The translations under genes and the position numbers were made by a program. The notes under the pieces are model-generated. The model worked only from the letters and a program-made list of their open reading frames with translations, was not told where the DNA came from and did not search any database. From contig CANJCO010000039.1 in assembly GCA_947473045.1 (NCBI GenBank), forward strand, positions 1 to 44,770: DNA of 44,770 bases. The letters are read 5' to 3'. This DNA comes from Myxococcales bacterium (GTDB lineage: Bacteria > Myxococcota_A > Polyangia > Polyangiales > Polyangiaceae). The stretch's first letter is position 1, and each line of letters opens with the position of its first letter. This document shows, one piece after another, positions 1 through 44,770 of the stretch.

Positions 1-1
1 A

Positions 2-149
2 CTAGCAGGGTGTTGAAAAACACCCTGATAGTAATTGGCGAAGCCAATTGCGTGGGGTGGGGACCCCGAAAAACCGCGTTTTTCGGGGCGGGGAGGTGCA
101 TACCTCCCCGAGATGAAAGGCTAGCAGGCCGTTCTTCAACGGCCTGCTA
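2..149. repeat. Array of six tandem hairpins with inverted terminal units
   Basis: Six near-contiguous perfect or near-perfect hairpins fill this stretch. Their stems are: 6-14 with 19-27 (9 bp, loop GAAA, extended by 2-4 with 29-31); 33-39 with 43-49 (7 bp, loop GAA); 54-58 with 63-67 (5 bp); 64-73 with 79-88 (10 bp); 90-97 with 102-109 (8 bp); and 122-133 with 138-149 (12 bp, loop CTTC). Stems three and four share bases 64-67 and so are alternatives. The first hairpin read on plus and the last read on minus align at 23 of 30 positions, and two stem pairs differ in a compensatory way. No protein is encoded. It may be a small non-autonomous mobile repeat, a structured RNA, or an elaborate 3' end for the neighbouring lipoprotein gene, whose stop codon lies inside the last hairpin. 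Confidence 0.75.
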
Positions 150-665
150 AGGCACCTGCACGGGGACCCGATCCTGTACGACGACGCTGCGGTCGGGGTA
201 GGTGGTCGCGACCACGCTCAGCTCATCGGAAAGCTGCGCCCCTGCATCGGTCGGCACCGGACTGTACCCGTAGACCACCCGAACTCCCGTGAGCACCACC
301 ACACCACCCGCGCAGGAGGTCACTTGCTGGTCGGTTGAAGCGATCACGTTTCCGTCCGTGTCGCTAAGCCGGAAGGTGAGCAGCCAATTTTCGCTCGTCG
401 GTGCGTAGAGCAGCGCCGATCCCCAAACGTGCGTTCCGCCTTGCGAACCGAAAACCTTCGTGAGCGCGTCGTTCGCCTTGAGCTCGGCGAAGCTGCCGGT
501 CGACGACGTCGTTCCCAGATGAATGGCGGCGACGCTCGGGTCGGCCGAATGCGAAAACGAAGCCCCGCTCGCGCAGCGGGTCTGAAGCGCGATTGCGGGC
601 GGATCGGAGCACGAGCCTGCGCCGAACGCGAAGCAGCACAGCGACGCGACCATGAGCTTGTTCAC
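147..665 (-). CDS. Small secreted lipoprotein, unknown function
   Basis: This 172-residue protein begins with a short basic N-terminus and a hydrophobic stretch ending in GAGSC at residues 15-19, a lipobox-like site that predicts lipid anchoring at Cys19. The rest is a beta-rich, Ser/Thr/Val-rich exported domain with three further cysteines; I recognise no family. The start used is GTG at 665; ATG at 653 (residue 5) is an equal alternative, and neither has a clear ribosome-binding site. The TAG stop lies inside the last stem of the hairpin array, so transcription could end in that array. The lipoprotein assignment is fairly safe; the function is unknown. Confidence 0.7.
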   Translation of the reverse strand: MNKLMVASLCCFAFGAGSCSDPPAIALQTRCASGASFSHSADPSVAAIHLGTTSSTGSFAELKANDALTKVFGSQGGTHVWGSALLYAPTSENWLLTFRLSDTDGNVIASTDQQVTSCAGGVVVLTGVRVVYGYSPVPTDAGAQLSDELSVVATTYPDRSVVVQDRVPVQVP

Positions 666-769
666 GCATGTCAGCGTAGCGAATCACGGTGCAACCTGCA
701 GACAAAACCCAGGAGCGAGCGAGGTCAGGCCCCGCGCGGGCCGATAAAGCTAAGGCGCGTGCGGCGATA

Positions 770-798
770 TTGACGCGGCGCGCACCTGCCGCTACTGA
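770..798 (+). promoter_or_regulatory. Possible promoter for tRNA-Gly
   Basis: TTGACG at 770-775 is a good -35 match. A 17-base spacer leads to TACTGA at 793-798, a poor -10 match. Transcription would begin only a few bases before the tRNA at 811, which fits a tRNA promoter. The weak -10 keeps confidence low. Confidence 0.4.
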
Positions 799-810
799 TG
801 CTGGCGTTCT

Positions 811-883
811 GCGGGACTAACTCAGTTGGTAGAGTGCAAGCTTCCCATGCTTGATGTCGCGGGTTCGAATCCCGTGTCCCGCT
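811..883 (+). tRNA. tRNA-Gly (anticodon CCC)
   Basis: All four arms fold. The 7-bp acceptor pairs 811-817 with 876-882. The anticodon stem CAAGC/GCTTG encloses the loop TTCCCAT, giving anticodon CCC. The T-arm carries the usual TTCGAAT loop. The discriminator base at 883 is T, as is usual for bacterial tRNA-Gly. The CCA end is not encoded. The gene is 73 nt long and stands alone. A bulged hairpin lies downstream at 921-945 and could help end transcription, but it lacks a T-run. Confidence 0.95.
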
Positions 884-1000
884 CCGACAGGTCGCTTGAC
901 GGGTAATGTTGCGTCTCCCTCGCGACGGGACCCTTCGGTCTCGCGGACTGCGTCCACTCGGCCCGTTGCGGTAACCACGCGCGAGTGCCCAAATAGAGAA

Positions 1001-1032
1001 CGGCCCGGGTGACGTATTGGTCACCCGAGCCG
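1001..1032 (-). terminator. Strong hairpin, possible terminator of a minus-strand transcript
   Basis: Bases 1001-1013 pair with 1020-1032 around a six-base loop (1014-1019), with one C/A mismatch at 1005/1028. Read on minus, the stem is followed by TTCTCTATTT, a loosely T-rich tail; read on plus no T-run follows. This favours a terminator for transcription coming from the right on minus. It is not a classic intrinsic terminator. Confidence 0.35.
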
Positions 1033-1100
1033 CCGTACAGGCCACTAGCCTCTTCGAGGTAGCATGCCGTATGCGCGCATCACTTGCGCGAGTGCGCGAA

Positions 1101-1145
1101 CTACGGCGTCAGACCCTCGTGACCAGGGCCGTTGGTACTTTGCAT
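1101..1145 (-). CDS. Possible 14-codon small ORF with strong Shine-Dalgarno
   Basis: On minus, AGGAGGAG (1160-1153) lies seven bases before ATG at 1145. The frame encodes the 14-residue peptide MQSTNGPGHEGLTP and stops at 1103-1101. A hairpin with a minus-strand T-rich tail follows about 70 bases downstream (1032-1001). An AGGAGG core this good is unusual among the genes here, most of which have weak sites. The peptide resembles nothing I know. It could be a leader peptide, a real microprotein, or chance; a longer minus frame running through to 1045 overlaps it. Confidence 0.25.
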   Translation of the reverse strand: MQSTNGPGHEGLTP

Positions 1146-1436
1146 GTGCGTTCTCCTCCTCCGGACGTGCCGGCACTCGGGGCAAGCGGCGAGAAAATCT
1201 GCTTCCGACGAGTGTTTCGTGGTGGGGCAACCAGTGCGGTAGCCGCGTCGCGTCGCGCGTGCGAAGGTGCTCCTCCGCCGGATAAGCCCGAGACTTGATG
1301 TCTCCGCGTGATCCTTGTTGTGAAGGTAACATGCGCTCCGCAAAATGCCTTCCCGGCTGCGTTCGTTTTATGGGTTGATGTAGGTTTCCACGCCGACGCT
1401 TGCCGCCGGCGCGCGCGTGTGGCTTTCGTTCTCGCG

Positions 1437-2543
1437 ATGGACGAAACGCCCGAAGCCCAGGCAAAAATCCCTGAACTGACAATCGCTCTCGAGCGGGCGC
1501 TCGTGCGGGCGCTGATGACCGAGTACCGCAACGCCAACGCGTCGTTTTTTGGCGAAGCGCTTCGGCCTCCGGTGCTCGAGTTGTCGCTGTCGCTGGCCTA
1601 TCTTGGCCGGTGGCACGCAGTCACCCGGACGCTTGAAATATCGAGGCCGTTGGTGCTGTCCCAATCGTGGACGTCCGTCGTCGAAGTGCTCAAGCACGAG
1701 ATGGCGCATCAGTACGCGCACGAGATTCTCGGCGCGCGCGACGAGACCTCCCACGGCCCCGCGTTTCAGCACATTTGCGAGCGTCTCGGCATCGATGCGC
1801 GCGCGAGCGGTGTTCCCCTCTCGGGCCCGACCGGCGATGAAGATCGCTTGGTGGCCCGCATCGCCAAGTTGCTCGCGCTCGCCGAGAGCCCCAACCAGCA
1901 CGAGGCCGAAGCAGCGATGGCTGCTGCACAGCGGCTGATGCTCAAACACAACCTCGACGCTGTCGCCCAACCCGGTCGCGCCGAACGCTACGAGCACCGA
2001 AACCTCGGAGCGCCCACGGGCCGCCTCTCGGAGCACGAGCGCCTGCTCGCGATGATTTTAGGCCGCTACTTTTTCGTCGAGGTGATTTGGATACCGGTGT
2101 ACCGGCCCCTCGACGGCAAGCGTGGCAGCGTGCTCGAAATTTGCGGAACGCACGCCAACGTCGCGATGGCCGAGTACGTTCACGCGTTTCTTTCGCGCAC
2201 CGCGAGCGATCTCTGGGCGGCGCACAAGCGCGACACGCACGAGCGCGCCAATCGTGACAGGCGCACGTTCCTGGCGGGCGTGATGACCGGCTTCGCCGAC
2301 AAACTCGCGACGCAATCGAAGGCGCACGTTTCGCAAGGGCTCGTCTGGGTAAAAGACGGCGACCTGCACGACTTCTACCGCCGCAGGCACCCGCACGTGC
2401 GCAGCGTTCGCTACAGCGGCAACACCCGCAATGAAGCCTACGCGCGCGGTCGCGAGCAGGGCCAGCGCATCGTTTTGAACAAGCCTGTGTCGACGTCCGC
2501 CGAGTCGCGCGGCCGGCTCCTGCCCTCGCGTGGCGAGCGGTAA
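1437..2543 (+). CDS. SprT-like / DUF2786 zinc metalloprotease-type protein
   Basis: This 368-residue protein has an N-terminal SprT-like domain with the zinc motif HEMAH at 87-91 and a downstream HGPAF (His106) as likely third ligand. A DUF2786 domain follows at about 136-174 (RIAKLLALAES core), then a roughly 190-residue basic C-terminal part. SprT-like domains are zinc peptidases related to those that remove DNA-protein crosslinks; what the DUF2786 fusion does is not known to me. ATG at 1437 was chosen because the 43 residues before it in frame are Arg/Ala/Cys-rich and unlike the family. No clear ribosome-binding site is visible. The gene ends eight bases before an alkylation-repair gene on the same strand, so a link to DNA-damage repair is plausible but inferred. 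Confidence 0.85.
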   Translation: MDETPEAQAKIPELTIALERALVRALMTEYRNANASFFGEALRPPVLELSLSLAYLGRWHAVTRTLEISRPLVLSQSWTSVVEVLKHEMAHQYAHEILGARDETSHGPAFQHICERLGIDARASGVPLSGPTGDEDRLVARIAKLLALAESPNQHEAEAAMAAAQRLMLKHNLDAVAQPGRAERYEHRNLGAPTGRLSEHERLLAMILGRYFFVEVIWIPVYRPLDGKRGSVLEICGTHANVAMAEYVHAFLSRTASDLWAAHKRDTHERANRDRRTFLAGVMTGFADKLATQSKAHVSQGLVWVKDGDLHDFYRRRHPHVRSVRYSGNTRNEAYARGREQGQRIVLNKPVSTSAESRGRLLPSRGER

Positions 2544-2551
2544 CAATCTGC

Positions 2552-3664
2552 ATGATGCATGTATTTCACACGAGGATGGGCGTGTGCGGGGTCGACTACC
2601 TTCGAGAGGCACTCACGAGCGTCAAGCTCCTCGATTCCGACGCGAGCCCCGGCGATTCAAAGCCACCAAAGGCCGTGATCGCAGCCGCGCGTGCGATTGA
2701 GCGCCATCTCGGCGGCAGTCCGCAGGACCTCACCGGTCTGGCGATCGACGTCGCCGCGCTCCCGCCGTTTCATCGCACAGTCTACGAGGCCGCGCGGCGC
2801 ATCGCTTCAGGCACGACCACGACGTACGGCGAGCTCGCTGCCGCGGTCGGTTCGCCGCGAGCCTCACGGGCCGTCGGACGCGCCATGGCGACCAACCCGC
2901 TGCTCATCGTCGTGCCGTGTCACCGCGTGCTCGCGAGCGGCGGCGCCCTCGGCGGATTTTCGGCTCCGGGAGGCGCAGCGACCAAGCGAAAGCTGCTCGC
3001 GCTCGAGGGGGCATGGCCGCTCGTCAAGAGCGCTCCCCCACCCTTCGATGCAGCGCGCGCGGTGCGCCATTTGAGCGCACAAGACGATGCGCTGGGCAAA
3101 CACATCGAGCGCGTCGGCCCCTTGCGTCTGCGCGTGGTGCCCGCGCCTTCGCTCTTCTTCGCGCTCGGCCGCGCCATCATCTTCCAGCAGCTCTCGGGCA
3201 AAGCGGCCGCGACGATTCACGCGCGCTATCGCCTGTTGTTCGACGACGGCGTTCCCGAGCCCGAAGCCCACGCGCGGCTGTCCGATGAGCAACTGCGCGG
3301 CGTGGGCGTATCGGCCAGCAAGGCGCGATCGCTGCTCGATCTGGCGGACAAATCGCTGTCGGGGAGCCTGCCTTCGCTGGGCGCCCTCGGGGCGATGCGC
3401 GATGACGAGATCATTGACGCGCTGACCGCTGTGCGGGGGATCGGCGCGTGGACGGTGCAGATGCTGCTGATGTTCAGCCTCGGGCGCGCTGACGTGTTGC
3501 CGGCCGACGATTACGGAGTTCGGAAGGGATTTCAGAGGCTGCATCACGCGCGCGAAATGCCGACGCCCGCCGAGCTCACGCGCCACGGCGAGCGATGGGC
3601 TCCGTACCGGACGGTCGCGAGCTGGTATTTGTGGCGAGTCCCCTCCGACAACGAACCGGGCTGA
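2552..3664 (+). CDS. Fused O6-alkylguanine-DNA alkyltransferase / 3-methyladenine DNA glycosylase II (Ogt-AlkA)
   Basis: The 370-residue protein joins two repair enzymes. Residues 1-155 are an MGMT/Ogt domain: a TTTTYGELA helix-turn-helix segment (88-96), then IVVPCHRVL with acceptor Cys123, which takes alkyl groups from O6-alkylguanine. Residues 165-370 are an AlkA-type HhH-GPD glycosylase: helix-hairpin-helix AVRGIGAWTVQ (293-303) and the catalytic-Asp segment LPADDYGVRKG (Asp320), which excises alkylated purines. Both active sites look intact. The start may be ATG 2552 or 2555; a later ATG at 2576 would cut the first beta-strand of the Ogt domain. The fusion puts direct reversal and base excision of alkylation damage in one chain, with no Ada-like Cys-rich sensor domain. 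Confidence 0.92.
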   Translation: MMHVFHTRMGVCGVDYLREALTSVKLLDSDASPGDSKPPKAVIAAARAIERHLGGSPQDLTGLAIDVAALPPFHRTVYEAARRIASGTTTTYGELAAAVGSPRASRAVGRAMATNPLLIVVPCHRVLASGGALGGFSAPGGAATKRKLLALEGAWPLVKSAPPPFDAARAVRHLSAQDDALGKHIERVGPLRLRVVPAPSLFFALGRAIIFQQLSGKAAATIHARYRLLFDDGVPEPEAHARLSDEQLRGVGVSASKARSLLDLADKSLSGSLPSLGALGAMRDDEIIDALTAVRGIGAWTVQMLLMFSLGRADVLPADDYGVRKGFQRLHHAREMPTPAELTRHGERWAPYRTVASWYLWRVPSDNEPG

Positions 3665-3724
3665 ATCTCGCCGGTTTTCGCTTTCCTGTCGCGCACGCAG
3701 GCGCGCTGCGCTACGCGATCGGGG

Positions 3725-5785
3725 ATGCGAATGCGTCTCGCCGCCCTCACCTCTGTCGCTCTCTCGGCCCTCACCACGGGCGCCCGCGCCGACGAAGGCA
3801 TGTGGCCCTTCGACATGGTGCCACGCGCGCAAATCAAACAGCAGCACAACGTCGACGTTGACGATGCGTTGCTCGAGCACCTGAGGCTGTCGAGCGTGCG
3901 GTTTTCGGTGGGCGGCTCCGGATCGTTCGTGTCAGGCAAAGGCCTCGTGCTCACCAATCACCACGTGGCCAGCGACTGCATCGCGAAGATATCGAGCGCA
4001 ACGCACGACTTCATGGAGGCCGGCTACCTCGCGGGCAAAGACGGCGGCGAAGTGCCCTGCCCGGACCTCGAGCTCGACGTGCTGCAGTCGACCGAAGACG
4101 CCACCGATCGCGTGCAATCTGCACGCACTTCCCAGATGAGCGACGCCGAGGCGAACGTCGCGATGAAATCGCAAATGACGCGGCTCGAGCAGCAGTGCCA
4201 GGACCGGACGCATCTGCGGTGCGAGATGGTGACGCTCTACGCCGGCGGCCAATATCATCTCTACCAGTACAAGCGCTTCACCGACGTGCGTCTGGTGTTC
4301 TCGCCCGAGGCGAAACTGGCTTTTTTTGGCGGAGATCCCGACAACTTCACCTTCCCCCGCTACGATCTCGACATGGCGCTTTTCCGCGTCTACGAAGGCG
4401 GAAGAGCCCTAACCCCGCAACACTTTCTCTCGTGGAGCGAGGCTGGCCCCGCGGAGGGCGACACGGTCTTCGTAAGCGGCCACCCGGGCTCGACGGGACG
4501 CCTGCAGACCCGCGCGCAGCTCACCACGTTGCGCGACGTGAGCTATCCCTACGCCCTCGCGAACCTGACGCGCGAGTCTGCGCTGCTCCACGCCTATTCT
4601 TCCGCGGGGCGTGAGCACGAGCGGCAGGCGCGCGAGCCTCTTTTTGGCGTCGAAAACAGCCTTAAGGCGCTTACCGGGTACCTCGGGGGCCTTCGCGATC
4701 CCGCGCTCGTGAAGCTCAAGGCCGACGACGAGGCTGCGCTCATCAAGGCCCTCAAGGCCGACCCGAAGCTCGCCGCGAAATACGGCACGACGTTCGACGA
4801 TATCGAGCAGGTGCAGCGCAAAGCCGGCGCGATGTATCCCGGGTATGCGGCGCTCGAACGCGGAAGCGCCTCAGCGCTGCTCGAATTCGCGCGCCATCTG
4901 GTGCGAATGCCGGCGGAGCTCGCTCAGCCAAGCGACAAGCGACTTCGCGAATACCGGGATTCGAACCTCGATTCACTCAAACTCGAAGTGCTCTCGCCAG
5001 CGGCCATCTACCCGGGCGTCGAAGTCGCGCTGGTTCGGGCGTGGATGGAAAACGCCGCGCGCGCGCTCGCCGGAAAGCCTTCGCTGCTCAACAAAATTCT
5101 CCGCGGCAAATCGCCCGAGCAGGCCGCACGAGCGCTGGTGACCGGCTCCCGCCTGTTTGATGTCTACGCGCGAAAGCAGCTTTTTTCAGGGGGAACGGCC
5201 GCAGTGGTGGCCTCCGACGATCCGGCCGTCGCGCTGATGCGCGCGATCGATCAGGACGCGCGTGACGCGCGCAAGGCGTACGAAGACGGCGTCGAGGCGC
5301 CCATGCGCTCGCTCAGCGAGGCGGTCGCGAAGGCGACGTTCGCTGTGCGCGGCAAGAGCCTGCCGCCCGACGCGACGTTCACCCTGCGGCTGTCGATCGG
5401 AGTGGTGAAGGGTTACGACGAGCGCGGCAAGCACGTGCCGGCGATGACCGACTGGGCCGGCATGTTCAACCACGCCACGGGAAAGGAGCCGTTTGCGCTG
5501 CCTCCGCGCGTCGTCGCCGCGCGCAACGCGCTCACCCCCACCACGAGCTTCAATTTCGTTTCGACCAACGACATCATCGGAGGCAACAGCGGAAGCCCTG
5601 TGATTGCGGCCGACGGCAAAATCGTTGGGTTGATATTTGACGGCAATCTCTCCAGTTTGCCCAATCGGTTCGTCTACCGCGAGGTCACCGAGCGGGCCGT
5701 AAGCGTCGACACCGCCGCCATGACCGAGGCGCTCACCAAGGTCTACGGCGCTGGCGCGGTCGTCGCCGAGCTGCTCGCTCGCTGA
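3725..5785 (+). CDS. S46 family dipeptidyl-peptidase (DPP7-like), exported
   Basis: At 686 residues it has the usual S46 length. A signal peptide probably ends after Ala-Arg-Ala (residues 20-22). The catalytic His lies in LVLTNHHVA (74-82) and the catalytic Ser in GGNSGSPV (Ser622). S46 enzymes release dipeptides from peptide N-termini in the periplasm or outer membrane. The residue 18 after the catalytic Ser decides P1 preference in the Porphyromonas enzymes, Gly in DPP7 and Arg in DPP11. Here it is Gly (FDGN, residue 640), which suggests hydrophobic P1 specificity. It starts 60 bases after the Ogt-AlkA gene. The family is certain; the specificity is inferred from one residue. Confidence 0.93.
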   Translation: MRMRLAALTSVALSALTTGARADEGMWPFDMVPRAQIKQQHNVDVDDALLEHLRLSSVRFSVGGSGSFVSGKGLVLTNHHVASDCIAKISSATHDFMEAGYLAGKDGGEVPCPDLELDVLQSTEDATDRVQSARTSQMSDAEANVAMKSQMTRLEQQCQDRTHLRCEMVTLYAGGQYHLYQYKRFTDVRLVFSPEAKLAFFGGDPDNFTFPRYDLDMALFRVYEGGRALTPQHFLSWSEAGPAEGDTVFVSGHPGSTGRLQTRAQLTTLRDVSYPYALANLTRESALLHAYSSAGREHERQAREPLFGVENSLKALTGYLGGLRDPALVKLKADDEAALIKALKADPKLAAKYGTTFDDIEQVQRKAGAMYPGYAALERGSASALLEFARHLVRMPAELAQPSDKRLREYRDSNLDSLKLEVLSPAAIYPGVEVALVRAWMENAARALAGKPSLLNKILRGKSPEQAARALVTGSRLFDVYARKQLFSGGTAAVVASDDPAVALMRAIDQDARDARKAYEDGVEAPMRSLSEAVAKATFAVRGKSLPPDATFTLRLSIGVVKGYDERGKHVPAMTDWAGMFNHATGKEPFALPPRVVAARNALTPTTSFNFVSTNDIIGGNSGSPVIAADGKIVGLIFDGNLSSLPNRFVYREVTERAVSVDTAAMTEALTKVYGAGAVVAELLAR

Positions 5786-5791
5786 CCGGCT

Positions 5792-6661
5792 TCAGTGCCG
5801 CAGAAGCGGCTCGGTCGGCTCCTCGGGACCGTTGGGCTTGTACGCGTGCTCCCGCCCCGGAAATTCGCCCGATCGCACGTCGCGGACGTATTCGCGCACG
5901 GCGCCCGCGATGGCGTCGCCCAGCTCGGCAAAGCGCTTGGCGAACTTCGGCGCGTGTCCGCGCGACATTCCGAGCAAATCGGTGCACACCAGCACCTGTC
6001 CGTCGCACGCTCCTCCCGCGCCAATGCCTATGGTCGGAACCGACAGCGCGGCGGTGATCTCGGCGGCGAGGTCAGGCGGAATCGCCTCGAGCACCACGCA
6101 AAACGCGCCGGCGTCTTCGACCGCGAGCGCGTCGCGGACGATTTGTGCAGCGGAGTCGCCGCGCCCCTGCACCTTGAATCCGCCCAGCGCGTGCACGCTT
6201 TGAGGGAGCAGCCCCACGTGGCCGACCACCGGAATGCCCGCGCGCACGATGCGGTAGACATGCTCGGCCATCGCCTCGCCGCCCTCGAGTTTCACGCTCT
6301 CGAAACCGCCCTCTTTCATGAGCTTGCCGGCCGACTCGACCGCCTGCGCAGCCGAGATCTGGTAGCTCATAAAGGGCATGTCGCCGGTCACGTGCGCGCG
6401 CTGCGTGCCCCTGACGACCGCCCTGCCGTGATAGGCAATTTCGTCGAGGGTGACGGGGATCGTATTGCCCAGCCCCTGCACAACCATGCCCAATGAATCG
6501 CCGACGAGCACCATGTCGGCGCCCCCTTCGTCGATGAGGCGGGCCATCGTGAAGTCGTAGGCAGTGACCATCGCGATGGGCGGAGCGCCCTGGCTCTTCT
6601 TGCGCGCGGACAGCTCGGGGACGGTGATCTTCCGCAGCGAGGCGGACGTTGCACTATACAT
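5792..6661 (-). CDS. panB: 3-methyl-2-oxobutanoate hydroxymethyltransferase (PanB)
   Basis: PanB makes ketopantoate from alpha-ketoisovalerate and methylene-tetrahydrofolate, the first step of pantothenate synthesis; it is cytosolic. From ATG 6661 the protein has 289 residues, close to the family norm. Visible motifs are MVTAYDFTMA (31-40), VGDSLGM (53-59, metal-binding Asp55), TGDMPF (92-97, Asp94), KLEGG (124-128, Glu126) and the catalytic Glu192 in LEAIP. GAGG near the C-terminal third is also typical. The start at 6661 is chosen because GAGG sits just upstream and the 44 extra in-frame codons do not resemble PanB. It converges with the S46 gene with six bases between stops. No panC or panD is nearby. 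Confidence 0.96.
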   Translation of the reverse strand: MYSATSASLRKITVPELSARKKSQGAPPIAMVTAYDFTMARLIDEGGADMVLVGDSLGMVVQGLGNTIPVTLDEIAYHGRAVVRGTQRAHVTGDMPFMSYQISAAQAVESAGKLMKEGGFESVKLEGGEAMAEHVYRIVRAGIPVVGHVGLLPQSVHALGGFKVQGRGDSAAQIVRDALAVEDAGAFCVVLEAIPPDLAAEITAALSVPTIGIGAGGACDGQVLVCTDLLGMSRGHAPKFAKRFAELGDAIAGAVREYVRDVRSGEFPGREHAYKPNGPEEPTEPLLRH

Positions 6662-6791
6662 GAAACCTCGGGTCGCGGCCGCGAAGAGCGGTCCACGCCT
6701 GCGACAAAAGGTAGCCAACGATGGTCGCGCGGGCAAGCGGGCGCTAACGACCGATGAGACCCGGAGACTTTTGCTAGGGTGGCTCACAATC

Positions 6792-7202
6792 ATGCGTCGC
6801 CTGTTGCCGTTTGCTCTGCTCGTCGCCGCCGCCTGCGATCGCGCGCCTTCCCCCGATGCCGCGCGCGAGTGGACCCCGCGCGATCACGACAAGGCCGAGC
6901 TCGCGGGGAGGCAGCCGATCGCCCCCGCCGCGCAGGGCGGAGATCCAGTCGTGCAGCTCGGAGAGCTGACGTGGCAACAGAACTGCGCCCAGTGCCACGG
7001 CCCCGTCGGTCACGGAGATGGCCCCAATGGTGCGCTCGTCAAAGCGCCCGACCTCACCCGCGCCGAGTGGCAGGCAACCGTCAGCGACGCGCAGCTCGCA
7101 GGCCAAATATTAAACGGCAAGGGCCTGATGCCCAGGTTCGAGCTGCCCGAGTCGGCGGTCAAGGCGCTCATCACACGCATTCGCGCGTCACGAGGCCGTT
7201 AG
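6792..7202 (+). CDS. Small c-type cytochrome, probable lipoprotein
   Basis: The 136-residue product has a Leu/Ala-rich signal sequence ending in VAAAC (Cys15), a plausible but imperfect lipobox. One haem site is present: CAQCH at 65-69, with GLMPRF (Met113) as the probable sixth ligand. It would be a single-haem class I cytochrome c held at the outer face of a membrane, carrying electrons. ATG 6792 starts the signal sequence exactly; the open frame upstream overlaps the divergent panB start. One base separates its TAG stop from the GTG start of the next gene, so the two are almost surely co-transcribed. Confidence 0.9.
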   Translation: MRRLLPFALLVAAACDRAPSPDAAREWTPRDHDKAELAGRQPIAPAAQGGDPVVQLGELTWQQNCAQCHGPVGHGDGPNGALVKAPDLTRAEWQATVSDAQLAGQILNGKGLMPRFELPESAVKALITRIRASRGR

Positions 7203-7203
7203 C

Positions 7204-7581
7204 GTGCGCGCCGATCGCCGCCTCGTCATGCCGCTGTTCGCGGTGGTGGCGATGGGCCTGTACTTCTTCTTTTCGCCGCGCCTGCCGAAGGATCAAACGA
7301 TCGAGATCGTGCTCGGAGACGCCGCCGCGAAGGTCGTCGCCGTGCGGCTCACGTACGAAGACCCGGGCTCCTCGTGGACGAGCGAAATCGAGCTGAATTA
7401 CCCGAAAAAAAGCGCGCCGCGGGTCGTGCATCACGCGCCCCACATGCCCGACGGCGACTACCGCCTCGCGATCGACGTGACCGGAGCGGCGGGCGGCGCA
7501 CACGTCGACAGGCGCGTTGTGCTGCGCGGAGGAACCACCTCGGTCGACGTCTCCGAAGCGCTCGCTCTCGCGCTGCGCTGA
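7204..7581 (+). CDS. Small membrane-anchored or exported protein, unknown function
   Basis: This 125-residue protein starts at GTG 7204, with GAGG eight bases upstream. It has a basic N-terminus, one hydrophobic segment at about 8-24 (PLFAVVAMGLYFFF), then a beta-rich exported domain of about 100 residues without cysteines. No family is recognised. It lies one base after the cytochrome c gene, so it may be a partner of the cytochrome, for example an anchor or assembly factor; that is inference from position only. Confidence 0.75.
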   Translation: MRADRRLVMPLFAVVAMGLYFFFSPRLPKDQTIEIVLGDAAAKVVAVRLTYEDPGSSWTSEIELNYPKKSAPRVVHHAPHMPDGDYRLAIDVTGAAGGAHVDRRVVLRGGTTSVDVSEALALALR

Positions 7582-7710
7582 GCCTCTATCGACACGCGCC
7601 GTGGGTCGCAGGCCACGCATCACCGCCGCTGTCGCCCGCAAATCCGCAGGCTTGGCACAAGTCCGCGGAGGCCCGATTTTTGGAGGAGGGTGTGGCACCT
7701 ACCTAAGGCA

Positions 7711-7870
7711 TGACGGTCGGTTTCACTTGCATAAGCACGGCGCGAATCGCTACAAGTTTGGCCGTCCCTCAGGGGTGTCGTAACTTATCTTACATGTAGG
7801 GGTTGCGGAGCCGGCATCATCGGCAGCTCGCAAGACGTCGCAACCCCGGTCACGAAGCACCTTCGCTTCG
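7711..7870 (+). promoter_or_regulatory. Structured leader upstream of the tiny membrane protein gene
   Basis: The 313 bases between 7582 and 7894 hold no gene, but the right half can fold heavily. Bases 7712-7718 pair with 7760-7766 (7 bp, one G-U) and enclose 7725-7729 with 7753-7757. Bases 7799-7807 pair with 7839-7847 (9 bp, perfect) and enclose a smaller hairpin. Bases 7853-7858 pair with 7865-7870. The GGAG site at 7881-7884 and ATG at 7895 follow directly. The part from 7712 to 7800 is also less GC-rich than its surroundings. I recognise no known riboswitch class. A weak promoter-like pair, TTGCAT 7727-7732 and TACAAG 7751-7756, overlaps the first stem and is an alternative reading. Bases 7582-7710 show nothing. 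Confidence 0.4.
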
Positions 7871-7894
7871 GGCCAACACCGGAGACTACCCCCA

Positions 7895-8089
7895 ATGAAG
7901 CTCACCCCCTTCTACCTCGCCGCCATCGCTCCCCTCGCCGTCGCCAGCTGCTCGGGCGCGTTCCTGGGCCATGTCACCGTGCTCGCGCTGACGCTGGGTA
8001 TCTTCTTCGGCACCCTGTCCCTCGGACGTCGCAGCGCTGCGGTCGTCGCAGTCGCCGAGCAGACGGCAGGCGAAGCCAGCAAAGCTTGA
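7895..8089 (+). CDS. Tiny membrane protein, unknown function
   Basis: The 64-residue product contains two hydrophobic segments, about residues 5-19 and 25-45, separated by a short loop, and ends with a charged tail. GGAG at 7881-7884, ten bases before ATG, supports translation. The first segment ends in VASC (Cys19), which fits a lipobox, so it could alternatively be a small lipoprotein with one remaining membrane segment. It sits between a structured leader and tRNA-Val. No family is recognised. Confidence 0.6.
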   Translation: MKLTPFYLAAIAPLAVASCSGAFLGHVTVLALTLGIFFGTLSLGRRSAAVVAVAEQTAGEASKA

Positions 8090-8092
8090 CGG

Positions 8093-8121
8093 TTGCGCGG
8101 CGCGCCAAGGTGCGCTATACG
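8093..8121 (+). promoter_or_regulatory. Probable promoter for tRNA-Val
   Basis: TTGCGC at 8093-8098 and TATACG at 8116-8121 are separated by exactly 17 bases. Transcription would begin around 8127, about 20 bases before the mature tRNA end. The -10 matches four of six consensus bases. Confidence 0.5.
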
Positions 8122-8145
8122 CGGCCACTCTTTATTGTTCGAATC

Positions 8146-8217
8146 GGGCGCATAACTCAGCGGTAGAGTGCCACCTTCACACGGTGGAAGTCGGGGGTTC
8201 GAATCCCTCTGCGCCCA
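8146..8217 (+). tRNA. tRNA-Val (anticodon CAC)
   Basis: A full cloverleaf is visible in 72 nt. The acceptor pairs 8146-8152 with 8210-8216. The anticodon stem CCACC/GGTGG carries loop TTCACAC, giving anticodon CAC. The T-arm has GGGGG/CCCTC-type pairing around TTCGAAT. The discriminator at 8217 is A, normal for tRNA-Val. CCA is not encoded. It stands alone, converging with the minus-strand gene that ends at 8253. Confidence 0.95.
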
Positions 8218-8252
8218 CAAAAAGCGCGTCGATTGGCTCGGCAAAAGCCGAC

Positions 8253-9032
8253 TCAGCGCGAGGCCGGGGGCCGGGCCGGGTGAACCCAGCTTCGCTGCAG
8301 CCAGCCGAGCGCATCTTCCGTACGCAGGGCGCGATCAACCGCGTCGGCCCGCCGGTCTACGCGCCGCTTGCCGTGCACCCGAGCGTGCAGCACCCACGTC
8401 GCGAGCTCATAGTGATGCAGCAGCGGCGCGAAGGGCTCGTCATCGAAGCGAGCGAGCGCGACCTGAGCCGACTCGGCGCTCTCGCAGGCATACAGGGCGC
8501 ACGCCGCGTCCATCAACAGGGCGCGGAGCTGCTGAAACGCCCCTTCGGGATGCGTCGCGATCGCGCGCACGAGCGACTCGAACTTCCGCGCGTTCATCCC
8601 CGCGTTCTGCGCGGCCTGGGCGAGCGCGGGCACTTGCGTCGCCAGGTAGTCGCAACCGGGCGCCACGCGTAGCAAATGGCCGATCAGATACAGGTCAAAC
8701 GCGCTCGCGATCGACTCGCCCAGGAACATCGATCGAACCGACTGCCCGCCGCCGGGCAGCGCGAGCGCGCGTCCCGCGAGAAAATGCCATGCAACGTGGG
8801 TGACCACGTCAGCCTCGATGCGCGCAGTGGGCAGTACGTCGCCGCCGCCATCGACGCTCCAAAACGCGAGATTGAGCAGCAGGGCGCGATCCCAGTTCGC
8901 TTTTGGCAATACGCGAAACTTGTAATTCGAAGCGCCAAGTATCGACTTCAAATCAAAATAGATGGGCAGCTTTAAAAATGCCTTTTCATCGACGACGCGC
9001 AGCTGCGCGAGTGAACGAACCTCGAAGCTCAT
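8253..9032 (-). CDS. Unrecognised protein with an HxxxH...GE pattern
   Basis: This 259-residue, mostly helical cytosolic-looking protein has no signal peptide and matches no family I know. Residues 79-83 read HVAWH and GES follows at 105-107. The spacing recalls HExxH-plus-Glu zinc peptidases, but the catalytic Glu of HExxH is replaced by Val, so any metal site would not be a standard protease. ATG 9032 is chosen because GAAGG lies six bases upstream; a GTG at 9047 would add five residues. The gene stands between tRNA-Val and a divergent plus-strand gene. The coding call is good; the metal idea is speculative. Confidence 0.75.
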   Translation of the reverse strand: MSFEVRSLAQLRVVDEKAFLKLPIYFDLKSILGASNYKFRVLPKANWDRALLLNLAFWSVDGGGDVLPTARIEADVVTHVAWHFLAGRALALPGGGQSVRSMFLGESIASAFDLYLIGHLLRVAPGCDYLATQVPALAQAAQNAGMNARKFESLVRAIATHPEGAFQQLRALLMDAACALYACESAESAQVALARFDDEPFAPLLHHYELATWVLHARVHGKRRVDRRADAVDRALRTEDALGWLQRSWVHPARPPASR

Positions 9033-9185
9033 GTGAGGCCTTCGCACAACGCGCCGCCGCGAAGATTTTGAGCTGACATGACCGCGAGCCTACAGCCCCC
9101 TGCCCGCGGCGAACCACACCAAGCGCGCAGGTAACGTGAAGAAGTCTGGCAATCGCTCACCGCCCGCGGCAAACTGGCGAAAATC

Positions 9186-9656
9186 ATGGCGCGAAAGCTC
9201 GGCCTTCCTCTGACCGACGACCGCCGGAGCGACTCGGAGACCCCCACCATCGAGCGCGCCCGCCAGCGCCTCGGGGGCAAGGGATCGACGAGCGCGTACG
9301 CGGGAGAGATCGTCACCGTGACCGGATCGGCGTCTGCCGGTGTGGTGGTGTTCGCGAGCGACGAGGAGTGCGATGTGTTCGTCGCTGCGGGCTTCGTGAA
9401 GCGCACGCGGCGCGCGAACGTCGCGCCCGCTTCGTGCGCGGTCGACTCCCCGCTCCGCGAACTTTCGGCTGAAGCCCGTGTATTTGCCTCTCTCGCCGAA
9501 GGAAAGCGCGTGCGCTTCGAAGAGCCGGGCGGAGACTTATGCGAGGGTGTGATGTTCGAAAAATGCAGATACGGCGCGCTCATCGCGAAGGACGACGGCA
9601 CCGTGGTGGCCGTCGGCTTCCGCAAAGTATGGCCCGCGCGCGCAGCTGAGGCTTGA
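9186..9656 (+). CDS. Hypothetical protein, upstream partner of YgiQ
   Basis: The 156-residue cytosolic protein has a polar N-terminus (residues 1-35) and two apparent beta-rich halves, about 38-75 and 105-150. There is no signal or membrane segment. No family is recognised. Its TGA is one base before the ATG of the radical SAM gene, so the two are likely translated from one message. It could be a small regulatory or substrate-binding partner, but the sequence does not say so. Confidence 0.7.
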   Translation: MARKLGLPLTDDRRSDSETPTIERARQRLGGKGSTSAYAGEIVTVTGSASAGVVVFASDEECDVFVAAGFVKRTRRANVAPASCAVDSPLRELSAEARVFASLAEGKRVRFEEPGGDLCEGVMFEKCRYGALIAKDDGTVVAVGFRKVWPARAAEA

Positions 9657-9657
9657 A

Positions 9658-11622
9658 ATGACCAACGTGGCGATTCGAACAGGCAAACACGGCGGCCCCG
9701 CGCACCCTCGCAAAGCGTTCTTGCCGACTACGCGCGACGAGATGCTCGCGCGCGGCTGGGACGAGCTCGATATCCTGATCGTGACGGGCGACGCGTATGT
9801 CGATCATCCGGCCTTCGGGCCTGTGCTGATTGCGCGCTTCCTCGAAGGGCGCGGCTACCGCGTCGGCGTCATCGCGCAGCCCCGCTGGGACTCGCCGGCC
9901 GACATCGGGCGCATGGGCAGGCCCCGCCTTTACGTCGGTGTTTCGGCCGGAAACCTCGACTCGATGCTGAACAAGCTCACCGCGCAAAAGAAGGTGCGCG
10001 GCGAAGATCAGTACTCTCCCGACGGCAACACCAACGCCCGCCCGAACCGCGCCAGCATCGTCTACGCGAACCTGTGCAGGCAGGCGTTTCCAGGCGTCGC
10101 AGTGGTGCTCGGCGGCATCGAGGCGTCGCTTCGGCGCATTGCCCATTACGATTACTGGAGTGACTCGATTCGCCGCTCGATTCTGCTCGACGCGAAAGCC
10201 GATTTGCTCGTCTTCGGCATGGGCGAGCGCGCCGCCTGGGAGATCGCTCGCAGGCTCGATTCGGGCGAAAAAGTCAGTGAGCTGCGCGACATTCGCGGCA
10301 CGGCTTTCGTGATGGGCTCGCCGCGCGAGTGGAAGGCCATCGCGGACGACCCGAGCCGTTTCGTGACCGACAAAAAGGCCGTCGTGCTGCCGTCTTACGA
10401 AGAAGCGCTGGCTTCTACCGAGAAGTTTGCGGCGATGTCGCGGGCGTTTCAATACGAGACCAACGCCCACAACGGGCGCGCGATCTTGCAGGTGCACGGG
10501 CAGCAGGCGGTGTACTTCAACCCTCCCGCCCTGCCCCTCGCCGAGGCCGAAATGGACGGGCTCTACGATCTTCCGTTCGTCCGCTCGCCGCACCCGTCCT
10601 ATCAAGGCGCGCGGATCCCCGCGTTCGATACGGTGAAGGACTCGATCGTCACCATGCGCGGGTGCTTTGGAGGCTGCACGTTCTGCAGCATCACCGAGCA
10701 CGAAGGGCGCATCATTCAGAGCCGCTCAGAGGCCAGCGTACTTCGCGAAGTTCGCGCGCTGTCACGCATGGACGGTTTCCGCGGCGTGATCAGCGACGTC
10801 GGCGGGCCGACCGCGAACATGTACAAAATGCGCTGCAAGGACGAAAAGACCGAGGCGGCGTGCCGCCGGCTGTCATGCGTGCACCCTGGCATCTGCGAGA
10901 ACCTGGTCACCGATCACGCCCCGCTCATCGATCTGCTCAAGAAAGTGCGCCAGGAAAAGGGCATTAAGAAAGTCTTTATCGCGAGCGGCATTCGCTACGA
11001 TTTGGCAGAGCGCAGCCCGGAGTTCATCAAAGAACTCGCCGAGCACCACACGGGCGGACAGCTGTCAGTCGCCCCCGAGCACTCGAGTCCCGACGTGCTC
11101 GACAAGATGAAGAAGCCGCCCGTTGAGGCCTATGAGCGCTTCGCGCAGGCCTTCTGTCAGGCGAGCGAAGACGCAGGCAAAGACCAGTATCTCGTGCCCT
11201 ATTTCATCTCGGGCCACCCCGGCTCGACGCTGCAAGACACGGTCGAGCTCGCCTTGTGGCTGAAAGAACGCGGAATGCGTCCCCGGCAGGTTCAGGACTT
11301 CATTCCGACGCCGATGGCGATCGCCACGGCGATGTATGTCACTGGCGTCGATCCGATGACCGGAGAGAGCGTGTATACTGCACGCGACTTGAGGGAGAAG
11401 CGCATGATGAAGGCGCTGATCCAGTATTGGGATGCGACCCAGTGGCCGCTCGCGCGCGAGGCGCTGAAGAAGGCCGGGCGTAGCGAGCTGATCGGAAAGG
11501 CTGTGCATTGCCTCGTGCCGCCCGAGTGGGCTGACGGAGCCACGAGCCGCGTTCCCGGGTTCGGCTCGCGCGCTTCGCGTGGGCAGCCGGCGCTGCGGCC
11601 CGGAGTCAAACGAGGTCGCTAG
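9658..11622 (+). CDS. YgiQ family (UPF0313) radical SAM protein
   Basis: The 654-residue protein carries the radical SAM cluster motif as C336, C340 and C343 in RGCFGGCTFC. A cobalamin-binding-like N-terminal part of about 300 residues precedes it, as in YgiQ. The C-terminal part holds the family's conserved GGQLSVAPEH-type segment. YgiQ proteins are widespread iron-sulfur enzymes whose substrate is not firmly known. The last residues form a short basic tail. The gene's end overlaps the 3' end of convergent engB by 17 bases. Family assignment is secure. Confidence 0.92.
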   Translation: MTNVAIRTGKHGGPAHPRKAFLPTTRDEMLARGWDELDILIVTGDAYVDHPAFGPVLIARFLEGRGYRVGVIAQPRWDSPADIGRMGRPRLYVGVSAGNLDSMLNKLTAQKKVRGEDQYSPDGNTNARPNRASIVYANLCRQAFPGVAVVLGGIEASLRRIAHYDYWSDSIRRSILLDAKADLLVFGMGERAAWEIARRLDSGEKVSELRDIRGTAFVMGSPREWKAIADDPSRFVTDKKAVVLPSYEEALASTEKFAAMSRAFQYETNAHNGRAILQVHGQQAVYFNPPALPLAEAEMDGLYDLPFVRSPHPSYQGARIPAFDTVKDSIVTMRGCFGGCTFCSITEHEGRIIQSRSEASVLREVRALSRMDGFRGVISDVGGPTANMYKMRCKDEKTEAACRRLSCVHPGICENLVTDHAPLIDLLKKVRQEKGIKKVFIASGIRYDLAERSPEFIKELAEHHTGGQLSVAPEHSSPDVLDKMKKPPVEAYERFAQAFCQASEDAGKDQYLVPYFISGHPGSTLQDTVELALWLKERGMRPRQVQDFIPTPMAIATAMYVTGVDPMTGESVYTARDLREKRMMKALIQYWDATQWPLAREALKKAGRSELIGKAVHCLVPPEWADGATSRVPGFGSRASRGQPALRPGVKRGR

Positions 11623-12259
11623 GCCTCGGCTCGGGGGGGCGCGAAACCGCCCGGTGAATGTGCCACCACAGCTCCGTCTTGCCTTCGCCCGTCACGGCGC
11701 TGAAGCCAACGACCTTGGCGCTCTCGCTGCTCTGCAGCGCCATCATCGCTGGCCTGCGCTTCGCGAGGGGGATCTTGTCGAGCTTCGTCGCCACGAGCAC
11801 GAGCGGCGCCGCGCCGCGGACATGGCGCCAAAATTCGATGAGTTGGCGATCGTCGGGCTCGAGCCCGCGACGAATGTCGACGAGCACCGCGAGCGCCCGC
11901 AGCGACTCGCGGTTTTGCAGGTACGATTCGATAAGCTCGCCCCAGGCCTTCCGCTCGCCCTTCGAACGCGCCGCGAAGCCGTAACCCGGCAGGTCGACTA
12001 CGTACAGGTCGGCGTCAGGTCCGCCGGTAACGGCGTGAAACAGGTTGATTTGCCTCGTGCAGCCCGGATTTTTGCTCGTCCGAACGAGATTCTTACGCTC
12101 GAGAATGGTGTTGAGCAGGCTCGACTTGCCCACGTTCGAGCGGCCACCAAAAGCCACCTCCGGGAGGGTCGGTGGGGGCAAGTGAGAAGAGACGGCCGCC
12201 GCGAACGAAAAGTCGGCGACTCGAATGATCATCCCGGGGTCGCGCGCAGCAGAGGGCAT
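11606..12259 (-). CDS. engB: Ribosome-assembly GTPase EngB (YsxC/YihA)
   Basis: EngB is an essential GTPase acting in large-subunit assembly. All G motifs are visible in the 217-residue protein: GGRSNVGKSS (38-47), the CTRQ switch-I Thr, DLPGYGFA (G3) and TKLDK (G4), followed by FSAVTGEG (G5 region). The start is ambiguous: ATG 12259 gives no overlap with murJ, while ATG 12232 would shorten the protein by nine residues. It is the last gene of the minus-strand series that starts at or before hisB, 13 bases after murJ's stop. Its 3' end overlaps ygiQ by 17 bases. Confidence 0.95.
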   Translation of the reverse strand: MPSAARDPGMIIRVADFSFAAAVSSHLPPPTLPEVAFGGRSNVGKSSLLNTILERKNLVRTSKNPGCTRQINLFHAVTGGPDADLYVVDLPGYGFAARSKGERKAWGELIESYLQNRESLRALAVLVDIRRGLEPDDRQLIEFWRHVRGAAPLVLVATKLDKIPLAKRRPAMMALQSSESAKVVGFSAVTGEGKTELWWHIHRAVSRPPEPRPSDLV

Positions 12260-12272
12260 CCTAGGGAGTCTA

Positions 12273-13874
12273 TCACGCCATGCGTGTGCGCCCCAACCTG
12301 CGGCGCACACCGGCCAGCACGCTGCCCAGCTCGGCGGAGCGGGCGCCCCACGCCGCGACGAAGAAAACCAGCGTAAATACGAAGCTCGCGGCGATGCCGC
12401 GCGACATCGGCGAGTGAAGCAGCTTGACCATTGACCAAGCGCACGCGCCCGCGATGCTCGATGCGAGCAGCGTTCGGCCTGCAGAGCGCGCGAGGTCCGC
12501 GGCGCAGATCGTCCCGAGCCTTCGCTTCATGAACGCGAAGAGCAGCACCATCTGCACGAGGCTCGATCCCGCCACTGCGGCGCTGATCCCGGCGTGTCCC
12601 ATTGGCCCCTTGAGAGCGACCGCGAGACCGACGAACGCCACGAGATCGATGGCGCTGACGATGACCGGCGTTCGGGTGTCGCCCAAGGCGTGAAACACCG
12701 GCACGAGCTGCCGAACCGCGGCGACCGTCCAAATGGCGCCGCCCTGCCAGGCCAGCGAGCGCGCCGTCTCGAGGGAGGCCTTCGCGTCGAACTGTCCGCG
12801 CTGAAAGAGCATCGCGACCACGGGCTCGCCGAGGAGCGCGAGCGCCACCGACGCAGGCACGGCGACGAAAAGCGCCAGGCGCATCCCGTGGGCGTACGTC
12901 TTGGCGAGCTCCTCGGTGTGCCCCTTGGTCGCGAGCGTCGCAAGCGAAGGCAAAGACGCCGTGGAAATGGCCATGACGAAGATGCCCTGCGGAAAGTCGC
13001 ACAGGCGCATCGCCCACGAAAAATAGCTCTGGGCGCCAGGCTCGAGCTCCGACAGAAAGCGTCGGGAGATCACGAGATCGACGTAGTAGACGCCGATTCC
13101 GAATGTCATCGGAACCAGTCTCCGCATCACCTTGCGCACCCCCGGATCGCGCAGGTCGAACACCGGACGGGCGAGATAGCCGATTTTTTTCAGCGCCGGC
13201 CACTGGGCGACGACCTGGAGCGCGCCTCCAAAGAGGGCGCCGATCGCGATCGCGTACGACCGGTCGATGCCGGCGGATTCGAGGCGCCCCGGAAGCGCAA
13301 ACGCCGCGACGAGAAACGCGACGTTGAGGAGCATCGGCGCGAACGAGGCCACGGCGAACTTGCGATGCGTGTGGAGCGCCGCCATGCCGAGCGCGGCGGT
13401 GCCCATGAAGAAAATATAGGGAAACACGAGCCGCGTCATACCCACGGTGCGTTCGAACTCTCCGTCGCGCGCGTGAAATCCCGCCGCGAAGAGCTCGGTC
13501 AGGGGTCGCGCGAACACGACGCCCAGCGTGGTGACCACGACCAGCGCGAGCAGCGACGCCGCGCGCACCCGGGCGAAAAACGCGCGCGCCTGCGCTTCGC
13601 CGTCGCGCTCGATCGTTTCGCTCAGCACCGGCACCACGGCGCTCGAGACGGCGCCCTCGCCGAGCAGCTGGCGGAGCGCGTTCGGAATCGTAAACGCCAC
13701 GAAGAACGCGTCGGTCTCGGCGCGGGTGAACATCGCGGCCAGCGCCATGTCGCGCGCCAGCCCGAGCAGGCGCGACGCCAGGGTGCCGAGGCCGACGATG
13801 CCCGCGCGCCCCGCGAGTTTGGCGCGCTCGCTGCGGCCAAGCGCGGCGCCCCCGGCGTCGCCCCGCGCGGTCAT
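12273..13874 (-). CDS. murJ: Lipid II flippase MurJ (MviN)
   Basis: MurJ moves lipid II across the inner membrane for peptidoglycan synthesis. The 533-residue protein shows many hydrophobic helices and the family features: SRLLGLARD near residue 35, the early TDAFFVAFTIPN segment with RQLLGEGA, and ALGDTRTPV in the second half. ATG 13874 overlaps the DUF971 gene's stop as ATGA, so translation is probably coupled; 39 in-frame codons upstream are antisense-like and are rejected. Its place beside a RodZ-like gene and recO in one operon puts envelope and housekeeping functions together. Confidence 0.96.
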   Translation of the reverse strand: MTARGDAGGAALGRSERAKLAGRAGIVGLGTLASRLLGLARDMALAAMFTRAETDAFFVAFTIPNALRQLLGEGAVSSAVVPVLSETIERDGEAQARAFFARVRAASLLALVVVTTLGVVFARPLTELFAAGFHARDGEFERTVGMTRLVFPYIFFMGTAALGMAALHTHRKFAVASFAPMLLNVAFLVAAFALPGRLESAGIDRSYAIAIGALFGGALQVVAQWPALKKIGYLARPVFDLRDPGVRKVMRRLVPMTFGIGVYYVDLVISRRFLSELEPGAQSYFSWAMRLCDFPQGIFVMAISTASLPSLATLATKGHTEELAKTYAHGMRLALFVAVPASVALALLGEPVVAMLFQRGQFDAKASLETARSLAWQGGAIWTVAAVRQLVPVFHALGDTRTPVIVSAIDLVAFVGLAVALKGPMGHAGISAAVAGSSLVQMVLLFAFMKRRLGTICAADLARSAGRTLLASSIAGACAWSMVKLLHSPMSRGIAASFVFTLVFFVAAWGARSAELGSVLAGVRRRLGRTRMA

Positions 13875-14230
13875 AGTCGCGGTATGGTGTCGCGGTGAGC
13901 GGCGGAGCTGCGAGGCTCGCAGTCGTCGCACTGGCAGAGCGCGCGCAGGTATTTGAACGAATAAAGGCCGCTTGCGTGCCCGTCGAACCACTTGAGCGCG
14001 AGCGCGTAGTTGCCGACCACCTCTACGTCGTCGAGTTCAAGTGCGATGCCCTGGGCGGCGACGAACGAGATGGCTCCCGAGTGCCCCTGACAGCCCGCGC
14101 AAGGGCAGTATCCGCGAAGCAACTCGTGCGGATACACGCCCGTGTGCCCGTCGCCCCACTCGATTTCGGTCACGCTCGCGCCGCGCGGCGACTTCACCGC
14201 GCGACACTTGTATTTTGCATCAATCGTCAT
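13871..14230 (-). CDS. DUF971 (GBBH-like N-terminal) domain protein
   Basis: The 119-residue protein matches the DUF971 pattern: WGDGHTGVYPHELLR, then CPCAGCQG (43-50), and a second WFDGHASGLYSFKYLR with CQCDDC. This domain also forms the N-terminus of gamma-butyrobetaine hydroxylase and occurs alone in bacteria beside iron-sulfur or cell-division genes; the role of the free form is not established to my knowledge. The two cysteine clusters suggest metal binding. It overlaps murJ by four bases and starts three bases after the kinase gene, so it is embedded in the operon. Confidence 0.85.
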   Translation of the reverse strand: MTIDAKYKCRAVKSPRGASVTEIEWGDGHTGVYPHELLRGYCPCAGCQGHSGAISFVAAQGIALELDDVEVVGNYALALKWFDGHASGLYSFKYLRALCQCDDCEPRSSAAHRDTIPRL

Positions 14231-14233
14231 GCT

Positions 14234-15190
14234 CTATCGCCTCATCCCGCGCAGCGCACCATCGAGGTTGACCAGTCCGGTGACCGCTCCGACCTTTGAG
14301 ATCGCTTTGCGACCGAGGATATGCCCGACCTTCAGGGCCCTGACAAATACATGGGGCGACTGCCATGTCGCGGAGCCGGGCCTCGCTTCGTGCTCGAGGA
14401 GCGTCGCGAGCGCGCCGGCGAGGAACGCGTCGCCTGCGCCGGTCGCGTCGACACACCGCGCCCTGGCGGCAGCGACCTGCACGTCGCCGTGCGCCCCGAT
14501 CGCCTGCGCCGGTTCGCCCGCGGCCGTTAGCAGGAGCGTCGCGCCCGGAGCCGCGCGCTCGAGCCATCCGAGGCCTCCAACCGCGCTCAAATCGTCGCGA
14601 GAAGCCTTTATGAGATCAGCATGTTGCAGAAGCTCTTTGATGTAGTGCTTCATGTCGATTTTGCTGCGCCAGAGGTGCGCGCGCACGTTCAGATCGACCA
14701 CCACCGAAGCACTTCGCGCACGGGCGATCGAGACAAGCTCGAGCGTCGCCTCGCGCAGCGATTCGTCGAGCAGCGTGCTCGTGCCGAACAGCACCCAGCG
14801 CGCGTTGCCCATCGCCGGCGTCATGTCGGAGGCGCGCAGCGCCATGTCCGCCGTTCGATCGCGGTAAAACAGAAAGCGCGGTTCACCCCGAGCGTCGCGC
14901 GTGATGAACGTGAGGCCTGTGCGGTTCGGATAGCGAAGCAGCGTCCGCGTGTCGACGCCCTCCCGAACGAGCAGCGCGTTGAGTGATTCGCCAAACGCAT
15001 CCCGGCCAACGCCTCCGACGACGGCGCTCTTCACTCCGAGCCGGGCGAGGCCGACAGCCACATTCGCAGGAGCGCCGCCCAGCACCCGACGAAACGCGCT
15101 GCCGATGGACTCCCCGGCGACGCGCGATCGCGGCTCCTCGTAGATGTCCCAAAGGATCTCGCCGAAACAAACCACGTCGAGCTTCGCCAT
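14234..15190 (-). CDS. PfkB family carbohydrate kinase (fructokinase-like)
   Basis: The 318-residue protein shows both PfkB signatures: GGAPANVAVG at 38-47 and DATGAGDAF at 248-256, with catalytic Asp254 and the anion hole GAGD. The N-terminal VCFGEILWDIYEE is typical of bacterial fructokinases, but sugar specificity cannot be read from sequence. It begins three bases after the stop of recO and ends three bases before DUF971. Lying in a cell-envelope and repair operon, it may supply phosphorylated sugar precursors; that is guesswork. Confidence 0.9.
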   Translation of the reverse strand: MAKLDVVCFGEILWDIYEEPRSRVAGESIGSAFRRVLGGAPANVAVGLARLGVKSAVVGGVGRDAFGESLNALLVREGVDTRTLLRYPNRTGLTFITRDARGEPRFLFYRDRTADMALRASDMTPAMGNARWVLFGTSTLLDESLREATLELVSIARARSASVVVDLNVRAHLWRSKIDMKHYIKELLQHADLIKASRDDLSAVGGLGWLERAAPGATLLLTAAGEPAQAIGAHGDVQVAAARARCVDATGAGDAFLAGALATLLEHEARPGSATWQSPHVFVRALKVGHILGRKAISKVGAVTGLVNLDGALRGMRR

Positions 15191-15193
15191 CGC

Positions 15194-15913
15194 CTAGGCC
15201 TCGTACTCTGCGTGCGTCAACATCGCACGCGTGACGATCGCCGAGATGGCAGACGCTTGCGCCTTTGTCGGCACTTGCCCTCGCTGCACAGCCGCGGCGA
15301 CCGCGCGCAGCTCCGCGGAAATCGCCACGCTCGCGCCGCCGCACGCTCGGCACACCAGCCCGCCTCTGGCAGGGTCGAGCGTGCCCGCGCGGCCTGGCGG
15401 GCACAACGCTCCGCACACCACGCAGCGCTCGAATTCCAGCGCATAGCCCACATGGCCGAGCAGGCGGAGCCCCGCGCCGGCCAGCAGCGCGAGAGGGTCG
15501 CCAACGCCTTCGTCGAGCGCGTCAAGCAACGCGACCAGCTCCTGCCACGCGTCAGGCTCGGGGGTGCGCGCCGGGCAGAGGTGGCGCGCCCAACGCAGGG
15601 CCTGTCCAGCTGCCTGCATCGCGTCGAGCGATCCGGTGAGCCGCGCCCGGACCTGCAGCACGCGAGCCTCTTTCAGCACACCGAGATCACCCCGGCGATC
15701 CTCGTAGGTCAGTTCAATCGAATGGAAGGGCTCGAGCGCGCCGCTCACCCGCCGCGAGCCCTTGCGCGCCCCGCGAACGATCACTGCCACCTTGCCCTCG
15801 AGCTCGGTGAACATGGTGGCGATCACGTCCGACTCGCCATACTCAACGCTACGCAGCAGCAGCGCAGCCGACACCTTGGCGACGTTCGCGCTGGCGAACC
15901 CGCGACGTGCCAT
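15194..15913 (-). CDS. recO: DNA repair protein RecO
   Basis: RecO helps load RecA onto SSB-coated single-stranded DNA. The 239-residue protein has the N-terminal OB-fold (ALLLRSVEYGESDVIATMFT, residues 17-36) followed by the helical domain, and a C-terminal zinc-finger of the CVVCG ... CRACG kind. Length and order are normal. Its ATG shares one base with the stop of the RodZ-like gene (TGATG at 15915-15911), pointing to translational coupling. Confidence 0.95.
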   Translation of the reverse strand: MARRGFASANVAKVSAALLLRSVEYGESDVIATMFTELEGKVAVIVRGARKGSRRVSGALEPFHSIELTYEDRRGDLGVLKEARVLQVRARLTGSLDAMQAAGQALRWARHLCPARTPEPDAWQELVALLDALDEGVGDPLALLAGAGLRLLGHVGYALEFERCVVCGALCPPGRAGTLDPARGGLVCRACGGASVAISAELRAVAAAVQRGQVPTKAQASAISAIVTRAMLTHAEYEA

Positions 15914-16365
15914 CAGGCCGAAATCGTGGGGGTCCCGGCTGTGGCCGTGCGGAACGAGAGCTCCGACGGCATGTCGTGACCGCGCGGTTTCAAAACGATC
16001 GACAGCGCGAGCGTGAAGAGCACGAGCAGAAGCACAAACGCGATGGCCACACCAAATCGCTTGCCGCTTTGACGAACGGCCTGAACCGGGGACGCGACGG
16101 GAAGCGGCGTGGCGAAGGCGACCCTACGGCTCGCGGTGTAGCGCGCGAGCACCTCGGCCGGCAGCACCCCAACCGCCTGCGCATACGACTTTAAAAAGCC
16201 ACGCACGAACACTTCGCCAGGGAGGTTGTCGAACCGGTCGGCCTCCATGGCCTCGAGCGTCGCCCCCGGAATGCGCGTGATTCGGGAGACCTCGGCGACG
16301 TTGAGCTGCTTGGTCTCGCGACTCTGCTTCAAAAAAGCGCCGATTGTTTGCGTAGCCTGGTTCAT
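15913..16365 (-). CDS. RodZ-like helix-turn-helix membrane protein, short form
   Basis: The 150-residue protein has an N-terminal HTH_25 domain (about 6-72), recognisable from GAFLKQSRETK, SRITRIP and the GEVFVRGFLKSYAQ run. One transmembrane helix follows at about 104-125. Only some 25 residues lie beyond it, so the periplasmic beta-domain of full RodZ is missing. RodZ binds MreB and controls rod shape. It follows a PilF/Tgl-type lipoprotein gene by four bases, as rodZ follows pilF in many Proteobacteria. ATG 16365 is used; the 12 codons before it overlap the neighbour. Confidence 0.85.
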   Translation of the reverse strand: MNQATQTIGAFLKQSRETKQLNVAEVSRITRIPGATLEAMEADRFDNLPGEVFVRGFLKSYAQAVGVLPAEVLARYTASRRVAFATPLPVASPVQAVRQSGKRFGVAIAFVLLLVLFTLALSIVLKPRGHDMPSELSFRTATAGTPTISA

Positions 16366-16369
16366 ATCT

Positions 16370-17206
16370 TCATCCGTGCGCAGCCGGAGGGCACGCGGCA
16401 TGGGTCATGGTTTGTACGCAGGACTTTCCGGAGAGCGTTTCAGCCGAGATCTCGAGGCAGCGCCCCAAGTCGCGACAGGCGTCTTCTTTCTTGCCCTGCT
16501 TGAGCCGAACTTCTCCGCGAGCTTTCCAGGCGTCCTGAAGCGCCTGACAATCGGGACTGTCGACCTGTACGGCCTGCGTAAACTGGGCCTCGGCCAACGC
16601 GAGGTCGCCCTTTTTTTCGTAAGCCACGCCCAATCTGTAAAAGCCGACGCAGAATTTCGGCTGCGTCACCGAGTTGCGAAGCGAAGCAATGCCCTGGTCG
16701 AGTGAGCCGCCCAGCACCTGCGCCCAACCGAGGTTGCCCCAGGCCAAATAACTCGACGAGTAGCTCGGGTCGTCTACGAGAGGCTGAAGTTCCTTCACAG
16801 CCTCGGCGTGCCGGCCTTCGAGGATAAGAATTTGCCCGAGGAGGTTGCGCGCATCGCGAAACGCAGAGTCCTGCGAGAGCGAGCGGCGCGCGTACGACTC
16901 GGCTTGAGGCAGCTTGCAGTCGACGCCCGCGAGGCCGTCTTTGCCCGAGCAAAAGAACAGAAACAGCGTCGAGGCGAAATACAGCGCCTTCGTGTTGCTG
17001 TCGTCGAATTCGACCGCTTTTTGGGCGTGATCGAGGGCGACTCGCGCATCGCCTTTGTAGAAGAAGTCCCGCGCGAGGTCGTATTCGGCCTCGCTCTGGC
17101 GCTCGGGGTTCGCAGCCCCTTGTCCACGCGTCCCGCACGCGAGCAGCGCCATCGCGGCGGCGGCGGCGGCGGCGGTAAACAGTCTGGGATTGGGGCGCGT
17201 GGGCAT
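16370..17206 (-). CDS. TPR lipoprotein, Tgl/PilF-like
   Basis: The 278-residue product starts with a signal peptide and a lipobox-like LLAC (Cys24). The mature part holds about five or six TPR units, for example YDLARDFFYKGDARVALDHA, ALYFAS and LGVAYEKKGDLALAEAQFTQA. PilF/PilW/Tgl proteins are outer-membrane TPR lipoproteins that assemble the type IV pilus secretin; Tgl in Myxococcus is the best-known case. The gene order with rodZ supports this, but TPR lipoproteins are common, so pilotin function is inferred. ATG 17206 precedes the signal peptide exactly. A perfect palindrome with a -10-like element lies about 75 bases upstream. Confidence 0.8.
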   Translation of the reverse strand: MPTRPNPRLFTAAAAAAAMALLACGTRGQGAANPERQSEAEYDLARDFFYKGDARVALDHAQKAVEFDDSNTKALYFASTLFLFFCSGKDGLAGVDCKLPQAESYARRSLSQDSAFRDARNLLGQILILEGRHAEAVKELQPLVDDPSYSSSYLAWGNLGWAQVLGGSLDQGIASLRNSVTQPKFCVGFYRLGVAYEKKGDLALAEAQFTQAVQVDSPDCQALQDAWKARGEVRLKQGKKEDACRDLGRCLEISAETLSGKSCVQTMTHAACPPAAHG

Positions 17207-17280
17207 GGCGGAGGGTCGCCCAAAAAACGGAGCGACGCCCCTAGCTACCGCACGGCCGCGCCGCACGTCAATCGTCATAG

Positions 17281-17296
17281 GTTCAGTATACTGAAC
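17281..17296. promoter_or_regulatory. Perfect 16-bp palindrome overlapping a -10-like element
   Basis: GTTCAGTATACTGAAC is a perfect inverted repeat. Its centre contains TATACT, a five-of-six -10 match readable on minus, with only a weak -35 upstream (around 17316-17320, overlapping the end of hisB). It lies in the 113-base gap between hisB and the TPR lipoprotein gene, 75 bases before the latter's ATG. It is probably a dimeric-repressor operator over the promoter of the TPR lipoprotein-rodZ-recO series. The half-sites resemble GTTCAG/CTGAAC of SOS boxes, but in reversed order. Confidence 0.5.
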
Positions 17297-17319
17297 ACAG
17301 AAGCAGTAGCAGAGACGAC

Positions 17320-17910
17320 CTAGAGTGTCCCTTTGGTCGACGGAACGCCAACCGCGCGCCCGTCGATCCGAACGGCCGCAGCGAGAGCCTTCGCGAACGA
17401 TTTGAAGCAAATTTCAGTGATGTGGTGCAAGTTGGTGCCGGCGTGCAGCACCAGGTGCAGGTTGGCTTGCGCGCCGCGAGCGAAGCCCTCAAAAAAGACC
17501 TCCGCGAGCTCCGTGTCCCACTCGCCCAGCTTTGCCTTGGGCATCGGAACTTCCCACACGAAATACGTCCGTCCCGCGAGATCGATCGCGCACGTGGCCC
17601 GCGCTTCATCCATGGGCAGCGTGGCCCATCCGTAGCGCGCGATCCCCGACTTGTCTCCGAGCGCAGCAGCGACGGCGGTGCCGACAACAATGCCCAAGTC
17701 TTCGGTCGTGTGATGTCCGTCGATCTGAATATCGCCGGTCGCCTTCACTTCGAGGTCAATCAGGCCGTGGCGCGCGATCTGCTCGAGCATGTGCGAGAGA
17801 AACGGCAGAGGCGTTTCGATCAGGCTACGCCCGGTTCCGTCGAGCCCGACGCTGACTTCAATGCTGGTCTCTTTCGTCGTTCGCGAGAGCTTCGCGGTCC
17901 GCGGCGTCAT
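17320..17910 (-). CDS. hisB: Imidazoleglycerol-phosphate dehydratase (HisB)
   Basis: HisB dehydrates imidazoleglycerol phosphate in histidine synthesis. The 196-residue protein is the single-function form, without the N-terminal phosphatase of enterobacteria. The two metal-binding motifs DGHHTTEDLGI (about 66-76) and AGTNLHHITEICFK (about 155-168) are intact, as is LPFLSHMLEQIARHG. ATG 17910 gives the normal length. No other his gene is near. It starts 56 bases after the stop of the SUMF1-like gene and ends just before the palindrome, so it may be transcribed separately from the genes beyond. Confidence 0.96.
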   Translation of the reverse strand: MTPRTAKLSRTTKETSIEVSVGLDGTGRSLIETPLPFLSHMLEQIARHGLIDLEVKATGDIQIDGHHTTEDLGIVVGTAVAAALGDKSGIARYGWATLPMDEARATCAIDLAGRTYFVWEVPMPKAKLGEWDTELAEVFFEGFARGAQANLHLVLHAGTNLHHITEICFKSFAKALAAAVRIDGRAVGVPSTKGTL

Positions 17911-17966
17911 CGGGCAATTAGAGCACGCGCGCGCTTCCGCAGCCAAATTGAAGGCTTTTTCGCGAT

Positions 17967-18890
17967 TTAGCTGCCCGCGAGCGTCGAGTCTCCGCGCGCG
18001 CCGCGTGCCGGAGCGACCTTCGCGCCGTCGACTGCGTCCGCGCAGCAGCGAAAGCCAACCTGGTAGAATGCGAAGTTCTCGTCGTGGGCAGTCGTCATGG
18101 GGCGGCAGCGATCGCGAACCGGCCCCCAGTAGCCGCCCTTCAGGCCGCTTTTGTACGGGCGAGCGCTCTCGTTGACGACCCACTCGTCGACGTTGCCCGT
18201 CATGTCGTGAACGCCATACGACGACACGCACGCCTCGCGGTCGCCCGAGGCGTCGCGCTGATCGAGTCGCGCAACTTCGGCGTCGCGCGTTCGCGGGTCG
18301 GCGATCAGGTGCTCGTTCGGCGTCGGATGGGGCTTGTCGATGTTGCAGGCCTCGGCGCTGCGCGCGTAACCGTAGGGATACGGCAGCCGCTCCTGCCCTT
18401 CGCACGCCAGCGTCCACTCGCTATCGGTGCAGAGACGCTTGCCCTCCGCCTGACACGAGCGCGCAGCCTGCTGCCACGTAGACATGACCACCGGCTTCCG
18501 GCCGACCTCGTTCGGGTACTCATACGCGTCCATGCAGAAGCGCTTGTGCACCGTACGCGACGCGCACGCGGGCGTCGGAGCGAACTCTGCGCAGCGCATC
18601 TTGGTCTCGGGGTCGAGCCAACGCAGGCACTTCTGCTCTACATTGGGACAGTAATCGCCCTCGACTTCGACGGTCCCCTCGGGGCACGCCGAGGCCTCGA
18701 CGGCGCTCGGCGCGAGCGGAGGGGTGATGGCCGCGTTCGCGATGGCCTGCGCGCCCGCCGTCGCGGCGAGCGCGATAGAACTTGGGCCCTCGTCAGCCTG
18801 CGGCGTGACGTCAGCAGTCGGCGAAGTTGCACCGACGAGCGCGACCCCCGCGAGCGCTGCAAAAACTGTGAGTACGTTGCGGTTGTGCAT
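17967..18890 (-). CDS. Exported SUMF1/FGE-like protein, probably non-catalytic
   Basis: The 307-residue protein has a signal peptide (MHNRN then a hydrophobic run, cleavage probably after ATS near 22-24), an Ala/Pro-rich linker to about residue 70, then a Cys-rich SUMF1 domain. Family marks are GNVDEW (232-237), GGYWGPVRDRC (252-262) and VGFRC (278-282). Formylglycine-generating enzymes use two cysteines five residues apart in this loop; here the first position is Pro (257) and only Cys262 remains, so formylglycine synthesis is unlikely. Many cysteines suggest disulfides. AAGAGG nine bases before ATG 18890 supports the start. Confidence 0.85.
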   Translation of the reverse strand: MHNRNVLTVFAALAGVALVGATSPTADVTPQADEGPSSIALAATAGAQAIANAAITPPLAPSAVEASACPEGTVEVEGDYCPNVEQKCLRWLDPETKMRCAEFAPTPACASRTVHKRFCMDAYEYPNEVGRKPVVMSTWQQAARSCQAEGKRLCTDSEWTLACEGQERLPYPYGYARSAEACNIDKPHPTPNEHLIADPRTRDAEVARLDQRDASGDREACVSSYGVHDMTGNVDEWVVNESARPYKSGLKGGYWGPVRDRCRPMTTAHDENFAFYQVGFRCCADAVDGAKVAPARGARGDSTLAGS

Positions 18891-19300
18891 GACAGCCGAC
18901 CTCTTGCCAACACCTACAAGCAAACGCCCGGCCAATCGCGCTGCGACATCGAGCTGCGTAGAAATATTTGCATAAGCGGTAAAATTAAAACGCATGACGG
19001 CCCTCCGCCCGCGGTCCTGCCGCGGGGTCGAGTTGCACGGGCGAACGCGCCGGAGGCGCCCATGGGCCGCGTGCCGACGCCGGAAACCTGCGGAAATCCG
19101 CAGAGCCTCCTCAAGTTCGAAGGATATGTGGTTGCATGTAGGTGTGCCCAATTTTCGTCGTCGATTCGGCGACGACGCCCGCACACGCTCCCCGGCCGCG
19201 TCAGCCGCTCCGCGCCGAGCGCGACAGCTATGCCATGGTGCACGGACGTGTCGTGAGTCTGCGCCTACGCGCAAAGCGCTCCGCGCAGTTCGCAGCGCCG
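18891..19300. other. Intergenic stretch with an AT-rich island
   Basis: No gene is supported here. Bases 18960-18990 are strikingly AT-rich against GC-rich surroundings and lie 70-100 bases upstream of the SUMF1-like ATG, so they probably hold its minus-strand promoter; candidate boxes are ambiguous. A perfect 8-bp hairpin (19156-19163 with 19170-19177) lies farther right but is followed by no T-run on plus and by AAAATT on minus. The rest shows nothing. Confidence 0.45.
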
Positions 19301-19900
19301 CTACGGCTCGAGCGTCGGCCGGATCGCCCGGCAAAGCAGCGCTGTCGCCCCCCGCACATCGACCGCGGGGTCGTCGAGCTCTTCGCCTTCCCGATAGCAG
19401 CCTGAAACGCACTCCGAGACCGCGACGGCACCAGCGGCAGCACACGCAAACACGATCGCATGCTCGCACCGAAAACGGGCGATCTCCCCTGCGCACGCGG
19501 CCGGGCCGGCGTCGACGGGTGCGGGCACAGCCAGCGCTGCGGCACCACCGCCGTTGCAGGTGCGAGACGCCTCATCGGGCGCTCCCTCGACGATCACGTC
19601 TTCTGCAGCGCACCCGCGGAGGCAGCGAGCGACTGCGCGATACGGACATTCGCACGCCGCGGGATGATCGGGCGTCGCCGCGCAGTTCGCGGCAACGCTG
19701 CCGAGCATCGACGCTTCGGCCACCCCGCCGTGGCAGCGGAGCCAGCCGTCCGGGCAGTCGAACCGGTCGAGCGGCAGAGACTGCGCGGCGGTCCCACCGC
19801 GTCCCTCGCCGCTCCGCTCACGAAGCCATTCCGTCAGGCAACCGCGCTGACAGCCCGACAACGAAAGCGCCGCCAGCGCAACCGTGCTCGCGCGCCTCAC
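19301..19900 (-). CDS. Cys-rich small lipoprotein
   Basis: From GTG 19900 the 199-residue product begins MRRASTVALAALSLSGC, a textbook lipoprotein signal with lipobox LSGC (Cys17). The mature part contains about fourteen cysteines spread evenly, including CECP, RCLRGC and SECVSGC, which implies a disulfide-stabilised exported domain. No family is recognised. GTG 19900 is preferred over GTG 19924 because GGAG lies six bases before it and it starts right at the signal peptide. It is divergent from the DUF962 gene with 41 bases between starts. Confidence 0.75.
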   Translation of the reverse strand: MRRASTVALAALSLSGCQRGCLTEWLRERSGEGRGGTAAQSLPLDRFDCPDGWLRCHGGVAEASMLGSVAANCAATPDHPAACECPYRAVARCLRGCAAEDVIVEGAPDEASRTCNGGGAAALAVPAPVDAGPAACAGEIARFRCEHAIVFACAAAGAVAVSECVSGCYREGEELDDPAVDVRGATALLCRAIRPTLEP

Positions 19901-19941
19901 GGGAGGCTCCGCGCCGCTGGACACTGCGTTCGAGCGGCCGC

Positions 19942-20361
19942 ATGCTCGCAGACATGACCGAGCCCCGCTTCAATTCGTTCGAGGAATTTTGGCCTTTTTA
20001 CGTACGGGAGCACGCGAACAAAACGAACCGCAGGCTGCACTTCGTAGGCTCCTCGCTCGCCGGCGCCCTGCTCGCATACGGGCTCGTAGGCCGCAAATTG
20101 TGGCCGATCGCCGCCGCGCCGGTCGTCGGCTACGGATTCGCCTGGGTGGGGCACTTCTTCGTCGAAGGCAACCGCCCGGCTACGTTTAAGCATCCGCTTT
20201 ACAGCTTCGTGGGCGACTGGAAGATGTGGTCGAAAATCGCCGCCGGCAGCATGGACGCCGAAGTCGAGCGCGTTTTGCGCGATGACGCCGCAGCCCGATC
20301 GAACGCGAAGACCGCGAACAACGGCTCCGCGGTGCATTCGGCCGAACAACCTGGCGGGTGA
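19942..20361 (+). CDS. DUF962 / Mpo1-like membrane protein
   Basis: The 139-residue protein matches the DUF962 family: SFEEFWPFYVREHANKTNR (12-30), the following LHFVGS, and GHFFVEGNRPATFKHPLYS. The conserved His residues in EH, LHF, GHFF and KHP are the likely iron ligands. Yeast Mpo1 is an iron-dependent dioxygenase that degrades 2-hydroxy fatty acids; bacterial members are presumed similar. Hydrophobic stretches at about 35-55 and 60-75 suggest membrane location. The start may be ATG 19942 (GAGCGG four bases upstream) or 19954. It converges with rpoD; 42 bases separate the stops. Confidence 0.85.
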   Translation: MLADMTEPRFNSFEEFWPFYVREHANKTNRRLHFVGSSLAGALLAYGLVGRKLWPIAAAPVVGYGFAWVGHFFVEGNRPATFKHPLYSFVGDWKMWSKIAAGSMDAEVERVLRDDAAARSNAKTANNGSAVHSAEQPGG

Positions 20362-20403
20362 GCGACACCGCGGGAGAACGCAGCGTCGCCGGCCCCGCGG
20401 CGC

Positions 20404-22251
<1,848 letters not shown>

Positions 22252-22297
22252 CTTCTTAATGCCTGTCCCTCGGTAGAATGCCGCGCCCGCGTCGCCG

Positions 22298-24265
22298 TTA
22301 TTGATTGTCGCCGTCAGGTGCGTCGGGTCGCGCCTTGCGCGCGGTCATCGTCGACCGAACCTGTCCGTGTGCTTCTCGCGCCTTCTGGATTTGCGTTTCC
22401 CATTCGTCTTCGTTCATGCGGCGCGAAACCAAGTCTTTTTCCTCGTGCACCACGCGTTTCATGAGCGAAGTCGCACTTCTAAGGACGACATCTCGCGCCT
22501 CGTCGAACGCCTCAAAAGTCGGTGCAGCCAGGCGCTTGGCCGCGAATGAATGGATCGCGGGAGGCATTTGCGCAAGAAAAGCGTCATTGTCCAGTCTTTT
22601 CTCCCCTTCCGGCCCGAAGGATCGCGCCCTCGCGAGCCCCGCCACGATCCGTGCCGACTCCCCTTCCAAAAGGCCCACCGCCTCGCTGACCTCCGGGTCA
22701 TCGAGAAGCTCAGGGAAATCGATCAACGCGCCAACGATTTCGCGCCGCGCCGCCGCGCCGGGCGATTGCGGGGCGATTCGCGCGCTTCGCGGGTCGCCGT
22801 AGCGCGGCCGCTGGGCTTCCGCGGTCGCGAGCGCTTTTTTTACCGTAGCCTCCAGCGCGCGGAAAGTGTCGGGCGAGCGTTCGCCCCGGGCGCTCTCTTC
22901 GCGGCGAATGAGGTCAAGGCGCCCCGCCAGTCTGTCGACGTACGTCTTGGTCATGCTCCTTACGAGCGCGTCGTCCTCTTCGGCGAGGAGGCGCTTGACC
23001 ATGTCGACGCGGCCCGCGCGCTCGTAGGCGTCGGCCGACGCGAAGCCTTCATCGAGCAGATCTTCGAGGAGGTACTCGAGCATTCCCTTGCCCTGGACGA
23101 TCGCGCCGCGAACCGCCTCGGCGCCGCCGGGCGCGCGGACGAGCTCGTCGGGGTCCTTGCCGCTCGGAGGCACCGCGACGCGCGCAAACAGCCCCGCTCC
23201 CCTGCACGCCTCCCGCGAGGCGCGCGTAGCCTTTTTTCCGGCAACGTCAGCGTCGAAGAACAGCACGACGTTGCCTGCGTACCTGCGGAGCAGCTTCGCT
23301 TGATCAGCCGTGAATGCCGTGCCGAGCGGTGCGACAACATTGTCGATGCCGTGAGCGTGAAGCGAAACCACGTCGAAGTTGCCCTCCACGAGGACCGCCT
23401 GATCGGCCTGACGAATCGCGTGGCGCGCCTGATAGATACCGAAAAGCATCTGCCCTTTGGTGTAGACCGCGCTTTCGGGAGAGTTGATGTATTTTGCAGG
23501 CTTTTGCTCGGGCGTCTCGACCGTGCCGGCGAGAGGCTCGAGCGCGCGGCCGCTGAACGCGACGACGCGACCCTGAGGGTCGACCACGGCGAACATCAAC
23601 CGGTGGCGAAAGCGGTCGTAGTGCCCCGACCCGCTCTGCTTCGGCACGAGCAGCCCCACCTGCTCGGCGCTCGAAGGCGAGATCCCCTGGGAGCGGAGGT
23701 GGTTGGCGAGCCCGTCCCAGCCCGCCGGAGCGTAGCCCACGCGAAACGCCTGCAAAACATCGTCGATTCGTGCGCCGGCTTCGGTCGGCTCATGACCATC
23801 GCTCATGGCCCAACCTGGCGTCAGGCCCCGTCTGCCGAGCTCGCGAAGCGCATAGCCGCGCTCGGAATGCTCGCGGAGTTCGCGCTCATAGTAGGAGGCG
23901 GCGACCGACAGCGCGCCGTAGAGGTCGTCCTTGTGCTTTTTCGCGCGATCGACCTCGTCGCGGGGCCGCGCGTCCTCCTCGATCACGACTCCGCAACGCT
24001 CGGCGAGCATGCGCACGGCTTCCGGAAACGAGTACCCCTCGTGCTTCATCGCGAAATCGATCGCGCTGCCGCTCTCTTTGCAGCCGAAGCAGTGAAAGAA
24101 GCCGCGGTCGGGATTTACGTGAAAACTAGGCGACTTCTCCTTGTGAAAAGGACAAAGTCCGACCCAGGAGCGCCCTCGCTTTTTGAGCGAAGGCACGCTC
24201 TCCTGAATGACCGCCACGATATTGGTGCGGTCGCGAACAGCGGCGATGGTCTCGGGCGGAATCAA
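22298..24265 (-). CDS. dnaG: DNA primase DnaG
   Basis: DnaG lays RNA primers at the replication fork. The 655-residue protein has the CHC2-type zinc-binding domain with C38, H41, C59 and C62, the RNA-polymerase core, and the Toprim domain with [14 protein letters not shown] and [12 protein letters not shown]; the C-terminal helicase-interaction part is diverged. The only in-frame start before the conserved IPPETIAAV is TTG at 24265, since an in-frame TGA lies nine codons upstream and no ATG or GTG is between. The 239-base gap to divergent atpD must hold both promoters. rpsU, usual upstream of dnaG, is absent. Confidence 0.96.
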
Positions 24266-24417
24266 TGGGCGGCGCGAAGGGGCAACCTTTCATGCGCGAA
24301 GCGAGCGCCGCGGTCAAGGCCCCGTTGCGCCGGGCGCCCGAACTCATTTGGCGACGGCCGCCGCGCTGCGCTAAAAATCTGAGCCTGATTTGCGCTGGAT
24401 CGCATCGCTCCCGTTGA

Positions 24418-26510
<2,093 letters not shown>

Positions 26511-26513
26511 CCG

Positions 26514-27113
26514 ATGCAGCGCGCCCTCTCTGTTGCGCTCGGACTGGGCGTGCTCGTCGTGGCGTTCATGCTCACGGCGCAGAGCATGACGCGATGGCGA
26601 CCAGAGCGAGCGTTTGACGCTGGCGACGCCGGCGGAGATGCAGCGTCTCAGGATGCCGGTGCAACGAGCGAGCTGGCGGGCGACGCTTCGGGCACGGACC
26701 CGTCGCCCGACATGCCGCTCTTCGCTAACACCGAGCCGCGACGGGTCGACGGTGGTATCGGCTCGCGAATGCCCGATGGGTCGCCCGTTCCCTCGCTACC
26801 GGATGGAACGCCGCGGCAAATCCGGTTCGGTGTGGTGCTCATCGGCTATCGGGGCGCCGAGTCTTCGCGACCGGTCTCCCGTACGCGCGAGCAGGCGATC
26901 GCTCTCGCGACCGAGCTCGCCGAGTTGGCGCACTCCGACTTTCATGCCGCGGTTCGCCGCGGTGACGACGGTTCAGCCGACGACCTCGGCCATATTCAGC
27001 GCGGCGTGCTCGAACCTGCCCCAGAATACATGATTTTCACGCTACCCAAGGGAGGCACGAGCGTTCCCGTCGACACCCCTCGCGGCTATTGGATCGCTCG
27101 CCGCATCGACTGA
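26514..27113 (+). CDS. Membrane-anchored parvulin-like (PpiC) protein
   Basis: The 199-residue product has an N-terminal membrane or signal segment (about 5-23), an Asp/Ala/Gly-rich linker (30-95), then a PpiC/rotamase-like domain. The last shows DLGHIQRGVLEPAPEY, FTLPKGGTSVPVDTPRGYWI, matching the GDLG ... G ... PV.T..GY.I pattern of parvulins. It would be a periplasmic peptidyl-prolyl isomerase or chaperone anchored to the inner membrane. It starts three bases after atpC, probably co-transcribed; whether it helps ATP synthase is unknown. The domain is divergent. Confidence 0.75.
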   Translation: MQRALSVALGLGVLVVAFMLTAQSMTRWRPERAFDAGDAGGDAASQDAGATSELAGDASGTDPSPDMPLFANTEPRRVDGGIGSRMPDGSPVPSLPDGTPRQIRFGVVLIGYRGAESSRPVSRTREQAIALATELAELAHSDFHAAVRRGDDGSADDLGHIQRGVLEPAPEYMIFTLPKGGTSVPVDTPRGYWIARRID

Positions 27114-27182
27114 CGCCTGACCAGGCTGCGCCTCGAACCACCGGTCCTCACCGTCACACGTACACGAAGGAAATAGACTCGC

Positions 27183-27470
27183 ATGGCAACGATCGACGTT
27201 AGACGCGCTCACTCGCTCGGCAGAGACGAAGCACGCGCAAAGGCTGAAGATTTCGCGCGAAGCATGGAGACCAAGCTTGGTCTCGCGTGGTCGTGGGTGG
27301 GCGACGCCATCAAGTTCGACGCCCCGAGCGGCGCGGCCAAGGGCACCAAAGGCGAGGTAACGGTCTCCGACAGCGAAGTGCGCGTCACCGTCGACCTGCC
27401 TTTCCTGCTCCGCGTCATGAAGGGCACCATCGAAGAGAAAATCAACGACAAGCTCAGCAAGCTACTGTAG
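27183..27470 (+). CDS. PHA-granule-region family protein (polyhydroxyalkanoic acid system)
   Basis: The 95-residue protein fits the PHA_gran_rgn family: I-D-V-R-R-A-H-S-L start, LPFLLRVMKGTIEEKINDKL end. It has a small beta-sheet and helical pattern with no signal. Family members occur near polyhydroxyalkanoate genes; their biochemical role is unclear. GAAGGAAA about ten bases upstream of ATG 27183 is a good ribosome-binding site. A phaR gene lies 17 kb to the right in the same window. Confidence 0.85.
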   Translation: MATIDVRRAHSLGRDEARAKAEDFARSMETKLGLAWSWVGDAIKFDAPSGAAKGTKGEVTVSDSEVRVTVDLPFLLRVMKGTIEEKINDKLSKLL

Positions 27471-27572
27471 GCGCCGCGCGCCGATGGCGTCGCGGTGCGT
27501 GCGGGCGCGCGCTGAATTTCTTGTCGCGAACCTCGCGCAGTGCGCTAGCGTTCTCCGCTCACCAATGGTCGC

Positions 27573-30500
27573 ATGCCCGAGACATCGATAAGTCAACCAG
27601 GCTCTACCGAGTGGTTACGAGCGGAGGTTGCGCGAACCCCCGACCGTGCTCGTCAGGCACGGCTACTTTGCGAACTTGGTGAGCTCGCTGAACGAGCCGG
27701 CGACGAGCCAACCGCGGCGCGCGATTACTTGGCGGCGTTCAACGCTGACGCTTCCTTTCTCGAGCCGATCGAGGGGTTGGTCCGCCTGCTGGAGCGCCGC
27801 CAGTCGCTCAAGAATCTCGGGCGGGTCGTCGATTCATTGGCTCGCGCTTCCTCGACGTCCGCCGAGCGGGCGCGCGCGCTCATCCTTCAGGCGACGTACG
27901 CGGAAGACGTCTCTCAGGACGCGCAGCGTGCGCAACAGCTCCTGATCGACGCGACCACGGAAAACGTTGACGGAAGTGCCGATGCAGAGCTCAGTCGCGA
28001 AGCAAGTCCGGCGTGGCTGTCGCTCGAGCTGCTGGCGGCGAAGCGCGGCGACCATGGTTCGCGGGCTGACGCGCTGGCGCAGCGAGCAAAACGCGCTGGG
28101 GATCCCTCATGGCGAGCGTTGCTCATCGTCGACGTGGCGCGATTGGTCGCGAGCTCCGGCGACATCGAGCGAGCCCTCGACCTCCTCACGGAGGCGCGAG
28201 GGGGCGACCCAGGGGTCACCTTCGCTGCAGCTGTCGCTACCGAAGCGATTGCCGCTTCTGAGCCAGGATTGCCGGGCTCGGCGGAAGCCTTGGCTCGCGC
28301 ATCGCTCCGCGCGGAGGCGATTGACCTCCAAGTCGCTCTAGCGACCGCTCCGGTCGCGGACGCTGCGCGAGACTGTGCCGTGCCGTTTCCGGAGTGGGCC
28401 CGAGAGCCGGCGCGCATCGTTGACGCTCAGCTGCGAGCGGCTCAACTTCGAGAAACGCTAGGAGATCTCGCTGCGGCGGCGGCAACGCTCGACCGCGCCA
28501 TTGCTTGGGCGGAGTCCCTCGCCCCGGCCGCGAAGCCCGCGGTTATCGAGCTGCTCGATGCGAGGATGCGCATCGCCGCTCGCGAGGGAGATATAGCGTC
28601 CGCCGCAAGCTTCGCAGCGCAGCTCGTGGGAGCTGAGCCGGACGGCGCAAGGGCGGCATCTCAATACGTCTGCATTGCAGAGTCGGCGGCTGTTGCCGGC
28701 GACGAGGCGCGTGAAAACGAAGCGCTGAGTTCCGCGCTTCGCCTCGACCCGACCTGCGCTCCGGCGCTCGCGATGAAACTCGACGCGTTGTGGCGGGCTC
28801 GCGATTTTGCGGGGCTCGCAGATTGCCTCGTGATGATCGCCGAGTCGGTCGACGCCAAAGACGCCCGTGCGCGTTACTTCGTGCTCGCCGCCACGATTCG
28901 CGCGACAAGGTCCGATGACGCAGCAGGCGCGCGCGCCGCGCTCCGAGGCGCAGCAGCCTGCGACCTCGCCCCCCTCGAACTCGCAAGAATCGAGCGGGTG
29001 TTCGCCGCACACCTTGGTGACGGCGCGTGGCTCGAAGAGGCGTCGGCACGGCTGCTTTCGGGTGGAGCGCCCAAGGACGAAGCGGCCACGCTTTGGTTTG
29101 ATGCGCTCCGCGCGCGCCTCGCCCGTGCCGATGCCGCGGGCGCAAATGAGGCGCTGACGAAACTTGCCGAAATTGACAGCGCTTCGTGGCTCGGCAACGC
29201 GCTGAGCGCGCTGCTCCCGAGGTTCGTCGGCCAGCCGTTCGACGTCGTCGCTCTGCGGCGCTCCGCTGCGTTCGCTGCACTCGCGACGCAAACGTCCGAC
29301 TCTCCCGTCGCCGCAGCTTGGGAGCTCGCAGCGGCCGCCGCTCACGCCCCTTTCCCCCGCGGACCTGGCGATGGCGCGGTTGACGCGCTCCTCGGAAATT
29401 TACGAAGCAGAGATCGCGAGGACTTGCTGGTCGGGCTGACCAGCCTGGAGGCCGCGCGCGCGTCGGGCGACCTGCACGGAGCGGGGCTCATCGCCCAGGA
29501 GCTCGCCGACGCGACCTCCGACGTTCAGCTAGCTGCTGCGCTGCGCATCGAAGCCGGCCTCACGCTTTGGTTGGAGGGCGACCGTCGTGGGGCGCTTGCC
29601 CTTTTCGAGAGTGCCGCCGAAACCGCGCCGGAGGCGACGAACTCGCTGCTAGCTTGGGCAACGCGCTCCGTCGACGGCGACTCGGTTGACGGCCGGCGAC
29701 GAGCCTGCGTGCTCGCCGCGGCGGACGGGATCCAGACTTCCGCTTGGGCCCTCGAGCGATTCGCCCTTGAAACCCAAGAGGGAAACGCCGGCGACGCCGA
29801 AGCCGCGCTCGTCCAGGCCGAAGGTGCCGCGGCTCCGGCGATCGCGTGCGCGGCGGCGCTGGCGCGGTTGATCTGGCCAGACGGCGCGGCCAACGCCGAA
29901 GCCGTCGCTCAGTCGCTGGAGACGCTCGGCGCGGCGGGCGCGGGTCCGCTCGCCGCAGCCGAAGCGCACCGAATGTCTCTCGGCTCCGACCCGGACGCGA
30001 TCAACGAAGCGGCCAGAGCATGGTCGCTGGCAGATGCAGGCGGCGCCGCCGCGCTCGAGTGGCTCGCCGCGACGCTCGGACTCCCTGAGCGCCCCGAACT
30101 GCGCATTGCGGCGCTCCGTGCGCTTGCCCAACGCGTTGACGGCGACGCCGCCGCCGCGCTGCAAGCAAACGCAGCCGTCGCGGCTGTGCTTGCGACTGAA
30201 GCTGGGCCGGCGAATATCGATTTTGTCGCCTCAGATTCCGCACCGGCGCGGTTGGCAAACCTCGAACTCGCGCCTGTCGGAAGCCTGCCTGCACGTCGAG
30301 CGTTCGCGCTGTGCCGCATCGGCGATGCGCTGGGTGAGCAGGCTCGCCTGCAGGGCCTCGTTCAGGGAGGTTGGGCGCAGCTCGCCTCTGGCGATGTCGG
30401 GGGAGCCCTCGAGACCTTCGGTGAAGTCTGTGCCACGACTTCGAGTGAGCTCGGCGCATGGGAAGGTCTCAGAGCCTCCGCTGAGTGCGCGGATGATCCA

Positions 30501-32354
30501 TCCCTACGCGCCCTCGCCGCTGCGGAGCTCGGAGCGAGATGTTCCAACGCCGCCCGCGGAGCCGCGTTCTGGGAAGAAGCCGGGGACACACATGCGCGCG
30601 CAGGAGACGCCGCAGCGGCAGAGTTCGCGTTCGCGGCTTCGTTCGAGCGCGACCCGTCGCGGGCGACGGCGTTCGACAAGCTCTTTCGCCGCGTTCGCGA
30701 CCAGAAGCAAAGCGACAGGGTCCTCGACCTCATCGCGAGGCGCCTCGCACACACAGACGACGTCGAGGAAATGGCGAAGCTGTTTTGGGAGCAGGCTCGC
30801 GCGTTCCGCGAAAAAGGAGACAACGACTCCGCGATGGAGGCGCTGGAAAACGTGGACATGATCGAGCCGGATCACGTCGGCGCCCTCGCCCTGAGCGGGG
30901 AGATTTCTATCCGGCGCGGCAACTATGGCGACGCTGCTGAGAAGTTGAGTCGCCTCGCCTCCCTCGAAACGGCGCCGGCAAAAAATCGTCTCACCGCGGG
31001 CGTTGCCGCCGCTGACTTGTTTGAAAACAAGCTCATGCTGCCGCCGCGCGCGCTCGCGGTACTGCTCGGCCTTCACCGCGCAGGCCTGTCGACTTTGCCC
31101 GTGCGAGAGCGACTCGCAAAGATCGCGGCGCGAAGCGAATCGTGGGCGGAAGCGGCGTCGATCTTGGACGCCCTGATGGCCGAACGCTCCGACACGGCCG
31201 GTCGGATCGATGCCGCTCGCCTGCTCATGGCCATCGCCCGGGATCGTCTGGGCGACACGCAGCGCGCCGCTCCAGCCGCCGCATTCATTCTCCAAAACAT
31301 GCCCGAGGATGGCGACGCGATCGACCTTATTTTGGAGGCGAATCTCCCCGCCCGAGCGTCGTTGCTCCAAAGCGCACGAGAGGCACTTTGCGCGTCGCTG
31401 GCAGCCTCCCCGACTTCACCCGACGCCGCAGAGCGCCTCTCGCGCGTGGCACGAGCGCTTGGAGAGCCCATGCTCGAGGACGTCGCGACGTCTCTGGCGC
31501 GCGTTCTGGCCGGCCCGAACCTGGCGCTCGATCAGGCGCTGTCGCGAACCGCTGGGCGTCGACCGCGCGGCGTGCCTCCGGCTCGCGTTTCCGCGACGGC
31601 TCTGGGCGCCCTGCTCGCCCCCGGTGACGCGGGGCCGCTCGCCCAACTCTTCGAGGCGCTCGGCCCAACGCTGGCCGAAGCGTTCGGGCCGACGCTCGAG
31701 TCGCTCGGTGTGAGCAAGCGTGACCGCGTCGACGCAAAAAGCGGCTTGGCACTGCGCGGAGAGCTTGCGGGCTGGGCAGCCGCGTTCGGCATGAGTGAGA
31801 TCGACGTCTATGTTGGAGGGCGCGATCCCGCTGGGATTGCTGCGGTTGCCACCGTGCCGCCTACGCTCGTCGTTGGCTCTGCGCTGGCCTTGCCGTTCTC
31901 TGCCGAGGTGCGGGCAAAACTCGCCTCAGAATTGCTTGGCCTTGTGCGAGGCACAACATTGATCGCGGCGCGTGACGCTTCGTTTGCCGAGTCGATCGTC
32001 GCGGTTTGTTGCAAGCTTTCCAAGGTGCCGTTCCCTGCGCAAAAAGTTGCGCCGCCAGCCGATGTCGAGCGGCTGCTGACGAAAACGATGTCGCGAAAGA
32101 CGCGAGCTGCCATCGCGGGCGCCTGTTCGGCGATTGCGACAACCGGACCGGACGTTGGCGCGTGGACGGAGCAGGTGGCCCTGTCGCGCCTGCGCTGTGC
32201 CGCGCTGTTCACCGGTGAAGTCGCCGGCGTCGTCGAAGCGTTCCAAATCCAAAAAGCCGCAGAAGGCCGATCGCTGCAGACGCTCTGTCGCTTTGTCCTG
32301 TCCGCGGAATATCTCGACACTCGGCGCGCGCTCGGGCTGGGAGGGGCGCAATGA
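27573..32354 (+). CDS. Giant TPR-type protein A (1593 residues)
   Basis: This very long Ala-rich cytosolic-looking protein lacks a signal peptide or membrane helix. It is made almost entirely of helical, TPR-like repeats: for example an AEERAGDEPTAARDYLAAF-type unit near residue 38 and units around 1075-1160. The last about 220 residues form a distinct module, from LAGWAAAFGMSEIDVY to the end, related to that of protein B. The sequence resembles large TPR proteins of myxobacteria that I cannot tie to a function. Its TGA overlaps the ATG of gene B (ATGA at 32351), so the two are made together. It could be a scaffold for a large complex. Start ATG 27573 lacks a clear ribosome-binding site. Confidence 0.85.
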   Translation: MPETSISQPGSTEWLRAEVARTPDRARQARLLCELGELAERAGDEPTAARDYLAAFNADASFLEPIEGLVRLLERRQSLKNLGRVVDSLARASSTSAERARALILQATYAEDVSQDAQRAQQLLIDATTENVDGSADAELSREASPAWLSLELLAAKRGDHGSRADALAQRAKRAGDPSWRALLIVDVARLVASSGDIERALDLLTEARGGDPGVTFAAAVATEAIAASEPGLPGSAEALARASLRAEAIDLQVALATAPVADAARDCAVPFPEWAREPARIVDAQLRAAQLRETLGDLAAAAATLDRAIAWAESLAPAAKPAVIELLDARMRIAAREGDIASAASFAAQLVGAEPDGARAASQYVCIAESAAVAGDEARENEALSSALRLDPTCAPALAMKLDALWRARDFAGLADCLVMIAESVDAKDARARYFVLAATIRATRSDDAAGARAALRGAAACDLAPLELARIERVFAAHLGDGAWLEEASARLLSGGAPKDEAATLWFDALRARLARADAAGANEALTKLAEIDSASWLGNALSALLPRFVGQPFDVVALRRSAAFAALATQTSDSPVAAAWELAAAAAHAPFPRGPGDGAVDALLGNLRSRDREDLLVGLTSLEAARASGDLHGAGLIAQELADATSDVQLAAALRIEAGLTLWLEGDRRGALALFESAAETAPEATNSLLAWATRSVDGDSVDGRRRACVLAAADGIQTSAWALERFALETQEGNAGDAEAALVQAEGAAAPAIACAAALARLIWPDGAANAEAVAQSLETLGAAGAGPLAAAEAHRMSLGSDPDAINEAARAWSLADAGGAAALEWLAATLGLPERPELRIAALRALAQRVDGDAAAALQANAAVAAVLATEAGPANIDFVASDSAPARLANLELAPVGSLPARRAFALCRIGDALGEQARLQGLVQGGWAQLASGDVGGALETFGEVCATTSSELGAWEGLRASAECADDPSLRALAAAELGARCSNAARGAAFWEEAGDTHARAGDAAAAEFAFAASFERDPSRATAFDKLFRRVRDQKQSDRVLDLIARRLAHTDDVEEMAKLFWEQARAFREKGDNDSAMEALENVDMIEPDHVGALALSGEISIRRGNYGDAAEKLSRLASLETAPAKNRLTAGVAAADLFENKLMLPPRALAVLLGLHRAGLSTLPVRERLAKIAARSESWAEAASILDALMAERSDTAGRIDAARLLMAIARDRLGDTQRAAPAAAFILQNMPEDGDAIDLILEANLPARASLLQSAREALCASLAASPTSPDAAERLSRVARALGEPMLEDVATSLARVLAGPNLALDQALSRTAGRRPRGVPPARVSATALGALLAPGDAGPLAQLFEALGPTLAEAFGPTLESLGVSKRDRVDAKSGLALRGELAGWAAAFGMSEIDVYVGGRDPAGIAAVATVPPTLVVGSALALPFSAEVRAKLASELLGLVRGTTLIAARDASFAESIVAVCCKLSKVPFPAQKVAPPADVERLLTKTMSRKTRAAIAGACSAIATTGPDVGAWTEQVALSRLRCAALFTGEVAGVVEAFQIQKAAEGRSLQTLCRFVLSAEYLDTRRALGLGGAQ

Positions 32355-35300
32355 GTCAGGCGGACGGCAACAACAAGGGAGGGTCCGAGTTCGACTGGGG
32401 ACAGCTCCTTGCCGGATGGGATTCAGAGCCCCTCGACGATGACTTTGTCGACGACGCCACCCCCTCCTCAAGGGCGGCGCCCGCGGTCGAGCTCGCCGAC
32501 CTCGATGAGCCCGACGAGTTCGCTGATGCGACTCGCATGGCAAGCGCATTGCTCTCTGTCGCCGACGCGCCGGCCGAAGACGAATTTATCGACGTTTCGA
32601 GCGAAGATCCGAAGCTGTTTTTCGGCGGGGACACCCCACAGGCCACCGAGACAGTCGAACCTCCCCGTCTGTTGTCCGGTCTTACGCTACCGCCACCACT
32701 GCCCGTCGAAGCGCTGCTCGCTACGTTCGCAGCCGACGGAGCTTTGGAGCCTTCGGTTTCGCCCGAAACCGCCTCAGCCCCAGCGGCTGCGCCGGTCGAG
32801 AGCGCCGCCGCCGTCGCCTTCGCCGAGCTTGAGGCCTCGGATGAACGCCCGATCGCAGAGGCGCCGCTCGCGATCGAAAAGTCGCCGCCGGCTGCCGCCG
32901 TCGCAGCTTCTGTGCCGCTACCGGTCGAAGTCGCTTCGGGCCCTGGACGCGTGACGCCCGCTGCTGCGCCGAGCGTCGCTGCGATCGGGGCCGAAGGGCT
33001 CGCCGCGACCGCTGCATGGCTCGCCGAAGAGGCAGCTGCGAAGACCGACGCCGGGGCGCGCGCGCGCGGGCTACTGGTTGCCGCCGAAATATTTTCGATT
33101 GTCGGTGAGCCCTCGCGCGCAGGCGCCCTTTGCGCTCAGGCACTCGAAACCGCGCCAGATGATCCGCTTGCCATTCGCCAAGCTCGCGTCGGGCTCTCAA
33201 CCGCCGATCTCGTTGCTTCGCTCGAAGCAGAGTCCGCGGGTGGCGTTAGCCCTGCCGCGAAGCTTCACGCAGCGCTCTTCGCCGCCGAGATTCATCGGAC
33301 CGTTGGCGACAGTTCGGCAGCCGAGGCGTGCATCGACCAGGCCGCGCGCATCGACGCTTCCGATGCCCGCGTGATTGCGACGCGAGCCGCCGAGGCACTT
33401 GCCCGCGGCGACACCTCGAGCCCGTCGCTTCGCGTCAGCGATCCATTGGTCGCAGAGGTTCTCAGGCGCGCCGTCGGCGACGCGCTGCGCGGTCGCGGAG
33501 GAGCGAATTCCGAGTCCCTGGGCGAACCGAACGCGGTCGATATCCTTCGCCGGGCGCGGGCCGCCCTCGAGAAAGCCGACGTCGTCGCTGCGGCTGAACG
33601 CATCGCCGAGTTGCGCGAGCTGGCGCCTCTTGCGCAGGCGTCGACGTGGCTCGCCGCGTCGTTGGCCGCCTCACGAAAAGCGTCGCGCTCGAAATCCGCG
33701 AGTTTGTTTCAAGAGCTCGCGCGTGGAGGAGACGTCGCAGCGGGCGCGTCGCTTGCCGCCCGTGCGCTCGAGCTCGGCGACAGCGCGATGCTCAACGATG
33801 CGATCGGCGCGAAATCGGGGTTGCGCGAGATCGATCAGATCTCACTGGCCGCGCTTTCCGGCGGCGATCTGCGTCCGCTGGCCTCTGCGGCGGCTGCCCT
33901 CGCAACGGACGAAGATACCTCCGCCTTCGCGCGGGCAACGTCGACGCTGCTCTTCGACGAGCAATTGCGCGCGAACGAGGGAGAGGCAGGCGGCGAAGCG
34001 CTGTCGACGTACGCTCAAATTGGCGCCGGCTCGGCACGCAGCCGAAGCGCGTCGCGCGTTGCGCGTTTGCTTGCGGGCGGGAAGTCGGAAGAGTCGGCCC
34101 TTCTGGCCGCGATCGGTGCGATGCGCGAGACCGATCCTGCTGCGGCGACCACGCTCGCGCTTGCCGTAGCGGCCCAGGCTGAGCGCTCCGACATTCTCAT
34201 CGCTACGCTGCTCGACGAGGGCGCCGCGCTTGGGCAACGATCGATGAGCGCGCTTGCCGCTGGCGTCATTGCCGAAGTGGCCGGGCTCTCTGCTCGGGCG
34301 TCAGCGGCGTTCGACGCCGCTGCGGCCGCGGATCCGACGAATCGATTGGCGCTGCAGGCTCGCGCGCCGACAGGCGGCCAAATCGATTCGGTCTCGGCCC
34401 TGCGCGCGCTCGCTGCCGACGAACACGAACCGCGATCGGCCGCGCTCGCGCTGCTGATGCTGATCGCCCATGAATCGCTTCTCGATGCACCCGAATCGCT
34501 GGACACCTTCGTTCGGCTGCACACGCTTCTTCCGGAGATGCCCGTCGGCGCCTTTTTTGGAGAATCGCTTGGGCGACGCCTGGGCGATGCCGCCGAAGTG
34601 ACCCGCTGGATCGAAGAGCGCGCCGCGATGAGTTCCGACCCACTCGAGCGCGCGGTCGAGGTTCTCCGGCACGCAACCGCGCTCGGCGAGCGCGATGCGA
34701 GCCGGCGCAGTGAGCGCGTCGCCCAGGCAAGCCATGCTCGCCCCGATGACGTAGCGCTGCGCGACTGGGTGGAGCGCACCGCGCCTGAGGGGCTCACGGA
34801 AAGCGGGCACTGGCGCGAGGAACGCGCGTCCGCGTCGACCGGAAAAGCGCGAGCATCGTGGCTGCTCCGCGCTGCACTCGCCTTCGAACGCGAAGGCGAC
34901 ACCGGAAGCATGTTGAGGACGGCCCGCGAAGCCTGCGCGACCGACGCGACCGACGCTCTGGCGCAGGTTGTGTTGGAGCGCGCCGAGCTCGCGTCCGGCG
35001 AACCTGCTCGGGTAGCCGACGCGTTGCTGGCGCGCGGACGTGAGGCCGCGAATCCGGTGACGCGGCGCGAGGCCTTCGAGCGCCTTGCGACGCTCGACGG
35101 CGAGGTTCGCAAGGATCCGGCGAGCGCGCTGCTGTGGCACCGCACAATCCTCGAAGAGTCTCCGCTACATTTGCCTTCGCTCCGTCACATCGAGCACGTC
35201 CTGGTGGGCGAAGGCCGCAGCGACGAGCTGGGCCCCGTCGCAGCCTCAATTGCACGCGCCCTCGCGGGCACCAATTCTGGCGAAAGCGCAGCGCACGTGT

Positions 35301-37546
35301 TCTTCGCGAGCCGAGTCCTCACGCGAAGCGGAGAGTGGTCGCAGACGTCAGAGCTCGCGGCCGAGGCAGCTGCAGAGCGGGTCCCGACGCTTTGGGCGCT
35401 CCGCCTGGCGAACGCGCACGCTCGCGCCGCCGGCGACGCCGAGGCCATGCTGGCGACGACGAGGGCGCTCCTCGAGCGGGCGACGGGCTCGACGGATCAG
35501 GCGACGCTGTGCGTGCGGGCCGCGGAGGTCGCTCGGGCGCGCGGCGAAGTCGGCCTTGCGCTGGAGCTCCTTGAACGCGCGGCGCTCCTGGAAGACGGCG
35601 ACCTCGTGACGTGGTCGCGGCTCGCGGCGGCGCGCTCCCGCGCCGGAAACACGGGAGGGGCAGCCGAGGCGCACGAGAGGCTCGCGCAGGGCAGCCAAGT
35701 AGACGCCCACCGCAAAGCGGCGTGGTTTGATGCGGCCTTGTGCTGGCTCGACGTGGAGCGAACGTCCCCTGAACGTGCCTCGCGCGAAGAACGCGCCCGC
35801 TTGGCGCTCGAGCACGCCGCGAACATCGACGTCGGCTACAAGGACGTCTTCATTCGCCTATCGGCCCTGTACGCGCGCAGCGATGCGAACGCGGCCCTCG
35901 CATCGCTCATCGAACGCCGAATTCCGAGCGTCATCGACCCCGACGAGCGCGTAGCTCTCGAGATCGAGCGAGGCCGTGCGCTCCTCGCGTGCGGAGACGA
36001 TAGCGGCGGCCGGGATGCGTACGAATCTGCGCTCGCGATCCAGCCTGACAACGTAGATGCGTTGTCGGCGCTCGCCGACCTTGCATGCGCGCGGGCCGAC
36101 TGGCCGGCAGCCGAAAAAGCGTGGGTTAGCCTTGCTCGACTGAGCCCGTCGGGTGACGATCAGCAGCGAATCTACGGGCAGCTCGGCGAGCTGTACTTCA
36201 CCAGGCTCGAAAATTTTGAGCGCGCGGCGCTGGCATTTCTCGAGGTGCTGAAACACGCCCCGAGCGATGTTCCGGCGCGGCAGCACCTTGTCGACGTGTA
36301 TAAAAAACAGGGCGACGGGGAGCGTGCCCTGAACCTGCAACAGCAACTCGTCGACGAGAGTTCCGACCAAGAGACGAAGAAGCGGCGGCTCGTCGAACTC
36401 GCGAGCGTTCTCGAAATCGCAGCGCCCGAGACGCGCAAGGCCGAGCAGACCCTTGAGGCTGCGCGGCGCGAATTCCCGACCGATATCGGGATCTTGCGAG
36501 CGCTCGGCGAATATCATCTGCGCCACGGTCAAGACGCTGCGGCCAAGTTGCTCTTCGACCGTGCCTCGGCCGATGCGTTGCGGGCGTTCGCAGCCGGGCG
36601 CTTCAACCCTGCCCTGTTTGACGCGCTCTCCACCGTTCACGAACTGCGCGGAAACGCAGGCGCGGCGCGCGCGGTGCACGCTGCGCGCGCAGCCTTTGTT
36701 GGGCGCCCGTCTGCGATCGGCGGAGCCGACGCGCGGGCGCTCGGAGTCGCGTTCGACAGCGCGCTGGCCCCGGAAGCGCTGCTCCCGGCGATGCGGAGCT
36801 TGCTCGATCGAACCGGCGCGGCGCTCGACGCAGCTGCGCCGTTCGATGCGGCGGAAGCGGGAGTCCGCCGTGCCGACTCTGACGCATCGGTGACCCGCCT
36901 CGCCCAGCAATTTGCAGACGCAGCCGGCCTGGGCGAAGTCATCGTTCTGCTCGCTCCTGCCCTCGGGTTCGCCGCGGTCCCGGTTTCGTCGGATCCCCCC
37001 GCGCTCGCCGTTGGCGACGCTTTGCTCTCCGATGCGCCGGAAGCGACACTTGTGTGGGCGGTAGCGCGAGCGGTAAAATTGCTGCAGCTTCGCGGCGCCG
37101 TTTTCGCGCGCGTCGCCTCTGTCGAAGCAGCATCGATCGTCGGCGGCTGGCTCGCGGCGTTTCAACCTGACTGGGTTGCGCCTGGGGTGAATGCTCAAAC
37201 GGTGTCCGCTGCGAAGCAGAAAATCAGCGCGGCGCTTTCGTCAACGACAGATCCACAGCTCGCCGTGCTGGCGCGCGAAACGGCCGCAGCGCTCGGCGCG
37301 CAGCTCGCCGCCCTCCCCAACAACGTCGTTGCGTGGGCGAATCGGGCAGCGCTCCTCGCAACCGGCGATCTTGGCGCAGCGCTCGACGGGATCGCCGCGG
37401 CGAGCGGCCGGGCAGGCGTTACGGCTGCGCCGCACAACGAACAGGAGCGCGCGACGTGGATCTCGCGAACCCCCGAAGCGAAAGACCTCGTCGCATTCGG
37501 TGTTGGTGCCGCCTACGCAGACGCCCGGGCGCGCCTCGGCCTCTAA
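32351..37546 (+). CDS. Giant TPR-type protein B (1731 residues)
   Basis: Residues 1-150 are acidic and probably unstructured, containing an EFDWGQLLAGW motif near 13-23 and DDDFVDD, followed by Pro/Ala linker. From about 200 to 1500 the chain is helical TPR-like repeats; clear units lie near 1190-1330, such as ERGRALLACGDDSGGRDAYE and LGELYFTRLENFERAALAF. The C-terminal module (about 1470-1731) resembles that of protein A. GGAGGGG before ATG 32351 and overlap with gene A show coupling. No catalytic motif is seen. The acidic N-terminus with its W-containing motif could be a docking site; that is inference. Function unknown. Confidence 0.85.
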   Translation: MSQADGNNKGGSEFDWGQLLAGWDSEPLDDDFVDDATPSSRAAPAVELADLDEPDEFADATRMASALLSVADAPAEDEFIDVSSEDPKLFFGGDTPQATETVEPPRLLSGLTLPPPLPVEALLATFAADGALEPSVSPETASAPAAAPVESAAAVAFAELEASDERPIAEAPLAIEKSPPAAAVAASVPLPVEVASGPGRVTPAAAPSVAAIGAEGLAATAAWLAEEAAAKTDAGARARGLLVAAEIFSIVGEPSRAGALCAQALETAPDDPLAIRQARVGLSTADLVASLEAESAGGVSPAAKLHAALFAAEIHRTVGDSSAAEACIDQAARIDASDARVIATRAAEALARGDTSSPSLRVSDPLVAEVLRRAVGDALRGRGGANSESLGEPNAVDILRRARAALEKADVVAAAERIAELRELAPLAQASTWLAASLAASRKASRSKSASLFQELARGGDVAAGASLAARALELGDSAMLNDAIGAKSGLREIDQISLAALSGGDLRPLASAAAALATDEDTSAFARATSTLLFDEQLRANEGEAGGEALSTYAQIGAGSARSRSASRVARLLAGGKSEESALLAAIGAMRETDPAAATTLALAVAAQAERSDILIATLLDEGAALGQRSMSALAAGVIAEVAGLSARASAAFDAAAAADPTNRLALQARAPTGGQIDSVSALRALAADEHEPRSAALALLMLIAHESLLDAPESLDTFVRLHTLLPEMPVGAFFGESLGRRLGDAAEVTRWIEERAAMSSDPLERAVEVLRHATALGERDASRRSERVAQASHARPDDVALRDWVERTAPEGLTESGHWREERASASTGKARASWLLRAALAFEREGDTGSMLRTAREACATDATDALAQVVLERAELASGEPARVADALLARGREAANPVTRREAFERLATLDGEVRKDPASALLWHRTILEESPLHLPSLRHIEHVLVGEGRSDELGPVAASIARALAGTNSGESAAHVFFASRVLTRSGEWSQTSELAAEAAAERVPTLWALRLANAHARAAGDAEAMLATTRALLERATGSTDQATLCVRAAEVARARGEVGLALELLERAALLEDGDLVTWSRLAAARSRAGNTGGAAEAHERLAQGSQVDAHRKAAWFDAALCWLDVERTSPERASREERARLALEHAANIDVGYKDVFIRLSALYARSDANAALASLIERRIPSVIDPDERVALEIERGRALLACGDDSGGRDAYESALAIQPDNVDALSALADLACARADWPAAEKAWVSLARLSPSGDDQQRIYGQLGELYFTRLENFERAALAFLEVLKHAPSDVPARQHLVDVYKKQGDGERALNLQQQLVDESSDQETKKRRLVELASVLEIAAPETRKAEQTLEAARREFPTDIGILRALGEYHLRHGQDAAAKLLFDRASADALRAFAAGRFNPALFDALSTVHELRGNAGAARAVHAARAAFVGRPSAIGGADARALGVAFDSALAPEALLPAMRSLLDRTGAALDAAAPFDAAEAGVRRADSDASVTRLAQQFADAAGLGEVIVLLAPALGFAAVPVSSDPPALAVGDALLSDAPEATLVWAVARAVKLLQLRGAVFARVASVEAASIVGGWLAAFQPDWVAPGVNAQTVSAAKQKISAALSSTTDPQLAVLARETAAALGAQLAALPNNVVAWANRAALLATGDLGAALDGIAAASGRAGVTAAPHNEQERATWISRTPEAKDLVAFGVGAAYADARARLGL

Positions 37547-37668
37547 AACGGAAGCGGCCGCTTACGCATTTCGACGCAGCATTCTGCGCGCGATCGAGAC
37601 AAAACTGCCTTTTTTCTGCCTCATGCGACGACTTCGCGCCGTCTTGTGCTACTTAGGCGCGCGTCATC

Positions 37669-39513
37669 ATGAGCCAAATTATTCGCAACGTCGCCATCGT
37701 CGCCCACGTCGACCATGGCAAGACGACACTGGTCGATCACATGCTCCGTCAAAGCGGTACCTTCCGCGAAAACGAGGCAGTCGTTGACCGCGTAATGGAT
37801 TCCAACGACCTCGAGCGCGAGCGCGGAATCACCATTCTCGCCAAAAACACGAGCATTCATTACAAGGGTACGAAGATCAACATCGTCGATACGCCGGGCC
37901 ACGCCGACTTCGGCGGCGAGGTCGAGCGCACGCTGCTCATGGCCGACGGAGCCATTCTGCTCGTCGACGCCGCAGAGGGTCCGCTCCCGCAGACGCGCTT
38001 CGTGCTTCGCAAGGCTCTCGAGCTGAACTTCCCCGTTATTGTTGTCATCAACAAGATCGACCGCAGCGATGCGCGTCCGACCGACGTGCTCAACGAAGTC
38101 TTCGACCTGTTCTGTGACCTCGACGCGAGCGAAGAACAGGCTCTTTTCCCTGTGGTATTCGCCATCGGCAAGCTCGGCGTTGCCAAGCGCAAGCTCGAGG
38201 ACGTGGCCAAAGACCTGACGCCGCTGTTCGACCTGATTCTCGAGAAGGTTCCGCCCGCCCCGGGCGATCCGTCCGCGCCGCTTCAGGTGCTGGTCAACAA
38301 CCTCGACCATGATGACTACACGGGCCGCCTTGCCATTGGTCGCGTTGTCTCGGGCACGCTCCGAGCCAACCAGCCCGTCGTGGTGCTCAAGGACGGCAGG
38401 CACATCAAGGGCACCATCAAGGTGCTGTCGACCTACGAGGGCCTCAAGCGCGTTCCGACGCCCGAGGCCTACGCAGGAGAGATCGTGTCGATCGCGGGCA
38501 TCGAAGAGGTCTACGTCGGCGACACGATCACGAGCAACGACGCCGGCTTCGAGACGCGCGCGCTGCCCCGCATTTTGGTCGAACAGCCCACCTTGAAGAT
38601 GCGAATCGGCGTCAACACGTCGCCGTTCGCCGGCAAGTGCAAGCTGTCGAAGTTTCTTACGAGCCGCCAGCTGCGCGAGCGTCTTGAGCGCGAAACACGC
38701 CGAAACCTCGCCGTGCGCTTCGAGGAGACCGACAGCCCCGACACGTTCGTTATGCTCGGCCGCGGAGAGCTGCAACTCGCGATCCTCGTCGAGACGATGC
38801 GGCGCGAAGGCTACGAAATGCAGCTCGGCAACCCCGAGGTCATTACCCAGGAAGTCGACGGTCAGATGTGCGAGCCGATGGAGCTCGTCGTGGTCGACGT
38901 CCCTGACAACTTCATCGGGGTGGTCACGACCCGCCTCGGCGAACGCCGCGGCCGCATGGTCAAGATGTCCAATCCCGGTTACGGGCGCGCCCGGCTCGAG
39001 TACCGCGTCCCCAGCCGCGGCCTTATTGGGTTCCGCGGCGAATTCCTCACGTCGACGCGCGGCACCGGTCTCCTCAACACGATCTTCGACGGCTGGGAGC
39101 CCTGGGGCGGCACGATGATGAAGCGCCAGAGCGGCGCGCTGGTTTCAGACCGCGCCGGCGTTTCGACTCCCTACGCGATGAACCATCTTCAGGCGCGCGG
39201 AGAGTTCTTCCTGTCGCCTGGCGTCGACGTCTACGAGGGAATGATCATCGGCGAGCACAACCGCCCCAACGACGCGGACGTAAACGCGATCAAAGAAAAG
39301 AAGCTGACGAACGTTCGAAACCACGGCAAAGACGACAACGTCGCGCTCGCTGTGCCCCGCAGCTTGACGATTGAAACCGCCATGGAATGGATCGACGCCG
39401 ACGAGCTCGTCGAAGTCACGCCAGACGCTGTTCGCGTACGCAAGCAGATTTTGAACATCAACCTGCGGCCCCGGCGCTCTGACGCGATCGAGGACGCGCA
39501 GTCGGTTAGCTGA
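37669..39513 (+). CDS. typA: Translational GTPase TypA/BipA
   Basis: The 614-residue protein has the G domain with AHVDHGKTT (12-20), [20 protein letters not shown] and NKIDR, then the elongation-factor domain II, III and V parts, and the TypA-specific C-terminus. It is a ribosome-binding GTPase linked to stress, cold and large-subunit assembly. ATG 37669 begins exactly at the family's N-terminus. The 122 bases upstream, after gene B, hold a GC-rich palindrome (37552-37563) and no clear terminator. Confidence 0.97.
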
Positions 39514-39529
39514 CGCGGGAGTCAACACC

Positions 39530-40171
39530 ATGCTCCGGTGCCTTGCGGCACGCGTCGCGCTCGGCTTCCTGCTCCTCACGGGACGCTCGGGCGCGACGAC
39601 GGAAGCGTGTGGCGAGCTCGTTCGGCAGGGCCGCGCACAAGAAGCTGCCGGCTTCGATCAGCGGGCTCTCGCGCGCTACGGCGAGGCGATTCGAATCGAC
39701 GCCTCGTGCTCTGCAGGCTATCTGGCCGTGGGTGAGCTGCGCGGCAAGCTCGGCGACTGGCGCGAGTCGGAGCGGGTGCTGTCGGCGGCGCTCGAACGGT
39801 TTCCAAGTTTTTTCGCTGGCCGCCTCGCCCGAGCCAGGGCCCTTCGCGTGCTCGGACGGTCGGCGGCGGCCGAGGCTGACGCTCAAGCCGTGGTCGACTC
39901 CTCGTCCGACGTAGCGCTGGCGATCGCGGCCCTGCGCGAAATGGCGAGATGGTACGACGCCGATCAGGCGCGCCCGGCGCAGCTGGCCGTCTGGCGACGC
40001 CTTCGCTGGATTGGGCAGAAATCAGGCTCCATTGCTCTTGAGCGCGAAGCGGGGGCGATGGTGCGTGCGCTCGTCATTGTGGCGGGCGGCTCCGACGCCG
40101 TGACTTCGCCGCCGCGCTCCGACGCCTTTCGCTCGACAGTCGCGCGCGCGGAGCGAAGGTCGGGGCCTTAG
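39530..40171 (+). CDS. Exported TPR-repeat protein
   Basis: The 213-residue protein begins with a signal peptide (hydrophobic residues 4-18, cleavage likely after GAT near 22-23). About four TPR-like units follow, e.g. [25 protein letters not shown] spread over 45-70 and [19 protein letters not shown] over 88-106. Function is unknown. GGGAG sits eight bases before ATG 39530, and it lies 16 bases after typA. Its last four bases overlap the end of convergent lysC. Confidence 0.75.
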
Positions 40172-41352
40172 CGCACGAACGCAGCGTGGAGGGCGCGCTC
40201 GGCGAGGGAGAGCTTTCCAGCATCGATAACCGCGCCAATTCGCAGCGGCCCGGCTGTGATCGCCGAGTGGAGCGCCCCGACGCTGGCCAGCGCGCGCAGG
40301 AACGCAGGGACAGCGTGCGCGCTGGTCGTGAGACCGTCTCCGACGACGCTGACGAGCGCCTTTGCGTCGACCAGTGACAGCGACTCGCCAAGCGCAACCG
40401 AAAGGCGTCGACGGCGGGCATCGAAGTCGGGAACGTTGAGCAGCGGAATTGCCGCGCTCGCGCCATCGGTCCCGATCGACAGGTCGAGCAGCGGCAGCTC
40501 GGCTTCGCTCGAAGCTCGAATGAATCGTTCGGCTTCCCCCGAGAAGCGCGCGAACACTACTTTGTCGAGTCCGACGACGGCGCGCGCGGCCACCGCGTTT
40601 GCGCTCTCCCGCGCCACGGTCTCGCGCGGGACGCGCCCGGCGGCGTCTTCGGGATCAGAGGTTCGGCGCGCATGAATCGTAATCTTGCTGCGCCGCGCCC
40701 ACTCGACGGCCTGGGCGTTGAGGACCTTGGCGCCCGCCTCTGCCATTTCCTGAAGCACCGCCAAATCGAGGACCGGCAAATGCACCGGATCGTCGACCGA
40801 TTTCGGGTCGGCGGAGTAAACGCCGTCGACGTCGCTGTAGATTTCGCAGCGCTCCGCGCCGAGCGCTGCGGCGAGCGCGACGGCGGTCGTGTCGGACCCT
40901 CCGCGTCCGAGCGTCGTGATCTCGCGCCGGTAGCTCATGCCCTGATAGCCCGCAACGATGACTACTTTTCCGCGAGAGAGCTCATCCTCGATGCGGTGCG
41001 GACGCACTTCGATGATGCGCGCGTCGAAGTGCCGGTCGTTGGTCAAAATGCCGGACTGGCTGCCGGTGAAGCTGATCGCCTCGCAACCGCGAGCTGCGAT
41101 CGCGATCGACACGAGCGCCATCGTCACGCGCTCTCCCGTCGTGAGGAGCATGTCGAGCTCGCGCCTGGGAGGGTCGCTCGAGAGCTGCCGCGCCAGCGCG
41201 AGCAACTGGTCGGTCGCCTTGCCCATGGCCGAAACGACGACCACGACGTCGTGTCCGCGGCGGCGCGCCGCGACGACTTTATCGGCTACGAGGCCGATCT
41301 TTTCGACGTCTGCGACCGAGGAGCCCCCGTATTTTTGAACAAGGATCGACAT
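40168..41352 (-). CDS. lysC: Aspartate kinase
   Basis: Phosphorylates aspartate at the head of lysine, threonine and methionine synthesis. The 394-residue protein has the kinase signature VQKYGGSSV (5-13), [31 protein letters not shown] and [14 protein letters not shown], followed by two ACT domains (about 260-394) that normally carry feedback inhibition by lysine or threonine. ATG 41352 is used; seven more in-frame codons exist upstream. It may be co-transcribed with the acidic protein gene 42 bases upstream. Confidence 0.95.
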
Positions 41353-41394
41353 CGTCCTGCGTTCGGCTATCACGCGCCAGCGCGCCCTGCCAAG

Positions 41395-42405
41395 TTAGCG
41401 CGTTCGGTAGCGCGCAACGCCGGTCCGAAGCGCCACCCACACCGCTACGGCGTCGACGCACATCGAGACGACGGCGAACGCTTCTGCGTCACCGTCGGAG
41501 TCGCGCGTCACGTCGGCCACGATCTGATCGCCAGCGCGCAAGACGGTTCGGCCCGCGTCGGAATCGAACTCCGCACGAAAGGTCTGTCCCGAGGGCAACG
41601 CGAACGACGCCGGCAGGCGCGCCTCGCGGCGCTCGTCGAGCACGGCGAACGACCTGCCCTCGTCGGCGGACCGAAATACGGCTCCGTCGGCCATGATCGC
41701 CTCGATGTAGGTCGCGCTTGCTGCGAGTCCGGCGATCGTTCCGAAGGTGCCTGCAGCCGCGAGAGGGCGCACGAGTCCACGATCGCTGATGAAGTTTAGT
41801 CCCCCCGCCGCAAAAACGGCACCGCCGTTCATGGCGACGATGGCGGTTACGGGCTCGGCTACGCGATGGAAGAATGTGAGCTCCCACGCGCTGTCGTTCC
41901 ACGCGTCGCCGGGCGGCCCGCCGATGCCCTCAAAAAAACCTTCTTCTGCACCCTCTTCGTCGTCGCCAGCGTCGAGCGGAGGCAGATCCTCGGCGCGAAG
42001 TTGATCGCCGGGTTCTTCTCCGAGCCCCTCTTCGCCCGCGTCCGTACCCACGATGGTCCCCTCCAGCGCATCGACGAGCACGTCGTCGGCCACAATGCCC
42101 GGGGCATCGTCTCCTGCCGCGATCGGAGCTCCGTCGCCGTCGAGCGAATCGACCTCGGGCACCTCACCGGCCATGCCTTCGCTGTCGTCGCCGAGCGCAG
42201 GCGCCTCGTCTTCGCCGAAGTCTTCTTCTCCGAGCTCATCTTCGCCGGTGCCGTCGTCGAGCGTGTCGGTCGCCGCGTCGGCGGGATCGTCGTCGATTTC
42301 ATCATCCGGAACAGGCATCGGCGCGTCGTCGTCGCCGTCGAGCGCGGGCAAAGAGTCGAGGTCGTCGAGCTCTCCGAGCGCGGAGTACTTCGTGGGTTCG
42401 GGCAC
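41395..42405 (-). CDS. Acidic linker protein with Asp-box (BNR) C-terminal domain
   Basis: From GTG 42405 the 336-residue protein has a long Asp/Glu/Gly-rich N-terminal half (about 8-165), certainly disordered, and a 165-residue beta-rich half containing FRSADEGRSF, an Asp-box/BNR motif, with GGAVFAAGG and similar strands that suggest a partial beta-propeller. No signal peptide is seen, so it seems cytosolic. The start is uncertain: an ATG at 42579 would add 58 Arg/Pro-rich residues and overlap divergent rimK-like by 32 bases, so GTG 42405, where the acidic region begins, is preferred. No ribosome-binding site is evident. Function unknown. Confidence 0.65.
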   Translation of the reverse strand: MPEPTKYSALGELDDLDSLPALDGDDDAPMPVPDDEIDDDPADAATDTLDDGTGEDELGEEDFGEDEAPALGDDSEGMAGEVPEVDSLDGDGAPIAAGDDAPGIVADDVLVDALEGTIVGTDAGEEGLGEEPGDQLRAEDLPPLDAGDDEEGAEEGFFEGIGGPPGDAWNDSAWELTFFHRVAEPVTAIVAMNGGAVFAAGGLNFISDRGLVRPLAAAGTFGTIAGLAASATYIEAIMADGAVFRSADEGRSFAVLDERREARLPASFALPSGQTFRAEFDSDAGRTVLRAGDQIVADVTRDSDGDAEAFAVVSMCVDAVAVWVALRTGVARYRTR

Positions 42406-42547
42406 GGCGAGACCATAGCGCGCTCTTTGCGGGGGCGCCGCATATGCGCGCGCCCGCGCCCCCCTCGCCGGCGGCTTCGTCGTTGGGACTTTCGCGACGC
42501 GCGGCGAGCCGGTACGTTCTGCCACTTCCGCCGAGCACCTGGAACCG

Positions 42548-43507
42548 ATGCGCCTTCTCATCCTGTCCCGCAGCGCCACGCTCTACTCCACCAGCCGACT
42601 CGTGCTCGCCGCGCGCGCGCGCGGTCACGAGGTCACCGTCGCCGATCCGCTCGACTTCCACGTCGTCGTTTCGCGTGGCCGTCCCTCGATGTATCTCGGC
42701 TCGACGCAGGTTCCTCACGTCGACCTCGTGCTGCCGCGCATCGGCGCCTCGATTACCAACTACGGGCTCGCCGTGGTGCGCCAGTTCGACATGATGGGAG
42801 TGCCTGTCCTCAACACGGCGATCGCGATCGCCCGCTCTCGCGACAAGCTGCGCGCCATGCAGCTGCTCACCAAAAAAGATATCGACGTGCCCGCCACGGT
42901 CTGCGCGCGTACGCCCGACTCGATTCATCTCGCGCTGTCGCTAATCGGCGGCACCCCTGCGATCGTCAAACTTCAGCAAGGCACGCAAGGTATCGGCACG
43001 ATGATCGCGGAGACACCGCAAGCGGTGAGTTCACTCCTCGAAACGCTCTGGGCGATGGGCCAGGACATCATTTTGCAAGAGTACATTGCCGAGTCGAAGG
43101 GACGTGATTTCAGGGCAATCGTCGTCGGAAAGCGCGTTGTCGCGTGCATGCGGCGACAGGCGCGCGCCGGAGAATTTCGCTCCAATCTGCACCGCGGCGG
43201 GCTCGGCGTGCGCGTGCGACTCGACCCCCGTTACGCGCAAGCAGCGATCGCCGCGGTCCAGGTCATGGGGCTCGAGGTCGCGGGCGTCGACATGCTCGAG
43301 TCGAAGACGGGCCCGAAAATCCTCGAGATCAACAGCTCGCCGGGGCTCGAGGGCATCGAGAAAACAAGCGGCGTTGACGTCGCAGGCGCCATCATCGAAC
43401 ACGCCGAGCGCTTCCTTGTGCGGCGCGTAAAGCGACGCGCGCGTCCCGCCGTTGACGCCGCGATCGAAGCTGAGCGACGGCCGCGCCGCATGCGCCGCGG
43501 GGCTTGA
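42548..43507 (+). CDS. RimK-like ATP-grasp ligase
   Basis: The 319-residue protein is a RimK-family ATP-grasp enzyme. N-terminal LILSRSATLYSTSRLVLAA (4-22) and VLPRIGASITNYG, then the ATP-grasp core with KLQQGTQGIGT, ILQEYI and KILEINSSPGLEGIE (metal ligands Glu and Asn). E. coli RimK adds glutamates to ribosomal protein S6; related enzymes ligate other amino acids, so the substrate here is not fixed. It is followed with no gap by a crotonase gene. The tail (285-319) is Arg-rich and may bind RNA or the ribosome. Confidence 0.9.
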   Translation: MRLLILSRSATLYSTSRLVLAARARGHEVTVADPLDFHVVVSRGRPSMYLGSTQVPHVDLVLPRIGASITNYGLAVVRQFDMMGVPVLNTAIAIARSRDKLRAMQLLTKKDIDVPATVCARTPDSIHLALSLIGGTPAIVKLQQGTQGIGTMIAETPQAVSSLLETLWAMGQDIILQEYIAESKGRDFRAIVVGKRVVACMRRQARAGEFRSNLHRGGLGVRVRLDPRYAQAAIAAVQVMGLEVAGVDMLESKTGPKILEINSSPGLEGIEKTSGVDVAGAIIEHAERFLVRRVKRRARPAVDAAIEAERRPRRMRRGA

Positions 43508-44260
43508 ATGGTAGTCGTCACGCGCGACGGCTGCTGCGCCGTCGTCACGATTGACCGCCCGCAGACACGAAACGCGCTCGACGCCGCGACGATGACCGCG
43601 CTCGATGCTGCGATGCAACAAACAGCGGAAGACGCTTCGGTGCGAGCCGTCGTGCTCACCGGGGCCGGGGGCGCGTTCGTCTCGGGTGGCGATCTGCGCG
43701 AGCTGCAGCACAAGACCTCCCGCGTCGATGCGGCTGAGCTGTCGGATCGCGGCGAGGCGCTCTGCCGAACGATCGAATCTCTGGCCGTTCCCGTCATCGC
43801 GGTCATCGCCGGTCCCGCTCTGGGCGGAGGCGCCGAGCTGGCGCTCGCGTGCGATCTACGCATCGCGGAGGCGCAGGCAACCCTTGGCTTCGTTCAGGCA
43901 AGGATGGGCGTCACGACGGCCTGGGGCTCGACGGCGCGTCTCATTTCTTGCGTCGGCGCATCGCGGGCGGCTCGGCTGCTGCTGCTGGGACAAACGGTCT
44001 CCGCATCCAAGGCGCACGAGCTGAGCCTCGTCGACGAGGTGGTCGAGCGAGGAGGCGGCCTCGCCCTGGCCAGCGCGTGGGCGGCCCAATCGGCATCGTG
44101 CTCGCAAGCCGCTGTGGCGGCGCTGAAAGGCCTGCTCGTGCGCGGGCGTCAGCGAATCTACGATGACTTGCGCCCCCACGAGCGGGCCGCGTTCATCGAG
44201 ACCTGGACAGGAAGCGACCACCTCGAGGCCGTGCGCGGACATTTCGCGCGGCGGCGCTGA
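43508..44260 (+). CDS. Crotonase-family (enoyl-CoA hydratase/isomerase-like) protein
   Basis: The 250-residue protein has the crotonase fold marks: SGGDLREL oxyanion segment (about 59-66) and AGPALGGGAELALACD (about 100-115), the second oxyanion Gly and the first catalytic Glu (GGAE). The second Glu of true hydratases, in a QPE motif, is replaced here by Ala in LGFVQARMG, so simple hydration is doubtful. MGV..AWGS.ARL resembles CoA decarboxylase-type members; that is inference. ATG 43508 follows the ligase stop with no gap. A later phaR gene suggests acyl-CoA or PHA metabolism. Confidence 0.88.
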   Translation: MVVVTRDGCCAVVTIDRPQTRNALDAATMTALDAAMQQTAEDASVRAVVLTGAGGAFVSGGDLRELQHKTSRVDAAELSDRGEALCRTIESLAVPVIAVIAGPALGGGAELALACDLRIAEAQATLGFVQARMGVTTAWGSTARLISCVGASRAARLLLLGQTVSASKAHELSLVDEVVERGGGLALASAWAAQSASCSQAAVAALKGLLVRGRQRIYDDLRPHERAAFIETWTGSDHLEAVRGHFARRR

Positions 44261-44411
44261 AGCTGCTGCGTCGCAGCATCGAGCGCGATTTATTGGCGAC
44301 CGCAAACGCCGACTGCACCGAAATAGAGTGGGCACTCGGGAACCGAACTTTTGCTGCAGAGCAACAAGTTGCCGTGGTGCGGCGCACGCGCTGTTGGGGT
44401 ACAAAACTTCG

Positions 44412-44770
44412 ATGGGCGCGATTCTGACGATAAAGAAATATCCAAACCGCCGGCTCTATGACACCGAGCAGAGCCGCTACATCACGCTGCAAGAGCTCAT
44501 CGCCCGCATTCAGGCAGGGCGTGACGTGCAGGTGCTCGATGCGCAGACCCACGAAGACCTCACGCAGGCAACCCTGGTGCATCTGCTGGTCGAGGGCGAC
44601 AGAGCCGCTCTGCTGCCGGTGCCCGTGCTTCGGCAGCTGGTGCGCATGAAAGACGACGCGCTCGCAGAATTCTACGGAAGCTACATGACGTGGGCGCTCG
44701 ACCTCTATTTCGGCATGAAGCAGCGCGCCGCGGCGAGCATGAACCCGTTCGCGCACGCCCCCTACGACAT
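44412..44770 (+). CDS. phaR: PHA synthesis regulator PhaR, partial (runs off the window)
   Basis: The frame from ATG 44412 to the right edge encodes 119 residues without a stop. The N-terminus, IKKYPNRRLYDTEQSRYITL, is the PHB/PHA accumulation regulator DNA-binding domain; the following QVLDAQTHEDLTQATL is also typical. PhaR represses phasin genes and senses polyhydroxyalkanoate. The 151 bases between the crotonase stop and this ATG hold only a weak hairpin (44265-44277). The 3' end is missing, so the regulatory C-terminus cannot be judged. Confidence 0.88.
   Translation, partial: MGAILTIKKYPNRRLYDTEQSRYITLQELIARIQAGRDVQVLDAQTHEDLTQATLVHLLVEGDRAALLPVPVLRQLVRMKDDALAEFYGSYMTWALDLYFGMKQRAAASMNPFAHAPYD

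Follow-up and report, generated by a model that had tools for sequence, protein, structure and literature searches.

The window analysed here, a stretch of 44,770 nucleotides from a Myxococcales bacterium, opens with a series of hairpins of which the first and the last look like inverted copies of each other. Is this the end structure of a mobile element, and has its fold been kept by selection? A direct comparison of both ends bore out what the initial annotation had described. Between the plus strand at 2-31, CTAGCAGGGTGTTGAAAAACACCCTGATAG, and the minus strand at 150-121, TTAGCAGGCCGTTGAAGAACGGCCTGCTAG, 23 of 30 positions are identical. The seven mismatches comprise two stem pairs that are swapped (9/22 and 10/21, four positions), one position in the loop (17) and two at the stem base (1 and 27). 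As single-strand DNA, the first hairpin folds at -11.0 kcal/mol (z = -7.8) and the second, on the minus strand, at -14.8 kcal/mol (z = -9.2). The fold of the whole of 1-150 has a z of -9.1 as plus RNA, -9.5 as minus RNA and -14.0 as plus DNA, and none of 200 shuffles was as good in any of the three. Since both ends match and fold, the element does end in terminal inverted repeats that are themselves hairpins.

The explanation that we favour, and consider likely as a whole, is a MITE-like element, moved in trans probably by an IS5-type enzyme, with a core that would work as a folded strand. That the element transposes is well supported.

The repeat and its target duplications

The window corresponds to contig C39 in a 5.15-Mb draft genome (138 contigs, 99.98% complete). 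Allowing up to three mismatches, a 42-mer from the right end had 137 matches in this genome and a 45-mer from the left end had 121, against 0 for the reversed control. The commonest hairpin form was shared identically by 54 of the 81 left and 56 of the 83 right hairpins that were read, and the remainder were older variants. The terminal inverted repeats were conserved among these copies. The repeat seems to break the assembly, because 12 of the 20 regions extracted end at a contig end beside a copy. It has the features of a MITE: it is short, lacks a transposase gene, has terminal inverted repeats and a target duplication, and occurs in high copy number. The parts of the element are listed in Table 1, together with other features of the window.

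Table 1. Parts of the repeat and other features of the window, with positions, strand and basis or remarks
Feature	Position	Strand	Basis or remarks
Whole element	6-146		141 bp between target copies; without transposase gene
Left 4-bp target-duplication copy, CTAG	2-5	.	Agreement of both ends across copies in the same genome
Hairpin 1; outer arm and loop (6-21, CAGGGTGTTGAAAAAC) = left terminal inverted repeat	6-27	+	Folds
Hairpin 2, AATTGGC GAA GCCAATT and flanking pairs	33-49	+	Plus-RNA and plus-DNA folds
Conserved G-rich strand, GCGTGGGGTGGGGA	50-63	+	Conserved alignment columns
Hairpin 3, compensatory change across genera	64-88	+	29 distinct arm pairs
Hairpin 4, GGGGAGGT GCAT ACCTCCCC within a C-G pair	89-110	+	Compensatory change across genera; 45 sequences
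Linker, AGATGAAAGG	111-120	+	GATGA-like in many relatives
Hairpin 6: inner CTAG (121-124) and stem-loop (125-146)	121-150	+	Folds
Right terminal inverted repeat = outer arm and loop of hairpin 6	131-146	-	CAGGCCGTTGAAGAAC
Right target-duplication copy, CTAA	147-150		Window's own copy
tRNA genes	811-883; 8146-8217	+	Rfam
ORF with SprT-like, DUF2786 and DUF7168 domains	1308-2543	+
ORF joining an O6-methylguanine-DNA methyltransferase DNA-binding domain and an HhH-GPD glycosylase domain	2552-3664	+	One ORF
Two overlapping very large ORFs	27573-37546	+	1593 and 1731 aa; matches limited to weak TPR-repeat

Pieces of the same sequence type were also encountered in other genomes. A repeat piece that is 99% identical opens a short contig of another genus (L010, positions 1-117 of the 4,965-bp contig G006:C52), and is either a recent transfer or contamination. 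Lone single hairpins, GCAGGGTGTTTTTCAACACCCTGC and TTAGCAGGCCGTTGAAAAACGGCCTGCTA, were found near gene ends in genome G007 (L014 and L022).

Copies are laid out as YTAR, CAGG...CCTG, YTAR. Both ends could be read in 46 of the 90 core matches in the window's genome, and the left and right 4-mers agreed at positions 1 to 4 in 36, 39, 39 and 33 of these, respectively. The first bases (left/right) were C/C in 28 copies, T/T in 8, T/C in 5, C/T in 2 and C/G in 3. The C/G cases are misreads of the regular expression for the right end, which misplaces at least three right 4-mers (GCGG, GAAG, GAGG) that were scored as disagreements. The C/T table gave a significant coupling of the first base between the two ends (p = 0.0003). 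Disagreements were frequent, and agreement was incomplete in older copies; the window's own copy has CTAG on the left and CTAA on the right, alike at three of the four positions. At one locus (L073), a younger copy is nested in hairpin 6 of an older copy, with CTGG on both sides and the rest of the older hairpin following. Seen against the paralogous site, this nesting is a 4-bp duplication. The target duplications that the initial annotation had advised looking for were thus present as coupled 4-mers, as this nested CTGG pair, and as a CTAA duplication flanking an insertion sequence (IS) described below.

In ten of the 46 copies the left end reads YTRT and so does not conform to YTAR (L028, L030, L046, L048, L061, L066, L069, L071, L081 and L083). 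In eight of these ten, the T complements the inner-arm base and completes the palindrome, which hints at quasi-palindrome correction. The matching arms in general might then stem from template-switch correction of quasi-palindromes during replication instead of from structural selection. We consider this improbable, because that inner base is in any case the most frequent one, older copies still have uncorrected arms, and the retention of pairing in hairpins 3 and 4 through many genera and kinds of pair would be left unexplained.

Compensatory change and the spread of the core

The initial annotation had further claimed that pairing was kept while the sequence drifted. For the left outer hairpin in the window's genome this did not hold. 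Its inner arm ends in ACACCCTG in 79 of 81 left hairpins, while the outer arm is variable in older copies (CAGGG[TC]G[TCG]T[CG]GA and similar). Older copies of hairpin 1 therefore change one stem arm alone, the very case that had been named as speaking against the claim, and compensated drift is not shown for this hairpin. Many of the outer-arm changes are from T to C, giving C.A on the plus strand and G.U on the minus strand; a weaker claim, that the pairing of hairpin 1 is kept on the minus strand, is possible. These changes run opposite to the wobble bias of hairpins 3 and 4, which have 19 G.T cells versus 10 A.C cells on the plus strand. Among the 83 right hairpins, 15 show CAGGCCGCTGCTTCAACGGCCTG, a second common form in which one pair is likewise unmatched on the plus strand.

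The claim stood for the inner hairpins 3 and 4. From 100 core sequences, 15 were removed by hand (insertions, truncations, poor fit), and removal of near-duplicates at 93% identity left 51. Alignment A2 had 50 rows (without L017), and alignment A3 had 49 rows, 45 of them distinct (without L017 and L229). In the 45 sequences, 97.5% of the 360 cells of hairpin 4 were paired, with double changes in six of its eight pairs, against 55.6-68.4% paired in slides of one to three columns. The covariation score of hairpin 4 was 0.287 versus 0.116 after shuffling, and was reached by 0 of 500 shuffles. Hairpin 3 was counted by a script anchored on loop motifs, because MAFFT misregisters its two forms in A2 and A3. 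Among its 29 distinct arm pairs (49 rows, without L017 and L229), 92% of cells were paired compared to 76% in shuffles (0 of 1000), and 52 cells were doubly changed compared to 15.5 (0 of 1000). Double changes occurred in 8 of its 10 pairs versus 4.8 in shuffles, of which 7 of 1000 reached this number. Slides of hairpin 3 were 33-61% paired. The shuffles retain the relatedness of the sequences; the arguments against chance come from the slides and from how varied the pairs are.

By comparison of sequences, these counts support selection on the structure of hairpins 3 and 4 across genera. RNAalifold gave a weak covariation term for a 20-sequence alignment (-0.86 of -21.87 kcal/mol), with 5 of 17 pairs double-changed. 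The sequence of hairpin 2 differs in relatives, and this hairpin was left out of the covariation counts. In the plus-RNA fold, the GGGGT of the G-rich strand has an alternative pairing with ACCCC of hairpin 3. A G-quadruplex formed by four G runs was rejected, as some relatives (L025, L186) have interruptions in these runs. None of the families in Rfam 15 reached its cut-off for the element, the best being CssrA at 19.1 bits versus 93.

How widely is the core distributed? A covariance model of the core, built from 20 inner-part sequences from six genomes, matched at least 29 of 183 genomes of the order and at least 18 of 83 genera, in a scan that scored at most 23 candidates per genome, with rough E-values and with the six model genomes matching by construction. 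An exact core pattern, built from known members, hit 69 loci in a collection of 84,980 species genomes, from which the window's own record may be absent. The titles of these 69 loci name Polyangiaceae, Labilithrix, Myxococcales or 'Proteobacteria bacterium ZC4RG46'. Most carriers have the same family label as the window's genome, which on that ground is probably Polyangiaceae.

The outer ends differ by genus. They read CAGGCTGCTGAAAAAC, TGA followed by AGGTCTGTCAAGAATTG, CTAAATSRGCGAGC, CTAGAGCGACAAACGG, TGA followed by GAGAGACTGTG, and others. Another genome of the same genus (G001) carries other ends, and near-identical copies are confined to one species. Core copies without recognisable outer repeats also occur (L013, L020, L023, L025). 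Eight right ends from different genera, including the window's, each fold better than all 200 mononucleotide shuffles. Among seven left ends, four beat all 200 mononucleotide shuffles (those of the window's genome, G005, G163 and G056), and for the left ends of G022, G137 and G023, 61, 8 and 102 of the 200 shuffles, respectively, fold as well. The core might be a structured module in its own right, probably a 3'-end RNA, which has come to be joined to various transposon ends within the order and which settles at stop codons with one orientation prevailing; the fold would then be selected and the vehicle exchanged. This is a tentative reading, to which we give less credence than to a MITE-like element moved in trans.

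The candidate mobiliser

Transposition in trans calls for an enzyme that accepts the ends of the repeat, and a transposase gene with matching ends was sought in the genome, as the initial annotation had advised. A search with PF01609 found two genes in the window's genome (L119 and L120). The first encodes a protein of 366 aa that matches the IS5-family model NF033581 (transpos_IS5_4) with 273 bits against a cut-off of 140, and also matches Pfam DUF772 and DDE_Tnp_1. It lies in an IS of 1,339 bp whose inward-read ends, CAGGACGTTGAGAAAC and CAGGGTGTTGAAATTC, each adjoin CTAA. These ends match the left outer arm of the repeat at 14 of 16 positions and the right outer arm at 13 of 16. According to an excerpt of PMC10359306, the duplication motif of IS5 in E. 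coli is likewise YTAR. Judging from the matching ends and the duplications, an IS5-family enzyme of the L119 type probably moves the repeat in trans. Against this particular partnership counts that the IS matches the repeat over about 16 bases per end only. The IS is single-copy in this genome, and its ends do not fold as hairpins; the transposase thus leaves unexplained why the ends of the repeat do.

The second gene (L120, G000:C54, 1-1600) belongs to an IS701-family element with a 412-aa transposase (385 bits to NF033540). It was discarded as a partner: the sequence at its ends is CACTACTTTGACA, and the element is itself inserted in CTAG at the left end of a repeat copy, with CTAG on both sides. 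Likewise rejected as autonomous partner was L016 in genome G011. Its positions 998-1527 hold a hairpin element that is distantly related to the repeat and has outer hairpins of the same type, and that is split by the remnant of a separate IS, whose ends differ; a 52-aa fragment of this remnant is 71% identical to the L119 transposase. The fragment was the sole match when the L119 protein was searched in 15 genomes, and the different ends of the IS around this nearest relative also count against L119 as partner. Of 30 PF01609 loci in seven genomes, none had a flanking inverted pair of local ends (at most four mismatches), and scattered, chance-like end matches were seen near PF01609 loci in G056, G150 and G137.

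The initial annotation had also raised single-strand transposition. In a REPIN/BIME-like or IS200/IS605-like system, the hairpin ends would be bound single-stranded by a Y1 transposase (TnpA/RAYT), and the target would not be duplicated. The hairpin at each end and their inverted order suit this mechanism, as does the left end in genome G022, which always follows TGA in one orientation, like a fixed 5' target motif. However, PF01797 gave 0 candidates for a Y1 transposase in the window's 99.98%-complete genome, with positives in 5 of 14 control genomes including E. coli, in a search that left out the carriers G023, G056, G115, G132, G137, G150 and G163. This absence disfavours single-strand transposition in the window's genome. 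The coupled 4-mers, the nested CTGG pair and the IS5-type element with the same end sequence speak against it as well, which makes a Y1 mechanism very unlikely; duplications of 4 bp and a candidate partner of DDE type are the better fit.

For the MITE-like element, we propose that an IS5-family (DDE) transposase would treat the outer arms of the terminal hairpins like any other terminal inverted repeats, inserting the element into YTAR with a 4-bp duplication. YTAR holds a stop codon on both strands (TAR and YTA), and hence the duplication keeps the genes on either side closed. A stop kept for both neighbours may make insertions tolerable, and the survivors would lie outside genes, often exactly at stops. 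The core would act as a folded strand, most likely as RNA at the 3' end of transcripts, and would travel on whichever end sequences the local transposase accepts.

Gene context and comparison with known systems

Genes for the context counts were called by a codon-score caller trained on the same loci. None of the 24 copies with longer flanks in the window's genome lies within a called gene, and 13 of them adjoin the stop of a called gene: 6 do so with their left end and 9 with their right, 2 copies being counted under both. In the window, the stop codon of a 172-aa minus-strand ORF (147-665, no Pfam match) falls in 147-149, within the target copy. The 46 YTAR sites of the window are divided over genes (22), intergenic regions (17) and stops (7). 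From this distribution, the placement at stop codons in this genome may largely follow from the target and from loss of harmful insertions.

Relatives showed a stronger association. In ACE_MYX3 (G022), 24 of 31 left ends coincide with the TGA that closes, in frame, a co-oriented upstream gene; of the others, four are not the TGA of the upstream gene and three have no called upstream gene. By comparison, 53 of 187 non-genic TGAG sites are at stops (p = 3e-7), and the TGAG motif alone therefore does not explain this placement. Among 80 loci of relatives, of which 8 are from ACE_MYX3 and 7 lack a called neighbour on either side, the upstream gene was co-oriented in 53 and opposed in 11 of the 64 loci with a called upstream gene. 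Between codirectional genes, 20 copies in relatives run with the pair and 4 against it (p = 0.0015); in ACE_MYX3 alone, the numbers are 10 and 3 (p = 0.09). The window's genome has no co-orientation bias, with 3 copies running with such pairs versus 7 against.

Stop-codon abutment and co-orientation in relatives, together with the covarying core, are what a host 3'-end element would also lead one to expect, i.e., a terminator or mRNA-stabilising structure that gained copies through gene conversion or recombination and was retained because of what it does. Such an origin accounts poorly for the target duplications and the nested insertion, for near-identical copies in one species only while G001 of the same genus has other ends, and for the lack of co-orientation in the window's genome; moreover, no T tract was seen after the end hairpins in the copies inspected. 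We regard it as unlikely and retain the MITE-like element with a folded core.

A search of the open-licence literature, made by means other than the element's own sequence, found no description of the element. Its covarying helices resemble those of Rfam structured RNAs, but it scores below every family cut-off. REPIN/BIME repeats with RAYT consist of two inverted hairpins bounding a short insert, and the element shares this arrangement. It differs from them in its target duplication and its long conserved core, and in that its genome yielded no Y1 transposase. With the IS5 family it shares the end sequence and the YTAR-type 4-bp duplication. Unlike IS5-family elements it is without a DDE transposase gene and can be no more than a derivative or passenger, and the IS5-family IS ends in its own genome do not fold, in contrast to its own.

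A mobile repeat that is a mere transposase substrate would not be expected to covary internally. If the folded middle does persist while the ends differ by genus, with copies often placed exactly at stop codons, structured 3' ends can be carried through genomes as cargo, and this family offers a natural series for testing the role of the fold. The closest known systems are bacterial MITEs such as the ERIC, Correia and RUP elements. The enterobacterial RU-1, RU-2 and RU-3 repeats are also described as such in an excerpt of PMC2759123. Like these, the element is short, multicopy and intergenic, with terminal inverted repeats, a target duplication and, here by inference, mobilisation in trans. 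Unlike them, each of its ends is a hairpin, its core covaries across genera, and its ends vary by genus.
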